Assembly (NCBI GenBank): GCA_020444415.1
Contig: JAHLLA010000002.1
Location: 186,001-250,000, forward strand
Direction: 5' to 3'
Length of the DNA stretch: 64,000 nucleotides
DNA from: Bacteroidota bacterium
Lineage (GTDB): Bacteria; Bacteroidota; Bacteroidia; Bacteroidales; F082
Shown here: positions 1 through 64,000 of the stretch, piece after piece
Layout: every line of letters starts with the position of its first letter
Numbering within the stretch: the stretch's first letter is position 1
Program-made: the position numbers and the translations under genes
The notes under the pieces: generated by a model
The model's database searches: none
What the model was told of the DNA's origin: nothing
Seen by the model: the letters and a program-made list of their open reading frames with translations, nothing else

Positions 1-1
1 T

Positions 2-487
2 GCTGGATTCATCATTGAGATTAACAAACATGACGAATTAAATCCTACAGGCATCGACAAGGTTGAATTTTTATTCAATGCCAATAAGGGAGGGAAACCA
101 ATCCAATTATCATCAGTTGCCAGTGGCGGCGAATTATCCCGCTTAATGCTTGCTGTCAAATCACTCATTCATCAAAAAAATATTTTACCTACCGTCATCT
201 TTGATGAAATTGACGCGGGTGTTTCTGGAGAGATTGCCGGAAAGGTGGGTAATATTCTCAAAAAGATGTCAGAAAAACACCAGGTATTGGCCATTACACA
301 TTTACCCCAAATTGCATCAAAAGCGCAATACCATTATAATGTTTATAAAACGGAAGACGCCAGCCATACGAACACTAGAATCGAGTTGCTTGATGAAGAC
401 GGCAGGGTAGAAGCTATTGCAAAAATGCTAAGTGACGATAAGCTTACCGAAACAAGCCTAAAAGCTGCACAGGAGCTTTTAAATTAA
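2..487 (+). CDS. recN: DNA repair protein RecN, C-terminal part (5' end outside window)
   Basis: The last 161 codons of RecN, an SMC-like ATPase of double-strand break repair. The visible part is the C-terminal half of the ABC head: the signature motif SGGELSR, the Walker B and D-loop stretch VIFDEIDAGVSG, and the switch histidine in AITHLPQIASKA. Family members are usually about 550 residues, so roughly the first 390 lie upstream of the window. The frame is open to the left edge. fabI follows on the same strand after 87 bases but has its own -7 box, so co-transcription is not required. The combination of SGGELSR and DEIDAGVSG is diagnostic. Confidence 0.95.
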   Translation, partial: AGFIIEINKHDELNPTGIDKVEFLFNANKGGKPIQLSSVASGGELSRLMLAVKSLIHQKNILPTVIFDEIDAGVSGEIAGKVGNILKKMSEKHQVLAITHLPQIASKAQYHYNVYKTEDASHTNTRIELLDEDGRVEAIAKMLSDDKLTETSLKAAQELLN

Positions 488-534
488 CACGACTTTAACA
501 GTTTAGGCCGTCCTTTTTTATTCATTTATTCTTT

Positions 535-542
535 TATCTTTG
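535..542 (+). promoter_or_regulatory. Candidate promoter -7 box of fabI
   Basis: TATCTTTG followed by CCATCC matches the Bacteroidota TAnnTTTG -7 consensus. It would start transcription about 25 bases before the fabI ATG. No clear -33 TTG is seen; the upstream region is T-rich. Confidence 0.5.
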
Positions 543-574
543 CCATCCATAATGAGTCTAAATAATATGCTGTT

Positions 575-1417
575 ATGTCATACAATCTTTTAAAAGGAAA
601 AAAAGGAATCATTTTCGGTGCACTGGATAACAAGTCGATAGCATGGAAAGTAGCCGAAAAAGCTCATGACGAAGGTGCTGTTTTTACCTTAAGTAATACA
701 CCTACTGCACAGCGTTTTGGAATGCTAAATGAATTAGCTGAAAAAACAAATTCAGAAATTATACTGGCAGACGCCACAAGTATTGCGGATCTGACAAATG
801 TTTTTAATAAATCGATGGAGATTCTTGGTGGTAAGGTTGATTTCGTTTTGCACTCAATTGGTATGTCATTAAACGTGAGAAAAAAGCGCGTTTATAACGA
901 TCTTGATTATAATTTCCTCAATAAAACCCTGGATATCTCTGCTGTTTCATTTCATAAAATGTTACAGGTGGCTTTTAAACTCAACGCGATCAAAGATTGG
1001 GGTTCCGTAGTTGCCTTATCCTATATTGCCGCTCAAAGAACCCATTATGGATACAATGACATGGCAGATGCTAAAGCCTTACTGGAATCCATTGCCAGAA
1101 GTTTCGGATACATTTACGGCCGCGAACGGAAGATCAGGGTAAATACCATTTCTCAATCACCCACCAGGACCACGGCCGGATCGGGTGTAAAAGGTGTGGA
1201 AGGACTGATAGATTTCACAGATCGGATGTCGCCACTTGGGAACGCGGATGCCGACGAATGTGCTGATTACTGCCTAGTGCTGTTTTCTGATCTTACAAGG
1301 AAGGTCACCATGCAAAACCTTTATCACGACGGCGGTTTCTCGAATATGGGTATGAGCCAACGGGCTATGACCATGTATAATAAGAGCCTTGATTTACCGG
1401 ATGATATTATTCCATAA
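575..1417 (+). CDS. fabI: Enoyl-[acyl-carrier-protein] reductase (NADH), FabI type
   Basis: Catalyses the last step of each fatty-acid elongation round, reducing trans-2-enoyl-ACP in the cytoplasm. It is a 280-residue SDR. The nucleotide-binding stretch GALDNKSIAWKVAE lies at about 15-28 and LHSIGMS at about 92-98. The catalytic set is Tyr150 (LSY), Tyr160 and Lys167 in YNDMADAK, with the FabI-specific Tyr-x6-Lys spacing. Family members are usually 255-280 residues, so it is full length. It probably forms a single-gene unit, with a -7 box upstream and a hairpin terminator right after the stop. Confidence 0.95.
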   Translation: MSYNLLKGKKGIIFGALDNKSIAWKVAEKAHDEGAVFTLSNTPTAQRFGMLNELAEKTNSEIILADATSIADLTNVFNKSMEILGGKVDFVLHSIGMSLNVRKKRVYNDLDYNFLNKTLDISAVSFHKMLQVAFKLNAIKDWGSVVALSYIAAQRTHYGYNDMADAKALLESIARSFGYIYGRERKIRVNTISQSPTRTTAGSGVKGVEGLIDFTDRMSPLGNADADECADYCLVLFSDLTRKVTMQNLYHDGGFSNMGMSQRAMTMYNKSLDLPDDIIP

Positions 1418-1443
1418 AAAAAGCCGCGATTGCGGCTCTTTTT
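1418..1443. terminator. Bidirectional intrinsic terminator between fabI and the phosphohexomutase gene
   Basis: A stem AGCCGC (1422-1427) with loop GATT and GCGGCT (1432-1437) is flanked by an A-run on the left and a T-run on the right. It can therefore stop transcripts from both convergent genes. Confidence 0.85.
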
Positions 1444-1444
1444 G

Positions 1445-3178
1445 TTAGATTCCTAAATCTTTCTTGATTCCTTCAATTCGCTTTTCAAGAAAATCATTCA
1501 CTTGTTCAAATTCATCTTCTTTAGCCAGTGGTGCTTTTACACCAAAATAGAATTTGATTTTTGGCTCTGTTCCTGAAGGACGGACACTAATTTTACTTCC
1601 ATCTTCCGTAAAAAATTGCAATACATTTGATGCAGGCAGGTTTATCTTCTTCTCATAGCCAGTTTCCAGGTTCTTCTCAATACCGGATAAATGATCTTTA
1701 ACAAGCACTAATTTTGAACCATTAAAACGCTGAGGAGGTTGATTCCTGAAATCGTCCATCATATGTTGTATTTCTTCTGCGCCTGCCTTTCCTTTTCTGA
1801 CCACGGAAATCAGGTCTTCTTTATAAAAACCGAACTCCATGTAAATGCTTTTTAACAAGTCAAATAATCCAACGCCTTTATCAGCAGCCCATGCAGCTAC
1901 TTCAGCGATCATAGCGCAGGAACTGACGGCATCTTTGTCCCTTACAAAATCACCCACCAGGTATCCGTAGCTTTCTTCACCGCCACCAATGAAAGTTTTA
2001 ACACCTTCGAGGTCTTTAATGATGTCGGCGATATATTTGAACCCGGTCAAAACATCAAAATGTTCCACCTGGTATTTGTTCGCTATATCAATCAATATCT
2101 CCGAAGTAACAATGGTTTTTACGATGTATTCTTTACCAGTCAATAATCCGTTTTCACGCCATTTTTCCAATAGGTAATAAATCAACAGGGTAGCGGCTTG
2201 ATTACCATTTAACAACACCATCTTTCCTTCTTTTCGGATGGCTATTCCTACACGGTCCGCATCAGGGTCTGTGGCCATTACGAGATCTGCATGTAATTGA
2301 TCAGCCAGTTTTAGTGCCATCTCCAGGGCTGCAGATTCTTCAGGATTGGGTGAAATAACAGTTGGGAAATTTCCATCAGAAATCATTTGCTCTTCAACGG
2401 TAAATACATTCTCAAACCCAAATGCTTTTAAAGCCATCGGAACTAATTTAGCACCGGTACCGTGAATAGGCGTGTACACGATTTTAAGATCTTTTTGCCT
2501 CCGGATAGCTTCTGGCGATAATGAAAGAGATTTTATATGCTCTAAATAGAGTTGATCAACTTCTTTTCCGATTATTTCAATTAATTGTGAATTACTTTCG
2601 AACTTCACATCAGAAATATCCGTTATTTTCTGAACTTCTTTAATTACATTTTTATCATGAGGGCTTATCAATTGTCCTCCATCATCCCAATAGGCTTTAT
2701 AACCATTATATTCTTTTGGATTGTGTGAAGCAGTAATTACAATACCTCCCTGGCATTCGAAATGCCGGATGGCAAAAGAGAGTTCAGGCGTCGGTCTCAG
2801 ATCATCAAACAAATAAACTTTGATGCCATTGGCTGAAAACACATCTGCCGTCACCTGTGCAAAATACTTACTGTTGTTCCTTGAATCGTATGCGATGGCC
2901 ACTTTTACCATTTTAAGGCCTGTAAAATTTGCTTTCAGATAATTTGCAAATCCCTGGGTAGCTGCACCCACCGTGTATTTATTCATCCTGTTTGAGCCTA
3001 CGCCCATAATACCACGTAATCCGCCTGTTCCGAATTCCAAATCCCTGTAAAATGATTCAATGAGTTCCTGAGGATCAGTATCTATCATTCGTTTGATCTC
3101 AGATTTTGTTTCTTCATCATAAGCTCCGTTCAGCCAGATATTGGCTTTTGTCATGATACTTTCATCAACTTTATTCAT
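1445..3178 (-). CDS. Phosphoglucomutase/phosphomannomutase (alpha-D-phosphohexomutase)
   Basis: Interconverts hexose 6- and 1-phosphates, feeding nucleotide-sugar synthesis. It is 577 residues, typical of the long PgcA-like branch. The active-site serine is Ser151 in ITASHNPKEYNG. The metal loop DPDADRVGIA, the sugar-binding loop GGGEESYGY and the phosphate-binding PSGTEPKIKFY follow in the usual order. It is the last gene of a minus-strand run (ugd, decarboxylase, rfbD, this gene) and lies 11 bases after rfbD, which suggests one operon for UDP- and dTDP-sugar supply. Whether glucose or mannose phosphate is preferred cannot be read from the sequence. Confidence 0.93.
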   Translation of the reverse strand: MNKVDESIMTKANIWLNGAYDEETKSEIKRMIDTDPQELIESFYRDLEFGTGGLRGIMGVGSNRMNKYTVGAATQGFANYLKANFTGLKMVKVAIAYDSRNNSKYFAQVTADVFSANGIKVYLFDDLRPTPELSFAIRHFECQGGIVITASHNPKEYNGYKAYWDDGGQLISPHDKNVIKEVQKITDISDVKFESNSQLIEIIGKEVDQLYLEHIKSLSLSPEAIRRQKDLKIVYTPIHGTGAKLVPMALKAFGFENVFTVEEQMISDGNFPTVISPNPEESAALEMALKLADQLHADLVMATDPDADRVGIAIRKEGKMVLLNGNQAATLLIYYLLEKWRENGLLTGKEYIVKTIVTSEILIDIANKYQVEHFDVLTGFKYIADIIKDLEGVKTFIGGGEESYGYLVGDFVRDKDAVSSCAMIAEVAAWAADKGVGLFDLLKSIYMEFGFYKEDLISVVRKGKAGAEEIQHMMDDFRNQPPQRFNGSKLVLVKDHLSGIEKNLETGYEKKINLPASNVLQFFTEDGSKISVRPSGTEPKIKFYFGVKAPLAKEDEFEQVNDFLEKRIEGIKKDLGI

Positions 3179-3189
3179 AGTGATTGTAA

Positions 3190-4056
3190 TTATGCATTTT
3201 TTAACGATTCAATTAATTTCAACAAGCTGAATTTCCATTCAGGGATTTCAATTCCATATTCATGGATGATCTTACTTTTATCCAATACACTGTAGGCAGG
3301 TCTTTTTGCTTTGGTTGGATATTCCGATGTTTTTACGGGAATTATTTTGCAGTCCTGTCCAGCCATTTTCATGATCTCTTTTGCAAAAATAAACCAACTG
3401 ATATGTCCCATACTACTGTAATGGTATATTTCTGTACTTTTAGGTTTTTCGGTTTTTCCGATCATTTCGAGAATAGCTCTGGCCAGGTCATTAGCAAATG
3501 TGGGAGAACCGATCTGGTCATCTACTACTCTTAACTCAGATCTTTCGGCACCCAGCCTGAGCATGGTTTTCACAAAGTTTTTTCCAAATTGCGAGCAAAG
3601 CCAGGCAGTACGTATTATAACAGCTCGCGATGAATACATTAATACGGCTTCTTCTCCTTTTAATTTTGAAAAACCATATACTGATTGGGGCGAAACCGTA
3701 TCATCTTCTTTATATGGATGTTTAGCTGTACCATCAAAAACATAATCAGTAGATATATGAATGAAACGGGTATGGTTATTCTCGCAGACCATTGCCAGGT
3801 TCTCAACAGCATCAGTATTAAGGCGAAATGCTTTTTCAGGTTCATCTTCAGCCTGATCGACTGCGGTATACCCGGCACAATTCACACAAAAATCGAAACT
3901 ATTTTCTTGAAAAAAGGAATGAACAGCCTTTCTGTCAGTTATATCCAGTTCTTCAACATCAGTAAATGTAAATGTATGATTTTGATAGTTCCCGGCTATA
4001 TATCTAAATTCAGAACCGAGTTGGCCATTGCTTCCGGTAATTAGAATTTGGCTCAC
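3190..4056 (-). CDS. rfbD: dTDP-4-dehydrorhamnose reductase
   Basis: Reduces dTDP-4-dehydro-L-rhamnose to dTDP-L-rhamnose. It is a 288-residue extended SDR, full length. The N-terminus has the Rossmann motif [12 protein letters not shown]. The catalytic Tyr-x3-Lys is in [10 protein letters not shown], preceded by ISTDYVFDG, which is characteristic of RmlD. The start is GTG at 4056, overlapping the stop of the upstream decarboxylase by four bases (GTGA), which indicates translational coupling. rfbA, rfbB and rfbC are not in this window, so the rest of the rhamnose pathway must lie elsewhere, or the enzyme acts on a related sugar. Confidence 0.92.
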
Positions 4057-4994
4057 GCTTTTCTGAGTAATTGATCAAAATAATGAATGGTTTTTTTCAA
4101 ACCCTCTTCCAGTTTAATTTTCGGAGCCCAATCAAGCTGTTCTTTTGCCAGTGTGATATCAGGTTTCCTTTGCATCGGATCATCTGAAGGCAAAGGCCTA
4201 AATACAATTTTTGATTTGCTTCCTGTCATGTTAATGACCATATCAGCCAGTTCCAGTATTGTAAATTCTACCGGGTTACCAAGATTAACAGGACCAATGA
4301 ATCCTTCCTTTGAATTCATGAGTTTTACCAGGGCATTGATCAGGTCATCAACGTATTGAAAACTGCGTGTTTGCTCTCCATTACCAAATATGGTTATATC
4401 GTTCCCTTTTAAAGCTTGCACTATAAAATTTGAAACAACCCGTCCATCGTTGGGATGCATACGCGGACCGTAGGTGTTAAATATTCGTGCGATCTTAATT
4501 TTTACCTGATTCTGCCTGTGATAGTTCATGAACAATGTTTCCGCCACACGCTTTCCTTCGTCATAACAAGCTCTTTCACCAATGGGATTTACATGCCCCC
4601 AATAGTCTTCCGTTTGGGGATGCACCTGCGGATCACCGTAAACTTCACTGGTTGAAGCCTGCAAAATTGTTGCTTTATTTCTTTTAGCCAGTCCAAGCAT
4701 ATTGATTGCACCCATTACTGAAGTTTTCACCGTTTTAATGGCATTGTACTGGTAATGAATAGGAGAGGCGGGGCATGCCAGGTTGTATATTTCATCTACT
4801 TCGATATAAAAGGGCATAGTAATATCATGCCTAATCACTTCAAAGTAAGGATTGCTCATTAAGTGAATGATATTTCTTTTACTTCCAGTGAAATAGTTGT
4901 CAAGTGAAACGACTTCATTTCCATCTTCCAGCAATCTTTCACACAAGTGTGATCCAAGGAACCCGGCACCTCCGGTAACAAGAATTTTTTTCAT
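4053..4994 (-). CDS. UDP-glucuronate decarboxylase (UDP-xylose synthase type SDR)
   Basis: Converts UDP-glucuronate to UDP-xylose with bound NAD+. It is 313 residues from the chosen ATG ([17 protein letters not shown]); an in-frame ATG nine codons earlier would add residues before the Rossmann strand and is less likely. Motifs are [10 protein letters not shown], the [10 protein letters not shown] loop typical of UXS enzymes, catalytic Tyr and Lys in [10 protein letters not shown], and [17 protein letters not shown]. Its immediate upstream partner, UDP-glucose dehydrogenase, makes its substrate, so the pair forms a two-step route from UDP-glucose. It overlaps rfbD by four bases. Confidence 0.92.
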
Positions 4995-5041
4995 AATACG
5001 TATCTCTCCATAACTATTCAAAAATAGTACATTTACTGAAC

Positions 5042-6367
5042 CTATGGTCTTAAACCCGTCCCGATGCCAAAGTAATCAAATCCCAAATGGCTCATTTCAT
5101 TAGCATCGTAAACATTCCGGCCATCAAAAATCACATGCCGTTTCATTAATTCTTTTACTTTCTTAAAATCCGGCAATTTAAATTCGGGCCACTCGGTTAC
5201 CAGGAAGAGGGCATCTGCATCTTTTATTGTTTCATACTGCTCTCCACAGTATTCAATTTTGTTACCAATTATTCTTTTGGATTCATGCATCGCTACCGGA
5301 TCATACGCTTTTACTTTAGCACCTGCATTTAACAGGTTCTCAATGATCACCAGAGATGGCGCTTCCCTCATGTCATCCGTCTGTGGTTTGAACGACAATC
5401 CCCAGACAGCAAATGTTTTACCCTTTAAATCATTTTTAAAATAGGTTTTGGCCTTATTAAACAACACGGATTTCTGAAGTTCGTTCACATGCTCTACCGC
5501 CTCCAATACTGACATATTATATCCAAACTCTCTTGACGTTTTTATAAGCGCTTTAACATCTTTAGGAAAACATGAGCCTCCATATCCGGTGCCCGGGTAT
5601 ATAAAATATTTACCTATCCTTCTGTCAGAACCAATACCTTTTCGTATCATATTTATATCGGCACCCACAATTTCACTTAGATTGGCCATGTCATTCATAA
5701 AGCTGATTTTAGTGGCGAGCATGGCATTGGCAGCATATTTGGTCATTTCAGCAGAAACAATATCCATAAATATCACGGGGTGTCCGTTCATGGTAAAAGG
5801 TTTGTACAGTTTTTCCATGAGTTTGCGTGCCCTGTCTGTATCAGTTCCCACGACAATTCTGTCAGGTTTAAGAAAGTCGTCAACAGCGGCACCTTCTTTC
5901 AGGAATTCAGGATTTGACGCAACATCAAATTCGATATTGACGCCTCTTTTGTCCAGCGCCTGCTGCATCGCGACACGAACTTTTTCAGCAGTACCCACAG
6001 GAACTGTACTTTTGGTCACCATAAGTGCATAGTCGGTAATATGGTTACCAACTTCCCGTGCTACCTCCAGCACGTACTGAAGATCAGCGCTGCCGTCTTC
6101 ATCAGGTGGTGTACCAACCGCACCAAATACCACCTGAACACCATCCAGACACTCTGATAACTTTGTATGGAAATGCAACCTGTCTTTGGCAATATTCCGC
6201 TGCACCATTTTTTCCAATCCGGGTTCATAAATGGGGATGATCCCCTTTTTCAGGTTTTCAATTTTCTTCACGTCAATATCTACACATGTTACATCCACAC
6301 CAATTTCTGAAAAACATGCTCCTGTTACCAGCCCTACATAGCCTGTTCCGGCAATAACTATCTTCAT
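5042..6367 (-). CDS. ugd: UDP-glucose 6-dehydrogenase
   Basis: Oxidises UDP-glucose to UDP-glucuronate with two NAD+. It is 441 residues, full length. The N-terminal NAD-binding motif is [12 protein letters not shown]. The catalytic cysteine is Cys266 in [10 protein letters not shown], and Lys210 lies in the conserved EMTKYAANA segment. The C-terminal UDP-binding domain has [18 protein letters not shown]. It is followed by the UDP-glucuronate decarboxylase gene 47 bases downstream. The 35-base gap to the upstream peptidase gene allows either read-through or a separate promoter. Confidence 0.96.
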
Positions 6368-6402
6368 TCTTGTTCTTTTTTTAAATAATTAATTTATTTT
6401 TT

Positions 6403-8487
6403 CTATTTCAACCATTTGTCAAGCCAATCGAAAAATACACGTTGCCAGAGTATACCATTCTGTGGTTGCAATACCCAGTGATTTTCGTCAGGAAAGTATA
6501 GAAATTCAGCGGGCACATCCCTTAACACGGCAGCATTAAAAGCAGTCATCCCCTGGGTAAATACAACCCGGTAATCCAACTCTCCATGTATGATCAGGAT
6601 AGGAGTATCCCAGTTTTGCACCAGTTTATGAGGTGAATGCGCATATACATTCTGGATTCTTTCATTTTCAGTTTCCCAGAAAGGTCCGGCTTTATCCCAA
6701 TTCTCAAACCACATTTCTTCGGTTTCAAGATATTGAGCTTCTTCATTAAAAATGCCATCATGCGCAATGAAAGCTTTAAACCTGCCCTCGTGAATGCCCG
6801 CTAAGTAGAATACAGCGTAGCCTCCGGCACTGGCCCCAACAGCTCCCAAACGTTCCTCATCTACGTATGGTTCTTTCGCCATTTCATCAATAGCTGTCAG
6901 GTAATCGCCCATGCTTTTTCCATGGTAATCACCACTAATTTGCTCCTGCCACGCCTGTCCGAATCCTGATACGCCTCTTCTGTTAGGAGCAATAATGATG
7001 TAACCATTGGCAGCCATGATCTGGTAATTCCAACGGTAATGGAAATTCTGGCTCAAAGGTCCCTGTGGGCCACCTTTGCAATAGAGTAGGGCAGGGTATT
7101 TTTTGGTTGGATCAAAATGTGGCGGATAGATCACCATCGTTAACATATCTTCACCATCTGCTGTTTTCATCCAACGTTCTTCCACATCTCCCATTGTGAG
7201 TTGATCGAGCAATTCTTTGTTGGTAAATGTAATTTGCTCAGCAGAACCATCTGATATTTTCACTTTATATAATTCTGTCGGCATCGACATAGAGTTTCTG
7301 GCAGCTATCATATAATCCCCAGCAAGTGATAGACTTTTATAATCGTGCAAGCCCTCTGTTAATTTATCAATATTACCATCCTGCAAATCATACCTGTATA
7401 TCTGGAAGGTGCCATGCCAATCGCTGGTAAAATAAATGGACTGACTGTCGTCTGACCATACCAATCCACCTACATTCTGATCAAACCCTTTCGTGGCATA
7501 AATTCTTTCTCTCGTGTCCAGGTTCATAATAAATAACCTGTTCTGGTCTGATTCATAACCATCACGCTCCATGCTTTCCCAAGCTACATATTTGCCATCA
7601 GGTGAAAATAATGGTGCTATATCAAAGCCCATATTACCTTCTGATATATTTTCTGTAGTTCCCGTTTCAAGCTTATATAGATAAATATCTGAATTTGTTG
7701 AAAGGGAGGCTTCTTTACCGGTTAATTTTTTACTTGTATAAGCTATCGATTTGCTATCAGCGCTCCAGTCAACCTGCTCGATACCGCCAAAAGGTTTTAA
7801 GGGTGCCTGATAGGGCTCGCTATCCATGATATCATTTTCATTCCATATTTTTTTTCCGTCATAATCGGCTACAAACACATGACTGTATGAGTCTACCCAG
7901 TGATCCCAATGCCTGTACATCAAATCATTCATTAAACGACCGCTTGCATCCGGCAGACCTTCGTATAATTCAGGGAATTTATTCTTAATGGGAACTTCTT
8001 TTGTAAATAATATTTTGGATTGATCAGGTGCATATTTAAAACCTGTTATACCGCCCTCAATTTTTGAAATTTGTGTCCTGGCACTTCCATCTGGGTTCAT
8101 TTCCCATAATTGAACAGAACCGCTTTCAGAAGTTAAAAATCCAATCTTTTTTCCGTCTGGACGCCAAACCACGTTAAACTCACTTTTAGGAGACCTTGTT
8201 ATTTGATTCAGCTTATCACCGGAAATGTCCAAGGTGTATAAATCGCGATTGCCTTTATTGTGTTCGATTGAATAGTAGCTAACACCGTAGAGAATAGTGC
8301 TCCCGTCAGGGGAAATCTCATGACCACTCACCCTGCCAAACGCCCATAGTGCTTCAGGCGTCATCAAATCGTTTTCAAGTGTTAGTTCAGGAGCGCCGAT
8401 AACTTCGGCTTTTTTTTCTTTTTGTACATTTTGCTCGCAACCCGTTAAAAATAAAGCGAACAATACGACTGGAATGATTTTTTTCAT
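6403..8487 (-). CDS. S9 family serine peptidase (prolyl oligopeptidase superfamily), lipoprotein
   Basis: A 694-residue secreted peptidase. It begins with a lipoprotein signal peptide ending in LTGC (Cys17), so the mature protein is probably tethered to an envelope membrane. Residues about 40-430 hold repeated WD40-like beta-propeller segments (for example SPDGKYVAWES and WSDDSQSIYFTSD). The C-terminal alpha/beta hydrolase domain carries the triad Ser553 (GASAGGY), Asp638 (GELDYRV) and His670 (DENHWV). The family includes dipeptidyl-peptidase IV/V-like and acylaminoacyl peptidases; the exact specificity is not visible. A -7 box lies just upstream. Confidence 0.92.
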   Translation of the reverse strand: MKKIIPVVLFALFLTGCEQNVQKEKKAEVIGAPELTLENDLMTPEALWAFGRVSGHEISPDGSTILYGVSYYSIEHNKGNRDLYTLDISGDKLNQITRSPKSEFNVVWRPDGKKIGFLTSESGSVQLWEMNPDGSARTQISKIEGGITGFKYAPDQSKILFTKEVPIKNKFPELYEGLPDASGRLMNDLMYRHWDHWVDSYSHVFVADYDGKKIWNENDIMDSEPYQAPLKPFGGIEQVDWSADSKSIAYTSKKLTGKEASLSTNSDIYLYKLETGTTENISEGNMGFDIAPLFSPDGKYVAWESMERDGYESDQNRLFIMNLDTRERIYATKGFDQNVGGLVWSDDSQSIYFTSDWHGTFQIYRYDLQDGNIDKLTEGLHDYKSLSLAGDYMIAARNSMSMPTELYKVKISDGSAEQITFTNKELLDQLTMGDVEERWMKTADGEDMLTMVIYPPHFDPTKKYPALLYCKGGPQGPLSQNFHYRWNYQIMAANGYIIIAPNRRGVSGFGQAWQEQISGDYHGKSMGDYLTAIDEMAKEPYVDEERLGAVGASAGGYAVFYLAGIHEGRFKAFIAHDGIFNEEAQYLETEEMWFENWDKAGPFWETENERIQNVYAHSPHKLVQNWDTPILIIHGELDYRVVFTQGMTAFNAAVLRDVPAEFLYFPDENHWVLQPQNGILWQRVFFDWLDKWLK

Positions 8488-8512
8488 TTAATTGAATTTT
8501 TGAATTGAACAG

Positions 8513-8545
8513 CAAAAATAGGTATTACCGGGAAATTCGCTGCAA
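8513..8545 (-). promoter_or_regulatory. Candidate promoter of the S9 peptidase gene
   Basis: On the minus strand, TTG (8545-8543) is followed after 22 bases by TATTTTTG (8520-8513), fitting the TTG / TAnnTTTG pattern. The predicted start of transcription is about 20 bases upstream of the ATG. Confidence 0.5.
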
Positions 8546-8716
8546 ATTTCCCATTTTAAATTACATCTAAATTATTGGGGATGAAGAAGCTGTTAACAGT
8601 TACCAAAAATGATTGACATTGGCCAACTATTTATTAGATAGGGGAGGCTTACTTTAAAAGAATGTTAAAGATTTGTTAATTCCTACTTTTGATATTTATC
8701 AAGCCAAAAACCTTTC

Positions 8717-9151
8717 TATATTCGCAACTGAATTTACAAGCAGCCTTTAAAAGGCAACAACTAAAACCAATTATATCCCCAACAAAACAAGCCACAATAA
8801 TAGGGAATAATGTTTCATTTCCAAATGCAATTTTTAGATAAATATCTCTTAATTGTTTAAACAAGTAACAATCAATTATGTTCGTTCATTAACATGATGT
8901 GACAGTTTGGCATCCGTTAACGAAACCAGTTCAGTTCACTCTTATTGGACTTGGGTAGAAAATAACTTAATATCCTCATTTTTAAACGAGTAGATATTTT
9001 GAATGGAAAAAGTACGCTTTATTGCAAACAAATTATAACAAATTAAATGTAAAACTTAAAACAAATGCCTATGTGAAACAGTGGAATTTCTTTTAATAGA
9101 GAACAGATAACAAGCCTTAAATATAAATAACTAATAATTAAATTTTTAACT
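8717..9151 (+). promoter_or_regulatory. Promoter box and roughly 425-nt conserved leader of cassette 1
   Basis: The gene-free stretch 8488-9151 holds a TATATTCG box (8717-8724), close to TAnnTTTG, followed by a long leader to the first A-type gene. Blocks shared with the leaders at 12235 and 15703 are: ATTTGTTAAT about 50 bases upstream of TTCGCA; CCAATTATA followed by CCAACAA-like sequence; a hairpin at 8794-8813 with AGGG in its loop; CATTTC just after it; and GCCTATG, AAACAGTGGA and ACAAGCC-like blocks near the start codon. A strong AT-rich palindrome, TTGTTTAAACAA, also occurs. No reading frame in it looks coding. I see the conservation directly; that it is a transcribed regulatory leader is inferred. 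Confidence 0.6.
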
Positions 9152-10186
9152 ATGAAAAAAGTAATTTTATTATTTCTGATTGCAGCCACAATTGTGAGCT
9201 GTAATAAGAATGAAACTACGACGCCTGCTGAAAAAAGCGAGGCTGAATTAGCGTTCAATGTTACTACCATATTTCCTGATGCAAACAGAGAATGGGAATA
9301 TGACGTTCCTGAGTGCGACCCAACAGCAGTTGCTGTTACTGCAAAATTTAAACTTGCAGAAATTGAAGGTCCAGATGACGGATATTTTAACGTTGATGTA
9401 TTTTATACCAACGACAGCCTCTACACACAGGTGTTAAAGGTGAACCTCACTGAATGTGATGACGATGGAGATGGTTGTTGTACATTTACATTAACCGAAT
9501 TCTATTTATTGGATGCCAATGGTGTTGAGATCAAAGCAATGCCTGCAGTTGATTCAGAATTCTTTGAATTTGTAACCAACCCTGAAGAATTAACTTTTGA
9601 GGTTTGTGCTTTCAAGAAAACGCAAGTTTATGTAGATGTACTTTGTTTCGAAGAGCATTTATATGAATTGTTTGGATTTTACTGGTTCAACATTACTGAG
9701 ATCACAGTTCGTGAAATGTGTTTCTTTGGCGATATCTGTATCAGCTATTTTGACAATCCTTTCACAGATTGGCAAGAGATCGATAACCTTTATCAAGGTC
9801 AAACCAATGGTATTCAGGCTGACATGCCCGCAATTTTCACATTGATGGTATACACCTGGGATGACGACGCCAATGATTGGACAGCAAATCCAAGAGAATG
9901 GAATAATGAATACTACGCAGATGGAAGTCCGTGGTTAGGTGAAAATGATCCGTTATGTATCAGATATGCTGACTACGACAATGCAATTGATCAGTACAAA
10001 GTTGAAGTATATGTATATGGTCCTTACGGTCCATTCGGCTATCCCGCACAACCTACCGGAGTATGGTACTTTACTGACAACGCACAATCACTTGACTTAA
10101 ACCAGGATGGTGTAGTTGACTTCGTATTAGGTGACTGTAATGAAGATCCTGAGTATGAATTTCCTGAATCAGCTCCTGGGAAATAA
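9152..10186 (+). CDS. Repeat-family lipoprotein A1 (unknown function)
   Basis: I do not recognise a named family. It is 344 residues, with a lipoprotein signal ending IVSC (Cys17) and an acidic, aromatic-rich mature protein. It is paralogous to the genes at 12676 and 16175 and, over its whole length, to the first two-thirds of the B-type genes. Shared blocks are the NDSLYT segment, the WFNITEITVREMCFFGDIC block at about 180-198, GIQADMPAIF, PLCIRYADYD, and an end region DLNQDGVVDF that looks like a Ca2+-binding loop (DxNxDGxxD). Conserved cysteines (PEC, VLC, EMC, DIC, PLC, GDC) suggest disulfides outside the cytoplasm. It is followed by B1 after 28 bases. Confidence 0.85.
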   Translation: MKKVILLFLIAATIVSCNKNETTTPAEKSEAELAFNVTTIFPDANREWEYDVPECDPTAVAVTAKFKLAEIEGPDDGYFNVDVFYTNDSLYTQVLKVNLTECDDDGDGCCTFTLTEFYLLDANGVEIKAMPAVDSEFFEFVTNPEELTFEVCAFKKTQVYVDVLCFEEHLYELFGFYWFNITEITVREMCFFGDICISYFDNPFTDWQEIDNLYQGQTNGIQADMPAIFTLMVYTWDDDANDWTANPREWNNEYYADGSPWLGENDPLCIRYADYDNAIDQYKVEVYVYGPYGPFGYPAQPTGVWYFTDNAQSLDLNQDGVVDFVLGDCNEDPEYEFPESAPGK

Positions 10187-10214
10187 TATTAACTTTTAAA
10201 AATTAACTATAGAT

Positions 10215-11786
10215 ATGAAAAAATTAATATATATATTCATGATCGCAGCGGTTTTTACCAGCTGTAAGAAGAACACTACCAATGAGCCTACTCCTCAGAA
10301 TGATAAAATGCAGGAAGTTGAATTCAACATTACTTCTGTATTAAATTCTACCGACAGGGCTTTAGAACTACCTATTTGTAATGACGAATTAGAAGCGAGC
10401 TACGCTGAAATCGTTATTGATGGCAATACCTATTTCGCAGGTTTATATTCAATTGGCGACTCATTATATACAAAAGCTATCATGATGGCTCCGGGCGGAC
10501 CTTATGTTGTTGAAGAGTTTTACCTCTGGGATGATATGGGCACCAACGCTAATTACGATGGTGTACCTGGTGACTTAGGTGACCCAAATGTAACATCAAG
10601 ATCAGATGACGAGCTTTATAAAGCAGCTCCGATGCCAGGATCAGATTTATTTGAATTCGCTGACAACCAGCTTGAAATTGAATTCTCTGTGCAAGAGTTT
10701 TTGAAAACCAAAATCAATATTGATGTATTATGTTATGTACCGCACCAATATTTAGACTTTGGCTTCTTCTGGTTCAACATCACAGAAATTACAGTACGTG
10801 AAATGTGTTTCTTTGGCGACCTTTGCTTAAAGAGCACAGCAGACTATGAAGGTTCATTATATGCTCAGCAAGAAAATGGAGTACAAATTGATGTACCAGC
10901 TATCTTCAAAGTTGTTGTTTATCACCAAAGAGAAGGTCATGACGAAGTTCTCGTAGGCGAATTCAGCAACGAAGAATGGCTGGGCGAAGGCGCTCCATTG
11001 TGTATCAGGTATGCTGATTACGATGCTGATGTAGACCATTACAGGTTTGAACTTTGGATTTATGTTGCTGATGGTGACCAGGGTGGTTTCGGATATGTTT
11101 ATTTCGACACACTTGAGTTTGACGACATTATTCCTGACGAAGTTGTTGGTGATGATGGCGTTGTTGATTTTGTATTGGGTAACTGCCACGCGTCTCCTGC
11201 TGATGACGTATGGGTATTGGCTCCTTACATGAACCTTCCAGAAACAGCTACGATGACACTTGGAGCACAAGCTGACCCAGGTAATAATACGGGTGCGTAT
11301 TGGGATGTAATGTTTAGTGGTTTTGGTACTGGTTATGATATTAAAACTGGTATCTGGTATCCAGGCTGGTGCGGTGATGAAAACACTACTATTGGATCTG
11401 GATCACATAATGTACTTGTATACTCAACTTTGGATCCTGTTGCTGGTATGCCAGGGCCAAACACGCTAACAGACAGAAAACTGGAAGCATTGAATTACCT
11501 GTTCAATCACTATGACAACAATGGTATCGATATTTACGCACCTAATTTTGGGCCTGAATTCACTACCATTCAGCATTCAATTTGGTCAGTTGTTCACAGT
11601 ACTGGAAACGTGCCTGCTAATAACGGGTATCAACCAGCAGCTGTGGCCATGGCACAAACAGCACTTTCTAACGCCAGTATTGGATTCGTTCCATTACCAG
11701 GTGGTGATGCCGGCGTCTTATTCTTTGAAGACGATGGTTTAGGTAACTATGTATCTCAACTAGTTTTAATTGTTGTTGATCCATAA
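10215..11786 (+). CDS. Repeat-family lipoprotein B1 with C-terminal thioester-like domain
   Basis: 523 residues, no named family assigned. The lipoprotein signal ends FTSC (Cys17). Residues about 30-325 are an A-like module (NDELEASYAE, WFNITEITVREMCFFGDLC, PLCIRYADYD, DDGVVDFVLGNC). Residues about 345-523 are an extra domain: GYDIKTGIWYPGWCGD (Cys386), LNYLFNHY, TIQHSIWSVV (Gln453), GFVPLPGGDAG, and the very end QLVLIVVDP. The order Cys motif, LNYL helix, Gln-x-x-Ile-Trp and GFVP-PGG turn resembles thioester-type domains, in which a Cys and a Gln side chain are linked. That is inference from memory. It lacks a T9SS tail, so lipid anchoring is the expected surface attachment. Confidence 0.85.
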   Translation: MKKLIYIFMIAAVFTSCKKNTTNEPTPQNDKMQEVEFNITSVLNSTDRALELPICNDELEASYAEIVIDGNTYFAGLYSIGDSLYTKAIMMAPGGPYVVEEFYLWDDMGTNANYDGVPGDLGDPNVTSRSDDELYKAAPMPGSDLFEFADNQLEIEFSVQEFLKTKINIDVLCYVPHQYLDFGFFWFNITEITVREMCFFGDLCLKSTADYEGSLYAQQENGVQIDVPAIFKVVVYHQREGHDEVLVGEFSNEEWLGEGAPLCIRYADYDADVDHYRFELWIYVADGDQGGFGYVYFDTLEFDDIIPDEVVGDDGVVDFVLGNCHASPADDVWVLAPYMNLPETATMTLGAQADPGNNTGAYWDVMFSGFGTGYDIKTGIWYPGWCGDENTTIGSGSHNVLVYSTLDPVAGMPGPNTLTDRKLEALNYLFNHYDNNGIDIYAPNFGPEFTTIQHSIWSVVHSTGNVPANNGYQPAAVAMAQTALSNASIGFVPLPGGDAGVLFFEDDGLGNYVSQLVLIVVDP

Positions 11787-11828
11787 TATTATATTGTAAG
11801 TGAAAGGAGTAATTTAATTATTCCTTCT

Positions 11829-11870
11829 GGTTGTGTGAGTTGGTAAACAGTTTGTATCAATAATACAACC
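11829..11870 (+). other. Conserved 42-nt two-stem hairpin in the 3' UTR of B1 (copy 1)
   Basis: The outer stem is GGTTGT (11829-11834) with ACAACC (11865-11870). The inner stem is TTGGTA (11840-11845) with TATCAA (11855-11860), and the loop is AACAGTTTG. The same architecture, at the same 42-nt length, follows B2 and B3 with different but still paired inner stems. A second small hairpin (about 11878-11897) and the terminator follow. Confidence 0.7.
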
Positions 11871-11900
11871 GCAATATAAAGGGGATTCGTTCCCTTACAA

Positions 11901-11933
11901 AAAGAGGCTGGATTTTTCCAGCCTCTTTTTTTT
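11901..11933 (+). terminator. Intrinsic terminator of cassette 1
   Basis: AAAGAGGCTGG (11901-11911) pairs with CCAGCCTCTTT (11918-11928) and is followed by a run of T. It ends the A1-B1 transcript. Confidence 0.9.
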
Positions 11934-12012
11934 ATACTCAGATGTCTTGCCCTGAAATAGCGCTACACAAAAAGTAATGTTATTTCAGGCCGAGAAATTT
12001 AGACAATATATT

Positions 12013-12044
12013 AAAAGGCTCATCTTTAAAGATGAGCCTTTTTT
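12013..12044 (+). terminator. Second, orphan intrinsic terminator after cassette 1
   Basis: A perfect stem AAAAGGCTCATCTT (12013-12026) with AAGATGAGCCTTTT (12029-12042) ends in T residues. No gene lies between it and the previous terminator. The 79 bases between them hold only an imperfect hairpin built on CCTGAAATA and TATTTCAGG. It may be a back-up terminator or end a small RNA. Confidence 0.75.
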
Positions 12045-12211
12045 ATTGTACGAAAGTTTAGATTTTTGCAATAAAAAATATAATTACTTCAAATCATTAA
12101 ATATTTTTTTTTGAGCTAAGAATACACCTGTAACAATTGTGAACACTGCATATATAAATAAACCGACATGTAATAAATGTTAATTATTTGTTAATTTTTT
12201 TTGCAAAATGC

Positions 12212-12675
12212 TTGCATTTAGCTTTTTCTTGCCATATATTCGCAGAGGAATTTGTTACAAGCAAACGAATTCACTGATAACCTAAACCCAATTATACTTC
12301 CAACAACCCAAGCCTTATAACAATTTATTAGGGAAATTGTCTCATTTCTGGAAAAGCAACTTTTAGAGCATATCTTCTATGGGTTGTAACCAACAAGCAT
12401 CATACAATTATGAACGTTCATAATCTTGGTGTACTTACACCTTTTGACTGAATTTGTTCTGATTCCTATTTATGTAAACATCGCATAACAAGCAAGTTTA
12501 TACCCTTTTATGGCTAAAAGCAACATGCTTCACCTTTGTAAATACACGTGAGCGAAAAAAAGTATATGTAATAAACTAAAGTTAAACCAATACTAATTGC
12601 CTATGAAACAGTGGAATCAATTAGAAACAGATGTACAAGCCAAAAAATAAATTTTTAAAAATTAAAATTTTAACT
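12212..12675 (+). promoter_or_regulatory. Promoter and roughly 430-nt conserved leader of cassette 2
   Basis: TTG (12212-12214), 20 bases, then TATATTCG (12235-12242) fits a Bacteroidota promoter. The leader to the A2 start holds the same ordered blocks as leaders 1 and 3. These include a hairpin ACAATTT (12320-12326) with AAATTGT (12334-12340) and AGGG in the loop, then CTCATTTC. An 18-nt palindrome centred near 12414 (ATTATGAACGTTCATAAT) and a GGTGT/ACACC hairpin follow. Near the gene come TGCCTATG, AAACAGTGGAAT and AACAGATGTACAAGCC. The interval from the cassette 1 terminators to about 12180 shows nothing else recognisable. Confidence 0.65.
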
Positions 12676-13704
12676 ATGAAAAAAGTAATTTTATTAATTC
12701 TGATTGCGACCGTAGTTTTTAGTTGTAAAAAGAATGAAACTACAACGCCTGATAAACAACAGGCAGAAGTAGCTTTTAATGTTACTACCATTCTTCCGGA
12801 TGCTGGCAGGTGGGACTATGACGTTCCTGAATGCGATCCAACGGCCGTAGCTGTAACAGCCAAATTCAAACTGGCTGAACAAGAAGGTCCTGACAACGGA
12901 TATTTTATGGTAGATGTATTCTATACAAACGACAGCTTGTATAGTAAAGTCCTAAAAATGGATCTCACCGAATGCGATGATGATGGAGACGGCTGCTGTA
13001 CTTTTACAGTAGAAGAATTCTATCTTCTTGACGCAACCGGTAAAGAGATCAAAGCAATGCCAACTTCTGATTCAGAATTCTTTGAATTTGTATCAAATCC
13101 TGAAGTACTCACTTTCGAAGTATGTGCATTCAAAAAAACACAGGTTTATATTGATGTATTGTGTTTTGAAGAACATTTATACGATCTGTTCGGTTTCTTC
13201 TGGTTTAATATAACAGAAATTACTGTCCGTGAAATGTGTTTCTTTGGTGATATCTGTATTAGCTATTTCGATTATCCCTTTACATACTGGCAAGATGTAG
13301 ACAACCTTTATCAAGGTCAAACCAATGGTATCCAGGCTGATATGCCCGCAATTTTTACACTTAAAGTGTACAAATGGGATAATGATATAGGCGATTGGGG
13401 ACTTAACCCAAGAGTTTGGAACAATGAATACTATCCAAATCAGGATCTCTGGTTAGGTGAAAACGATCCACTCTGCATTCGTTATGCAGACTATGACTTT
13501 GCTACTGATGAGTACATGATCGAAGTATATGTGTATGGCCCCTATGATGGTTTCATGTATCCACTTGTGGCAACCGGCGTATGGTACTTTACTGACAACG
13601 CACAATCTCTTGATTTGAATCAGGATGGTGTCGTAGACTTTGTATTAGGTATTTGTAATGAAGATCCTGAGTATGAATTTCCTGCAACAGTTCCAGGGAA
13701 GTAA
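12676..13704 (+). CDS. Repeat-family lipoprotein A2 (unknown function)
   Basis: 342 residues from the ATG at 12676. An in-frame ATG 45 bases upstream would put 15 charged residues before the signal peptide, so the later start is preferred; it also matches the A1 and A3 starts. The lipoprotein signal ends VFSC. The protein is very similar to A1, including the ECDDDGDGCCTF stretch, WFNITEITVREMCFFGDIC, GIQADMPAIF, PLCIRYADYD and the Ca2+-loop-like DLNQDGVVDF. The DNA differs from A1 at many synonymous sites, which points to old duplication with protein-level constraint. B2 follows after 26 bases. Confidence 0.85.
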   Translation: MKKVILLILIATVVFSCKKNETTTPDKQQAEVAFNVTTILPDAGRWDYDVPECDPTAVAVTAKFKLAEQEGPDNGYFMVDVFYTNDSLYSKVLKMDLTECDDDGDGCCTFTVEEFYLLDATGKEIKAMPTSDSEFFEFVSNPEVLTFEVCAFKKTQVYIDVLCFEEHLYDLFGFFWFNITEITVREMCFFGDICISYFDYPFTYWQDVDNLYQGQTNGIQADMPAIFTLKVYKWDNDIGDWGLNPRVWNNEYYPNQDLWLGENDPLCIRYADYDFATDEYMIEVYVYGPYDGFMYPLVATGVWYFTDNAQSLDLNQDGVVDFVLGICNEDPEYEFPATVPGK

Positions 13705-13730
13705 TATTAACTTTTAAAAACTATATAGAT

Positions 13731-15314
13731 ATGAAAAATTTAATATACATACTTATGATCGCGGCTGTAGTTTTAACCAGCTGTAAGAAGAATACTAACG
13801 AAGTTACACCACAAGGTGACAACATGCAAGAAGTTGAATTTAATATTACATCAATCTTAAACTCAACTGACAGAGCCCTTGAGATTCCTATTTGTAACGA
13901 TGATTTAAATGCAAGTTATGCAGAATTCGTTATTGATGGAACTACCTATTTCACAGGCGTATACTACATTGGTGATTCATTATACACAAAAGCTGTAATG
14001 ATGGCACCAGGTGGCCCTTATACCGTAACCGAATTTTATATTTGGGATGATGGCGGCACACCAGGATATGATGGTACACCTGCCCAGGTAGCACCACCAG
14101 GAAGCGGAAGCCGTATTGATGATCAGTTATACAAAGCTGCTCCAATGCCTGATTCTGATTTCTTTGAATTTGCTGACAACCAACTAGATATTGAATTCTA
14201 TGTAACAGAATTCCTGAAAACCAAAATCTATATTGATGTATTATGTTATGTACCACATCAGTATCAAGACTTTGGATTCTTCTGGTTTAACATTACAGAG
14301 ATCACCATTCGCGAGATGTGTTTCTTTGGCGACATTTGCCTGAAGAGCACCCTGGATTATGAAGGTTCATGGTACGAAGGCCAGGAAAATGGACTACAAA
14401 TTGACATGCCGGCTATTTTCAAAATTGCTGTTTATCACCAAAGAGAAGGACATGATGAAGTATTTGTTGGTGAATTCAGCAATGATGCTGAAGATTGGTT
14501 AGGCGAAGGTGCCCCGCTGTGTTTCCGTTACGCTGACTATGATGCTGATATAGACCATTATAGATTTGTATTATGGGTATATGTAGCTGATGGAGACGAT
14601 GATAGCGGCTTTGGATATGTTGAATTCGGAACACTTGAGTTTGACGATATGGTTCCTGATGAAGTGGTTGGAACTGATGGTGTTGTTGATTTTGTAATTG
14701 GCAACTGCCATCATATGCCAGGAGATGATGTATGGGTATTAGAACCTTATATGAATTTACCCGAAAGTGGTGAAATGAAACTGTACTCGCCAGCCGATCC
14801 GGGAGATATAACCGGTGCTTACTGGGATGTTGAATTTGCAGGATTTGGTTCAGGTTACGACATTAAAACTGGTGAAGTTTACCCGGGATGGTGTGGTGAT
14901 AAATGGCATACAATCAACTTCGGATGGCATGATGTGATTTTCTACTCAACATTGGATGATGCCGCTGATATGCCAGCACCTCATCTTACAGACAGGAAGC
15001 TTGAACAATTGAATTATTTGTTCAATAATTTTAAAAATCACAACTTAGACCTATATCCATTAAGTGGTGTATTTGAGCCTGCAACAACACAAGCAATCCA
15101 ACAGTCTATCTGGATGGTTGCCCACGCTGGCACAACCCAACCTTATACTCCTGGTAATAGTTTAGCTCTAACAATGGGTTCTGACGCCTTGTCGAGCAAC
15201 AGTTTAGGTTATCTGATTCCTCCTGGTGGAGATGCCGGAGTAATGATGTTTACTGATAATTCAGATAGGGTTGAATATGTTGATCAATTGATTTTAATTG
15301 TTGTTGACCCATAA
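13731..15314 (+). CDS. Repeat-family lipoprotein B2 with C-terminal thioester-like domain
   Basis: 527 residues, same layout as B1: a lipoprotein signal ending LTSC, an A-like module to about residue 330, and the extra domain with Cys388 (PGWCGD) and Gln457 (AIQQSIW), then PPGGDAG and the terminal QLILIVVDP. From the lipobox to the start of the extra domain, its DNA is apparently identical to B3 over 988 bases, whereas the C-terminal 180 residues differ at many positions. No T9SS tail. Function unknown; surface or adhesive roles are possible but not shown. Confidence 0.85.
   Translation: MKNLIYILMIAAVVLTSCKKNTNEVTPQGDNMQEVEFNITSILNSTDRALEIPICNDDLNASYAEFVIDGTTYFTGVYYIGDSLYTKAVMMAPGGPYTVTEFYIWDDGGTPGYDGTPAQVAPPGSGSRIDDQLYKAAPMPDSDFFEFADNQLDIEFYVTEFLKTKIYIDVLCYVPHQYQDFGFFWFNITEITIREMCFFGDICLKSTLDYEGSWYEGQENGLQIDMPAIFKIAVYHQREGHDEVFVGEFSNDAEDWLGEGAPLCFRYADYDADIDHYRFVLWVYVADGDDDSGFGYVEFGTLEFDDMVPDEVVGTDGVVDFVIGNCHHMPGDDVWVLEPYMNLPESGEMKLYSPADPGDITGAYWDVEFAGFGSGYDIKTGEVYPGWCGDKWHTINFGWHDVIFYSTLDDAADMPAPHLTDRKLEQLNYLFNNFKNHNLDLYPLSGVFEPATTQAIQQSIWMVAHAGTTQPYTPGNSLALTMGSDALSSNSLGYLIPPGGDAGVMMFTDNSDRVEYVDQLILIVVDP
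13779..14766 (+). repeat. 988-nt tract identical to 17325-18312
   Basis: Read base by base, this tract in B2 and the tract in B3 (offset 3546) show no difference. Identity starts within the lipobox codons and stops abruptly at the codons following MNLPE. Outside it the two genes differ at many sites, including synonymous ones. Confidence 0.9.
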
Positions 15315-15350
15315 AAGTACTTGTTTGTTGGGAATTTAAATTTATTCCCT

Positions 15351-15392
15351 GGTTGTACGCGCCTGTAAACAGTATGTACAGGCATTACAACC
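15351..15392 (+). other. Conserved 42-nt two-stem hairpin in the 3' UTR of B2 (copy 2)
   Basis: Outer stem GGTTGT / ACAACC; inner stem GCCTGTA (15361-15367) with TACAGGC (15377-15383); loop AACAGTATG. A small AGGA/TCCT hairpin and an ACCC/GGGT hairpin follow before the terminator. Confidence 0.7.
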
Positions 15393-15441
15393 AATATTAA
15401 AAACAGGATTTAATTCCTAAAGACCCTAAGCGGGTTATCAT

Positions 15442-15472
15442 AAGGCCAGACGAAAAGTCTGGCCTTTTTTTT
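15442..15472 (+). terminator. Intrinsic terminator of cassette 2
   Basis: AAGGCCAGAC (15442-15451), loop GAAAA, GTCTGGCCTT (15457-15466), then a T-run. Confidence 0.9.
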
Positions 15473-15702
15473 GCCGAGGGAGAGGAAGCTTATGATCATT
15501 TGGTATTGATGAATTTATGTTTCAAAACGAAACTTGATATATATTTTTCTTTATACCTCAGTTACAATTATACATTGAGTACGTTTTTTCAATGAAATAA
15601 CTTTAAAACTTAATTCCATCTTTCAGGCCAATAAATACAATATATATGATAATTTATAGATGTGTTAATGTTAAATATTTGTTAATTTATTTCGTATTTT
15701 AC

Positions 15703-16174
15703 TTGCTTTTCGCTGCTTTATAACGTACATTCGCAGTAAGATTAACTACAAGCATACCCCTTACCCGGGGTAACCAACAACCAATTATACTACCAACAAT
15801 CCAGGCCATATTTCAATTTTCAAGGGAAAATTGTCTCATTTCAAGAAAAACAACTATAGGGAATGTCTCCTTTGGTTGAGTTTAACAGGCATTCAACAAT
15901 TATGATTGTTCTTTCAAAAGTGTATGTATGCACTTTTAAGAATGTGAAAACTGTGTTCCTTGGTTATGTTTTATTGGTATAACCTGTGTGAAACACCTCC
16001 AATTATATTCGAACAAACAAATACGACCGCAGTATCTGTTAAAGCTGTGCATATTACAATATATATAAATAATAAACTGAAGTTGAACTAAATATAACTG
16101 CCTATGAGAAACAGTGGATTCAATTAAAAACAGATGTACAAGCCACAAAAATTATTTAAATAAAAACTTTAACT
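15703..16174 (+). promoter_or_regulatory. Promoter and roughly 435-nt conserved leader of cassette 3
   Basis: TTG (15703-15705), 20 bases, TACATTCG (15726-15733), then a long leader. Blocks shared with leaders 1 and 2 include CCAATTATA, a hairpin CAATTTT (15814-15820) with AAAATTG (15827-15833) and AGGG in the loop, CTCATTTC, and near the gene TGCCTATG, AAACAGTGGA and AACAGATGTACAAGCC. Copy-specific hairpins are ACCCC/GGGGT near 15757-15771 and a perfect AAAAGTG/CACTTTT stem near 15917-15938. The stretch 15473-15640 shows nothing recognisable. Confidence 0.65.
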
Positions 16175-17251
16175 ATGAAAAAAGTACTATTACTTCTTCT
16201 GATTGCAGCAGTAGTTTTTAGCTGTAAAAAGAATGAGCCTACGACACCTGAGAAACAACAGGCTGACTTGGCTTTTAACATTACTAGCATTTTTTCAGAT
16301 GAGAGCCGCGATTGGGATCCGTTGATTCCCGAGTGCAACGCTGACGATGTAGCAACCCAGGCTAAGTTCAGATTATTAGAACAAGAAGGGCCTTTTGACG
16401 GTTATTTTATAGTAGATGTGTTCTACACAAATGACAGTCTTTATACACAGGTGCTAAAGTTCGATCTCACTGATTGTGCTAATGACGATGGATGCTGTAC
16501 TTTCACCCTCACCGAGTTTTATCTATTGGATCAAAATGGTGATGTGATGAAAGCTATGCCTCAACCTAATTCAGAGTTTTCAGAATTTGTGTTTAACTCT
16601 GACTATTTTATCACCTTTGATGTCTGCCCATTCCTGAAAACACAGGTATATGTGGAAGTTTTATGTTTCCAGCCACATTACTATATTGATTTTGGATTCT
16701 TCTGGTTCAATATTACCGAAATTACAGTTCGCGAAATGTGTTTCTTTGGCGATGTTTGTATTGACTGGTGGTGGGATGAATTTGAAATTCCTTTTGCTTA
16801 TTGGCAGGATACTGAAAATTTATATCAGGATCAAGTAAATGGTATTCAGGCTGATATGCCTGCATTGTTTGATCTTGTTGTATTTAAGTGGGTGATAGAT
16901 GATGATTATCCTAATGGACATTGGGTGTACTCAAGAGTATGGCACTATATGGATCCGTTTAATATGGAAGACCCACTCTGCATCAGATATGCTGACTATG
17001 ATTTTGCTACAGACATATACAAAGTGGAACTCTATGTGTATGGTCCATGGCCTTATGTTACAAGAGACGGATTATTCGGAATTACTCCAAATGGTATCTA
17101 CCAAGGATGCTGGATATTTTCTGACAATGCAGATGTGCTTGACCTGAATGGAGATGGTGTTATTGATTTCGCAATGGGATATTGCGTTGAGGATCCTGAA
17201 TATCAGTTCCCTGATGAGGTTTGTTTTGAAGAACCAGTTATAAATAAGTAA
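16175..17251 (+). CDS. Repeat-family lipoprotein A3 (unknown function)
   Basis: 358 residues, the most divergent A copy. The lipoprotein signal ends VFSC. It keeps WFNITEITVREMCFFGDVC, GIQADMPALF, PLCIRYADYD and the DLNGDGVIDF calcium-loop-like motif. It has a tryptophan-rich insertion (DWWWDEFE) after the central Cys block and a longer tail with an extra Cys (PDEVCFEEPV). The start is fixed by the conserved AACTATGAAAAAAGTA context shared with A1 and A2. B3 follows after 25 bases across the same conserved TAATATTAACTTTTAAAA junction. Confidence 0.85.
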   Translation: MKKVLLLLLIAAVVFSCKKNEPTTPEKQQADLAFNITSIFSDESRDWDPLIPECNADDVATQAKFRLLEQEGPFDGYFIVDVFYTNDSLYTQVLKFDLTDCANDDGCCTFTLTEFYLLDQNGDVMKAMPQPNSEFSEFVFNSDYFITFDVCPFLKTQVYVEVLCFQPHYYIDFGFFWFNITEITVREMCFFGDVCIDWWWDEFEIPFAYWQDTENLYQDQVNGIQADMPALFDLVVFKWVIDDDYPNGHWVYSRVWHYMDPFNMEDPLCIRYADYDFATDIYKVELYVYGPWPYVTRDGLFGITPNGIYQGCWIFSDNADVLDLNGDGVIDFAMGYCVEDPEYQFPDEVCFEEPVINK

Positions 17252-17276
17252 TATTAACTTTTAAAAAAATAGAGAT

Positions 17277-18863
17277 ATGAAAAATTTAATATACTTATTG
17301 ATGATCGCAGCTATAATTTTAACAAGCTGTAAGAAGAATACTAACGAAGTTACACCACAAGGTGACAACATGCAAGAAGTTGAATTTAATATTACATCAA
17401 TCTTAAACTCAACTGACAGAGCCCTTGAGATTCCTATTTGTAACGATGATTTAAATGCAAGTTATGCAGAATTCGTTATTGATGGAACTACCTATTTCAC
17501 AGGCGTATACTACATTGGTGATTCATTATACACAAAAGCTGTAATGATGGCACCAGGTGGCCCTTATACCGTAACCGAATTTTATATTTGGGATGATGGC
17601 GGCACACCAGGATATGATGGTACACCTGCCCAGGTAGCACCACCAGGAAGCGGAAGCCGTATTGATGATCAGTTATACAAAGCTGCTCCAATGCCTGATT
17701 CTGATTTCTTTGAATTTGCTGACAACCAACTAGATATTGAATTCTATGTAACAGAATTCCTGAAAACCAAAATCTATATTGATGTATTATGTTATGTACC
17801 ACATCAGTATCAAGACTTTGGATTCTTCTGGTTTAACATTACAGAGATCACCATTCGCGAGATGTGTTTCTTTGGCGACATTTGCCTGAAGAGCACCCTG
17901 GATTATGAAGGTTCATGGTACGAAGGCCAGGAAAATGGACTACAAATTGACATGCCGGCTATTTTCAAAATTGCTGTTTATCACCAAAGAGAAGGACATG
18001 ATGAAGTATTTGTTGGTGAATTCAGCAATGATGCTGAAGATTGGTTAGGCGAAGGTGCCCCGCTGTGTTTCCGTTACGCTGACTATGATGCTGATATAGA
18101 CCATTATAGATTTGTATTATGGGTATATGTAGCTGATGGAGACGATGATAGCGGCTTTGGATATGTTGAATTCGGAACACTTGAGTTTGACGATATGGTT
18201 CCTGATGAAGTGGTTGGAACTGATGGTGTTGTTGATTTTGTAATTGGCAACTGCCATCATATGCCAGGAGATGATGTATGGGTATTAGAACCTTATATGA
18301 ATTTACCCGAAACAGGACAAATGTTTTTGTATAGTCCTGCTGACCCAGGTAACATAACAGGTGCTTACTGGGATGTCGAGTTTTCCCAATTCGGAACTGG
18401 ATATGACATCAAAACAGGTATAGTATACCCCGGATGGTGCGGAGATAAATGGCATACGATTGATTACGGATTGCATGATGTTTGGTTCTACTCAACATTA
18501 GATGATGCCGGTGATATGCCATCCAATTATCTCACGAACGAGAAACTTGAACAATTGAACTATTTGTTTAATCATTTTGAGAATTATAACCTTGATTTGT
18601 ATCCTTTATCTGGTGTATTTGATGCTACTACAAAGACAGCAATCCAGGAATCAATCTGGATGGTTGCCCATTCGGGAACAACTCAACCATTTAATCCACC
18701 TAGTACATCTCTTGCCTACGAAATGGGCTCTGATGCTTTGTCTAGCAATAGCGTAGGCTATCTGATTCCTCCAGGTGGAGATGCCGGCGTATTGATGTTT
18801 ACCCAGGGACCTACAAGGGTTGAAGTTATAGAGCAATTAGTATTAATTGTTGTTGACCCATAA
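17277..18863 (+). CDS. Repeat-family lipoprotein B3 with C-terminal thioester-like domain
   Basis: 528 residues. The lipoprotein signal ends LTSC. From the lipobox Cys to about residue 345 the protein is identical to B2. The C-terminal domain keeps Cys388 (PGWCGD), LNYLFNH, Gln457 (AIQESIW), PPGGDAG and the end QLVLIVVDP, but its surface residues differ widely from B2. The pattern of an identical scaffold module and a divergent terminal domain is unusual for simple duplication. It is the last gene of the array, followed by the 42-nt hairpin and a strong terminator. Confidence 0.85.
   Translation: MKNLIYLLMIAAIILTSCKKNTNEVTPQGDNMQEVEFNITSILNSTDRALEIPICNDDLNASYAEFVIDGTTYFTGVYYIGDSLYTKAVMMAPGGPYTVTEFYIWDDGGTPGYDGTPAQVAPPGSGSRIDDQLYKAAPMPDSDFFEFADNQLDIEFYVTEFLKTKIYIDVLCYVPHQYQDFGFFWFNITEITIREMCFFGDICLKSTLDYEGSWYEGQENGLQIDMPAIFKIAVYHQREGHDEVFVGEFSNDAEDWLGEGAPLCFRYADYDADIDHYRFVLWVYVADGDDDSGFGYVEFGTLEFDDMVPDEVVGTDGVVDFVIGNCHHMPGDDVWVLEPYMNLPETGQMFLYSPADPGNITGAYWDVEFSQFGTGYDIKTGIVYPGWCGDKWHTIDYGLHDVWFYSTLDDAGDMPSNYLTNEKLEQLNYLFNHFENYNLDLYPLSGVFDATTKTAIQESIWMVAHSGTTQPFNPPSTSLAYEMGSDALSSNSVGYLIPPGGDAGVLMFTQGPTRVEVIEQLVLIVVDP
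17325..18312 (+). repeat. 988-nt tract identical to 13779-14766
   Basis: Second copy of the identical tract in B3. See the B2 copy for the boundaries; both edges are abrupt and lie inside coding sequence. Confidence 0.9.
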
Positions 18864-18881
18864 AAACATTAGCTTGTTTAT

Positions 18882-18923
18882 GGTTGTATGAGTAGGTAAA
18901 CAGTATGTGCTTACATTACAACC
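18882..18923 (+). other. Conserved 42-nt two-stem hairpin in the 3' UTR of B3 (copy 3)
   Basis: Outer stem GGTTGT / ACAACC; inner stem GTAGGTA (18892-18898) with TGCTTAC (18908-18914), including G-U pairs; loop AACAGTATG. A perfect AAGGAAT/ATTCCTT hairpin (18934-18952) and an ACCC/GGGT hairpin follow. Confidence 0.7.
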
Positions 18924-18976
18924 AACTATTAAAAAGGAATACGTAATTCCTTAAAAAACCCTAAAGCGGGTTAACA

Positions 18977-19009
18977 AAAGAGGCCGGACATGTCCGGTCT
19001 CTTTTGTTT
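18977..19009 (+). terminator. Intrinsic terminator of cassette 3
   Basis: A near-palindromic stem of AAAAGAGGCCGGACA and its complement, followed by TTTTGTTTT. Confidence 0.88.
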
Positions 19010-19010
19010 T

Positions 19011-19190
19011 GTCCCCCGCTGGCGGGGGTGCCTGAAAGGCGGGGGTGGAATAAAAAGTTAATTTGTGAAGGAGCAAAGCGACTGTGACAATCTCGTTTTT
19101 TCATTCACAGGCATTATAAAACAGAATGAGACTCTTAGGTCGCTACGCTCCTCTTCCGCCTGCCAAAGTTTTACGGCGGACAGGGAGTTA
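19011..19190. repeat. Cluster of short palindromic repeats after the lipoprotein array
   Basis: A GC-rich palindrome (CCCCCGCTGGCGGGGG) with a further GGCGGGGGTGG arm occupies 19011-19048. GGAGCAAAGCGAC (about 19070-19082) is met by the inverted GTCGCTACGCTCC (about 19139-19151). TCCGCC and GGCGGA arms follow at 19155-19180. GC content is clearly above the surroundings. It resembles dispersed REP/MITE-like elements in which GGAGCGAAGCGAC arms are common; no coding frame is seen. Confidence 0.6.
19066..19104 (+). repeat. 39-bp dispersed repeat, copy 1
   Basis: Shares 36 of 39 bases with 19333-19371; both hold GCGACTGT, ACAATCTCG and a TTTTTTCAT end. Confidence 0.8.
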
Positions 19191-19239
19191 AACGATTTTT
19201 GTTTATATTTGAATGTCTCAAATAAGCATACTTTTGCTT

Positions 19240-19290
19240 AAACCTGTTGGTGATCAAGCGATATTCATTTCAAGCACTAACAGGTTTTTT
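19240..19290 (+). terminator. Orphan terminator-like hairpin
   Basis: A 13-bp stem AAACCTGTTGGTG (19240-19252) with CACTAACAGGTTT (19275-19287, one G-U pair), a 22-nt loop, then T residues. No gene precedes it for several hundred bases. Confidence 0.65.
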
Positions 19291-19332
19291 ATTACTATGT
19301 CCACCGCTGGTGCTAAGAAAAACGTTTATTTA

Positions 19333-19371
19333 TGAAGGAGTGAAGCGACTGTAACAATCTCGTTTTTTCAT
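19333..19371 (+). repeat. 39-bp dispersed repeat, copy 2
   Basis: Second copy in direct orientation, 267 bases after the first, with three mismatches. Confidence 0.8.
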
Positions 19372-19438
19372 GCAACCATTCCTTCAATTTCCCGTACAAT
19401 TTATCAGAATAAAAGCACTTATTAATTGTTTATGGTGT

Positions 19439-19477
19439 GCCCCCGGAAACTACCCTCAAGTATCGGGGGCTTTTTTT
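19439..19477 (+). terminator. Orphan intrinsic terminator
   Basis: GCCCCCG (19439-19445) pairs with CGGGGGC (19464-19470) and is followed by seven T. No coding sequence lies upstream; it may end an unannotated small RNA. Confidence 0.75.
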
Positions 19478-19607
19478 ATATTAATTTTCTTTCAATAAAT
19501 AGATTAAAAAAATCGGAACAGATTGAAACATTCATTTTGAATTACAGTATACTTATGCACGCTTGTTTAATGGCGATTTGAGGGAGTAATTGTTCTCCGC
19601 ATCGTAT

Positions 19608-19641
19608 AAAGGAGCCGGCAAAAAGCCGGCTCCTTTTTTAT
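19608..19641 (+). terminator. Orphan intrinsic terminator
   Basis: AAAGGAGCCGGC (19608-19619), loop of five A, GCCGGCTCCTTT (19625-19636), then a T-run. It is the third orphan terminator in 400 bases. Confidence 0.78.
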
Positions 19642-19713
19642 TAATTCTCATACTGAGCTTCAGTGGAAGGACCTTATCTGGAATTTAAACCACACTTTAA
19701 ACCATTATACAAA

Positions 19714-19746
19714 TAAAAAAACCTCCTTTTAAATAAGGAGGTTTTT
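19714..19746 (-). terminator. Terminator of tRNA-Lys
   Basis: AAAAACCTCCTT (19717-19728) pairs with AAGGAGGTTTTT (19735-19746). Read on the minus strand it lies just downstream of the tRNA, with a U-run from the A-run at 19714-19720. Confidence 0.85.
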
Positions 19747-19750
19747 CGGG

Positions 19751-19823
19751 TGATTCGTCGGAGGCTCGAACTCCGGACCCTCTGCTTAAAAGGCAGATGC
19801 TCTACCTGCTGAGCTAACGAATC
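19751..19823 (-). tRNA. tRNA-Lys (anticodon UUU)
   Basis: All four arms fold over 73 nt on the minus strand: acceptor GATTCGT with ACGAATC, D stem GCTC with GAGC, anticodon stem TCTGC with GCAGA around the loop CTTTTAA (anticodon TTT), and T arm CGGAG, TTCGAGC, CTCCG. The discriminator base is A, and CCA is not encoded. It lies between the repeat cluster and the YrdC-family gene, also minus strand. Confidence 0.97.
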
Positions 19824-19881
19824 ATCAATTGGGAGTGCAAAAGTACTATTTTTTTAAAAAAAACAAACCCTAATCACTTTT

Positions 19882-20496
19882 TTATTCTTCCAATATGCCT
19901 TTTCCCTGTCTGATTACTTCTGCTACACCTGAAGTACAGTCCACAATGGTTGATGGTTCATTGCCACCATAACCTGCATCGATAACAATATCGACCATAT
20001 CTTTATACTTTTCATAAATTAATTCCGGGTCGGTTGTGTACTCAACAATTTCATCTTCATCGCGAATAGACGTTGTGAGTAGGGGATGCCCTAATTCCTC
20101 AACGATCAGCGACACGATGGGGTCGTCAGGGATTCGGATACCTACCGTTTTCTTTTTACTTTGAAAAATTTTCGGAATATTATTATTGGCATTCAGAATG
20201 AAAGTAAAAGGACCGGGCAAATTTCGCCGGATCAATCGGAATATCGTATTTTCCAGCGGTTTAGTAAATTCTGACAACATGCTGAGGCTGTTAAAGATCA
20301 CTGAAAAGTTTGCCTTTTCTTTCTTAATACCTTTCATCTGTGCTATCTTATCGACAGCTCTTGACTGATATATACTACAACCCAAACCATAGATAGTATC
20401 AGTCGGAAAAATAACCAAACCACCCTTTTCAAGGGTTTCTATCACCATTTTTATATGGCGAGGTGCCGGATTATCGGGATGTATGCGTAGTAACAT
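19882..20496 (-). CDS. YrdC/YciO/Sua5-family protein, probable L-threonylcarbamoyladenylate synthase
   Basis: 204 residues with the complete YrdC fold and no C-terminal Sua5 domain, so it is the short form. Motifs are GGLVIFPTDTIYGLGC at about 30-45, then QMKGIKKEKANFSVIF, LPGPFTFIL, VGIRIPDDP and PSTIVDC. Proteins of this family make the threonylcarbamoyl-AMP needed for t6A37 in ANN-decoding tRNAs such as the neighbouring tRNA-Lys(UUU). The KKEKANFS segment differs from the classical KxRxxxxP motif, so a YciO-type paralogue without confirmed activity is possible. It probably has its own short transcript. Confidence 0.85.
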   Translation of the reverse strand: MLLRIHPDNPAPRHIKMVIETLEKGGLVIFPTDTIYGLGCSIYQSRAVDKIAQMKGIKKEKANFSVIFNSLSMLSEFTKPLENTIFRLIRRNLPGPFTFILNANNNIPKIFQSKKKTVGIRIPDDPIVSLIVEELGHPLLTTSIRDEDEIVEYTTDPELIYEKYKDMVDIVIDAGYGGNEPSTIVDCTSGVAEVIRQGKGILEE

Positions 20497-20563
20497 TTTT
20501 TTATCTTAATGTTTTGTGAATTAACTTCATTGCCTTGCATTAAGGCAAGCTTCGCAAAGCTTA

Positions 20564-20734
20564 GGATTAATTCAACCATCAGTTTTGATGTTTCAAATTC
20601 ATTCGGTGTTCTGAATGGGATCCCTCACTTTGTTCGGGATTAATTCAACCATCGGTTTTGATGCTTCAAATTCATTCAGTGTTTTGAATGAGATCCCTCT
20701 TTTTGTTCGGGATTAATTCAACCATCAGTTTTGA
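20564..20734. repeat. 73-bp tandem repeat, about 2.3 copies
   Basis: The block beginning GGATTAATTCAACCATC recurs at 20564, 20637 and 20710, exactly 73 bases apart; the third copy stops after about 25 bases. Copies differ at a few positions (for example TTCGGTGTTC and TTCAGTGTTT). Each contains an ATTCA/TGAAT hairpin. An 8-bp inverted repeat GTTTTGAC/GTCAAAAC (20728-20757) follows. There is no coding frame. With the AAGCTT-rich stretch before it, this accounts for 20497-20772. Confidence 0.8.
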
Positions 20735-20772
20735 CTGCGCTTTCAGCTTGTCAAAACCGGGTTTCATTAAAA

Positions 20773-20871
20773 TGGGTAAGCTACTTATATCGCACCGCTA
20801 CAACCGCCTACCCTTGCTCCCTTCCGGGCCTGGGGGAATTCAGCAGGAGCTGGTCGTATAAGACTTACCCG
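20773..20871 (-). ncRNA. ffs: Signal recognition particle RNA, small bacterial type (4.5S-like)
   Basis: On the minus strand the roughly 99-nt transcript has the conserved apical domain: CCCAGGCCCGGAAGGGAGC with the GGAA tetraloop, then AAGGGTAGGCGG. The two ends pair through GGGTAAG and CTTACCC, with further pairing of TCTTATACG and CGATATAAG, forming the single long hairpin of a small SRP RNA. It would bind Ffh for co-translational targeting. A TAATTTTG box lies directly upstream. Ends are set by the terminal stem and could be off by a few bases. Confidence 0.93.
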
Positions 20872-20874
20872 CTG

Positions 20875-20882
20875 CAAAATTA
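20875..20882 (-). promoter_or_regulatory. -7 promoter box of the SRP RNA gene
   Basis: TAATTTTG on the minus strand, followed by CAGCGGG, matches TAnnTTTG and ends only a few bases before the RNA 5' end. No convincing -33 TTG at 19-22 bases. Confidence 0.6.
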
Positions 20883-20955
20883 AAAATAGTATGGATATAT
20901 TGGGAATAATTAGCAAGATATTTTTATTTTTACACATCAACCAAAAATAAATTCC

Positions 20956-21507
20956 ATGGAAAATCAAAAATCAGTTATTAAACCGTCCTTATCCTACGGT
21001 TTGTATTTGGGTATTGCCTTAATTCTTTTTAGCTTAATCATGTATCTTCTGGATATTGATCGCGAATCCCCGATCATGTATATATCCTATCTTGTTATGG
21101 CAGGAGGATTATTCTGGGCAATGATCTCCTTCAGGGATAAAATAAACGGTGGTTTTGTATCCTATGGCAAAGCCTTTGGAACCGGATTCTGGACCGGATT
21201 ATTTGCGGCCATCATCGGAGCCATTTTTACATATATTTATGTAACCATGATTGACCCGGGTATGATCGAAGAAATTTTATTCGACGCTGAAGAAGAGATA
21301 CTCAACAGCGGAAGAGAAATGTCTGATCAAGAGATTGAACAAGGACTAAATTTTACAGAAAAATTAGTGGCAAATCCTGTTGCCCTTACAATTTGGTCAT
21401 TTGTTATGAATACTTTTTTTGCCACTATTTTATCATTGATTATTGCTATCTTTGTCAAGCGGGAAGGAACGATCGAAATCGTTGAGGAAAAGGGTACAGA
21501 AGAATAG
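20956..21507 (+). CDS. DUF4199-type membrane protein
   Basis: 183 residues with four hydrophobic segments at about 14-32, 42-58, 75-97 and 143-168, separated by an acidic loop at about 103-135. Layout and the SYGKAFGTGFWTG segment match DUF4199, a Bacteroidota inner-membrane family of unknown role. The next gene, a glycosyltransferase, starts 14 bases after its stop, so the two are probably co-transcribed. No catalytic motif is visible. Confidence 0.82.
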   Translation: MENQKSVIKPSLSYGLYLGIALILFSLIMYLLDIDRESPIMYISYLVMAGGLFWAMISFRDKINGGFVSYGKAFGTGFWTGLFAAIIGAIFTYIYVTMIDPGMIEEILFDAEEEILNSGREMSDQEIEQGLNFTEKLVANPVALTIWSFVMNTFFATILSLIIAIFVKREGTIEIVEEKGTEE

Positions 21508-21521
21508 CAAAAACAGCTTGA

Positions 21522-22469
21522 ATGGACATATCGGTAGTTATACCTTTATATAACGAAGAAGAATCGCTTAAAGAATTAAATGATTGGATTGAACGTGTGA
21601 TGACGTCCAATCATTTTTCATTTGAAGTGATTTTTATTGATGACGGTTCCAATGATGATTCATGGAAAGTTATTGAAGAACTTTCTAAATCACACAACTA
21701 CATCAAAGCCCTAGGCTTCAGAAGGAATTACGGGAAATCAGCAGCGCTTAATGAAGGATTTAGAGTAGCGGAAGGAGATGTGGTAATCACCATGGATTCG
21801 GACCTGCAGGACAGCCCTGATGAAATACCCGAACTCTACAAAATGATCAAAGTGGATGGCTTCGATATGGTTTCGGGCTGGAAAAAGAAAAGATACGATC
21901 CATTCGTAAAAAATTTCACTTCAAAATTTTATAACTGGACAACACGTGTGCTTTCTGGTATCAAGCTGCACGATTTTAATTGTGGTTTAAAAGCATATAA
22001 GCTGGAAGTGGTGCAAAGTATTGAGGTATATGGCGAAATGCACAGGTACATTCCGGTTATTGCAAAATGGGCAGGTTTCAGGAAAATAGGGGAGAAAGTC
22101 GTTCAGCATCAAAAAAGAAAATACGGAGTTACTAAATTCGGGCTCGACCGGTTTATTAAAGGTTACCTGGATTTAATATCCATCAATTTTGTTTCCCGCT
22201 TCGGACAACGTCCCATGCATCTATTTGGTGCGATCGGAAGTCTGACTTTTTTCGTAGGATTTGTCATAGCCGCTTACCTGGCTTACGCTAAGTTTTTCAT
22301 GGCTGCTTATAAAATGACTGAACGTCCACTCTTTTATTTCGGCTTACTGGCCATGCTGATTGGTACGCAGTTATTTTTAACAGGATTCCTGGCAGAAATG
22401 GTATCGAGAAATGCACCCGAGAGGAATAATTATCAAATAAAAACAAAGATCAATATAAAAAACACTTAG
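21522..22469 (+). CDS. Family 2 glycosyltransferase, polyprenyl-phosphate sugar transferase type
   Basis: 315 residues. The GT-A catalytic domain occupies about 1-225: VVIPLYNEEESL, IDDGSNDDSW, the metal-binding MDSDLQDSPDE, and KRKYGVTKFG. Two transmembrane helices follow (about 230-258 and 270-295), the arrangement of DPM1/GtrB-type enzymes that load a sugar onto undecaprenyl phosphate at the inner membrane. It abuts the next gene with no spacer, so it belongs to a short glycan operon with the SDR and GT4-like genes. Confidence 0.9.
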   Translation: MDISVVIPLYNEEESLKELNDWIERVMTSNHFSFEVIFIDDGSNDDSWKVIEELSKSHNYIKALGFRRNYGKSAALNEGFRVAEGDVVITMDSDLQDSPDEIPELYKMIKVDGFDMVSGWKKKRYDPFVKNFTSKFYNWTTRVLSGIKLHDFNCGLKAYKLEVVQSIEVYGEMHRYIPVIAKWAGFRKIGEKVVQHQKRKYGVTKFGLDRFIKGYLDLISINFVSRFGQRPMHLFGAIGSLTFFVGFVIAAYLAYAKFFMAAYKMTERPLFYFGLLAMLIGTQLFLTGFLAEMVSRNAPERNNYQIKTKINIKNT

Positions 22470-23510
22470 ATGAACATACATTTAGTATCCGGTGGTTGCG
22501 GATTTGTAGGCAGAAACATGGTAAAAAGGTTGCTAAAAACAACCAATGACAAAGTATTTGTGGTGGATGATCTTTCCATAGGTAGGCATCCTTCTGAATG
22601 GCTTGATGAATTTACAAGTAAGAATTTTAAAGACATCGAAATCATCGGTAAAGACGAAAGATTCTATTTCTGGAAAGGTGATTTCCGGGATTTCCTATTT
22701 GCTTTTCGCAGCAATCCACGTTTTATTCAGGAGAAATATGACCTGAATTTTGATCGTTTTAGTGATGTATTTCATTTTGCAGCCATTGTTGGCGGTCGTT
22801 TGAAAATTGATGGTGATCCTTTAATGGTGGGCCTCGACCTGAGTATTGACTCTGAGTTTTTCTACTGGCTCACACGTCATAAACCAAAAAGGGTGCTTTA
22901 TCCAAGTTCGAGTGCCGCCTACCCAACAAGCTTACAAACAGAAGCTGGTGCTATACAATTGAGAGAAGGCGATATTGATTTCAAAAAAAACCTGGGTACA
23001 CCTGATATGACCTATGGCTGGACGAAACTGACAGGAGAATTCCTGGCACAGATTGCTGCCAGCCACTATGGAATTCATATCGTGTGTATCAGGCCATTTT
23101 CAGGCTATGGCGAAGACCAGGAGTTATCATACCCGGTTCCGGCTATCGCGTTGCGTGCAGCCAAAAAAGAAAATCCATTCGAAGTCTGGGGCTCAGGAAA
23201 GCAGGGCCGTGATTTCGTGCATATTGATGATATTATTGACCTCATATTCATTCTGTTGGATAATGTAGGTGATGGTTCGGCTTATAATATTGGATCGGGT
23301 AAATTGACCTCATTCCTCGACCTGATCAAGGTATTCACCAGTTTTGCTGGTTACAATCCAACCATCAAACCATTGCTCGACAAACCCGTTGGGGTGCATT
23401 CGAGGTACTGCGATATGTCGCTGGTAAAAGAAAAATTTGGATGGATGCCGAAAATTTCGCTCGAAGAAGGCATGCGTCGTGTATATGAAGCCGCAAAGAA
23501 GAAAAGCTAA
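22470..23510 (+). CDS. NAD-dependent epimerase/dehydratase (extended SDR)
   Basis: 346 residues. The Rossmann motif is VSGGCGFVGRNMVKRLL; the active-site Tyr and Lys are in YGWTKLTGE; the substrate region has RPFSGYGEDQ and GSGKQGRDFVHIDDI, typical of nucleotide-sugar epimerases. The substrate cannot be told. The ATG follows the glycosyltransferase stop directly. The downstream glycosyltransferase may start inside its 3' end or just after it. Confidence 0.9.
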   Translation: MNIHLVSGGCGFVGRNMVKRLLKTTNDKVFVVDDLSIGRHPSEWLDEFTSKNFKDIEIIGKDERFYFWKGDFRDFLFAFRSNPRFIQEKYDLNFDRFSDVFHFAAIVGGRLKIDGDPLMVGLDLSIDSEFFYWLTRHKPKRVLYPSSSAAYPTSLQTEAGAIQLREGDIDFKKNLGTPDMTYGWTKLTGEFLAQIAASHYGIHIVCIRPFSGYGEDQELSYPVPAIALRAAKKENPFEVWGSGKQGRDFVHIDDIIDLIFILLDNVGDGSAYNIGSGKLTSFLDLIKVFTSFAGYNPTIKPLLDKPVGVHSRYCDMSLVKEKFGWMPKISLEEGMRRVYEAAKKKS

Positions 23511-23511
23511 A

Positions 23512-24792
23512 GTGACAGATTCAAAAAGAAAAACCATCGTTTGTTTTGGCCCCGGGCCAATGTTTAAGGGTGGCATTGCCAATTACAATACATCCCTGGC
23601 CAAATCATTTGATAAACTGGAAAACACGGATGTACATATCGTTTCGTGGACACAGCAATACCCGGCCATTATTCCGCGTGATTTTATCGACCGGAAAAGT
23701 AAAGTGGACCAGCTCGAAGGCACAGGCATCAAAGTACACTATATTACTAATTACAACAATCCTGCAAGCTGGAAAGCAACGGTTAAGTTGATCAAAAGCC
23801 TGGATCCGGATAAGGTTATTTTTCAGTGGGCTATAGCCGTGCAGGGCATTCCGTTAGAATATATCTCAAAGAAACTTAAAAAACTTAAATCAACAGAAGT
23901 TTATTTCGACCTCCATTTTGTAGTACAAAAAGAAGGAAGCGCACTGGACACGGCACTCACCAAAAGGGGCATTAAACATGCAGATGCTTATATTGTGCAT
24001 GCTTTTAAAACCGTTGATGAGTTAAAAACCCTATATCCTGATAAGAAATTTGAAGTAATTGAAAGAGGTGCAACAATTACAGGAGATGGCATCAAAGTAT
24101 TGAAATTATACCATCCAGTGTATGATATGTTTGAGCCTGACCCAAATTTTGATGTGGTGCATGCCAAAAAAGAGATGAAACTGAACAAGCATGTATTTCT
24201 CTTTTTCGGATTTATTAGGAAATACAAGGGGTTGCACAATGTGATCGAGGCATTTGCAAAAGTTGCCAGACAAAGAGATGATGTATCATTGCTCATCGTT
24301 GGCGAATCATTCTGGAACACCCTCGACTCAAAGAAACTATCTACCCGCATTAAAAATGCCACCTTTGGCGTAGCAAAAAAAATATTCCTGAAAAAGCAGG
24401 ATGATGAAAAGGATTACAATCCGCTTGCCCTGGTTGACGAGTTAAAACTTTCAGACAAAGTTTTTATTGATAATGATTTTGTTCCAAACGAAGAAGTACA
24501 TAAGTATTTCCAGGTAAGCGACAGCATCATGCTTTTTTACCTGACGGCCACGCCTTCGGGTATTGAATCGATCGCCTATAATTTTAATATGCCCATGTTG
24601 GCCACTAGTGTAGGACATTTTCCAGAAACGGTAAAAGATGGTTTTAATGGCTATCTGGCAGCGCCCGGTAATATTGAATCGATGGCTGAAGCTATGATCA
24701 AATCCATTGAAAAGCCTATTGATAGAAAAAACGTTGCTGCCACATCCAAAGATATGAGTTGGACCAATTATGCCAATGAAATACTCCGTTAG
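23512..24792 (+). CDS. GT-B glycosyltransferase (family 4-like)
   Basis: 426 residues from the GTG one base after the SDR stop. An in-frame ATG at 23485 (inside the SDR gene) would add nine basic residues and is an alternative. The N-terminal domain begins TIVCFGPGPMFKGGIANYN, a glycine-rich acceptor loop. The C-terminal nucleotide-sugar domain has FFGFIRKYKGLHNVIEAF and the PSGIESIAYNFNMPMLAT segment with the GT4 glutamate. It is probably cytoplasmic and involved in surface glycan or glycolipid assembly with the two preceding genes. Confidence 0.85.
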   Translation: MTDSKRKTIVCFGPGPMFKGGIANYNTSLAKSFDKLENTDVHIVSWTQQYPAIIPRDFIDRKSKVDQLEGTGIKVHYITNYNNPASWKATVKLIKSLDPDKVIFQWAIAVQGIPLEYISKKLKKLKSTEVYFDLHFVVQKEGSALDTALTKRGIKHADAYIVHAFKTVDELKTLYPDKKFEVIERGATITGDGIKVLKLYHPVYDMFEPDPNFDVVHAKKEMKLNKHVFLFFGFIRKYKGLHNVIEAFAKVARQRDDVSLLIVGESFWNTLDSKKLSTRIKNATFGVAKKIFLKKQDDEKDYNPLALVDELKLSDKVFIDNDFVPNEEVHKYFQVSDSIMLFYLTATPSGIESIAYNFNMPMLATSVGHFPETVKDGFNGYLAAPGNIESMAEAMIKSIEKPIDRKNVAATSKDMSWTNYANEILR

Positions 24793-24810
24793 CACATTTA
24801 TCTTAAACAT

Positions 24811-24844
24811 TTGCAGGTATAATCCATTCCATTTCATAATTTTG
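24811..24844 (+). promoter_or_regulatory. Candidate promoter of the ClC channel gene
   Basis: TTG (24811-24813), 23 bases, TAATTTTG (24837-24844); the ATG follows 19 bases later. Confidence 0.5.
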
Positions 24845-24863
24845 AGAACAGGAATTTCTTAAT

Positions 24864-26642
24864 ATGAAATTGAACGATTTATTTGTCAGGTTTCTAAAGT
24901 GGCGCGCTAACAACATCTCTGATGCTTTTTTTGTGTTGATTCTGAGCGTACTGATAGGTTTCTTATCAGGACTCGCTGCCGGACTGTTAAAGTACACAGT
25001 CATCTCCATTCGAGAAAAGCTTTTTAGTTATTATTCAGATTCGGAACAGATCATTCTCTTGTTCATTTTACCACTTTTGGGCATTTTTCTGACCGTCATC
25101 TTCCTGAAATACATCATTAGGGATAATGTAGGTCATGGTGTCCCCAGAATTTTATACGTGATATCCAAGCTGGATGCAAGTATGCGCAGGCATAAGATAT
25201 TCTCATCATTAGTAGGCGGATCACTTACCGCGGGATTCGGTGGATCGATAGGCCTGGAGTCGCCAATTATTTCTACCGGGGCATCCCTGGGATCAACTAT
25301 TGGTCAGTGGTTAAAATTGGGTTACAAACACAAAACATTACTTATCGGTTGCGGCGCTGCAGGAGCCATGGCATCTATTTTTACCACACCGATTGCTGCA
25401 GTTGTTTTTGGCTTCGAAGTATTGCTATTGGATCTGTCCACGGCTTCATTGATACCCTTATTAATTTCAAGCGTAACCGGAGCCGTTACCACCAAACTAT
25501 TAACATCAGAACAATACCTGGTACATTTTAAGGTATCAGAAGAGTTTGCCATACAGGACTTACCTTATTTCATAGTATTGGGCGTAATTGCCGGCTTTGT
25601 CGCCGTGTATTTTCATTACATGCATTTCAAGATCATCAAATTCTTTAATCGTTTCAAATCTATTTGGATAAAAGCGCTTGTGGGTGGTAGTGCACTGGGC
25701 ATATTGGTGTATCTTTTTCCACCACTTTATTCAGAGGGCTATGAATCCATCCGGACCATCGTAAGTGGCAACGCGGAAGACTTACTCAATTACACTTTTC
25801 TTGAAGGATCGGAATTTTACGTGTCATTGCTCATTTTCACAAGCTTGCTGGTGGTTTTCAAAGTAATTGCGACAACCCTTACAACCGAGGCTGGTGGCGT
25901 AGGGGGTATTTTTGCCCCGGCAGCCGTGATGGGCGGTTTTACCGGTTTTACGATCAGCAGGGGCCTTAATGAAATTTTTGAGGGATTGGGATTGCACGAA
26001 GGAAATTTCACCCTGGTGGGCATGGCAGCAGTACTCGGTGGTGTGCTAATGGCGCCGCTTACTGCAATTTTTCTGATCGCCGAAATGTCGAACGGTTATG
26101 AACTTATCGTACCATTGATGTTAGCAACTGCTATCGCCTACCTCATTGCAAAGACCTTTAACAAACATTCCATATTTACCCAATCTTTGGCAGAAGGCGG
26201 TTTTTTATTCCAGTTTCGGGATAAAACAGTTCTCAATCAATTAAAAATAAGGGAATTGCTGGAAGAAGATGTGATCACTGTATCGATCAATAGTACTATG
26301 GGTGATCTTGTGGAGCAAATTAAAGTTTCTAAAAGGAATTTTTTCGCCGCAATTGATGAACAGGGTACCTTTATCGGGATGATTTTATTGGACGATGTGA
26401 GAAAAGATATGTTTAATCATGAAAAGTATGATGAACCTATTTCAGACTATTTACATATCATGATGAGTGATGAAAAGGTTTCTGTGGATACAGATGTACA
26501 GGATATCGTCAATAAATTCAATAAAACGAATAATTATAATATGGTAGTGGTGGATGGCAACAAATATGTGGGAATTGTCTCGAGAGCCAATTTACTGAAA
26601 GCCTATCGGGACAGCATGATCTCAAATGATGAGAAATATTAA
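24864..26642 (+). CDS. ClC-family chloride channel/transporter with CBS domains
   Basis: 592 residues. About ten membrane segments cover residues 15-440, followed by a cytoplasmic pair of CBS domains (about 455-585; IRELLEEDVITVSINSTMGDL and SDYLHIMMSDEKVSVDTDV). ClC selectivity motifs are present in variant form: GHGVP for GSGIP, SIGLESP for G(K/R)EGP with the gating glutamate kept, and GGIFAPAAVMGG for GIFAP. It moves Cl- across the inner membrane, as a channel or H+ antiporter. The CBS pair may sense adenine nucleotides. Confidence 0.92.
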   Translation: MKLNDLFVRFLKWRANNISDAFFVLILSVLIGFLSGLAAGLLKYTVISIREKLFSYYSDSEQIILLFILPLLGIFLTVIFLKYIIRDNVGHGVPRILYVISKLDASMRRHKIFSSLVGGSLTAGFGGSIGLESPIISTGASLGSTIGQWLKLGYKHKTLLIGCGAAGAMASIFTTPIAAVVFGFEVLLLDLSTASLIPLLISSVTGAVTTKLLTSEQYLVHFKVSEEFAIQDLPYFIVLGVIAGFVAVYFHYMHFKIIKFFNRFKSIWIKALVGGSALGILVYLFPPLYSEGYESIRTIVSGNAEDLLNYTFLEGSEFYVSLLIFTSLLVVFKVIATTLTTEAGGVGGIFAPAAVMGGFTGFTISRGLNEIFEGLGLHEGNFTLVGMAAVLGGVLMAPLTAIFLIAEMSNGYELIVPLMLATAIAYLIAKTFNKHSIFTQSLAEGGFLFQFRDKTVLNQLKIRELLEEDVITVSINSTMGDLVEQIKVSKRNFFAAIDEQGTFIGMILLDDVRKDMFNHEKYDEPISDYLHIMMSDEKVSVDTDVQDIVNKFNKTNNYNMVVVDGNKYVGIVSRANLLKAYRDSMISNDEKY

Positions 26643-26704
26643 TACCTGTTGTTTTATATGAAAACGCTATCAAATCCGTTATTAACAAGATAATAATTTA
26701 ACAA

Positions 26705-27277
26705 ATGGATATAAAAATCGCTATAAAAGAATCGATTGCTACAAAAACACGATTGATTGAAGATGGGGAAGTGATTCAGAAAATTGGCCAGGCTGTTCAG
26801 GTTTGTATAAATGGATTTAAGAACGGAAAGAAATTGTATTTGTGTGGTAATGGGGGTAGCGCAGCGGATGCCCAACACATTGCAGCCGAACTTTCAGGGC
26901 GCTTTAACTACGACCGCAAACCATTACCAGCAGAGGCATTGCATGTAAACACTTCCTTTTTAACAGCCGTAGCCAACGACTATGATTATACCAGAGTGTA
27001 TAGTAGGATGGTGGAAGCGTTTGGCAGTGAAGGTGATGTTTTGATCGGCATCAGTACATCCGGTAACTCCGCCAACGTGGTAGAGGCCATGAAAACTGCT
27101 AAAGAGCAGAAAATGACAACCATTGGTTTAACTGGAGAGAACGGGGGCAAATTAGCAGGATTCAGTGATGTTTGCATACAGGTACCATCCGATAATGTAG
27201 CCCGTATCCAGGAATCACATATTTTAATCGGCCATATTTTATGCGAGGAAATTGAAAAAGCCTTGTTCCCAAGATAA
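26705..27277 (+). CDS. gmhA: Phosphoheptose isomerase (sedoheptulose 7-phosphate isomerase)
   Basis: Converts sedoheptulose 7-phosphate to D-glycero-D-manno-heptose 7-phosphate, the first step to ADP-heptose for lipopolysaccharide core. It is 190 residues, a SIS-domain protein of full length. Motifs are LCGNGGSAADAQHIAAELSGRF with zinc/catalytic His58 and Glu62, GISTSGNSANV, and the C-terminal QESHILIGHILCE with the second His. gmhB-like follows after 6 bases, consistent with a heptose operon. Confidence 0.94.
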   Translation: MDIKIAIKESIATKTRLIEDGEVIQKIGQAVQVCINGFKNGKKLYLCGNGGSAADAQHIAAELSGRFNYDRKPLPAEALHVNTSFLTAVANDYDYTRVYSRMVEAFGSEGDVLIGISTSGNSANVVEAMKTAKEQKMTTIGLTGENGGKLAGFSDVCIQVPSDNVARIQESHILIGHILCEEIEKALFPR

Positions 27278-27283
27278 ATTAAA

Positions 27284-27844
27284 ATGGCTGATTTTTTAAG
27301 TCAAATAGATAGCAATTGGTCCCTTTTTCTTGATCGTGATGGTGTGATCAATAAGCGTCCGCCAGGCGATTATGTAAAAAACTGGCAAGAATTTGAGTTT
27401 TTACCCGGCGTAACAGAAGCCTTAAAAATACTGTCTACAAAGTTTAAGCGGATCTTCATCATCACCAACCAGCAAGGTATTGGTAAAAACATGATGACTC
27501 CTGAGGATCTATATCTGATCCACAGCAAACTTAAAGAAGAAGTCGCAAAAAAAGGTGGGCGTATCGATGCCATTTACTTTTGCCCGGACCTGGCCAAAAA
27601 ACCCAATAATTGCCGGAAACCTGCCATAAAAATGGCGCTTCAGGCGAAAAAGGAGTTCTCTGAAATAGATTTTAGTAAAAGCATAATGGCCGGGGATACA
27701 ATTACAGACATGCAATTTGGCCTGAATATAGGTATGAAAACAATATATATTAATTCAAATGCGCTTGAAATACCTGAGTCGAATTATGACGAAAGTTTTA
27801 AATCACTGATAGAATTTGCAAAAACAATTTGCGCAAACGATTGA
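27284..27844 (+). CDS. gmhB: HAD-IIIA phosphatase, heptose 1,7-bisphosphate phosphatase-like
   Basis: 186 residues. The HAD nucleophile motif is FLDRDGVINKR with Asp17 and Asp19; IITNQQGIGK is motif II; MAGDTITDMQFGLN is the C-terminal acidic motif. Sitting directly after gmhA, it probably removes the 7-phosphate from heptose 1,7-bisphosphate. The zinc loop is atypical: it reads FCPDLAKKPNNCRKP, so the histidine of CPH and one cysteine of CxCRKP are missing, and zinc binding may be lost. A histidinol-phosphatase-like role is an alternative. Confidence 0.82.
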   Translation: MADFLSQIDSNWSLFLDRDGVINKRPPGDYVKNWQEFEFLPGVTEALKILSTKFKRIFIITNQQGIGKNMMTPEDLYLIHSKLKEEVAKKGGRIDAIYFCPDLAKKPNNCRKPAIKMALQAKKEFSEIDFSKSIMAGDTITDMQFGLNIGMKTIYINSNALEIPESNYDESFKSLIEFAKTICAND

Positions 27845-27943
27845 TTACTGTCCAAGCTGTAACTTATTAACAGGATTTTTCGATTGTTAATAACAATTGA
27901 TCAATTTTCACAATTAAATAAACTGTAAAGCGTCCCGACTTTT

Positions 27944-27951
27944 TACATTTG
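27944..27951 (+). promoter_or_regulatory. -7 box of the symporter-glnN operon
   Basis: TACATTTG followed by TCGCA, 18 bases before the symporter ATG; matches TAnnTTTG. An upstream CTG rather than TTG sits at about the -33 position. Confidence 0.5.
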
Positions 27952-27969
27952 TCGCATACTTAATTTTAA

Positions 27970-29433
27970 TTGATGTCGCCAGGATTCATATTTGGAATTT
28001 TTCTTGTTTATACCCTCATCATATTTTCCGTTTCCTGGATCACTGCAAGAAATGCTGATAGTCAGAGCTTTTTTATCGGCAACCACAAATCGCCCTGGTT
28101 TGTAGTGGCTTACGGGATGATAGGCGCTTCACTTTCTGGGGTTACCTTTATCTCCATTCCGGGTTGGGTGGGAAGTACGCACTTTACATATTTCGCAATT
28201 GTTTTGGGGTATATATTTGGTTATGCAATAATCAGTCTCGTTTTACTTCCAATTTATTACAAACTAAACCTGACATCAATCTACTCCTATTTATATAATA
28301 GGTTTGGTAACAGCGCTTACAAAACAGGTTCCGTTTTCTTTTTAATATCGAGAATCATTGGCGCTTCATTCAGAATGTTTCTGGTAGTGAGTGTTTTACA
28401 GGTTTTTGTTTTCGACCATTTTAGGATTCCTTTTTGGGTGACGGTCATTTTATTCATTATTCTTATCCAATTATACACAAGAAAAGGGGGTATAAAGACC
28501 ATTATATGGACAGATACTTTGCAAACTACTTTTATGCTGGCAGCCGTTGTTATTACCATAGGCCTGGTGTTGTCAAAAATGGAACTTGGCCTGGGACAAA
28601 TGATTGATACAGTCTGGGATAGCGACCTCTCTACCATCTTTGTAATGGATACCAACAGCAAACAAAACTTCTTCAAGCTTTTTCTGAGCGGTATATTCAT
28701 CACCATTGTTATGACCGGACTGGACCAGGATATGATGCAGAAGAACCTCAGTTGCAAAAACCTGAAAGATGCCCGTAAGAATATGACGACCCTAAGTTTG
28801 ATTTTAGTTCCCGTTAATCTGATATTCCTTTTTTTGGGTGCAGTACTTTATTTATATGCAACCGAATACAATATACAACTGCCTGAATTATCGGATCATC
28901 TCTTTCCTTTGATTGCCTTTAACCACCTCGGCCTGATCGCAGGAACCGTCTTCATAATCGGATTGATATCTGCAGCTTATTCAAGTGCTGATAGTGCATT
29001 GACTGCGCTGACCACTTCCTTTACTATAGATATTATGGAATACGATAAAAAATATGGCAGCAATGAAAACTTGTTGAAAAAAAGGCGTCAAACTATCCAC
29101 TTGTTGATGGCCCTCGTTATTATTTTTGTCATCATTGTATTCGGATTAATCAATAATCAGGCAGTTATTTCTCAATTATTTACCCTTGCCGGATATACCT
29201 ATGGGCCCTTACTGGGTTTGTATGCATTCGGGCTGTTTACAAACATTGAAGTGAAAGATAAATACATACCTTTTATAGCCATAATAACACCTGTCATTTC
29301 GTGGTTTATAAGTCATTATTCATCAACTGTTTTCAATGGTTATGAAGTTGGATTCGAACTCCTTATCATTAATGGAATGCTCACTTTCTTAGGATTATTA
29401 TTTATTAGAAAACCAATAGTTAAAACTGTATAA
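27970..29433 (+). CDS. Sodium:solute symporter (SSS family)
   Basis: 487 residues with about 13 hydrophobic helices. SSS signatures are GASLSGVTFISIPGWVG near the N-terminus, TRKGGIKTIIWTDTLQT, and LISAAYSSADSALTALTT, which holds the sodium-site serines. It couples Na+ entry to uptake of an organic solute; the substrate cannot be read. glnN starts two bases after its stop, so the two are almost certainly one operon, which hints at a nitrogen-containing substrate. Confidence 0.9.
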   Translation: MMSPGFIFGIFLVYTLIIFSVSWITARNADSQSFFIGNHKSPWFVVAYGMIGASLSGVTFISIPGWVGSTHFTYFAIVLGYIFGYAIISLVLLPIYYKLNLTSIYSYLYNRFGNSAYKTGSVFFLISRIIGASFRMFLVVSVLQVFVFDHFRIPFWVTVILFIILIQLYTRKGGIKTIIWTDTLQTTFMLAAVVITIGLVLSKMELGLGQMIDTVWDSDLSTIFVMDTNSKQNFFKLFLSGIFITIVMTGLDQDMMQKNLSCKNLKDARKNMTTLSLILVPVNLIFLFLGAVLYLYATEYNIQLPELSDHLFPLIAFNHLGLIAGTVFIIGLISAAYSSADSALTALTTSFTIDIMEYDKKYGSNENLLKKRRQTIHLLMALVIIFVIIVFGLINNQAVISQLFTLAGYTYGPLLGLYAFGLFTNIEVKDKYIPFIAIITPVISWFISHYSSTVFNGYEVGFELLIINGMLTFLGLLFIRKPIVKTV

Positions 29434-29435
29434 TT

Positions 29436-31625
29436 ATGCCAAACTTTAGATTTACCGCTCTTGAAAAAACGCTCTACACGCCCGCCGTGGAAGTGAATTA
29501 TCCGTCAAAAAAAGCTTCAGAATATTACGGTACAATGGTGTTTAATCAAAACATCATGCGCGAATACCTGACAGGAGAAGCTTATGAACTGCTACAAAAT
29601 GCCATTCAGAAAGGCTCCCGCATTGAAAGGAAAGTAACGGATCAAATTGCTTCTGCGATGAAAGCATGGGCACTGAATAAGGGCGTAACCCATTATACAC
29701 ACTGGTTTCATCCTTTAACAGGGGCTACTGCTGAAAAGCATGATTCTTTTATCAGTCCGATAGAAGAGGGCAGGGCCATTGAAGAATTTCAGGGCAACTC
29801 GCTCATTCAGCAGGAACCGGACGCATCCAGTTTTCCAAGTGGCGGCATCAGAAACACATTTGAAGCCAGAGGTTATACCGCATGGGATCCAACCTCACCT
29901 GCATTTATAGTGGAGAACACCTTGTGTATTCCTTCCATTTTTGTTTCCTATACAGGTGAATCGTTGGATTATAAAACACCATTGTTACGTTCCATGAAAG
30001 CATTAGATGACATTGCTGTTGAAGTAGTTAAGTATTTTAATAAAAATGTACGTAAGGTATATCCAACCCTAGGTTGGGAACAGGAATACTTCCTGGTAGA
30101 TTCGGCATTGCACACAGCCCGACCAGATTTAATGCTTACCGGTAAAACAGTATTCGGACATTCTTCAGCAAAGGACCAACAATTATCTGATCATTATTTT
30201 GGCACCATCCACGACAGGGCACTCGCGTTTATGCAGGAGCTTGAAATAGAATCACATAAACTGGGAATTCCGTTAAAAACAAGGCATAACGAAGTGGCAC
30301 CCAGCCAGTTTGAATGCGCGCCTGTATTCGAAGAAGCCAATATTGCTGTAGATCACAACCAATTATTGATGCACTTGCTGGATAAAGTAGCCCGCAGACA
30401 TCATTTTAAAGTGTTGCTGCACGAAAAACCATACGCAGGTGTTAATGGCTCGGGTAAACACAATAACTGGTCACTGGCTACGGATACGGGCATCAACCTT
30501 TTGTCGCCAGGGAAAAATAGCAAGGACAATTTCAGGTTTATAACCATCCTTGTTAATATTTTAAAGGCTGTACATGAAAATGAAGAATTGATCAGGGCAA
30601 GTATCGCATCGGCAGGAAATGATCTCAGGTTAGGCGCCAATGAGGCTCCGCCTGCTATTATCTCGGTATTTATCGGTGAACAAATTACCAGAACTTTACA
30701 CGAGATTGAAAAGATGCCTTCAATGGGTGAACTGAATAACAATCATAAAGTGGAAGTAGCAGTTAACATCCCCAAAATCCCTGAAATTTTATTTGATAAT
30801 ACGGATAGAAACCGTACATCGCCCTTCGCTTTTACAGGCAATAAATTCGAGTTCCGGGCAGTTGGTTCAAGCGCCAATACCGCCAAACCTATGTTCGTGC
30901 TGAATACGATCATGGCTGATCAGTTAAGGATATTCAAAGCTGATGTCGATAAACTGATTAAAGGTGGCATGGAGAAAGATGATGCCATATTCGATGTGGT
31001 GAAAAGGTACATCAAGGAATCGAAGAAAATCAGGTTTGAAGGCAATTCATATGGTGAAGAATGGATGAAGGAAGCCAGGAAAAGAGGCCTTTCAAATCAT
31101 ACATCCACCCCAGAAGCATTGAAAGCGTTTGTTTCCAAGAAAACGATTGAATTGTTTGAAAGAAACCAGGTGATGAGTAAGAAAGAACTTGAATCGCGAT
31201 ACGAACTCAAACTGGAAAAATATATTAAGAAAGTACAGATCGAAGCGCGTGTGATGGGCGATCTGGCCATAAACCATATTTTGCCCACAGCCATTCTTTA
31301 TCAGAATCGTTTAATTGAAAACACACGTGGGTTAAAAGAAGTGCTCGATTCCAAAACATTTGTAAAGCTCTCGAAAAACCAGTTGAATGCGATCAAATAC
31401 ATTTCTGATCATATCTCAGCAATCAAAGAACAGGTTGAAGCCATGATCGAAGCCCGTAAAAAAGCCAATGTAATTGAAGACCAATACGAAAAGGCCGTTG
31501 CATATAGAGATACGGTGATGATCTATTTTGACGGGATACGTTACCATGTTGACAAACTTGAGTTTTTAGTTGACGATGAATTGTGGCCGCTGCCCAAATA
31601 CCGTGAATTGCTTTTCATGAGATAA
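29436..31625 (+). CDS. glnN: Glutamine synthetase type III
   Basis: ATP-dependent ammonium assimilation into glutamine. It is 729 residues, the size of GSIII (GSI and GSII are near 450 and 370). Family signatures are HWFHPLTGATAEKHDSF at about 85-101, the catalytic KTRHNEVAPSQFECAPVF, DHNQLLMHLLD, and NGSGKHNNWSLATDTG. The extended, helical C-terminus with many charged residues is typical. The enzyme is common in Bacteroidota. The tight two-base spacing to the symporter suggests co-regulation, probably by nitrogen status; no operator was recognised. Confidence 0.97.
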   Translation: MPNFRFTALEKTLYTPAVEVNYPSKKASEYYGTMVFNQNIMREYLTGEAYELLQNAIQKGSRIERKVTDQIASAMKAWALNKGVTHYTHWFHPLTGATAEKHDSFISPIEEGRAIEEFQGNSLIQQEPDASSFPSGGIRNTFEARGYTAWDPTSPAFIVENTLCIPSIFVSYTGESLDYKTPLLRSMKALDDIAVEVVKYFNKNVRKVYPTLGWEQEYFLVDSALHTARPDLMLTGKTVFGHSSAKDQQLSDHYFGTIHDRALAFMQELEIESHKLGIPLKTRHNEVAPSQFECAPVFEEANIAVDHNQLLMHLLDKVARRHHFKVLLHEKPYAGVNGSGKHNNWSLATDTGINLLSPGKNSKDNFRFITILVNILKAVHENEELIRASIASAGNDLRLGANEAPPAIISVFIGEQITRTLHEIEKMPSMGELNNNHKVEVAVNIPKIPEILFDNTDRNRTSPFAFTGNKFEFRAVGSSANTAKPMFVLNTIMADQLRIFKADVDKLIKGGMEKDDAIFDVVKRYIKESKKIRFEGNSYGEEWMKEARKRGLSNHTSTPEALKAFVSKKTIELFERNQVMSKKELESRYELKLEKYIKKVQIEARVMGDLAINHILPTAILYQNRLIENTRGLKEVLDSKTFVKLSKNQLNAIKYISDHISAIKEQVEAMIEARKKANVIEDQYEKAVAYRDTVMIYFDGIRYHVDKLEFLVDDELWPLPKYRELLFMR

Positions 31626-31676
31626 GTGGGAAATTGGTCACATAAATTTTAATATTTAAAGTTCACGACTATTTCT

Positions 31677-31684
31677 TAATTTTG
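31677..31684 (+). promoter_or_regulatory. Candidate -7 box of the DUF4831 gene
   Basis: TAATTTTG, 20 bases before the ATG; matches TAnnTTTG. No TTG at the right distance. Confidence 0.4.
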
Positions 31685-31704
31685 AGCTGATTAAATCTAC
31701 AGCC

Positions 31705-32820
31705 ATGCAATCTGCAAAAATTTACGCACTAAGTCTCATCCTACTGATTTTAGGAAGCTCATCATCTTATGGACAGTATATTGTTAAGAAAGCGTCGGGA
31801 AATAGCACCAATACGTCACTTGATGGTTTTTACTATGCCATTCCTCAGACGGTCTTAAAGATAGATTTGGTTATTGAAAAGATCAAACAGATTCCCGGTC
31901 CACTTGCGAATTATGCTGAAGATTACCTGGGTGTAACTGACTATATTAGCACGAACAGCCAATCGGCAAAGCTTTTACATGCTACCATAACACCCCTTTA
32001 CCAAGCTGACCCTGAACAATATTATTATGTACAATTTCCTGCAGAAAGATCTAAAGATGAAAAAGCAACCAGTTTTCAATTGACTGGAATGGGTACACTG
32101 TTGGGTTTTGGAAGCGATGGAAAGATCAATAATGAGATACAACAAACATCTGTAGACCAAACTTTTATAATGTTTGAAGGCGACGAAGACTTTTCCTATT
32201 ATGCCGATTACAACCGTAAAAAGAAAATTGATACGGTTGTCAGGAAAATTTCAATAGACACTGTTACCATCAACAGGTTCTTGTATAAAACGAGCTGGGT
32301 TGATAAAACTGACAAGGAAAAAGCCAATGAAGCGGCACAATATATCCTCGAATTACGTGAAGCCAGGTTTCACCTGATCTCGGGTTACCAGGAAGTGAGT
32401 TACGGTGAGAGCATGAAATACATGAACAACCAGTTGAAAGAACTAGAGAACCTGTATTTAGAGCTATTTCTTGGAAAGGAAGTAAAAACCACTGATGTCC
32501 AATCAGTTTACTATGTTCCTAAAAAAGATAAAATAACGGACGTTCTTTACAGTACACCGGATAATAAACCTATTGAAATCAAGCTGGATGTGCCAGCTTC
32601 CGAATACCAACTACCAGACAAACCTTTGGAAAAGATCGACAACTTGTATTACAGGGTACCGCAAACTGCTAGTGTAAAAATCACCCAGGATGATCAAACC
32701 TATTTAAGTGCGAATATATCGATAAGTCAATTCGGTGTTCTTGCAACAGCGCCACTCAATCGTACCAGGTTATTATTTGATCCACAAACCGGAAATTTAA
32801 TTAACATTATCAGGGAATAA
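31705..32820 (+). CDS. DUF4831-type secreted protein
   Basis: 371 residues with an N-terminal signal peptide (hydrophobic to about 18, then SSSYGQYIVKK). The body has the paired YYAIPQT and YYRVPQT segments, near 30 and 320, that begin the two repeats typical of DUF4831, with a long charged centre. No enzymatic motif is seen; it is probably periplasmic or envelope associated. The MscS gene follows after 25 bases on the same strand. The DUF name is from memory and is the least certain part. Confidence 0.72.
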   Translation: MQSAKIYALSLILLILGSSSSYGQYIVKKASGNSTNTSLDGFYYAIPQTVLKIDLVIEKIKQIPGPLANYAEDYLGVTDYISTNSQSAKLLHATITPLYQADPEQYYYVQFPAERSKDEKATSFQLTGMGTLLGFGSDGKINNEIQQTSVDQTFIMFEGDEDFSYYADYNRKKKIDTVVRKISIDTVTINRFLYKTSWVDKTDKEKANEAAQYILELREARFHLISGYQEVSYGESMKYMNNQLKELENLYLELFLGKEVKTTDVQSVYYVPKKDKITDVLYSTPDNKPIEIKLDVPASEYQLPDKPLEKIDNLYYRVPQTASVKITQDDQTYLSANISISQFGVLATAPLNRTRLLFDPQTGNLINIIRE

Positions 32821-32845
32821 ATAAAGACAAAAAAAGATTTAAAGC

Positions 32846-33901
32846 ATGGAATTTTTTGAAAGACAATTTTATCATAATACTGTTGCCGACTGGGCTATAT
32901 CACTGCTGATCATTATTGGCGCAGTGGTAGTGACCAAACTATTGGTTTGGTTTTTAAAAAATATTGTTAAAAAACTCTCGGCCAAAAGCAAAACTAAAAT
33001 TGATGACCTGATCGTGGATATGCTTGAGGAGCCGCTCATTTACATAATCGCTTTAGGAGGTGTATGGTTTGCCGTTCAGCGACTCACTTTTACTGACCAG
33101 GTTTCCTCATATCTTGATCATGGGTTCTGGTTTGTGGTTATTTTAGTAGTTACTTGGTTCATCGCAAGATTATTAGAAGCCCTTATTGACGAATACCTGA
33201 CACCCATTGTAAAGAATAGTGAAAGTGACATTGACGACCAGTTATTACCGGTGGCCAGAAAAGCCATCAAGTATGCCATTTGGATACTGGGTATCATCAT
33301 TGCCCTGAATAATGCCGGGTTTAACGTGGGTGCCGTGCTGGCCGGACTCGGTATTGGTGGTTTGGCGCTTGCGATGGCCGCAAAAGATACCGTGGCCAAC
33401 TTTTTTGGCGGCTTTACCATCTTTACTGACAAACCTTTCATTCTGGGCGACCGCATCAAAGTAGCGGGGTATGACGGAATTGTGCAGGAAGTTGGACTCA
33501 GAAGCACTCGAATTAAAACACTTGACGGAACAATTCTAACGGTTCCGAATATGAAATTTACAGACAATATTGTGGAGAATGTGAGCCTCGAACCTTCCAG
33601 AAAGGTAGCTTTAAATTTAGGACTCACATATGATACACCTGAGGACAAGATTCAACTTGCCATTGACATATTAAAGGATATAATTGCCCATACTGAAGGT
33701 GCTGAAGAAAGTGTGCCCGTAGGATTTAATTCATTCGGCGATTTTTCATTGGGTATTATTTTCATTTACTACATCAAGAAAGAATCCGACATTTTACAGG
33801 TGCAAACCGATGTAAATATGCAGATTCTGAAACGTTTTAATGAAAACAAACTGGAATTTGCATTTCCTACGCAATCCATTCTAGCACAGATTAGTAAATA
33901 A
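32846..33901 (+). CDS. Small-conductance mechanosensitive channel (MscS family)
   Basis: 351 residues. Membrane helices lie at about 17-36, 66-84, 93-112 and 135-155. The pore helix and beta domain signature reads GLGIGGLALAMAAKDTVAN then FFGGFTIFTDKPF and GDRIKVAGYDGIVQEVGLR. It releases solutes on hypo-osmotic shock at the inner membrane. Its stop lies three bases from the stop of the convergent kdsA, leaving no room for a classical terminator between them. Confidence 0.92.
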   Translation: MEFFERQFYHNTVADWAISLLIIIGAVVVTKLLVWFLKNIVKKLSAKSKTKIDDLIVDMLEEPLIYIIALGGVWFAVQRLTFTDQVSSYLDHGFWFVVILVVTWFIARLLEALIDEYLTPIVKNSESDIDDQLLPVARKAIKYAIWILGIIIALNNAGFNVGAVLAGLGIGGLALAMAAKDTVANFFGGFTIFTDKPFILGDRIKVAGYDGIVQEVGLRSTRIKTLDGTILTVPNMKFTDNIVENVSLEPSRKVALNLGLTYDTPEDKIQLAIDILKDIIAHTEGAEESVPVGFNSFGDFSLGIIFIYYIKKESDILQVQTDVNMQILKRFNENKLEFAFPTQSILAQISK

Positions 33902-33904
33902 AAT

Positions 33905-34738
33905 TTATAACTTATTGACAGTTTGTCTTAAGGCAACTAACTTTTCTAAAAGTGGCTCCAGCAATGCGAGGTTTAACATGTTAGCACCGTCAGATTTTGC
34001 TTCGGCAGGATTTGGATGTGTTTCAAGAAAGATGCCATCTGCGCCCACGGCAATAGCCGCTTTGGCTATGGTTTCGATCATCTCCGGGTTTCCGCCCGTC
34101 ACCCCTGAACTCTGGTTGGGTTGTTGCAACGAATGGGTTATATCAACGATCACCGGAAATCCTGTCTGCTGCATTTCAGGAATATTGCGATAATCCACCA
34201 CTAGGTCGTTATAGCCAAACATACTTCCTCTTTCTGTCAGGAAAATTTTATTGTTCCCGGTTGATAATACCTTATCAATAGCGAATTTCATGGAGGCACC
34301 TGATAAAAACTGACCTTTTTTAATATTGACAACTTTCCCGGTTTCTCCAGCAGCTATCAGCAAATCTGTTTGTCGACATAAAAAAGCCGGAATTTGCAGC
34401 ATATCAACATATTCTGCTGCTTTTAAAGCTTCGTCATGTGCGTGAATATCCGTTACCACAGGAATATTGAAAGTGTCTTTTACCTTTCTTAAGATTTGTA
34501 AAGCTTCCTGATCACCAATTCCTGTAAACGAATCCAGTTTCGACCTGTTGGCTTTACGATAAGATGCTTTAAAAACAAAGGGAATTTTCAGCTTATCAGA
34601 AACTTTTTTAATTTCCTCAGCAATTTGCAAGGTAATTTTTTCACTTTCGACAACACAAGGTCCTGCCAGTAATAAAAAGTTACCCGAATCGGAATATTGT
34701 AATCCTGGAATTTCAATCATAAGGATAGGTTTTGTCAT
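33905..34738 (-). CDS. kdsA: 3-deoxy-8-phosphooctulonate synthase
   Basis: Condenses arabinose 5-phosphate with phosphoenolpyruvate to Kdo 8-phosphate for lipid A/core synthesis. It is 277 residues, full length. Motifs are LLAGPCVVES, FKASYRKANRSKLDSFTG, VTDIHAHDEA, LQIPAFLCRQTDLL, IFLTERGSMFGYNDLVVD and DITHSLQQPN. With gmhA/gmhB in the same window it implies a Kdo-heptose outer-membrane glycolipid. Confidence 0.96.
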   Translation of the reverse strand: MTKPILMIEIPGLQYSDSGNFLLLAGPCVVESEKITLQIAEEIKKVSDKLKIPFVFKASYRKANRSKLDSFTGIGDQEALQILRKVKDTFNIPVVTDIHAHDEALKAAEYVDMLQIPAFLCRQTDLLIAAGETGKVVNIKKGQFLSGASMKFAIDKVLSTGNNKIFLTERGSMFGYNDLVVDYRNIPEMQQTGFPVIVDITHSLQQPNQSSGVTGGNPEMIETIAKAAIAVGADGIFLETHPNPAEAKSDGANMLNLALLEPLLEKLVALRQTVNKL

Positions 34739-34887
34739 CTGTTCAAAATTTTTAGTTATCTGAAATTGAAGAAACTAAAAATTTCTTCCCATTCAGGAAC
34801 TCCCGATGAATTTTAATCATTTTCAGTATTTATCTTAAAAAGTTAAAATTCATGGTCGTTTCAAAAATAATAAATCTTCAGCATCTT

Positions 34888-35784
34888 TTAGGTGGCGGCT
34901 TTCTTTCCTTTTCTAAAATTCACAAAGTAAACACCGGTAAATATAAAAAATGCCGCCACAACTTCCACATAGGTCAATCGGTCTTTGGTTGCCCAAAGGG
35001 ATATAATCGTGGCGATCAAGGGTTGTGCATATATATAGGCACTATTCATGGTAGGCGTTATGGTTCTTAGCGAGAAATTATTCAGAAAATATGCCAACAC
35101 CGTCGTAAAAAGCACCACATATAATATGGATAACCAGATATGTGCTGGAATGGTAGTGAAATCAGACTCCGTTACCAGGGGTAAAGTAAATGGCAGAATA
35201 TATATAAATCCAAAAGAAAATACCCATTTCATAACAGTTAAGGCAGTATACTTTTTTAACAATGGTTTAACCAGTACAAGAAAAAGCGCGTAGGATGCGG
35301 CATTCAGGAAAGTAAAGAAATTGCCGAGCGTGGTATTTGAACCCACGGATATGCTGCCGCCCTGTATGATAAGGTAGACAGCCCCAATAAAACCAAATAC
35401 AATTCCAAGCAGTTTGTTTAAACTGATCATATCTCCTATTATAAAGTGCGCGAACACCAGCACCATAATGGGTATGGTCACCATAATAATGGAAGCATTA
35501 ATGGGCGTGGTCAGGTTCAATCCTTCAAAAAACAGAATTTGATTGACCGCCACACCGAAAATGGCACAAATGGCCAGGCTTACCATGTCTCTCTTTGTCA
35601 CCTTCTCTCGCTGAAACATCAAACTTACCAACCAGAAAATAATGGAAGCCCCGGCAACCCTCAGAAAAATAATGGGCCTGGGCAGCAGGTAATCAGGCAT
35701 GATGCCTTTAGCCACAACGTAGTTAATGCCAAAAATTACATTTGCCCCAAATACCGCGAGGTGGGCTCCGATGAGTTTTTTCAT
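34888..35784 (-). CDS. EamA/DMT-family transporter
   Basis: 298 residues with ten hydrophobic segments arranged as two EamA repeats (about 5-140 and 150-290). The N-terminal GANVIFGINYVVAKGIMPDYL and the LNNFSLRTITPTMNSAYIYAQ segment in repeat 2 are typical of the drug/metabolite exporter superfamily. The substrate is unknown. It has a short lysine-rich cytoplasmic tail. No obvious operon partner; kdsA lies 149 bases downstream on the same strand. Confidence 0.88.
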   Translation of the reverse strand: MKKLIGAHLAVFGANVIFGINYVVAKGIMPDYLLPRPIIFLRVAGASIIFWLVSLMFQREKVTKRDMVSLAICAIFGVAVNQILFFEGLNLTTPINASIIMVTIPIMVLVFAHFIIGDMISLNKLLGIVFGFIGAVYLIIQGGSISVGSNTTLGNFFTFLNAASYALFLVLVKPLLKKYTALTVMKWVFSFGFIYILPFTLPLVTESDFTTIPAHIWLSILYVVLFTTVLAYFLNNFSLRTITPTMNSAYIYAQPLIATIISLWATKDRLTYVEVVAAFFIFTGVYFVNFRKGKKAAT

Positions 35785-35821
35785 TTGTAAAAATACAGTC
35801 GTAAGATTTTAGCGGTCACTA

Positions 35822-36175
35822 TTAAAAGGGAAGGTCGTCTTCCGGGCTTAAATAATCCTCCGGTGGTGGTTCATCCGGGTGGGGAATGGAAGAGCCTTCT
35901 TCAGCTTCTTTATCTATACGCCAGGCCCTGATATCCGTGTACCAGCGCGAATTATATTCCCTCGATTCAATATTTACCGAAGCCCTGATGATATCGCCTT
36001 CCACAAGGTGCTCAATCATCGATAGTTTATCGCCCCAAACACTCATGCAAATCTTTTTGGGATATTGGTCTTCTGTTTCAATAACGAATTCCTGCTTCTC
36101 CCATTTTCCGTTTTTTCCTTCTCCTGAAACAACGTCCATTTTCCTGATCAGTTTTCCTTTAATTTCAATAGCCAT
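35822..36175 (-). CDS. DUF3127-type OB-fold-like protein
   Basis: 117 residues. The region IEIKGKLIRKMDVVSG through RWYTDIRAWRID matches DUF3127, small single-strand-binding-like proteins of Bacteroidota. The C-terminus is acidic and ends EDDLPF, reminiscent of the acidic tip of single-stranded DNA-binding proteins that recruits partners. Binding of nucleic acid is inferred from that resemblance only. Single gene with its own -7 box, divergent from the next gene. Confidence 0.85.
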   Translation of the reverse strand: MAIEIKGKLIRKMDVVSGEGKNGKWEKQEFVIETEDQYPKKICMSVWGDKLSMIEHLVEGDIIRASVNIESREYNSRWYTDIRAWRIDKEAEEGSSIPHPDEPPPEDYLSPEDDLPF

Positions 36176-36196
36176 AGAATTTATCTTTTAAAAAAT

Positions 36197-36204
36197 CAAA
36201 TTTA
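36197..36204 (-). promoter_or_regulatory. -7 box of the DUF3127 gene
   Basis: TAAATTTG on the minus strand, 21 bases before the ATG. Confidence 0.5.
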
Positions 36205-36226
36205 CAGATTTTGTAGAAGTATTGAA

Positions 36227-36258
36227 TTGGATTTGGAAAATTAAAACCATTACTTTTG
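36227..36258 (+). promoter_or_regulatory. Promoter of the zinc-ribbon-like gene
   Basis: TTG (36227-36229), 21 bases, TACTTTTG (36251-36258); ATG nine bases later. Divergent from the DUF3127 promoter. Confidence 0.6.
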
Positions 36259-36267
36259 TAATCAGAT

Positions 36268-36846
36268 ATGGATGATTACAGGATCGACATACCGGACCGC
36301 TTTTATTCTGATGCCGAAGGCAAGCCTTTTGAGTACTGCCAGATGTGTGGTAAGTTTTTGCTTTCCGAAGGAACGAGTTACGTAGTAGAAAAAGCCATTA
36401 AGAATTATAAGGGCTATGATTTTGGTTCAACTATTTTTGAATTTGCGGTTTGCCTGGACTGCCATACAAAGGTTCAAAAAGGCATGTCGGAGGAATCGCT
36501 TTCCAATCTTCAAAGGTACTATCAGCATATAATGGCGGAAAAAAGCCAGCAACCCATTGTGATTGATATTCGGAATTTTAATCTGGACGAATGGCTTTCC
36601 AAATGCTTTTTTAAAGGAGATGAAATTGATGAAATGAATGAATACCAGATCGTGGCACAATTTAATGGCGACAAAATGCTGATGAATATGCCACCCATGA
36701 TCATCGGCGAAAAAGCCATGGAAGAAATGGCTGAATTGCTTTCTGATAAGACAATTGATGAAATGAACGGGTTCCGCGAAAAATTCCTCGGACCTTCTCC
36801 CGAAATCGAAGAACTTATCTATGGCAAGAAACTCATAATGATTTAA
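36268..36846 (+). CDS. Hypothetical protein with two CxxC motifs
   Basis: 192 residues, no named family recognised. The N-terminal part has YCQMCGKFL (about 23-31) and VCLDCHTKV (about 63-71), a four-cysteine arrangement likely to bind a zinc ion. The rest is acidic and helical, with a repeated MEEMAELL/IDEMNGF character. No signal peptide or membrane segment, so probably cytoplasmic. msrA follows after 26 bases, with no relation implied. Confidence 0.78.
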   Translation: MDDYRIDIPDRFYSDAEGKPFEYCQMCGKFLLSEGTSYVVEKAIKNYKGYDFGSTIFEFAVCLDCHTKVQKGMSEESLSNLQRYYQHIMAEKSQQPIVIDIRNFNLDEWLSKCFFKGDEIDEMNEYQIVAQFNGDKMLMNMPPMIIGEKAMEEMAELLSDKTIDEMNGFREKFLGPSPEIEELIYGKKLIMI

Positions 36847-36872
36847 TCATCCACTTTAATTTTAATCTAAAA

Positions 36873-37499
36873 ATGCGTATTCAATTCAACATTTGGCTAT
36901 TACTCATTGTTTCTTTTTTAATCACTAATCTGAATGCTCAAGATATGGACAATAATAAAACATCAAAATATGAAGTGGTAACCTTCGGCTCCGGATGTTT
37001 CTGGTGTACGGAAGCTATTTTCAACCTGGTAGAAGGCGTAATTAAATCTGTTCCAGGTTATTCAGGAGGAACAGAACCCAAGCCGAGTTATGAACTTGTT
37101 TGTTCTGGGGAAACCAGGTATGCTGAAGTCGTGCAGGTGACATATGATCCGGAAGTAATTCCGTTTAAAGCTTTACTCGAAATTTTCTGGCAAACCCACG
37201 ATCCAACAACGCTAAACAGGCAAGGCGCTGATGTTGGTCCACAATACCGATCGGTTATTTTTTACCATACAAAGCAACAAAAGGAAGAAGCTGAATATTA
37301 TAAAGAGCAACTCAATAAAGAAGGCATCTGGAAGAAGCCCATCGTTACAGAAATCAGCCCATTTACAAAGTTTTACCAGGCAGAGGCTTATCACCTAAAT
37401 TACTATGAGAATAATCCGGCGAATGGTTATTGCAATTACGTAATTACTCCGAAGGTGGAAAAGTTTAAAAAAGTATTTTCCGACAGGCTTGCTAAATAA
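36873..37499 (+). CDS. msrA: Peptide methionine-S-sulfoxide reductase MsrA, exported
   Basis: Reduces the S-epimer of methionine sulfoxide in damaged proteins. It is 208 residues with an N-terminal signal peptide (hydrophobic 7-20, then NAQ). The active site is FGSGCFWCTEAIF, nucleophile Cys42. GYSGG, YAEVVQVTYDP, TLNRQGADVGPQYRS and FYQAEAYHLNYY follow as in other MsrA proteins. Export suggests repair of envelope proteins. There is no fused MsrB domain. Confidence 0.95.
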   Translation: MRIQFNIWLLLIVSFLITNLNAQDMDNNKTSKYEVVTFGSGCFWCTEAIFNLVEGVIKSVPGYSGGTEPKPSYELVCSGETRYAEVVQVTYDPEVIPFKALLEIFWQTHDPTTLNRQGADVGPQYRSVIFYHTKQQKEEAEYYKEQLNKEGIWKKPIVTEISPFTKFYQAEAYHLNYYENNPANGYCNYVITPKVEKFKKVFSDRLAK

Positions 37500-37530
37500 G
37501 CAACATATACAATTATTTTTTACTAAAAGA

Positions 37531-37560
37531 TTGATTCTCTTGTTATTTTAATTATATTTG
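37531..37560 (+). promoter_or_regulatory. Promoter of the first cold-shock gene
   Basis: TTG (37531-37533), 19 bases, TATATTTG (37553-37560), then CTGCG: a close match to the Bacteroidota consensus. The leader would be about 30 nt. Confidence 0.7.
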
Positions 37561-37598
37561 CTGCGAATTTTTATTATATTTTATTTATTTTATTTTTT

Positions 37599-37790
37599 AT
37601 GAAAACAGGAATTGTTAAGTTTTTCAACGAAGCCAAAGGCTACGGATTTATTAAAGATGCGGACTCAGACAAAGAATATTTTGTACACGCTTCAGGTTTA
37701 ATGGACAGAATTAAAGAAGACGATGAAGTTGTCTTCGAAGTCGTTGATGGAAAAAAAGGAGAAAATGCTGTTAATGTTAAATTAGCATAG
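37599..37790 (+). CDS. Cold-shock domain protein (CspA family)
   Basis: 63 residues, a single cold-shock OB fold that binds single-stranded RNA and DNA. RNP1 is KGYGFIK and RNP2 is YFVHAS. Full length for the short Bacteroidota form. It is a stand-alone gene with its own promoter and terminator. A second copy lies at 52744. Confidence 0.95.
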   Translation: MKTGIVKFFNEAKGYGFIKDADSDKEYFVHASGLMDRIKEDDEVVFEVVDGKKGENAVNVKLA

Positions 37791-37816
37791 TATATCAAAG
37801 ATACTTGAATGCATTT

Positions 37817-37853
37817 AAAGAAGCCTCGCAAAGATTGTGAGGCTTCTTTTTTT
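37817..37853 (+). terminator. Intrinsic terminator of the first cold-shock gene
   Basis: AAAGAAGCCTC (37817-37827) pairs with GAGGCTTCTTT (37839-37849), then more T. Confidence 0.9.
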
Positions 37854-37883
37854 GTATTTTAGAAATTCTAATCACACGAAATA

Positions 37884-38543
37884 ATGAAAAATAAAACCGC
37901 CCTCATCATTGGTGCCACAGGACTTATCGGATCGAACGCAGTGCAGCAATTGCTTGAAAATAAAAATTTCACAACAGTTAAAGTTTTCACCCGTCGCTCC
38001 ATTGGTATAAACCACCCGAAACTTGAAGAACACCTGGTAGATTTTGATCAAATTGATGATTGGAAAGACAATCTTACCGGCGATGTGCTTTTTTCTGCCA
38101 TGGGAACAACCATCCGCAAAGCGGGCAGCAAAGCGGCACAATATAAAATTGATTATACATATCAATATGAAACTGCACTGGCCGCAGCAAATAACGGTGT
38201 CAAAACTTATTGCCTTGTTTCTTCGGCGGGTGCCAATCCTAAGTCATCCGTATTTTATTCAAAAATGAAAGGAGAACTGGATGAGGCTGTTAAGAAATTG
38301 CCCTTTAAACACACATTTATCTTCAGGCCCTCTATCCTGGCAGGCGACAGAAATGAAAACAGAACAGGGGAGAAGATCGGACTTGCACTCGCTAAGATTT
38401 TTACAAAAATTCCGTGGCTAACGAAATACAGACCTATTCAAGGAGCCACAGTTGCAAAAGCGATGATCCATGTGGCGAAAACTATTGAAAAAAGACCTCC
38501 ATTTGAGATATATACACTCAATGAAATATTTACAATAGAATAA
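37884..38543 (+). CDS. NAD(P)-binding SDR-like oxidoreductase
   Basis: 219 residues. It starts with the nucleotide motif LIIGATGLIGSNAVQQLL. VSSAGANPKSSVFYSKMKGE contains a Tyr-x-x-x-Lys-like pair (YSKMK), and IFRPSILAGDR is typical of atypical SDRs of the HTATIP2/YbjT type. The substrate is unknown. Single gene after the cold-shock terminator; it converges with the Omp28-like gene. Confidence 0.85.
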   Translation: MKNKTALIIGATGLIGSNAVQQLLENKNFTTVKVFTRRSIGINHPKLEEHLVDFDQIDDWKDNLTGDVLFSAMGTTIRKAGSKAAQYKIDYTYQYETALAAANNGVKTYCLVSSAGANPKSSVFYSKMKGELDEAVKKLPFKHTFIFRPSILAGDRNENRTGEKIGLALAKIFTKIPWLTKYRPIQGATVAKAMIHVAKTIEKRPPFEIYTLNEIFTIE

Positions 38544-38564
38544 GCAGCATTGATAGTTTGTTAA

Positions 38565-39551
38565 TTAATAGCTGGTCTTCAATAATTTGGAGGAATAACT
38601 AAAGCCCTCCGCATCCCTGGCTATTATAACATATAAGCCCGTATTTAAACTACTAATATCAATTTTCTCGACATCGGATTCAGCAAGTAAAATCTGGCCC
38701 CTCAGATCATATATTTCTACATGAACAATCTGCTTTTCAAATTCATTATTCAATCGAATAAAATGTATTGCAGGATTCGGTATAAACAAATCGTTCCGAA
38801 CTGTAATTTGCTGATCTGATATGGATTGAGGATTTGATAACAATTCAGAAGCAGCCGACTGTAGAACAGCCTTTGATGATTCGTCCTGCAACATCACAGC
38901 CACAAACATTTGGTTGGCAACCCACTCATTATCTATGGAGTAACTGCCATTCATAACGACAGAGTCGCCTACATTCGTAAGGGTAACAGGTATGTCAAAC
39001 AAAACTTTCCTGAACACATCATGTTGCATGGTTTCGCCATTTGGAGCATTGTAATTAATTTCTTTCTCGGCTATTACTGCATATAAATTAAGTGCTGCTT
39101 CACTTTCACTAATTTTTTTTATCATAACGTTTACTTCTGCTTCCTGGTCGTTATTTTGAATTTGCTCGACTAAAACTGAAAAATGTGCAGCCTGACCTAA
39201 TTTCTCTTCAATTTGCGAGGCCATCAACAATGGGTTTTGAGGTGCTACTACTTTTCCTTGCACTACAACCCTTGGTGTGCCACCGTAGATTCCGTAGTAG
39301 TTGGTTCTTGCATCATTTTCAGCAGGATTATGCTGCGAAAAAATACAGGTAGAATAAGGCGAACTTGGGTGATATGCTATATGAAGCACCTCCGGGTAAT
39401 CATTTATCAAGCTGTAAAATGCAGGATTTCTGGCCGCACATACACTGCAACGTGAATTTGTAAAATGTTCAATAATGACAGTTTGATTCACCTGCGCCCA
39501 TAATTGTGTTGCTGCAAACAGGATAGTAAGTACAATGAATATTTTTTTCAT
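38565..39551 (-). CDS. Omp28-related thioredoxin-like outer-membrane protein with T9SS tail
   Basis: 328 residues: signal peptide (1-19, ending LWAQ), then a thioredoxin-like domain starting VIIEHFTNSRCSVCAARNP with a CxxC pair and GGTPRVVV (cis-Pro loop). The middle is a beta domain. The last roughly 75 residues (FIPNPAIHFIRLNNEFE through SSKLLKTSY) form a type A T9SS sorting domain. It should be exported by Sec, then across the outer membrane and anchored. The Omp28 family role is not known in detail. Confidence 0.88.
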   Translation of the reverse strand: MKKIFIVLTILFAATQLWAQVNQTVIIEHFTNSRCSVCAARNPAFYSLINDYPEVLHIAYHPSSPYSTCIFSQHNPAENDARTNYYGIYGGTPRVVVQGKVVAPQNPLLMASQIEEKLGQAAHFSVLVEQIQNNDQEAEVNVMIKKISESEAALNLYAVIAEKEINYNAPNGETMQHDVFRKVLFDIPVTLTNVGDSVVMNGSYSIDNEWVANQMFVAVMLQDESSKAVLQSAASELLSNPQSISDQQITVRNDLFIPNPAIHFIRLNNEFEKQIVHVEIYDLRGQILLAESDVEKIDISSLNTGLYVIIARDAEGFSYSSKLLKTSY

Positions 39552-39709
39552 GACAATTTTTCTCTTTTAGTCGGGATAATGCAAGCTGCCTTACATGAAA
39601 GTGAACTTTTTTTTCGGTATTCACAAACTCCGCTATGAATTCCTCTGACAATTGAATATATTTGTAATTATTCATTTAATGCTTAAAAGCATTTTAACAC
39701 CCTTCATCT

Positions 39710-42700
39710 ATGAGAGCTCTTTTCACCATTTTCTTAATAAGTATTTCTTTGTCACTAATCGCGCAATCCACCGGCGACACTATTGTTATCCCAACTTATA
39801 ACTATTCCCAAACACATGGCTGGCCCTGGTGCGGATTTAGCCGGGATACAATGATTGATTTTCCGAATGATCCTGGCGTTAGCTATGAAAAGATCATCAT
39901 GGCTTATAATATGCGCTGTAAGGATGGGCTTGTTTCAGTTCCCGGAAATACGAACCTCGGTTGCGGTGAGTGGGATTATTCATGCAACACTTATATACAT
40001 GACTCATCCAGGGTAGACTCCGTAATTAGCTTTACAAATTCTCATACCATAACCAATTTTTCGGGTAGCGTGTATAATTATGTCGAAACACCTACTTATA
40101 ACTACTACCAGTATTTACAGAAGAACGTACAAATAGATCAAACAATTTCTGAAACCCTTTCGCAAGTTGGAAATGGAACAGAGGCACTATCTGAAGTTAT
40201 CAAGGCTGATCAGAATTCCGGTAAATCACAATATTTACTCACACAGGCCGAACTATCAGGAGCTGGCGTAATCTCAGGTGATATCGACGGAATACTACTG
40301 CAGGCTACCAGCGGTGCCGATGTAGGTTATCTGATGATAAAAATTAAGCCGACGGAAAAAACGGAACTTACAGCTTCATCACCTGATTTGGAAGGTTTTA
40401 CAGAAGTTTATTTTCACGATTATAATTTTATTGTGGGGTCGAATAGAATCCAATTTCACACGCCCTTTGCCTGGGATGGAACTTCCAACCTCATTATTGA
40501 GATATCCTTTACCAATAGAATTGCCAGTAATGTGCTGGAAATAACGGGAGGCAATACGACAATGATTTCGGGTTTATACACTAACAATGGAAGACATCTT
40601 GAAAATATTGGTGGCTATATTCAAATTCCAACCGACCCTTTTTCAGGTATTTCTGAAGAAATTACCATTTCATTTTGGAGTTACGGAAACGAAAATATCC
40701 AACCCATTAACAATAGTTTTATACATGGAGTAGATGGCAATGGTAACAGGACGGTCAATGTGCATCTTCCATGGAGCAACTCCAATGTATATTGGGATTG
40801 TGGTAACGATGGAGGCACTTACGACAGGATCTATGCTGCAGCAACTGCTGATCAATACGAAGGTAGATGGAATCACTGGGCAGCAACAAAAAACGCCATT
40901 ACAGGTGAAATGAATCTCTATTACAATGGTGAACTATGGCTTTCAGGAGCTGACAAATCATTACTGATAGACATTCAGGACTTTGTAATTGGAAACAATG
41001 GAGCAGGAGCCAGCACTTATTTTGGAAAAATAGATGAAGTAAGAGTTTGGGATACGGAACTCTCCGAGGCCATTATTAACGAGTGGATGTATAAATCAGT
41101 TGATAACTCACATCCTGATTACAACAATTTGGTTGCTTATTATAAAATAGATGAAGGTAATGGATATTCAACAATGGATGCTTCACCTTACGGAAAAACA
41201 GGCCAAATAAATGGTTTTATGTATTGGTTGTATGAGCGTGGTGATGACCTCAATCATGGCTTTTCCGAAACAACGGAACGTCCCAACATCACTATTGCCC
41301 AGGGTGATTATGCCCTGACAATTACAGATGTTATCGTAACTGACTCAGTAGCAAATTACCCGAATATAGTAACTGAATATGAAATTATACCCCGTTGGGG
41401 TACCATGTTAAACGACAGTATCAATCCGGTTTCTGTTAATGAGTTTTGGGAAGCGGTATATGAAGTAACATATGATCCTGAAGGAATTGCTATTGACTCA
41501 AGCATGGTAGAAGCGACGGGTTCAATCGAACCAATTGAACTACAGTATTACAAAAGATATCCGGCCAAATATGAAATCATGTCATTTGTAACGCCCTACG
41601 GCATCTATCTTGACCTGGGTATGGAAGGCAAAACATGGTATTTTGATGTAACTGATTATGCTCCCATACTTCAGGGCACTAAAAGAATGACCATCGAAAG
41701 AGGAGGGGAGTGGCAGGAAGATATGGATATCAAATTCTATTTTATCACAGGTACACCTCCTCATGATATTCTTGACATAAAGCAGATATGGAGAGCCGAT
41801 TCCAAATCTTATACTGATATTCAGAACGCAAGGGCTTTCGAAACCCGTGATATTCAAATGCTTCCTGATGGGGAATCTTTTAAATTGATGACGGTCATAT
41901 CAGGTCATGGACAAGAAGGCGAATTCACACCCCGGCATCACACTATGAATATTGACGGGGGAGACATTGAATTCGACCAGGTTGTCTGGACGGAATGCTC
42001 CACCATCCCGATTTATCCACAGGGCGGTACGTGGGTGTATGACAGGGCCGGATGGTGCCCCGGAGACCCCAGTGATATTCATGAATATGATATCACACCA
42101 TTTGTAAGTCCGGGTCAGACACATAGTTTTGATTATAATGTAACCTATGCAACCGGTACTTCAAATTATATCGTCAGACAGCATTTGGTCACATATGGTC
42201 CTCCCAACTTTAACCTGGATGCAGCCATTGTTAAAATTCTAAAACCGAATAAAGATGATGCCAGCCAGGAACGATTTAATCCGGCCTGTACCTATCCGGA
42301 AATCGTCATTCAAAATACCGGTTCAACCACCTTAACGAGTCTCGATATTGAATACTATGTGGAAGGCGGCAATACAGAAAATTACGAATGGACGGGATCT
42401 CTTGAATTTTTAGAAAAAGAGACAGTGATCCTTCCTATTCCTGAACTTACATTTTGGCTGGGAACCTTTGATAAATTTACGGTCAATATCAGTAATCCCA
42501 ATGGCCAGTCAGACCAATATACATTTAATAATTCTTGTAGTTCATTTTTTGATGAAATCCATGTATATCCTGAGGGAGGGATTATTACCATTCAGCTAAA
42601 AACAAATAATGTGGGTTACCAAACAACTTACACTTTGTATGATGGAGAGGGGAATATTCACTATCAGCGGGATGATTGTGATAATAATACAGTATATAAT

Positions 42701-43171
42701 GATGAGTTTTACCTGTTTCCGGGCTGCTATAAATTACGCATTGATGATTCGGGTGACAATGGTCTTGATTTCTGGCACCAGCCCAGCCAGGGGACAGGTT
42801 ATTTCCGAATAAAAGATTCAGATGGTGCAACACTTTATACCTTTGATCCCGATTTTGGTGGTTTTGCTGAATTTGAGTTCGGTATTGGAAATATCACCAA
42901 ATTAGATGAGGTCAGCAAACCATTTACCATCAGTGTTTACCCCAATCCAACCACCGAAAAGATCCACCTGAAAGTGAAAGGATTAGGAAATACAAAGGCT
43001 TCAATGAGTCTTTTAAACTCATTATCATCCAAAGTGATGGAAAAAGAGTGGTCCGTTATTGGTGAAGATTTCAACACAGAAATTGATATGGGGCACTTAC
43101 CATCAGGCATTTACTTTTTACAATTCAACTACGGTGATCATTCAATAACAGAAAAAATAATTAAACAATAA
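39710..43171 (+). CDS. T9SS-secreted PNGase F-like protein with LamG domain
   Basis: 1153 residues. Signal peptide 1-18. The N-terminal region has CGEWDYSCNTYIH (about 84-96), as in PNGase F N-domains. A concanavalin/LamG-like domain at about 285-465 contains ITISFWSYGN, RWNHWAATKN and GKIDEVRVWDTELSE. The PNGase F C-domain-like part has GHGQEGEFTPRHH near 731 and the GTWVYDRAGWCPGDP segment near 777. The last 80 residues (SVYPNPTTEKIHLKV onward) are a T9SS sorting tail. Likely a surface or secreted glycoamidase acting on N-glycoproteins; activity is inferred. Confidence 0.85.
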   Translation: MRALFTIFLISISLSLIAQSTGDTIVIPTYNYSQTHGWPWCGFSRDTMIDFPNDPGVSYEKIIMAYNMRCKDGLVSVPGNTNLGCGEWDYSCNTYIHDSSRVDSVISFTNSHTITNFSGSVYNYVETPTYNYYQYLQKNVQIDQTISETLSQVGNGTEALSEVIKADQNSGKSQYLLTQAELSGAGVISGDIDGILLQATSGADVGYLMIKIKPTEKTELTASSPDLEGFTEVYFHDYNFIVGSNRIQFHTPFAWDGTSNLIIEISFTNRIASNVLEITGGNTTMISGLYTNNGRHLENIGGYIQIPTDPFSGISEEITISFWSYGNENIQPINNSFIHGVDGNGNRTVNVHLPWSNSNVYWDCGNDGGTYDRIYAAATADQYEGRWNHWAATKNAITGEMNLYYNGELWLSGADKSLLIDIQDFVIGNNGAGASTYFGKIDEVRVWDTELSEAIINEWMYKSVDNSHPDYNNLVAYYKIDEGNGYSTMDASPYGKTGQINGFMYWLYERGDDLNHGFSETTERPNITIAQGDYALTITDVIVTDSVANYPNIVTEYEIIPRWGTMLNDSINPVSVNEFWEAVYEVTYDPEGIAIDSSMVEATGSIEPIELQYYKRYPAKYEIMSFVTPYGIYLDLGMEGKTWYFDVTDYAPILQGTKRMTIERGGEWQEDMDIKFYFITGTPPHDILDIKQIWRADSKSYTDIQNARAFETRDIQMLPDGESFKLMTVISGHGQEGEFTPRHHTMNIDGGDIEFDQVVWTECSTIPIYPQGGTWVYDRAGWCPGDPSDIHEYDITPFVSPGQTHSFDYNVTYATGTSNYIVRQHLVTYGPPNFNLDAAIVKILKPNKDDASQERFNPACTYPEIVIQNTGSTTLTSLDIEYYVEGGNTENYEWTGSLEFLEKETVILPIPELTFWLGTFDKFTVNISNPNGQSDQYTFNNSCSSFFDEIHVYPEGGIITIQLKTNNVGYQTTYTLYDGEGNIHYQRDDCDNNTVYNDEFYLFPGCYKLRIDDSGDNGLDFWHQPSQGTGYFRIKDSDGATLYTFDPDFGGFAEFEFGIGNITKLDEVSKPFTISVYPNPTTEKIHLKVKGLGNTKASMSLLNSLSSKVMEKEWSVIGEDFNTEIDMGHLPSGIYFLQFNYGDHSITEKIIKQ

Positions 43172-43212
43172 ATACATCATTAAAAATTTACAAGAACCTA
43201 AAATACGCTATC

Positions 43213-43524
43213 ATGAACCACAAAATTGCCAGTCATTATGAGATGGTAAAGAAATACCATCCCGAATATTTAGAAGCCGTTGAAAAACTGGGCATAACAG
43301 CTAAAGATGCAGGCCCGATCGACGATAAAAACGCCCAACTCATTCAATTGGCAGCCTCTATTGCCAGTAAATCGGAAGGAGCCACCCACAGCCATACAAA
43401 AAGAGCCCTGAAGGCAGGCGCGACAAAAGAAGAGATCAGGCATTGCGTGCTGATCCTGACAAATACACTTGGATTTCCTGCAGTGATGGCCGGGTTAAGC
43501 TGGGTAAACGACATCCTGGAATAA
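43213..43524 (+). CDS. Carboxymuconolactone decarboxylase/AhpD-like protein without CxxC
   Basis: 103 residues, all-helical CMD fold. The core ASKSEGATHSHTKRALKAG and ATKEEIRHCVLIL match the family. In AhpD peroxidases this core holds EGCxxCxxxH; here both cysteines are replaced (ATHSH), so thiol peroxidase activity is unlikely. The role is therefore open. Single gene, followed by a palindromic element. Confidence 0.85.
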   Translation: MNHKIASHYEMVKKYHPEYLEAVEKLGITAKDAGPIDDKNAQLIQLAASIASKSEGATHSHTKRALKAGATKEEIRHCVLILTNTLGFPAVMAGLSWVNDILE

Positions 43525-43535
43525 TACTTTTGGTT

Positions 43536-43687
43536 GAGGCTGTATTAAAATAAAAAAATAAACCACAAAGTATCTCTAAGTACTACACAAAGAAACACAA
43601 AGTATCATAGAATCTAATTGTTATACTTTGTATAACTTGGTGATTTGCTTTGTGCCCTTTGTGGTTAAACACTTTTGATACAGCCTC
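43536..43687. repeat. 152-bp MITE-like palindromic element upstream of lexA
   Basis: The ends are 15-bp inverted repeats, GAGGCTGTATTAAAA (43536-43550) and TTTTGATACAGCCTC (43673-43687), matching at 14 positions. Inside is a second pair, AACCACAAAG (43561-43570) with CTTTGTGGTT (43657-43666), and several ACAAAG repeats. No coding frame. Confidence 0.8.
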
Positions 43688-43770
43688 TTTTGAGCTTAGG
43701 GTTTTCAATCCTGAACAATACACATATCTTTCCCAACTTTCCAAAAGTTCATAAATAATTAAAATTATGC

Positions 43771-43801
43771 TTGCATCAGGTGTATACTATGTGTATATTT
43801 G
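43771..43801 (+). promoter_or_regulatory. lexA promoter with overlapping candidate operator
   Basis: TTG (43771-43773), 20 bases, TATATTTG (43794-43801). The spacer holds GTGTATACTATGTGTATA, with repeated GTGTAT and the palindrome GTATAC, a plausible LexA operator. The ATG (43805) lies only three bases after the -7 box, so the transcript may have little or no leader. Confidence 0.55.
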
Positions 43802-43804
43802 TGT

Positions 43805-44431
43805 ATGCAAAAACAAGTTTCAAATAAAGAAATAGAAGCCCTGCAGGCCATCAGAAGCTACCTGATGAAACACGGCAAAATGCCCAGCGTGAGGGAACTG
43901 ATGAAAGAGCTTCATTATAAATCACCCCGGTCTGCATCCGTTGTCATGCAAGGGCTTATTGATAAAGGTATCTTAAAGAAGAAGACAGACGGCAGCACCC
44001 AACTCATGCAATATGAAATCAATGAATTTGGAGATATGCCACAGGAGCAAACTGTAAAAGTACCTTTACTTGGCACTGTTACATGCGGTTTACCCATTCT
44101 TTCAGAAGAAAATATTGAAGCAGAACTCGCCGTTTCCACCAAAGTAGCCAAGCAACCCGGAACCTATTATTTATTACGAACCCAGGGAGATTCGATGAAT
44201 CAAAAAGGCATTCATGATGGCGACCTCGTGCTGGTAAAACACCAGAATAATGCCGATAACGGGGATACGGTAGTGGCCTTAATAGATGATGAGGTGACCA
44301 TAAAAGAGCTGAGGGTGAACAATGACAATGTGGTATTGCTTCCGCGATCTTCCAACAAAACACATATGCCGATCATTCTTTCTAAAGATTTCGTAGTACA
44401 GGGCGTGGTTGTTTCTGTAATTCCTATGTAG
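43805..44431 (+). CDS. lexA: LexA/UmuD-like self-cleaving transcriptional repressor
   Basis: 208 residues from the ATG at 43805; an in-frame ATG two codons earlier overlaps the -7 box. The N-terminal winged HTH (about 5-62) has MPSVRELMKELHYKSPRSA. The C-terminal S24 domain has a cleavage site Cys94-Gly95 (TVTCGLPIL), catalytic Ser130 (TQGDSM) and Lys167 (VTIKELR). The Cys-Gly bond is the UmuD type; classical LexA has Ala-Gly. RecA-stimulated cleavage would release repression of the two polymerase genes that follow (gaps of 11 and 3 bases) and of lexA itself. Confidence 0.9.
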   Translation: MQKQVSNKEIEALQAIRSYLMKHGKMPSVRELMKELHYKSPRSASVVMQGLIDKGILKKKTDGSTQLMQYEINEFGDMPQEQTVKVPLLGTVTCGLPILSEENIEAELAVSTKVAKQPGTYYLLRTQGDSMNQKGIHDGDLVLVKHQNNADNGDTVVALIDDEVTIKELRVNNDNVVLLPRSSNKTHMPIILSKDFVVQGVVVSVIPM

Positions 44432-44442
44432 TCAAGCCTGAA

Positions 44443-45633
44443 ATGGACAGATCCATTGTACATATCGACCTGGATACCTTTTTTGTATCGGTAGAGCGCC
44501 TGCTCGACTCGCGCCTCAACAACAAGCCTGTGCTGGTAGGTGGCACGAATGGGAGGGGGGTTGTGGCTGCATGCAGCTACGAAGCCCGCCGATACGGTAT
44601 TCACTCGGCCATGCCTATGGGAATGGCGCAAAAGCTGTGCCCAGAAGCCATTGTGATCAGGGGTGATGGCGGTATGTACAGCAAATTCTCCAATATGGTA
44701 ACCGACATCATCAATGAAGATTCGCCCCTATACGAAAAATCCTCTATCGATGAATTTTATATTGACGTAAGTGGCATGGACCGGTTTTTCGGCACCTATA
44801 AATGGGCCTGCGAACTTCGCGAGAAGATCATCAAAGAAACGGGTCTGCCCATTTCATTTGGCCTGTCGACCAATAAAACCGTTGCCAAAGTAGGCACCAG
44901 CGAGGCCAAGCCCAATAACCACATCAACATTCCCAAGGGCTTCGAAAAAGGCTTCCTGGCACCTTTGGCCGTAAAAAAAATCCCGATGGTGGGCGATAAA
45001 AGCTATAAAATGCTTTTAAGCATGGGCGTCAAATATGTGAAGACTGTGCAGGAGATTCCCATAGAACTTATGGAAAGCATCATGGGAAAAAACGGGATCG
45101 TATTATGGAAAAAAGCCCAGGGTATCGACAATACGCCCGTTGAGCCTTATAACGAGCGTAAATCCATCTCTTCTTCCATCACGCTCGAAAAGGATACCAT
45201 TGACACCCGGCAGCTAAAGAATATTTTAACAGCTATGGCCGAAAAGCTGGCTTTCCAACTCAGGAACGAACAAAAACTGACTTCAGTGGTTACCGTAACC
45301 ATTCGCTATTCCGATTTTGACACCCGTACGCGTCAATACCGCATTCCTTATACATCACTAGACCATACACTGATAAAAACCGTGATGAGCCTTTTCGACC
45401 AACTGTACGACAGGAGGCTGCTTGTACGTCTGGTGGGTGTTCGCTATAGCAGCCTGATATCAGGAAATTACCAGATGAACCTTTTTGAAGACACTTCGGA
45501 AATGATCAACCTTTACCAGGCCATGGACAGCATCCGAAACCGCTTTGGAAATACCGCCATAAGACGGGTTTCCACCCTGGGAAGCCGCATCAGAAACGGC
45601 GGAAGCCCATTCCAGGGAAACCTTTCAGCCTAA
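44443..45633 (+). CDS. Y-family translesion DNA polymerase (DinB/UmuC type)
   Basis: 396 residues. The palm residues are in HIDLDTFFVSVE and SSIDEFYIDVSG (the Asp-Glu pair). The fingers contain YEARRYGIHSAMP, followed by a helix-hairpin-helix region and a little-finger domain (about 245-350). Near the C-terminus YQMNLFED contains QMNLF, a fit to the beta-clamp-binding motif. It sits between a LexA-like repressor and a DnaE-type polymerase, so it is probably damage-inducible. Whether it acts as Pol IV, Pol V or a substitute for ImuB cannot be told. Confidence 0.92.
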   Translation: MDRSIVHIDLDTFFVSVERLLDSRLNNKPVLVGGTNGRGVVAACSYEARRYGIHSAMPMGMAQKLCPEAIVIRGDGGMYSKFSNMVTDIINEDSPLYEKSSIDEFYIDVSGMDRFFGTYKWACELREKIIKETGLPISFGLSTNKTVAKVGTSEAKPNNHINIPKGFEKGFLAPLAVKKIPMVGDKSYKMLLSMGVKYVKTVQEIPIELMESIMGKNGIVLWKKAQGIDNTPVEPYNERKSISSSITLEKDTIDTRQLKNILTAMAEKLAFQLRNEQKLTSVVTVTIRYSDFDTRTRQYRIPYTSLDHTLIKTVMSLFDQLYDRRLLVRLVGVRYSSLISGNYQMNLFEDTSEMINLYQAMDSIRNRFGNTAIRRVSTLGSRIRNGGSPFQGNLSA

Positions 45634-45636
45634 ACC

Positions 45637-48630
45637 ATGTTGCTCAACTGCCACACATATTACAGCTATAAGTATGGAACCATCTCCATAGAAGATCTCA
45701 TAAAAGAGGCGCTGGAAAGAAATTATGACTATCTCGTACTAACAGACATCAACAGCACATCAGCCAGTATCGATTTTGTACGGCAATGCCTGCTCAAAAA
45801 AATAAAACCCGTACTGGGCATTGATTTCAGGAATGGGGCGCAACAAAAATATATCGGTATTGCAAAGAACAATGAGGGATTCAGGGAACTGAATGAACAC
45901 TTAACACGACATCTTCGCGAATCATCCGATTTTACTGACCGGGCACCTGCATTCAAACAGGCATATGTAGTGTACCCTTTTAAAGAGTTTAATTACAATA
46001 AGTTACGAAGAAATGAATTTGTCGGTATACGCCCGTCAGAACTGAATAAACTACAATTTTCTGATTGGAAAAATCACCCGGATAAACTGCTTATCCTGCA
46101 TCCGGTAAGTTTTCGCAATAAGCGAGATTTCAATATTCACAGGCTGCTACGGGCCATTGACAACAATACTTTATTGAGCAAGCTGCCCAAAAGCGAAGAA
46201 GCACAACCCGATGAAATGATGCGCTCAGAGGATGAACTGGCAAATATTTTTAAGAACCATCCACAAATCATTGAAAATACAAAACAACTCATCGACAATT
46301 GCTCCATCCATTTCAAATTCAAAGGCTTTAAGAACAAAAAGAGTTTTACAGAGTCGCCCGAAGAGGACTTTGAGTTGCTGAAAAAAGAAGCTGAAAAAGG
46401 AATCGCCTACCGTTACAAAAACCCCACTAAGAAAGTCATTGACCGAATGAATAAAGAGTTAAAGATCATTCAGGAGATGGATTTCTGTTCCTATTTCCTC
46501 ATCAACTGGGACCTGGTGAAATATGCCCAGAGTCAGGGCGTGCACTATGTAGGACGGGGAAGCGGCGCCAATAGCATGGTGGCCTATCTGCTGCGCATTA
46601 CCGATGTCGATCCCATTGAACTGGACCTGTATTTTGAACGTTTTATCAACCCGGCACGTACATCACCACCTGATTTCGATCTTGATTTCTCTTCCCGCGA
46701 CCGCAACAAGATGACAAAATATCTTTTTGATAAATATGGCTGGGACAAAACAGCGCTTGTGGGTACCTATATTACCTTCCAGTATAAATCCATGATCCGT
46801 GAGCTTGGGAAAGTATTTGGCTTGCCTTCCAGCGATATTGAAAAACTACAGCGTACCAAAGACCTCAACAAACTGGATGACATCAGCAAACTCGTCATTA
46901 CCTACAGCCATTACATTCACGGATTTCCCAGCCATTTGAGTGTTCATTCCAGCGGCATCCTCATTTCAGAGGAACTGCTAAGCACCTACTCCGCTACTAT
47001 TCTGCCCCCCAAAGGCTTTCCAACCGTACATTTCAGCATGATTGAAGCTGAGGACATCGGCTATACCAAATTCGATATATTGGGGCAACGGGGTTTGAGT
47101 AAAATAGAAGATGCCGTAGCTATTGTGAAGGAAAATATCGGGCAGGAAATCGACATCCACGACATTCCCAAATTTAAAAAAGACGAAAAAGTGAAGCAAC
47201 TGCTAATGAAAGGCAAAACCATCGGTTGTTTCTATGTGGAATCGCCTGCCATGCGTATGCTGCTCAGGAAATTGGAAGCCGATGACTACATCCGGCTGGT
47301 AGCAGCCAGTTCCATCATCCGTCCGGGGGTAGCTAAAAGTGGCATGATGCGTGAATACATCCTGCGTTTCAGGGAAAAGGAGCGGAGGGAAGCCGCTCGT
47401 AAAGAGATCCCTGCATTCTACGATCTGCTGGCAGAAACTTATGGCGTAATGGTTTACCAGGAAGATGTGATCAAAGTGGCCCATTACTTTGCAGGTCTTA
47501 CGCTGGCAGAATCGGATGTGCTCCGCAGGGGCATGTCGTGGAAATTCAAACAACGCAACGAATTTGGCAGGATCAGGGATAAGTTCTTTTCAAATTGTGA
47601 GGATAGAAACTACCCGAAACACCTGGTGGAAAGGGTCTGGACACAGATTGAGAGTTTTGCCAACTATGCATTTTCAAAAGGCCATTCTGCTTCCTATGCT
47701 GTTGAAAGCTACCAGGCACTCTACCTAAAAGCACATTTTCCATTGGAATATATGGTAGCCACCATCAATAATGGCGGTGGTTTTTACCATACAGAACTGT
47801 ATGTACATGAAGCCCGCATGCATGGTGCTACGGTAGAGCCGCCCTGTGTAAATACAAGCGAAGCAAAAACCATTATCCGGGAAAAAACGATCTACCTGGG
47901 CCTGAGCATGCTGAAAAGCCTGGAAACAAATACGACCGCAAGCTTATTGGCAGAACGATACCGAAACGGGCCTTTTCAAAATTTGCGCGATTTCCTCAAA
48001 AGAGTGCCTATCTCATTGGAGCAATTGTCCATCCTGATCAGAATTGATGCCTTCCGTTTCACCGGAAAACCAAAGAAGGAACTGATGTGGGATGCCCATT
48101 TCCTGCTGTCCAAAACAAAGAAAACCACACCCGTCAAAACCTTGTTTTATGAAGCAGCAAAAGAATTTGTGATCCCGCCTTTGTATGCGCACACACTTGA
48201 AAGCGCCTATGATGAAATAGAACTTGTAGGCTTTCCGGTAGGTATTTCGCCATTTAAGTTGGTTGAAATGAACGGAGAAAGACATGTACCTGCCAGGAGG
48301 CTTCCAGAATTGGTCAACAGAAGGGTAGAGGTGATCGGTTACCTAATCCATGCAAAAAGAACGCGAACCACCAATGGAAAACAAATGACTTTTGGTACTT
48401 TTATCGATTATGAGGGTAACTGGATAGATACGGTACAGTTCCCGGAAATCACGGCAAGATACCCGTTTCGGGGTCCCGGTTGTTATAAAATAAAAGGTAA
48501 AGTAATTTCTGAATTTGGGTTTATAAGCATCGAGACATCAGAACTATACAGAATACCAACAATTAATATTGAAGAGCCTTCAACGAGGTTGAGGGTCAAC
48601 GATAAGAAGACCGTAATGCTTACGTACTGA
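45637..48630 (+). CDS. dnaE2: DnaE2/ImuC-type error-prone DNA polymerase III alpha subunit
   Basis: 997 residues, shorter than the replicative DnaE (about 1160 or more) and in the DnaE2 range. The N-terminal PHP domain starts NCHTYYSYKYGTISIEDL. The catalytic core has RGSGANSMVAYLLR, then DLYFERFINPARTSPPDFDLDF with the active-site aspartates, and a GHSASYAVESYQALYLK segment. A C-terminal OB domain is present (about 890-990). It starts three bases after the Y-family polymerase gene, in a lexA-dinB-dnaE2 operon. Expected role: damage-induced mutagenic synthesis. imuA is absent. Confidence 0.92.
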   Translation: MLLNCHTYYSYKYGTISIEDLIKEALERNYDYLVLTDINSTSASIDFVRQCLLKKIKPVLGIDFRNGAQQKYIGIAKNNEGFRELNEHLTRHLRESSDFTDRAPAFKQAYVVYPFKEFNYNKLRRNEFVGIRPSELNKLQFSDWKNHPDKLLILHPVSFRNKRDFNIHRLLRAIDNNTLLSKLPKSEEAQPDEMMRSEDELANIFKNHPQIIENTKQLIDNCSIHFKFKGFKNKKSFTESPEEDFELLKKEAEKGIAYRYKNPTKKVIDRMNKELKIIQEMDFCSYFLINWDLVKYAQSQGVHYVGRGSGANSMVAYLLRITDVDPIELDLYFERFINPARTSPPDFDLDFSSRDRNKMTKYLFDKYGWDKTALVGTYITFQYKSMIRELGKVFGLPSSDIEKLQRTKDLNKLDDISKLVITYSHYIHGFPSHLSVHSSGILISEELLSTYSATILPPKGFPTVHFSMIEAEDIGYTKFDILGQRGLSKIEDAVAIVKENIGQEIDIHDIPKFKKDEKVKQLLMKGKTIGCFYVESPAMRMLLRKLEADDYIRLVAASSIIRPGVAKSGMMREYILRFREKERREAARKEIPAFYDLLAETYGVMVYQEDVIKVAHYFAGLTLAESDVLRRGMSWKFKQRNEFGRIRDKFFSNCEDRNYPKHLVERVWTQIESFANYAFSKGHSASYAVESYQALYLKAHFPLEYMVATINNGGGFYHTELYVHEARMHGATVEPPCVNTSEAKTIIREKTIYLGLSMLKSLETNTTASLLAERYRNGPFQNLRDFLKRVPISLEQLSILIRIDAFRFTGKPKKELMWDAHFLLSKTKKTTPVKTLFYEAAKEFVIPPLYAHTLESAYDEIELVGFPVGISPFKLVEMNGERHVPARRLPELVNRRVEVIGYLIHAKRTRTTNGKQMTFGTFIDYEGNWIDTVQFPEITARYPFRGPGCYKIKGKVISEFGFISIETSELYRIPTINIEEPSTRLRVNDKKTVMLTY

Positions 48631-48671
48631 ATTAAAATCTCAAATGACAAAGAACAAAAAACAAATAATAA

Positions 48672-49040
48672 TCAATTGACCAAAAAGCAAATAACAAACC
48701 TTACGACCTGGAAGAAAGAACATTTCAATTTGCCAAAGAAATCAGGCTATTTGTAAAAACATTAGAAAAAAATATTGCAAATAATGAAGATATAAAACAA
48801 CTTATTCGTTCATCTGGTTCTATTGGTGCAAATTATATTGAAGCTAATGAAGCATTAAGTAAAAAGGATTTCTCTTTCCGGGTCAAAATTTGCAGGAAAG
48901 AAGCCAAAGAAAGCGTTTACTGGTGTCGGTTGATCAAGGAAACTAATACATCACTAAATATTGAGACTGCGGAAAAATTAATTCAGGAAGCTATTGAACT
49001 AAAAAAAATATTTTCTGCAATAATTGAGAAATCTAAATAA
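48672..49040 (+). pseudogene. Four-helix-bundle protein (23S rRNA intervening-sequence type), no ATG start
   Basis: An open frame of 122 codons encodes KPYDLEERTFQFAKEIRLF, SSGSIGANYIEANEALSK, FRVKICRKEAKESVYWCRL and IIEKSK, the four-helix-bundle (S23/IVP) family, usually about 120 residues. The frame has no ATG; it opens after a stop at 48669 and the only upstream ATG (48644) is in another frame. Either an ATT codon (48675) is used, or a one-base indel has destroyed the start. The flanks are AT-rich and carry related inverted stretches. The function of solo IVP proteins is not established. Confidence 0.75.
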
Positions 49041-49202
49041 GCGACTGTTCCTATTTAGAATTTAATTTTGGTGTTTATTAGGGCTTTACTATTTGATAAT
49101 TGTATATTGACTATTAAATCATAAGATTGATATTTTTAAATTTAATTATTGGAATTTATTTGTTATTTGAAATTTGTTTATTGATTATTAAATAGGGGAG
49201 TT

Positions 49203-50009
49203 ATGTGCGGACAATATGCCATCGTAAGTAAGATTGAAAAGATTGAAAAGCAATTCAATGTGGCTATGAAGGAAGGACTGGAATTTGAATCAAATAAGAT
49301 CATTGTTCCAGGTGCTAAGGGCCTGGTGATCACAGATGAAAACCCACGAATTATCCAGGATTTTACTTTTGGATTTACACCTTCATGGGCTGATAAGCTT
49401 AAATACATCATCAATGCCCGGGCTGAAGGAGACCACAATAAAGAGAATTCACCGGATTACACTGGCGGTAAAGGTATTATCAACAAACCTTTTTTCAGAA
49501 AAGCAATACGTTCAAAACGATGCCTCGTTATTGCAGATAGTTTTATTGAAAGTACCGGCAAAAAAGAACTTAAAAAATCGTACAATGTATATCTTAAAGA
49601 ACATGTGCGCCCAATTGCATTTGCGGGCATTTGGGATACATGGCAAAATAAGGACACAGGAGAAATCCATGACACATTTGCCATCATCACAACCCGCCCT
49701 AATCAGTTGATGCTAAAAATACCCCACGACCGCATGCCCGTAATTCTTAAACCGTCCTTATTTTCAAGGTATTTAAGTGTAAAAAGTCCGTTGAGTGATA
49801 TCACTGCCATGCTCGAACCGTATGATGCCCGTGAAATGAACACCTATGAAATTGCCACTTCATTTTATCAGAAGAGAAATAATGCCCGCGAAGCCCTGCA
49901 GCCTCATAGTCAGCGATTGGACAAGGAATACGATGTGAAACTAAAGCAGCAACTTAAATTATTTGGTATGGGTGAATCACCATCCAGGGAGAAGAAGGAT
50001 AATAGATAA
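49203..50009 (+). CDS. SRAP-domain protein (YedK/HMCES family)
   Basis: 268 residues. The catalytic cysteine is Cys2 (MCGQYAIV), exposed after Met removal. Other conserved parts are TPSWADKLKYIINARAEG, KRCLVIADSFIEST and the PHDRMPVIL segment with the catalytic histidine. Family members form a stable thiazolidine link to abasic sites in single-stranded DNA and shield them during replication. The usual ADGFYEW motif is altered to ADSFIES. Its position after the damage-inducible polymerases fits an SOS role. The 162 bases before it are AT-rich with no recognised promoter. Confidence 0.92.
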   Translation: MCGQYAIVSKIEKIEKQFNVAMKEGLEFESNKIIVPGAKGLVITDENPRIIQDFTFGFTPSWADKLKYIINARAEGDHNKENSPDYTGGKGIINKPFFRKAIRSKRCLVIADSFIESTGKKELKKSYNVYLKEHVRPIAFAGIWDTWQNKDTGEIHDTFAIITTRPNQLMLKIPHDRMPVILKPSLFSRYLSVKSPLSDITAMLEPYDAREMNTYEIATSFYQKRNNAREALQPHSQRLDKEYDVKLKQQLKLFGMGESPSREKKDNR

Positions 50010-50082
50010 TTGTTGTTTGTTAGGCTCTATTGGTTAGAAATTGTAAATTCCGAATAGCGATACCAAAAAGAAATATCAAATG

Positions 50083-50272
50083 ACAAGCACCAAATTTCAA
50101 ATAAATCACAATAATTCAAATTGCAATTTACGAAACCGTTTCAAACATTTGAAGATTGGCTTTTGGTGATTATTTGATGTTTGAATATTGTTTTTTGATG
50201 CTTAATTTATGAAAATTGCAGCTCATCCGAATTTGCAATTCGGATGTAAAAGATCGGAGATTTAAAATCTCC
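50083..50272. repeat. Inverted-repeat element and hairpins between the SRAP gene and tex
   Basis: An imperfect inverted repeat pairs the region from about 50083 (ATCAAATGACAAGCACCAAA) with the region ending about 50208 (TTTTGGTGATTATTTGAT). Two clean hairpins follow: CATCCGAATT/AATTCGGATG (50224-50246) and GGAGATTT/AAATCTCC (50256-50272). The last two may also serve as a 3' end for tex on the minus strand. Confidence 0.65.
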
Positions 50273-50292
50273 TGGAAAGCAAGCCAAAAAAA

Positions 50293-52416
50293 TTACTCAA
50301 GTTCCTTCATTGAAAGACTGATCCTTTTCCGTGGCACATCAACATCCAGCACCTTCACTTTTACATGTTGGTTCAGGCTTACATAATCGGCCGGATTGCT
50401 GATATATTCATTGGCAAGATGAGAAATATGCACCAAACCATCCTGTTTAACACCCACATCCACGAACGCTCCAAAATTGGTTATATTGGTAATGATGCCC
50501 GGTAATTCCATACCGATCTCCAGGTCGGTTACTTTATGGATGCCTTTTGCGAATTCAAATATTTCCGCTTTTTTCCGTGGATCCAGTCCGGGTTTTAACA
50601 ATTCCTTCCTGATGTCATTCAGGGTGGCCAGACCTGTATCATTTGTGACAAATTGTGCAAAATCAAGCTTATTGATCACTTCTTTATTGCCAATCAGATC
50701 AGCGACGGAAAGTCCTGCATGTTTGGCAATTTTTTCAACAACAATATAACTCTCAGGATGTACGGCACTGTTATCCAATGGGTTCTTACCATTTTTGATC
50801 CGTAAAAAGCCGGCACACTGCTCAAAAGCTTTGCTGCCCATCCGTGGCACTTTTTCTAATGTTTTCCTGGATTCGAAGGTGCCATTTTCATTCCTGTAAT
50901 CAATAATATTTTGTGCCAGTTGCGGCCCCAATCCAGATACATACCTCAGTAAATGTTTACTGGCCGTATTTACATCCACGCCCACCAGGTTTACACAACT
51001 TTCTACTACTGTATCGAGTGATTCTTTAAGTTGTTTCTGATCGACATCATGCTGGTACTGGCCGACACCAATGGATTTGGGTTCAATTTTCACCAGTTCG
51101 GCCAATGGATCCATAAGCCGCCTACCGATGGAAACTGACCCCCTGACAGTTACGTCATAATCAGGAAATTCTTCCCGTGCTTCGGGTGAAGCTGAATAAA
51201 TGGAAGCACCAGCTTCATTTACGATAAACACCAGTACATCATCCCTGAACCGTATCCTGCGTACCAGGTTTTCAGTTTCACGTCCGGCGGTGCCATTGCC
51301 AATAGCAATCGCCTCAATATTGTATTGCTGTACCAGGGTATTGATCTTGCTCATGGCCGGACCAGACTGCGATTGAGGCGGGTGGGGATAAATGGTATCA
51401 TTATGTAACAATTGCCCGTTTTCATCCAGGCATACAATCTTACAGCCTGTACGAAAACCCGGATCAATGGCCAAAATCCGTTTCTCACCAAGGGGTGCGG
51501 TTAAAAGTAGTTGTTTCAGGTTTTCAGCAAAGACTTTAATGGCATCTGTATCCGCTTTTTCTTTTGATGATGCGGCGAATTCATTTTCAATGGATGGGGA
51601 GAGGAGCCGCTTGTAACTATCCTTGACAGCAAGTTCTACTTGACCGTTCATATCATTGCGGATAAAGAAACGATTCAGCCTTTCCAGCGCATATTCCTCA
51701 GGAGGTCTGATATTGACTTTCAAATATCCTTCCTTTTCACCCCGCCGGATGGCCAGCAAACGATGTGATTTGCATCGGGCTAATTTTTCTTCATATGCAA
51801 AATAGTCGCTGTAGTTTTGCGCTTCCTCTTCCTTGCCTTTTACAACTTTCGCTGCAATAATCGCCTGGTTTTCAAAAAGCTGCCGGATCATCACCCTTGC
51901 TTTTTTGTTTTCGTTGATCCATTCGGCTATAATATCACGTGCACCCTGCAAAGCCGCATCTACCGAGTCAACATTTCCTTTCACAAATGAAGCTGCTCTT
52001 TCATTTATATTGGCTTCACGCTGCGCCATGATAATCTTTGCCAGGGGTTCCAAACCATTTTCCCTGGCTGCATCTGCTTTCGTTTTTCGTTTTTGTTTGT
52101 AAGGCAGATACAGGTCTTCTAATTCAGCTGCATCGTAAGAACTTTGTATGGCTGATTTTAACTCATTCGTTAGTTTTCCTTGTTCCTTTATGGCTTCCAG
52201 AATGGTTTCTTTCCGGCTTTCAATTTTTAATAATTTGTCGTTTACCGACTTTATTTGCCCGATTTGCACTTCGTCAAGGCTACCGGTAACTTCTTTCCTG
52301 TAACGGGCTATGAAAGGAATGGTATCATTTTCTGAAAGCAATGACAATGTTTTTTCAACCTGCGGAACAGAAATACCGGTTTCTGCTGATATTAAAGGAA
52401 TTAGGGTAGGGAACAT
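50293..52416 (-). CDS. tex: Tex-family RNA-binding transcription accessory protein
   Basis: 707 residues. Order of parts: N-terminal helical Tex domain (PFIARYRKEVTGSLDEVQI at about 34-52), YqgF/RNase H-like domain (ILAIDPGFRTGCKIVCLDE near 315), helix-hairpin-helix pair (LGPQLAQNIIDYRNENGTF, near 490) and a C-terminal S1 domain (GIITNITNFGAFVDVGVKQD, 630-705). Cytoplasmic and nucleic-acid binding; implicated in transcription termination and toxin-gene expression in other bacteria. Full length. Confidence 0.94.
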   Translation of the reverse strand: MFPTLIPLISAETGISVPQVEKTLSLLSENDTIPFIARYRKEVTGSLDEVQIGQIKSVNDKLLKIESRKETILEAIKEQGKLTNELKSAIQSSYDAAELEDLYLPYKQKRKTKADAARENGLEPLAKIIMAQREANINERAASFVKGNVDSVDAALQGARDIIAEWINENKKARVMIRQLFENQAIIAAKVVKGKEEEAQNYSDYFAYEEKLARCKSHRLLAIRRGEKEGYLKVNIRPPEEYALERLNRFFIRNDMNGQVELAVKDSYKRLLSPSIENEFAASSKEKADTDAIKVFAENLKQLLLTAPLGEKRILAIDPGFRTGCKIVCLDENGQLLHNDTIYPHPPQSQSGPAMSKINTLVQQYNIEAIAIGNGTAGRETENLVRRIRFRDDVLVFIVNEAGASIYSASPEAREEFPDYDVTVRGSVSIGRRLMDPLAELVKIEPKSIGVGQYQHDVDQKQLKESLDTVVESCVNLVGVDVNTASKHLLRYVSGLGPQLAQNIIDYRNENGTFESRKTLEKVPRMGSKAFEQCAGFLRIKNGKNPLDNSAVHPESYIVVEKIAKHAGLSVADLIGNKEVINKLDFAQFVTNDTGLATLNDIRKELLKPGLDPRKKAEIFEFAKGIHKVTDLEIGMELPGIITNITNFGAFVDVGVKQDGLVHISHLANEYISNPADYVSLNQHVKVKVLDVDVPRKRISLSMKELE

Positions 52417-52743
52417 GTGATCTTTAATTTGTCGTAAATGTAGCCATTCTATAGCAAAAGCCTTGTAAAATCAATTATTTATCTCACTATTCTATACTCA
52501 ACGTGGTCTCTAAATCACTGAAAATGTTATGCTTTAAATTATTTATTTTCATATTTTTATCAACTGCATGTATAAAAGCTTTACTTTCGCCACAGTTATT
52601 AACAGAATAGTATCTGAGTATATAAGTTCCCTTCAAGAAAAAATTTCCCTACACTTTTTAGTTTAGCCGAACCATTTGATCGAAAAGTTACTTGCAACGC
52701 AGCACTATTCAAACACATTAAATTATTTTTAAATTTTAAGTAA
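52417..52743 (+). promoter_or_regulatory. Upstream region of the second cold-shock gene
   Basis: A 327-base gap between divergent genes. TACTTTCG (52582-52589) is a fair -7 box and would give a leader of about 150 nt, in line with the long leaders of many cold-shock mRNAs. TAGTTTAG (52659-52666) is a weaker alternative. No coding frame or repeat is seen. Confidence 0.35.
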
Positions 52744-52935
52744 ATGAAAGAAGGAACAGTAAAATTTTTCAACAGATCCAAAGGATTTGGTTTTATCGAG
52801 CCAGCAGATAAAGGTGCTGACATTTTTGTACACCAAAACGGACTGATTGACGAAATTCAAGAAAACGACAAAGTTAAATTTGACGTTGAACAAGGAAAAA
52901 AAGGCTTAAACGCCATCAATGTTGAGGTTATTTAA
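52744..52935 (+). CDS. Cold-shock domain protein (CspA family), second copy
   Basis: 63 residues; RNP1 KGFGFIE and RNP2 IFVHQN. It shares the fold and length of the protein at 37599 but differs at many positions, so it is not a recent duplicate. Stand-alone gene with its own terminator. Confidence 0.95.
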   Translation: MKEGTVKFFNRSKGFGFIEPADKGADIFVHQNGLIDEIQENDKVKFDVEQGKKGLNAINVEVI

Positions 52936-52960
52936 TTAACCCATATAAAATTGAAAACTT

Positions 52961-52989
52961 AAAGCTACCCGTAAGGGTGGCTTTTTTTG
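52961..52989 (+). terminator. Intrinsic terminator of the second cold-shock gene
   Basis: AAAGCTACCC (52961-52970), loop GTAA, GGGTGGCTTT (52975-52984, one G-U pair), then a T-run. Confidence 0.9.
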
Positions 52990-53088
52990 TTATGGGATTT
53001 CCATACAAATTGTCTTATAATTTATATTATGTTAAATAGTAATTGTAAAATATAAGGGAAGCAATTAAAACTACTTCCCTTTTTATTT

Positions 53089-54222
53089 TTATTGCTGGTT
53101 CAATTTTTCCAACTTTTCGTCCATTTTTAATCGTGCGTAGGTTTCTTTCAGCGCAGAAATAGTCGGCGTATCGTCCGGTTTAATTTCCAGTGCTTTCTCT
53201 AAATATGGAACGGCTTTGGCCAGATTCTCATTGGCTTTCTCTGTCAATGCTGCGTATTCATCCACTTTATCAAGTGGCAAGTCATTGGCTTCAGCCTGAA
53301 TTTCGGCCGCTTTATTCACATATACAGCACCCATGTTATAATAAGCTTCAAAAAAGTCGGGGTTTAAATCTGCCGCTTTCTGATAATATTTCTCAGCTTC
53401 CGGGATATTACCTTTGTCGTCGTAAGTTTTTCCCAGTAAGAAGAAAAGATTTGAATTTTCAGGGTCTTGCTCAATAGCTTCCAGCAGGCTTTTCTGTAAT
53501 TTTTCATTCTCGCCTCTTTCGAGATACAGTTGTGCTTCTTCAAGCAGCAAACTCAGCTCGTTTGGAAAACGTTCCCTACCTTGTTCCAGAATTTCCTGGG
53601 CACGCACCGTGTCTCCCATTTGCTTAACGGCCCTGTTATAAAACATATAAACGCGGGGCTCTTCAAAGTCGGCTTCAACACATTTGGCCAGGTATTCTGC
53701 AGATGCTTCGGGATTATCACCCAATACTCCAGCCATACCAATATTAAAAGCGGCAACGGTATCCAGTCGTCCATCAACTTCAGCAATATTATAAGCTATT
53801 TTAAAATTATCAATGGCTGCCTGGTAATCACCATCCTGAAACGCAAGTCCACCTTCCCTGTAAAACTGGTTGGTCAGATTGGCCAGGTAGATGGATATTT
53901 CATCGCTAAACTGGCCTTTTTCATCATATTTTTTAGCTTTTTGAAGCGCTTCATATGATTTCATGGCAGCGTCAGGTTCATTCAAAAGCTCAGCCACAGA
54001 AGGCTCTGCAGCAATCTTGTAATAAATTTCTCCTGCATACAGCCATGTTTTGGCATCGTGCATTGTTTTTTCGTGTTGGGTAGCTTCGTCAATGGCCTCT
54101 TTTGCTTTAGCCAACTCGCCATTTTGGCTATACATATAGGCACTTGTTCTTTTATTCTTCTGGGCATAACCTCCTAGACTGATCAGGATGCTAAGTCCAA
54201 CTAAAACTACTATTTTTTTCAT
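53089..54222 (-). CDS. Secreted tetratricopeptide-repeat protein
   Basis: 377 residues with a signal peptide (1-20, ending GGYAQ). About seven TPR-type helical pairs follow, for example AFQDGDYQAAIDNFKIAYNI, LFFLLGKTYDDKGNIPEAE and AVPYLEKALEIKPDD. TPR arrays bind other proteins, and this one is probably periplasmic. No enzymatic domain. gyrA lies upstream on the same strand with a 105-base gap. Confidence 0.88.
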   Translation of the reverse strand: MKKIVVLVGLSILISLGGYAQKNKRTSAYMYSQNGELAKAKEAIDEATQHEKTMHDAKTWLYAGEIYYKIAAEPSVAELLNEPDAAMKSYEALQKAKKYDEKGQFSDEISIYLANLTNQFYREGGLAFQDGDYQAAIDNFKIAYNIAEVDGRLDTVAAFNIGMAGVLGDNPEASAEYLAKCVEADFEEPRVYMFYNRAVKQMGDTVRAQEILEQGRERFPNELSLLLEEAQLYLERGENEKLQKSLLEAIEQDPENSNLFFLLGKTYDDKGNIPEAEKYYQKAADLNPDFFEAYYNMGAVYVNKAAEIQAEANDLPLDKVDEYAALTEKANENLAKAVPYLEKALEIKPDDTPTISALKETYARLKMDEKLEKLNQQ

Positions 54223-54327
54223 TATTTAAAGATTTAATTTGTTTGCAAAGATATTCAATTACCATAATTATGCCATAGTTGGGCATATTTATAAAGCTTA
54301 TAAATATCAGTGTCTTAACTAAGTGTT

Positions 54328-56862
54328 TTATTCTGAATCTGCATTATTATCATTTGTATCCTGTTCCATAGCATCCTCACCATTCTCCTCCATTAATTCT
54401 TCTGCCTCTCCTTCTTCCAGTTCAATTTTGGCTACAGCCGCAATTTCATCGCCTTCTTCAATCTTTATAAACCTCACTCCTTGTGTAGCTCTTCCCATAA
54501 TCCGTACATCTTCCATGCCCATCCGAATGGCAATACCTGATTTATTAATGATCATTAACTGATCGTTATCCGATACGTCTTTGATGGCGATCAGATAGCC
54601 TGTTTTTTCGGTTAAATTAATGGTTTTCACCCCCTTACCTCCCCTATTGGTAACACGGTAATCATCTATTTCTGAGCGCTTTCCGTATCCCTTTTCAGAA
54701 ACAACAAGAATCGTTTTTTCATTACTATCAATACAGATCATACCGATGACCTCATCATCTTTTCCTTCAAGGGTAACACCTCTTACACCTGATGCATTCC
54801 GGCCCATGGGGCGCACATTGGCTTCGTTAAAACGGATGGCCCTACCCGACTTTTTCGCCAGGATCACTTCATTTGTACCATTGGTGAGTTTAGCCTGTAG
54901 CAATTCGTCCCCTTCACGGATGTTGATGGCGATAATTCCATTCTGTCGAGGCCTGGAGTACAATTCCAGCGAAGTTTTCTTAATCGTTCCTGCTTTGGTT
55001 GCCAGTATAATGAAATTGTTTTTAATGTAATCCTCATCTTTAAGATCCTTCACGTTGATATAGGCTTTTACATTATCATCAGGATCAATATGAATCAAGT
55101 TCTGAATCGCCCGTCCTTTGGAAGTTTTCGTTCCTTCAGGAATTTCAAATACACGCATCCAGAATACTTTTCCTTTTTCAGTAAAGAAAAGCATATAGTT
55201 GTGGTTGGTGGCCACGAATAAATGTTCCAGAAAATCCTCATCCCGTGTAGTACTACCCCGCGATCCGCGACCGCCACGTTTTTGCTGGCGGTATTCCGTG
55301 AGGGCAGTACGCTTGATATATCCCATATGTGAAATGGTGATCACCACTTTCTCATCCGGAATAACGTCTTCCATGGAAATGTCTTCGGCTGTATACACAA
55401 TTTGAGAGCGCCTTTCGTCGCCGTACTTTTCTTTAATATTGATCAACTCATCTTTGATAAGTTGCATACGTTTGACTTCATCACTCAATAAATCCTTGAG
55501 CTCGGCAATTAATTTTTGTAGTTCTTCGTAATCAGATTTGATTTTATCTCTTTCCAATCCCGTCAGTTTCTGCAGGCGCATATCTAGAATAGCTTTTGCC
55601 TGGATCTCACTGAGTTCGAAACTATCCATTAAACCAATACGAGCTTCTTCAGGTGTTTTAGATGCCCTTATCAAAGCAATAACTGCATCCAGGTTGTCCA
55701 ATGCAATAAGCAAACCTTCCAGCACATGTGCTTTACGCTCGGCTTCATCCAATTGATATTGTGCCCGGCGAATCACCACTTCATGCCTGTGCTCAACAAA
55801 ATAATGAATCAGGTCTTTCAGGTTGAGCATTCTTGGCCTTCCATTCACGAGCGCCACATTGTTCACGCTGAATGAACTTTGCAAGGCTGTCATCTGATAT
55901 AGTTTGTTTAATACGATACTTGGAATGGCATCGCGTTTCAGATCGTAAACAATACGTAATCCATTTCTATCCGACTCATCGCGGATATCGGAAATACCAT
56001 CGATCTTTTTTTCATTCACCAGGTCTGCTGTTTTACGGATCATTTCCGCTTTATTCACCTGGTAGGGAATGGATGTTACAATAATCTGCTCTTTGCCAGT
56101 ACTACTTTCCTCGATGATAGCTTCACCCCTCATCATCACCCTTCCACGGCCTGTTTCAAAAGCATTCACAACGCCTTCGTAGCCATATATAATCCCGCCG
56201 GTAGGGAAATCGGGGGCCTGTACCAGTTTGATCAAATCGCCCATTTCAATATCCCTGTTATCGATGTATGCCAGTGTACCGTCAATCACCTGCGAAAGGT
56301 TGTGAGGTGCCATATTGGTAGCCATTCCGACTGCAATACCGGAAGCTCCGTTTACCAGCAAATTGGGAATTTGTGTGGGTAAAACTGTCGGTTCTTTCAG
56401 TGTATCATCAAAATTTAACTGGTGATCAACCGTATCTTTATCAATATCTACCAGCATATCTTCAGCAATTTTTCTCAATCTTGCCTCGGTATAACGCATG
56501 GCCGCCGGGTTATCACCGTCTATAGAACCGTAGTTTCCTTGTCCTTCCACCAGTGGATATCGTAATGACCAATCCTGTGCCATTCGCACCATTGAATCAT
56601 AAACAGATGTATCACCATGTGGATGGTATTTACCCAATACTTCCCCTACAATTCTGGCAGACTTCTTATATGACCGGTTTGAAAACACACCCAACTCATG
56701 CATGCCAAACAGCACCCTGCGATGGACCGGCTTGAGGCCATCGCGCACATCGGGAAGGGCCCTGGAAACAATCACCGACATCGAATAATCGATGTAGGCC
56801 GACTTCATCTGGTTTTCAATATTTACTTTGATAATTCTATTACCTTCAAATTCACTTTCCAT
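54328..56862 (-). CDS. gyrA: DNA gyrase subunit A
   Basis: 844 residues. The catalytic tyrosine is Tyr124 in [10 protein letters not shown]. The quinolone-region sequence is [17 protein letters not shown], with Thr85 and Ser86 at the positions of E. coli Ser83 and Ala84. The C-terminal beta-pinwheel carries a GyrA box, QKRGGRG. The tail is acidic ([15 protein letters not shown]). With GyrB it introduces negative supercoils. Identification as GyrA and not ParC rests on the GyrA box and the full set of pinwheel repeats. Confidence 0.96.
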
Positions 56863-57074
56863 TCTCTATAACTCCTTCTTAATTAACATCTTATATTAAT
56901 GCTCACGAAGTTACGAAAGTACAAAAAAAATGTATATAAATTCCTATATAATAAGGTGAATAATGTTAACAATATGGTGTTCATATTATCGACTTAAAAA
57001 CAAAGCGAATAGACCCTTTTTATATTGAGAAATGTTGAAATATTTAAAAGCATTCCTGCTTTCAGAAATCTTAT

Positions 57075-57082
57075 TAGTTTTG
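57075..57082 (+). promoter_or_regulatory. -7 box of the TolB-like lipoprotein gene
   Basis: TAGTTTTG followed by CCCCC, 33 bases before the ATG; matches TAnnTTTG. A weak TTC sits about 19 bases upstream. Confidence 0.45.
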
Positions 57083-57115
57083 CCCCCGATTCAGTAAAAA
57101 TTAAACAACTATCAA

Positions 57116-58240
57116 ATGAAATACCTACACAATTTGACAATCCTTACATTTCTGTTTTCTTTCGTATGGCTGATTTCCTGCGACAATCCAGTAAAAAACG
57201 GAAATTCACACGAGAATACAGATGGCGAGCAGCCGGATACAACCATTCATTATCCGCAGGAAAAACACCTGGCCAACATTAGACAACTGACCAATGGCGG
57301 GGATAATGCGGAGGCATACTTTAGTTTTAACAATGAAATGATCGTTTTCCAGGCAAAAAACCCAGAATGGAATGCCCCCTGCGACCAGATCTACACCTTT
57401 TCTTTTTCAGATGGAAACATGTTCCATGAAGTACCCCAGCTAATTAGTGAAGGGCTTGGACGTACGACCTGCTCTTTCTTTATGCCGGGAGATACTACAG
57501 TACTCTATGCATCAACCAGGTCCGGCAGTGATGACTGCCCTCCCGAACCTGAAAAACGTGAAGATGGAAAGTACGTCTGGCCTATTTACCCTGATTTTGA
57601 TATCTATATTTCTGATTTACAAGGAAATATCGTTGACACACTGGTGAGTGGTCCAGGTTATGATGCGGAAGCAACCGTTTCAGCGCAAGGTGATAAAATT
57701 GTATTTACATCCGACCGTACTGGTGATCTGGAACTCTTTACATGCGATATTGATGGCAGCAACCAGCAGCAGATTACGTTTGAACTGGGCTATGATGGCG
57801 GCGCCTTTTTCTCTCCTGATGGAACGAAATTGATCTTCCGTTCATCAAGACCAAAAACAGAAGCAGAAATTAAGGAGTACAAAGATTTAATGGCCGAAGG
57901 TCTTGTAAAGCCTACCAATATGGAGTTGTATACATGCAATGTTGACGGAAGTGATCTGAAACAACTCACCAATCTTGGCAAAGCCAATTGGGCACCTTTC
58001 TTCCACCCTTCAGGCGAAAAAGTGATTTTCAGTTCCAATCACAATAGCAAACGCGGTTTTGAATTCAATTTATTTATGATCAACCTGGATGGCACAGGTC
58101 TGGAGCAGATTACATTTGATGAGATTTTTGATGCGTTTCCGATGTTCTCGTATGACGGAAAAAAACTAATCTTTTCCTCTAACAGGAATAATGGCGGTAC
58201 CCATAACACCAATTTATTCATTGCAGATTGGGTTGAATAA
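57116..58240 (+). CDS. TolB-like beta-propeller lipoprotein
   Basis: 374 residues. The lipoprotein signal ends WLISC (about Cys22). The body contains at least five PD40/WD40-like blades, for example GDKIVFTSDRTGDLELFTCD, FFSPDGTKLIFRSSRP and FSYDGKKLIFSSNRNNGGTH. Such periplasmic propellers bind proteins or act as sensor or peptidase accessory parts; here there is no catalytic domain. Its T9SS neighbour (58289) follows after 48 bases and may be co-expressed. Confidence 0.88.
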   Translation: MKYLHNLTILTFLFSFVWLISCDNPVKNGNSHENTDGEQPDTTIHYPQEKHLANIRQLTNGGDNAEAYFSFNNEMIVFQAKNPEWNAPCDQIYTFSFSDGNMFHEVPQLISEGLGRTTCSFFMPGDTTVLYASTRSGSDDCPPEPEKREDGKYVWPIYPDFDIYISDLQGNIVDTLVSGPGYDAEATVSAQGDKIVFTSDRTGDLELFTCDIDGSNQQQITFELGYDGGAFFSPDGTKLIFRSSRPKTEAEIKEYKDLMAEGLVKPTNMELYTCNVDGSDLKQLTNLGKANWAPFFHPSGEKVIFSSNHNSKRGFEFNLFMINLDGTGLEQITFDEIFDAFPMFSYDGKKLIFSSNRNNGGTHNTNLFIADWVE

Positions 58241-58288
58241 TTCATTATTTTTATGAGTTGATTCATTTTTACAGTAAAATGATGTGTC

Positions 58289-59971
58289 ATGAAAAAACTC
58301 ATTCTTATTTGTACGATCTTTCTGTATACAACTGCAGGATCATCGCAAAACATCCCCTACCCTGTTCTTCCAGATTGGGAATCATCACCTAACGGACATA
58401 TTGCCACAGGCCTTGGCCTGGCAGATATTAACGGTGATGGATGGAAGGATATCATCGCGGCCAACGGTAATGATATTCAAAGACAGCACCTGGTTGTGTA
58501 CTATAACCAGGGAGATGGCAATTTTGCTTTGAACCCAGACTGGGAATCTGCTGATATTGATTATCACGGGCACTTGGCGGTAGGTGATTTAAATAAGGAC
58601 GGCTGGATGGATGTAGCGGTTTCGGTATATATTGGACCTAATGGCTTTAATTCGCCCGGAAAACTTAAGATCTATTTTAACAATGAAGGTGTGCTGGAAG
58701 AAACACCCTCGTTTGAATCTTATGACTTTTACACCTTTTCATGCGTCATGGGCGATGCCGATGGAGACGGCGACCTAGACATAGCTACAACAGGCGGTGA
58801 ACCCTATAACAATATCATGGACAATGGTAAGATATTTTATAATAATAATGGCAATTTCTCAAACGAGCCTGAATGGTCATCCTCATTTATATTTGGTTCG
58901 ATGGATGTTGATTTTGGAGATTTGGATCAAAATGGAAAGATGGACCTAGCTTTTGCTACAGAGTCGAGCCCCAATTATTTGTTCATTGCCGATAATGAAG
59001 GAATAATAAGTAATACACCGGCATGGCAATCTATAGGGAACACGAATTATATGAATTCGTTGGATATTGGAGAAATTGGCGAAGATGAAGTCATGGGAAT
59101 AGTAATGACTGGCAATAATCAGCTTGGTGGAGACGGCAGGGTTAAGTTGTACACTTTCGAAAACGGGATTCCTTCGGAAAGTGAAGCCAGTTGGGTCTCG
59201 AGTGCTTCCGGATATTGGTCGGGTGTGCTATTGCATGATATAGATCTGGACGGCATAAACGACCTGATTTATGGCGGCTGGTGGTTACCCATGAAAATTC
59301 ACCTCGGAAATAGCGAAAGTTTTCATTCTACTCCTGATTTTACCTCACTAACATCCTCGGTGGTGGAAGCGATTCAGATAGCTGATCTAAATAAAGACGG
59401 GATAAAAGTAAGTATGGAAAGTTTTGCAGTAACACCACAAGGTAAATCAGTCTTTTATTTAGATCACCCTATTGAATTTGTTTCGGGTGTGGTCATTTCC
59501 GATTTTGGCATCGGACCAGATTATTACTGCTATATACCAGGAAAAAATTGGGTCTCCATTGACAAAGAAATCGTAGCTGAAGGAGATACTGTATATATTA
59601 TGTACGAGTATAGTCAGAAAGGTGATATCGTTATCACGAACTGGGATAGTAGCAAAGGCAATTACATTTTTTATAGTGACACCACCATCACGCACAATTC
59701 CGGTTATATAGCAAATTCTATTGATTTCAACCTGTCTCCGAATCCTGCAAATGACTATGTAAAAGTCGGTTTACATCAGGCATTGAAAAGTGATGTTTGT
59801 ATCACCATCATGCATATGGATGGGAAACTCTGTAAACAAATTGACTACCCTGCGAATTCTTTAGGAGAAAAAACATTGCCAATAGACATTCATGATTTGT
59901 CCCAGGGGTTGTATATAATACGCCTGGAAAACAACCAATTTTCAGCCACAAAAAAATTGATCATTAACTAA
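58289..59971 (+). CDS. FG-GAP/VCBS-repeat protein with T9SS sorting tail
   Basis: 560 residues. Signal peptide 1-19. Repeated calcium-binding propeller blades carry DxNxDGxxD loops: LADINGDGWKDIIAANG, VGDLNKDGWMDVAVSV, MGDADGDGDLDIATTGG, FGDLDQNGKMDLAF and HDIDLDGINDLIYGG. The C-terminal 75 residues (FNLSPNPANDYVKVGLH to the end KKLIIN) are a T9SS type A sorting domain. Probably a surface-exposed binding protein; the ligand is unknown. Confidence 0.88.
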   Translation: MKKLILICTIFLYTTAGSSQNIPYPVLPDWESSPNGHIATGLGLADINGDGWKDIIAANGNDIQRQHLVVYYNQGDGNFALNPDWESADIDYHGHLAVGDLNKDGWMDVAVSVYIGPNGFNSPGKLKIYFNNEGVLEETPSFESYDFYTFSCVMGDADGDGDLDIATTGGEPYNNIMDNGKIFYNNNGNFSNEPEWSSSFIFGSMDVDFGDLDQNGKMDLAFATESSPNYLFIADNEGIISNTPAWQSIGNTNYMNSLDIGEIGEDEVMGIVMTGNNQLGGDGRVKLYTFENGIPSESEASWVSSASGYWSGVLLHDIDLDGINDLIYGGWWLPMKIHLGNSESFHSTPDFTSLTSSVVEAIQIADLNKDGIKVSMESFAVTPQGKSVFYLDHPIEFVSGVVISDFGIGPDYYCYIPGKNWVSIDKEIVAEGDTVYIMYEYSQKGDIVITNWDSSKGNYIFYSDTTITHNSGYIANSIDFNLSPNPANDYVKVGLHQALKSDVCITIMHMDGKLCKQIDYPANSLGEKTLPIDIHDLSQGLYIIRLENNQFSATKKLIIN

Positions 59972-59982
59972 ACTGTTTTCTA

Positions 59983-60489
59983 ATGAATGAAAATCGTGTA
60001 AAAGTACTTTCTAAACTGGATGAATTGAAGATAGGGTATGAAATATTTGAACATCCCCCGCTCGACACCATCGAGATCGCTCTCAACTATTGGAAAGACA
60101 TTGATGCGATGCACTGCAAAAATTTGTTTTTCAGAAATCACAAGGGAAACCGTCATTACCTGGTGATCATAAAAGACACAACACCTTTCAATATCAGAAG
60201 CCTCGAACAAAAATTAAAACAGGGTAAGCTGACTTTTGGATCGGAAAAAAGATTGATGAAATACCTGGGTGTAAAACCCGGATCGGTCTCACCTTTTGGA
60301 TTGATAAACGACCGTGACCGTCATGTACATTTGTTCCTCGATCAACAGTTACAGTCTGCTGAAAAGATCAGTTTTCATCCAAACGACAATACCGCCAGCC
60401 TTGTATTGGCTTATACCGATTTTATCAAATACCTGGAACATATGGGAAACACCTTTGAATTTATCGATCCGACACCTGATAACGCCTAG
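59983..60489 (+). CDS. YbaK/ProX-type aminoacyl-tRNA deacylase
   Basis: 168 residues, a single YbaK/EbsC domain, as in stand-alone ProX editing proteins that hydrolyse mischarged Ala- or Cys-tRNA(Pro). Motifs are CKNLFFRNHKGNRHYLVI, FGSEKRLMKYLGVKPGSVSP and FGLINDRDRHV. The catalytic lysine cannot be assigned with certainty. It lies 11 bases after the preceding gene. The downstream arginine deiminase has its own -7 box. Confidence 0.88.
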   Translation: MNENRVKVLSKLDELKIGYEIFEHPPLDTIEIALNYWKDIDAMHCKNLFFRNHKGNRHYLVIIKDTTPFNIRSLEQKLKQGKLTFGSEKRLMKYLGVKPGSVSPFGLINDRDRHVHLFLDQQLQSAEKISFHPNDNTASLVLAYTDFIKYLEHMGNTFEFIDPTPDNA

Positions 60490-60494
60490 TTTTG

Positions 60495-60502
60495 TATATT
60501 TG
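60495..60502 (+). promoter_or_regulatory. Candidate -7 box of the arginine deiminase gene
   Basis: TATATTTG, 61 bases before the chosen ATG; no TTG at the usual -33 distance. Confidence 0.4.
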
Positions 60503-60563
60503 ATCTTTTCTATATACACAAATCTTACACCCCAAATAAAACCTTTAAATAAAGTAGCAACAT

Positions 60564-61829
60564 ATGAATCCGATGGACATAAATCTCACATCCGAAATAG
60601 GCAAATTAAACGGTGTAATCGTTCATATCCCCGGTCCGGAAGTAGAAAACATGACCCCGGAGAATGCTGAGCGCGCGTTGTATAGTGATATTTTAAACCT
60701 GTCTATCGCTCTGCCTGAGTACAATAATTTTCTAGGGGTGCTGCAAAAGTATGCGCATGTTTTTGAAGTAAGGGAATTGCTCACCGACATTTTGCATAAC
60801 GAACACATCAAGCATGAATTGATTGCCAAAATATGCCAACATGAGCACCAGGATGACGGTAAGATTTGTCATTATATTGAACAAATAGCGGATGATGACC
60901 TGGCCCACCAACTTATTGAAGGTGTGCAAATGGAAAAAGATAACCTCACCCGTTTTCTCGACGGCGAACGTTACAGTATCAACCCGCTTCCCAATTTTTT
61001 CTTTACGCGAGACGCCAGTTTTTCTTTTGGGAATGAGTTGGTTATAAGCAAAATGGCCAACAAGGTACGCGACAGGGAAGCGATCATCATGGATGCTATT
61101 TTCAATCATCATACGTCGTTCAATGCCAAAACGGTTAACCCGATTGAGACCTATGACAGAACCGGAAAAGCCAGTATTGAAGGTGGTGATGTGATCGTTG
61201 CACGTGAAGATATTCTATTGATCGGTACCGGTTCAAGAACCACCACTCAGGGCATTGATTGCATGATCGAGTTTTTAAAAGAAAAGCCCGGCAGGCAGCA
61301 CATCATTGTTCAGGAGTTACCTTACAAACCGGAGTCATTTATCCATCTTGATATGACGTTTACTTTTCTTGATCAGGAACATTGTATGATATTTGAGCCC
61401 CTGATTATCCATGCTTCCCGCTATCTGACCATCCATATCGTTATTGATGACAATAGAGTTACTTCCATCAGGGAAGAGAAAAATATGCTAAGCGCATTGG
61501 AAGCCTTAGGCATGCCATTAAAACCCATATTATGCGGTGGTAAAAAAGACCAGTTTATAATGGAGCGCGAACAATGGCAAAGCGGCGCCAACTTTGTAGC
61601 GCTGGAGCCTGGAAAAGTAATCGGTTATGCTCGAAACACGAATACGATTGATGCAATGAATAAAGAAGGCTTCGAAATTATCAGGGCCAAAGATATCGTC
61701 AGGGGAAATGATGACATTGAGAACTATAAAAAAGTAGTTGTAACGATCGAAGGGAATGAACTTTCGAGAGGCGGCGGCGGTGCAAGGTGCATGACCATGC
61801 CTTTCAACAGGAGCGCTTTAAAAGTATAA
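60564..61829 (+). CDS. arcA: Arginine deiminase
   Basis: Hydrolyses arginine to citrulline and ammonia. It is 421 residues, full length. Catalytic features are FTRDASF (Asp), EGGDVIVAREDILLIG, and the nucleophile Cys409 in GGGGARCMTMPF. The other arginine deiminase pathway genes (arcB, arcC) are absent here, so the role may be arginine catabolism or ammonia supply and not the full energy pathway. The ATG at 60564 is used; Met4 is an alternative. The next gene may overlap its 3' end. Confidence 0.94.
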   Translation: MNPMDINLTSEIGKLNGVIVHIPGPEVENMTPENAERALYSDILNLSIALPEYNNFLGVLQKYAHVFEVRELLTDILHNEHIKHELIAKICQHEHQDDGKICHYIEQIADDDLAHQLIEGVQMEKDNLTRFLDGERYSINPLPNFFFTRDASFSFGNELVISKMANKVRDREAIIMDAIFNHHTSFNAKTVNPIETYDRTGKASIEGGDVIVAREDILLIGTGSRTTTQGIDCMIEFLKEKPGRQHIIVQELPYKPESFIHLDMTFTFLDQEHCMIFEPLIIHASRYLTIHIVIDDNRVTSIREEKNMLSALEALGMPLKPILCGGKKDQFIMEREQWQSGANFVALEPGKVIGYARNTNTIDAMNKEGFEIIRAKDIVRGNDDIENYKKVVVTIEGNELSRGGGGARCMTMPFNRSALKV

Positions 61830-63388
61830 CTATATCTGATACGCATTTGGTAAAAACAATCAGCACATATTACAAACAACATCCTTTAAGAACCATTCTG
61901 TTTGCTGGTTTGTTTATCAGGTTGCTAGCCGTTGTATTCTCCAAAGGTTTTGGCTGGATCGATGACCAGTTTCTGATCGTTGAAATTGCCCAGTCGTGGG
62001 TAGATGGAACAGATTACTATGGATGGCTTCCAGATGTGAATAGTATTAACAAACCTAAAGGATTCAGTTTTTTTTATGTCGGCCTGCACTATTTAATATT
62101 TAAATTCCTTGAGTTGATCAAAATTACGGATGCACAAAGTAAAATGTACATCATCCGGCTTTTGCATGCCCTATGGTCGCTATTGATTATTTCGGGAGGA
62201 TACAAGATTGTAAAAAAAGTGGGTGATGAGCACTCGGCAAAACTGACGGGCTGGTTGTTGGCAGTTTTATGGTTATTTCCGTTTTTGAGTGTCCGCAACC
62301 TGGTTGAATATGTCAGCATTCCACTGATTGTTTTCGCCATATATCAAATAATTACTCCTCCAAACAAAAGCCTTCGATGGCATTGGTTATGGATTGGTAT
62401 TTTACTAGGTATAGCCTTTAATATCAGGTACCAGACCATGATATTTACAGGTGGCGTCGGTTTGGTTTTACTTTTTCAAAAGAAGTGGAAAGAAACGTTT
62501 TTGGTAGCCACTGGTATTATTGTTACCATTATAGTATTTCAAGGAATTCTTGATTACCTGGTATGGGATCAACCATTTATTCAGTTACAGGGATATATTA
62601 ATTACAATATCCACCATGCCAATGATTATCTTACGGCCCCGTGGTATTTTTATATACTGGTGATTCTTGGATTGTTAATTCCCCCCATAAGCTTTTATCT
62701 TGCCATCGGTTTCTTTAAAAGCTGGAAAAGAGTAATCATCATTTTTATTCCCACTTTCATATTCTTAATTTTTCATTCCATTTTTCCCAACAAGCAGGAA
62801 AGATTCATCATTACCATACTACCTTTTATAATCATGGGTGGTGTTATTGGCTGGCATCAAATTACCTCAAACCTCGATAAAAAAACCGGGTTAAAGCAAT
62901 GGCACCGGGGTTCCTGGATATTTTTCTGGATCATTAACTTTATCCTTTTATTGCCGGTTTCTACCATGTATTCAAAAAAAGCCCGGGTTGAAGCTATGGA
63001 GTATCTAAGCCAGTATGAAGATTTAACTTATTTCATGATCGATGATGTGAACAAAACATCACTGCGGCCGCCTCCTATGTTTTACCTTGAAAATTGGGTC
63101 TATTATGATCCCATTATGAAAAATGCCGACTTGGAAGAATTTAGGCATGCAACGAAATGGAAGCGACCGGAAAACCAACCCGGTTTCATTCTTTTTATGG
63201 AGTCGAAAAATATTGAATCCCGGGTAAGGTTTATGCAGTCTGTTTTTCCGGGTCTTGAATTTGAAACTTTAATCGAACCAGGCATAATGGATCGTTTACT
63301 GCATTGGCTAAATCCAATCAACGACAATCAAAATATCTTCATTTATCGTAACAGTGCTGTTTATCCCAATAAATTGAACGATGAATAA
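61787..63388 (+). CDS. GT39-like membrane glycosyltransferase
   Basis: 533 residues with about ten to twelve membrane helices. After the first (TILFAGLFIRLLAVVF) comes an acidic loop with IDDQFLIVEIAQSWVDG, the position of the catalytic aspartate in GT-C enzymes. It probably transfers a sugar from a polyprenyl-phosphate donor on the periplasmic side; it resembles ALG9/PMT-type mannosyltransferases. The first ATG lies inside arcA, 43 bases before its stop; a TTG at 61847 just after the arcA stop is an equally plausible start. It overlaps the ligA start by eight bases. Confidence 0.8.
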   Translation: MHDHAFQQERFKSITISDTHLVKTISTYYKQHPLRTILFAGLFIRLLAVVFSKGFGWIDDQFLIVEIAQSWVDGTDYYGWLPDVNSINKPKGFSFFYVGLHYLIFKFLELIKITDAQSKMYIIRLLHALWSLLIISGGYKIVKKVGDEHSAKLTGWLLAVLWLFPFLSVRNLVEYVSIPLIVFAIYQIITPPNKSLRWHWLWIGILLGIAFNIRYQTMIFTGGVGLVLLFQKKWKETFLVATGIIVTIIVFQGILDYLVWDQPFIQLQGYINYNIHHANDYLTAPWYFYILVILGLLIPPISFYLAIGFFKSWKRVIIIFIPTFIFLIFHSIFPNKQERFIITILPFIIMGGVIGWHQITSNLDKKTGLKQWHRGSWIFFWIINFILLLPVSTMYSKKARVEAMEYLSQYEDLTYFMIDDVNKTSLRPPPMFYLENWVYYDPIMKNADLEEFRHATKWKRPENQPGFILFMESKNIESRVRFMQSVFPGLEFETLIEPGIMDRLLHWLNPINDNQNIFIYRNSAVYPNKLNDE

Positions 63389-64000
63389 AGAAGATGCGAA
63401 AAATCGGATAACTGAGCTAACTGCTTTGCTTAGGGAGCATAATTACAAATATTATGTATTGTCGGCTCCTGTCATCAGTGATTATGAATTTGATTTTTTA
63501 CTAAAAGAACTGGAAGAACTGGAGGCGGCATTTCCTGAATTTAAACTCCCCGACTCCCCTACCCAACGCGTTGGTGGTGAACCTACCAAAGAATTTAAAA
63601 CGGTTATACACAAATACCCGATGCTTTCTTTAAGTAATAGCTACTCCGAGGGGGAGATCAGCGAATTTGATGCCCGGGTACGGAAATTAATTGATGGTAA
63701 TATTGAATATACCTGTGAACATAAATATGATGGTGTAGCCATCGGGCTTACCTATATAAATGGTTTGCTTACAACTGCCGTAACCCGCGGTGATGGCACC
63801 CAAGGAGATGATGTAACCAACAATGTAAAAACCATTAAAAGTATTCCGATACGATTAAGAGGTGATTACCCTGCAGAACTGGAAGTAAGGGGTGAAATCT
63901 TTATGAGTATTGAAGGGTTTAAGAGGCTTAATAAAGAACGTGAAGAGAAAGGAGAAAACCTTTTTGCGAATCCCCGTAATTCTGCTTCCGGCACATTAAA
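63381..64000 (+). CDS. ligA: NAD+-dependent DNA ligase, N-terminal part (3' end outside window)
   Basis: The first 206 residues of LigA. The Ia domain has the NAD-binding HNYKYYVLSAPVISDYEFD. The adenylation domain has PMLSLSNSYSEGE and the nucleophile Lys115 in EHKYDGVAIG (KxDG), then AVTRGDGTQGDDVTNN, LEVRGEIFM and NPRNSASGT. The ATG overlaps the end of the glycosyltransferase gene (ATGAATAA), which suggests coupling. About 460 residues, including the HhH and BRCT domains, lie beyond the right edge. Confidence 0.97.
   Translation, partial: MNKEDAKNRITELTALLREHNYKYYVLSAPVISDYEFDFLLKELEELEAAFPEFKLPDSPTQRVGGEPTKEFKTVIHKYPMLSLSNSYSEGEISEFDARVRKLIDGNIEYTCEHKYDGVAIGLTYINGLLTTAVTRGDGTQGDDVTNNVKTIKSIPIRLRGDYPAELEVRGEIFMSIEGFKRLNKEREEKGENLFANPRNSASGTL

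Follow-up and report, generated by a model that had tools for sequence, protein, structure and literature searches.

Each of the three A-B gene pairs in the window (the whole 64,000-nt stretch of DNA analysed) is followed by a 42-nt hairpin on the + strand, which is also the coding strand of the B genes (Table 1). Comparison with a second species supports the conclusion that this hairpin is under selection as an RNA structure of the coding strand, because its pairs are kept in the other species, some pairs have changed on both sides, and the synonymous sites of B are near saturation. With moderate confidence, we propose from these sequence patterns that the element is a cis-acting RNA in the 3′ UTR of each A-B mRNA, with a conserved loop that would be shown to a trans-acting partner.

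Table 1. Features of the three A-B units, in positions of the window
Feature	Position	Strand	Basis or remark
Long leader before A, unit 1	8731..9151	+	Conserved sequence blocks; predicted start, after promoter-like TATATTCG
A gene, unit 1	9152..10186	+	Lipoprotein-like; no Pfam family above cut-off
B gene, unit 1	10215..11786	+	Lipoprotein-like, C-terminal thioester-like domain
Hairpin H1 before copy 1 (AAGGAGT/ATTCCTT)	11804..11826	+	Fold and pairing; 2 nt from element
Hairpin copy 1	11829..11870	+	Loop AACAGTTTG; R1 61.0 bits (copy itself part of model)
Hairpin H3 after copy 1	11879..11896	+	Fold and pairing
Intrinsic terminator, unit 1	11900..11934	+	GC-rich hairpin, T run; sequence, fold
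Long leader before A, unit 2	12246..12675	+	Predicted start
A gene, unit 2	12676..13704	+	Start assigned from units 1 and 3; listed ORF start 12631
B gene, unit 2	13731..15314	+	Used for fold comparison
Hairpin H1 before copy 2 (GGGAAT/ATTCCC)	15330..15349	+	Fold and pairing; 1 nt from element
Hairpin copy 2	15351..15392	+	Loop AACAGTATG; R1 67.0 bits (copy itself part of model)
Possible hairpin H3 after copy 2	15405..15418	+	Weak, 4 bp; segment folded alone
Intrinsic terminator, unit 2	15442..15472	+	Sequence, fold
Long leader before A, unit 3	15740..16174	+	Predicted start
A gene, unit 3	16175..17251	+	
B gene, unit 3	17277..18863	+	
Hairpin copy 3	18882..18923	+	Loop AACAGTATG; R1 66.3 bits (copy itself part of model)
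Hairpin H3 after copy 3 (AAGGAAT/ATTCCTT)	18934..18952	+	Fold and pairing
Intrinsic terminator, unit 3	18976..19005	+	Sequence, fold

The hairpins begin 42, 36 and 18 nt after the B genes of units 1, 2 and 3. Each consists of a 7-bp outer stem (GGTTGTR/TACAACC in the window), an internal loop (3x2 in copy 1), a 7-bp inner stem and a 9-nt loop. An earlier note on this DNA had placed the three 42-nt elements at these coordinates, with an outer GGTTGT/ACAACC and the loops of Table 1, all of which our analysis bears out. It had also described an inner stem that differs between copies yet pairs each time; this stands, with the length corrected to 7 bp in all three window copies, including copy 1 (GTTGGTA/TATCAAT, two G-U pairs included). 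The outer stem, which it had called invariant, is so within the window, but one relative has ACAGCC and hence a G-U pair. Across the full copies the loop reads AACAGUWUG; it is identical in four, with a single difference in copy 1. Folding energies are low relative to dinucleotide shuffles (z = -3.2, -3.7 and -2.9 for copies 1, 2 and 3), and 2, 0 and 3 of 200 shuffles per copy fold equally well. The minimum-energy fold of copy 3 departs from the common structure in its inner part, and all 14 common pairs are possible there.

Two further full copies, likewise 3′ of B genes, were found in another species of the genus (g1). A sixth copy is broken off by a contig end 7 nt in. The comparison set is thus five full copies from two species only. 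These align without gaps or indels, and standard pairs occupy all 70 pair cells (five copies by the common structure), with three inner-stem pairs changed on both sides. When the partner strand is slid by 1 to 3 columns, pairing falls to 25-47%. The observed pairing was reached by none of 500 shuffles, while the count of double-changed pairs was reached by 25 and the count of pair types by 101 of the same 500. RNAalifold, run on the five whole 3′ UTRs, recovers the hairpin unprompted, with a covariation term of -1.84. Changes on both sides that keep pairing in relatives, as seen here, are what the general class of covarying structured RNA calls for.

The divergence of the neighbouring gene gives the scale for this conservation. 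Between the species, B synonymous sites (at conserved residues) are 36-46% identical, whereas the element minus its inner stem is 82-93% identical; the inner stem itself is 50-86% identical, yet paired in every copy. In simulations of independent inner-stem change, for which the tree and branch lengths were our own choice, full pairing of all 35 cells survived in a single run out of 200,000; among the 127,876 runs with a mean divergence within 1 of that observed, it never did. A residue of recent tandem duplication, paired by chance and free of selection, is a negligible prospect: B of copies 2 and 3 has recently been homogenised (91% amino acid identity) and the copies seem to be members of one syntenic locus, but the pairs persist between species whose B proteins share 45-57% amino acid identity, and the shuffles and paired changes already contradict it.

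The pair cells also speak to the functional strand. On the + strand, 7 of the 70 are G-U and none is A-C, which points to + strand RNA as the functional form. A role as folded DNA, either a recombination or cassette site of the integron attC kind or a cruciform driving tandem duplication, would suit the single element per unit and the differing number of units in the available sequence of each species; however, in DNA the G-U cells would not pair, and the opposite strand would have A-C in their place. The core of attC at the hairpin end is GTTRRRY, and the element, whose ends read GGTTGTR and TACARCC (GTTGTR within them), does not fit it. No integron integrase was found above the curated TIGR02249 cut-off in the window's genome (G000, 96.2% complete), and the matches below cut-off are of a kind also found in 14 of 14 control genomes. 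We consider a folded-DNA role highly improbable.

The element is one of several hairpins between B and the terminator. Counterparts of H1 precede the elements of three relatives, and none was seen before copy 3; since the H1 arms were picked from folds, the count of H1 pairing is biased. A still larger helix that would close around both H1 and the element (copy 1 and G003b) was rejected as not general: of 120 arm orders, 8 equal or exceed the pairing of the true one, which is counted among them, and copy 3 and G003a form this helix only weakly. The second hairpin described in the earlier note as changing sequence while keeping pairing (H3) is present after copy 3 and is matched by similar hairpins after copies 1 and 2, but RNAalifold retains only 4 of its pairs, with 3 of 20 cells unpaired; H3 of copy 2 does not form when the entire 3′ UTR is folded and is kept in part by RNAalifold. 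In such company, with H1 in most copies, H3 and a terminator downstream, the element might merely protect or shape the mRNA 3′ end, through stability or back-up termination, and have no specific partner. This is doubtful, as no U-tract follows the element in any of the five copies and a plain stabilising hairpin would need neither a conserved loop nor a conserved outer stem at near-saturated synonymous divergence. The element was rejected as an intrinsic terminator in its own right: in all five copies the stretch after it is A-rich, and a separate terminator lies downstream.

Within the genus, the whole element follows all five full-length B genes that have downstream sequence. B genes of this type number three in the window's genome and two each in G003 and G002, those of G002 lying at contig ends. 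No element accompanies the A/B-like paralogs of contig C21, which match B no further than residue 387 of 523. B relatives in other genera also go without it, so it is not required by such genes in general. The earlier note had tied its reading to further copies in the genome and to covariation in relatives; no copies beyond the three were found in the window's genome, and the covariation persists with relatives added. A wide element across Bacteroidota is not supported: beyond the genus, model R1 gave only four matches, each of them weak and within an open reading frame. Three came from 173 family genomes (E up to 0.1; 25.5, 23.3 and 23.1 bits) and one, in G512, from 393 order genomes (E up to 0.01; 26.1 bits). 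We read all four as chance-like: the 25.5-bit match has 34 other bases where most of the loop should be, the two remaining family matches have a similar loop and broken pairs, and the loop in G512 is enlarged. The number of candidates scored per genome was 150 in the genus-level search, 37 in the family and 16 in the order, with stricter filters in the last two, so weak relatives of the element could be missed. In viral contigs the exact outer pattern gave no match; the loop pattern occurs in 43, the best reaching 24.3 bits over model positions 12-32, which we also read as chance.

Against Rfam 15, the whole window yielded only SRP RNA and tRNA-Lys, the element matching no family at its gathering cut-off; a search of 11780-12680 with E up to 1 gave 27 matches, none at its own cut-off. 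No description of the element was found in a literature search that covered few subscription journals and no supplements. The iron-responsive element, bound by aconitase/IRP1, has a CAGUGN loop that is bridged by a C-G pair, and a bulged C beneath the loop. Our element is likewise a UTR hairpin with a variable stem and CAGU in a conserved apical loop, but its loop is without that G and its 7-bp upper stem has no bulge, so this assignment was rejected. Few conserved structured RNAs are known from bacterial 3′ UTRs, and regulation by a structured domain there is called 'highly unusual' by the authors who describe the L17 downstream element (PMC2864571), a candidate structured RNA that may lie in the 3′ UTR of genes for ribosomal protein L17. 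As described there, that RNA also lies 3′ of one gene family and had its strand inferred from G-U pairs; unlike ours, it carries GNRA tetraloops, whereas here the gene and loop are others and the element was found in one genus only. The two were not equated, as ours follows lipoprotein-like B genes and the window has no such Rfam match.

The comparison shows an element that sits between the B stop codon and the separate terminator, with a near-invariant outer stem and loop and an inner stem whose letters can change so long as they pair. In our preferred reading, the stem would be a scaffold presenting the loop, with the adjoining invariant GUA/U, to a trans-acting partner. An RNA-binding protein is the likeliest candidate for that partner, ahead of a small RNA. 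Its binding could set the stability of the A-B messages, their 3′-end processing or their translation, and one signal could thereby govern all paralogous units of the array. Based on fold comparison of the unit 2 protein, the C-terminal domain of B is predicted to be thioester-adhesin-like. More tentatively, the elements could form a new family of 3′-UTR RNA docking elements, in which one conserved loop on changing stems puts all members of a tandem array of operons for thioester-adhesin-like lipoproteins under the same trans-acting factor; this might be an RNA-binding protein that is specific to the lineage and differs from RbpB, or even one of the encoded proteins in a feedback loop. A point against the preferred reading is that no match to RRM_1, the Pfam family of the RRM protein RbpB, was found in the window's genome. 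The element is compact, has a clear model, occurs in three copies in one genome and is conserved next to a gene that diverges. It would therefore offer a clean test of how surface proteins are controlled post-transcriptionally in a member of the Bacteroidales where no RRM_1 protein was found.

Processing or independent transcription of the 3′ UTR could instead yield a small RNA, with the 9-nt loop as a seed on other messages. The host is a member of the Bacteroidota, as are those of GibS and FopS; the latter are Bacteroides short RNAs that end in an intrinsic terminator, regulate outer-membrane proteins and are bound by RbpB (PMC11697453). An intrinsic terminator lies downstream of our element too, 21 UTR-derived candidates are reported for Bacteroides thetaiotaomicron (PMC7366714) and 1 of 14 FopS RNAs derives from a 3′ UTR (PMC11697453). 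We nevertheless think a small RNA unlikely. The GibS and FopS seeds, as described in these reports, are single-stranded 5′ stretches and not hairpin loops. In addition, a genome-wide count of near-exact anti-loop sites (13 letters, at most 1 mismatch) is at background level, with 8 besides the elements versus 6 for the reversed control pattern.

Sites for the loop were also sought within the units. For the leader, no consensus structure was convincing (energy -1.09, covariation term +1.11), and kissing between the loop and the leader of its own mRNA was no better than with shuffled leaders in all five units. Along the units, no loop-complementary site is common to all five; an 8-nt site, with one G-U pair, is common to units 2 and 3, where B is nearly identical.

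Judged by sequence comparison, the 42-nt hairpin that follows each B gene is a real, covarying RNA element of the 3' UTR. Its five copies, three in the window and two in G003, another genome of the same genus (g1), align without gaps over all 42 columns. In a structure of 7 + 7 bp, all 70 pair cells across these copies are standard pairs, and three inner-stem pairs have changed on both sides. None of 500 shuffles reached the observed pairing. Two of the five shuffle measures were less striking, the number of double-changed pairs (reached by 25/500) and the number of pair types (101/500), which we attribute to having only five sequences. RNAalifold, run on whole 3' UTRs with no structure supplied, recovered the same 14 pairs. 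Single-sequence folds gave the common structure plus small extensions in four of the five copies; copy 3, folded singly, preferred a different inner pairing. Seven of the 70 cells are G-U, favouring RNA and the + strand.

The neighbouring B gene served as a yardstick of divergence, using synonymous sites where A, G, P, T, V, S, R and L residues are shared. Identity between species is 36-46% at these sites (95-134 per pair) and 82-93% in the element minus its inner stem. For the inner stem alone, identity is 50-86% from species to species and 43-57% within the window's own set of copies, yet it pairs every time. When independent inner-stem change was simulated on a tree that we assumed, with the two copies from G003 grouped, 1 run in 200,000 ended with every pair intact. 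The proposal in the earlier note that the covariation reflects a selected RNA structure is supported by the complete pairing, the double-sided changes and the divergence of B.

Table. Features of the A-B locus and its relatives
Feature	Position	Strand	Remarks
Element, copies 1-3	11829-11870, 15351-15392, 18882-18923	+	after B genes
Element, G003	L024:126-167	minus	after B gene
Element, G003	L025:4115-4156		after B gene
Thioester-adhesin-like B C-terminus (predicted)	14745-15311 and matching ends of other B genes		fold comparison, Z up to 10.0
Leaders, ~420 nt ahead of each A gene	8731-9151, 12246-12675, 15740-16174		conserved blocks

The source genome (3.15 Mb, 96.2% complete; the window is contig C4:186001-250000) carries three tandem A and B gene pairs at 9152-18863, and an Rfam scan found a small SRP RNA of Bacteroidales type in the window. 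Each unit runs from a leader (start inferred) through A (~340-360 aa), B (523-528 aa) and a structured 3' UTR to an intrinsic terminator. Both proteins have lipoprotein-like N-termini, and neither matches a Pfam family above its cut-off. The locus is syntenic: the window, G003 and G002 share an S9 peptidase gene on its upstream side, and on its downstream side the tRNA-Lys region is present both in the window and on G003's other contig. In units 2 and 3, B (13731-18310) is near-identical until ~18310 and then diverges sharply, a pattern that looks as it would after recent gene conversion, with each 3' UTR left its own.

The element begins 42, 36 and 18 nt past the B stop codons of units 1, 2 and 3. 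The earlier note had looked to the whole genome and to relatives for further copies: a pattern search (stem arm plus loop, one mismatch allowed) found only the three window copies in their own genome, relatives added the copies after both B genes of G003, and wider searches gave only weak matches inside reading frames. B relatives occur in three of the four g1 genomes examined; G001 (86% complete) yielded no match to B. In g1 the element stands behind all five B genes whose downstream sequence reaches far enough; the G002 contigs end too early, one 7 nt into the element (GGTTGTA) and the other inside B. The covariance model of the element, R1, recovers its five source copies in g1 at E 1.6e-11 or better; the next-best match there is the reverse strand of one copy (E 0.0014), with no other below E 2.5. 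Over 173 family and 393 order genomes it added four weak matches, all within open reading frames. B relatives are present in 16 of the 173 family genomes, three of these in g1, and at 20 loci of other genera plus one genome_contigs locus, inspected by eye, B is followed by terminators or nothing similar. The element was found in one genus only and has no Rfam family. In two species of genus g4 (loci L029 and L031), one long nested hairpin of ~140 nt ending in a T run directly follows the B relative in place of the element.

The element is the best-conserved part of a structured 3' UTR, since its neighbours are less constant. H1, a purine-rich hairpin 0-2 nt ahead of it, differs in its letters and precedes five of six copies (1, 2, G003a, G003b and G002); none was seen before copy 3. 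The second hairpin claimed to keep its pairing, H3, can form in all five copies if its stretch is folded in isolation; it is weak, and the RNAalifold alignment retains only part of it. An ACCC/GGGT repeat in copies 2, 3 and G003b forms a separate hairpin only in the G003b fold. From the element onward, blastn aligns the G003b 3' UTR with that of unit 3 at 77.7% identity over 157 columns.

The comparisons demonstrate that the 3' UTR holds an RNA hairpin under selection, its loop nearly constant; this loop would be a putative docking site. A short sRNA seed may pair with it; a protein partner is favoured, because the loop and its closing GUA/U stay constant and the searches for complementary RNA brought up no conspicuous candidate. 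RbpB, which binds Bacteroides FopS sRNAs, belongs to the RRM_1 family. RRM_1 had no match in the window's genome and was present in a control Bacteroides, so that, if this membership holds, an RbpB-like partner is unlikely.

We interpret B as a lipoprotein carrying a putative C-terminal thioester-adhesin-like domain, in which a thioester bond may form. In an alignment of 15 B proteins, a Cys (WCGD-like) never varies, nor does a Gln four residues ahead of an invariant Trp. An AlphaFold2 model of unit 2 B has a mean pLDDT of 70.7, with the C-terminal part better. In VIA-align 2, Gram-positive surface adhesins took ranks 1-10, aligned on model residues 341-527 (Z 8.1-10.0, following row Z 6.7; rmsd 3.2-4.0 over 125-153 residues); with this tool, top Z values of 7-8 are common even without a clear match. 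Three of these ten are titled thioester domains, and the others (Cpa, FNE, TIE) are thioester adhesins. Plain Foldseek with the whole model was weak (two matches at E 0.001 or better), and Pfam gave no thioester-domain match in B. A literature text search on thioester-like domains of Bacteroidota lipoproteins found no paper; such domains are worth separate study.

Conserved blocks of the leaders include CCAATTATANNNCCAACA..AAGCC, GGGAAATTGTCTCATTTC and TGCCTATGNGAAACAGTGGAAT. The first block (up to two mismatches) occurs seven times in three g1 genomes, ahead of A genes; six more matches, each with two mismatches, are scattered through other genera (172 genomes searched). At L027, on contig C21 of the window's own genome, three consecutive A/B-like genes lack the 3' hairpin, and ahead of two of them stand parts of the leader motif (GCCTATGAAACA).
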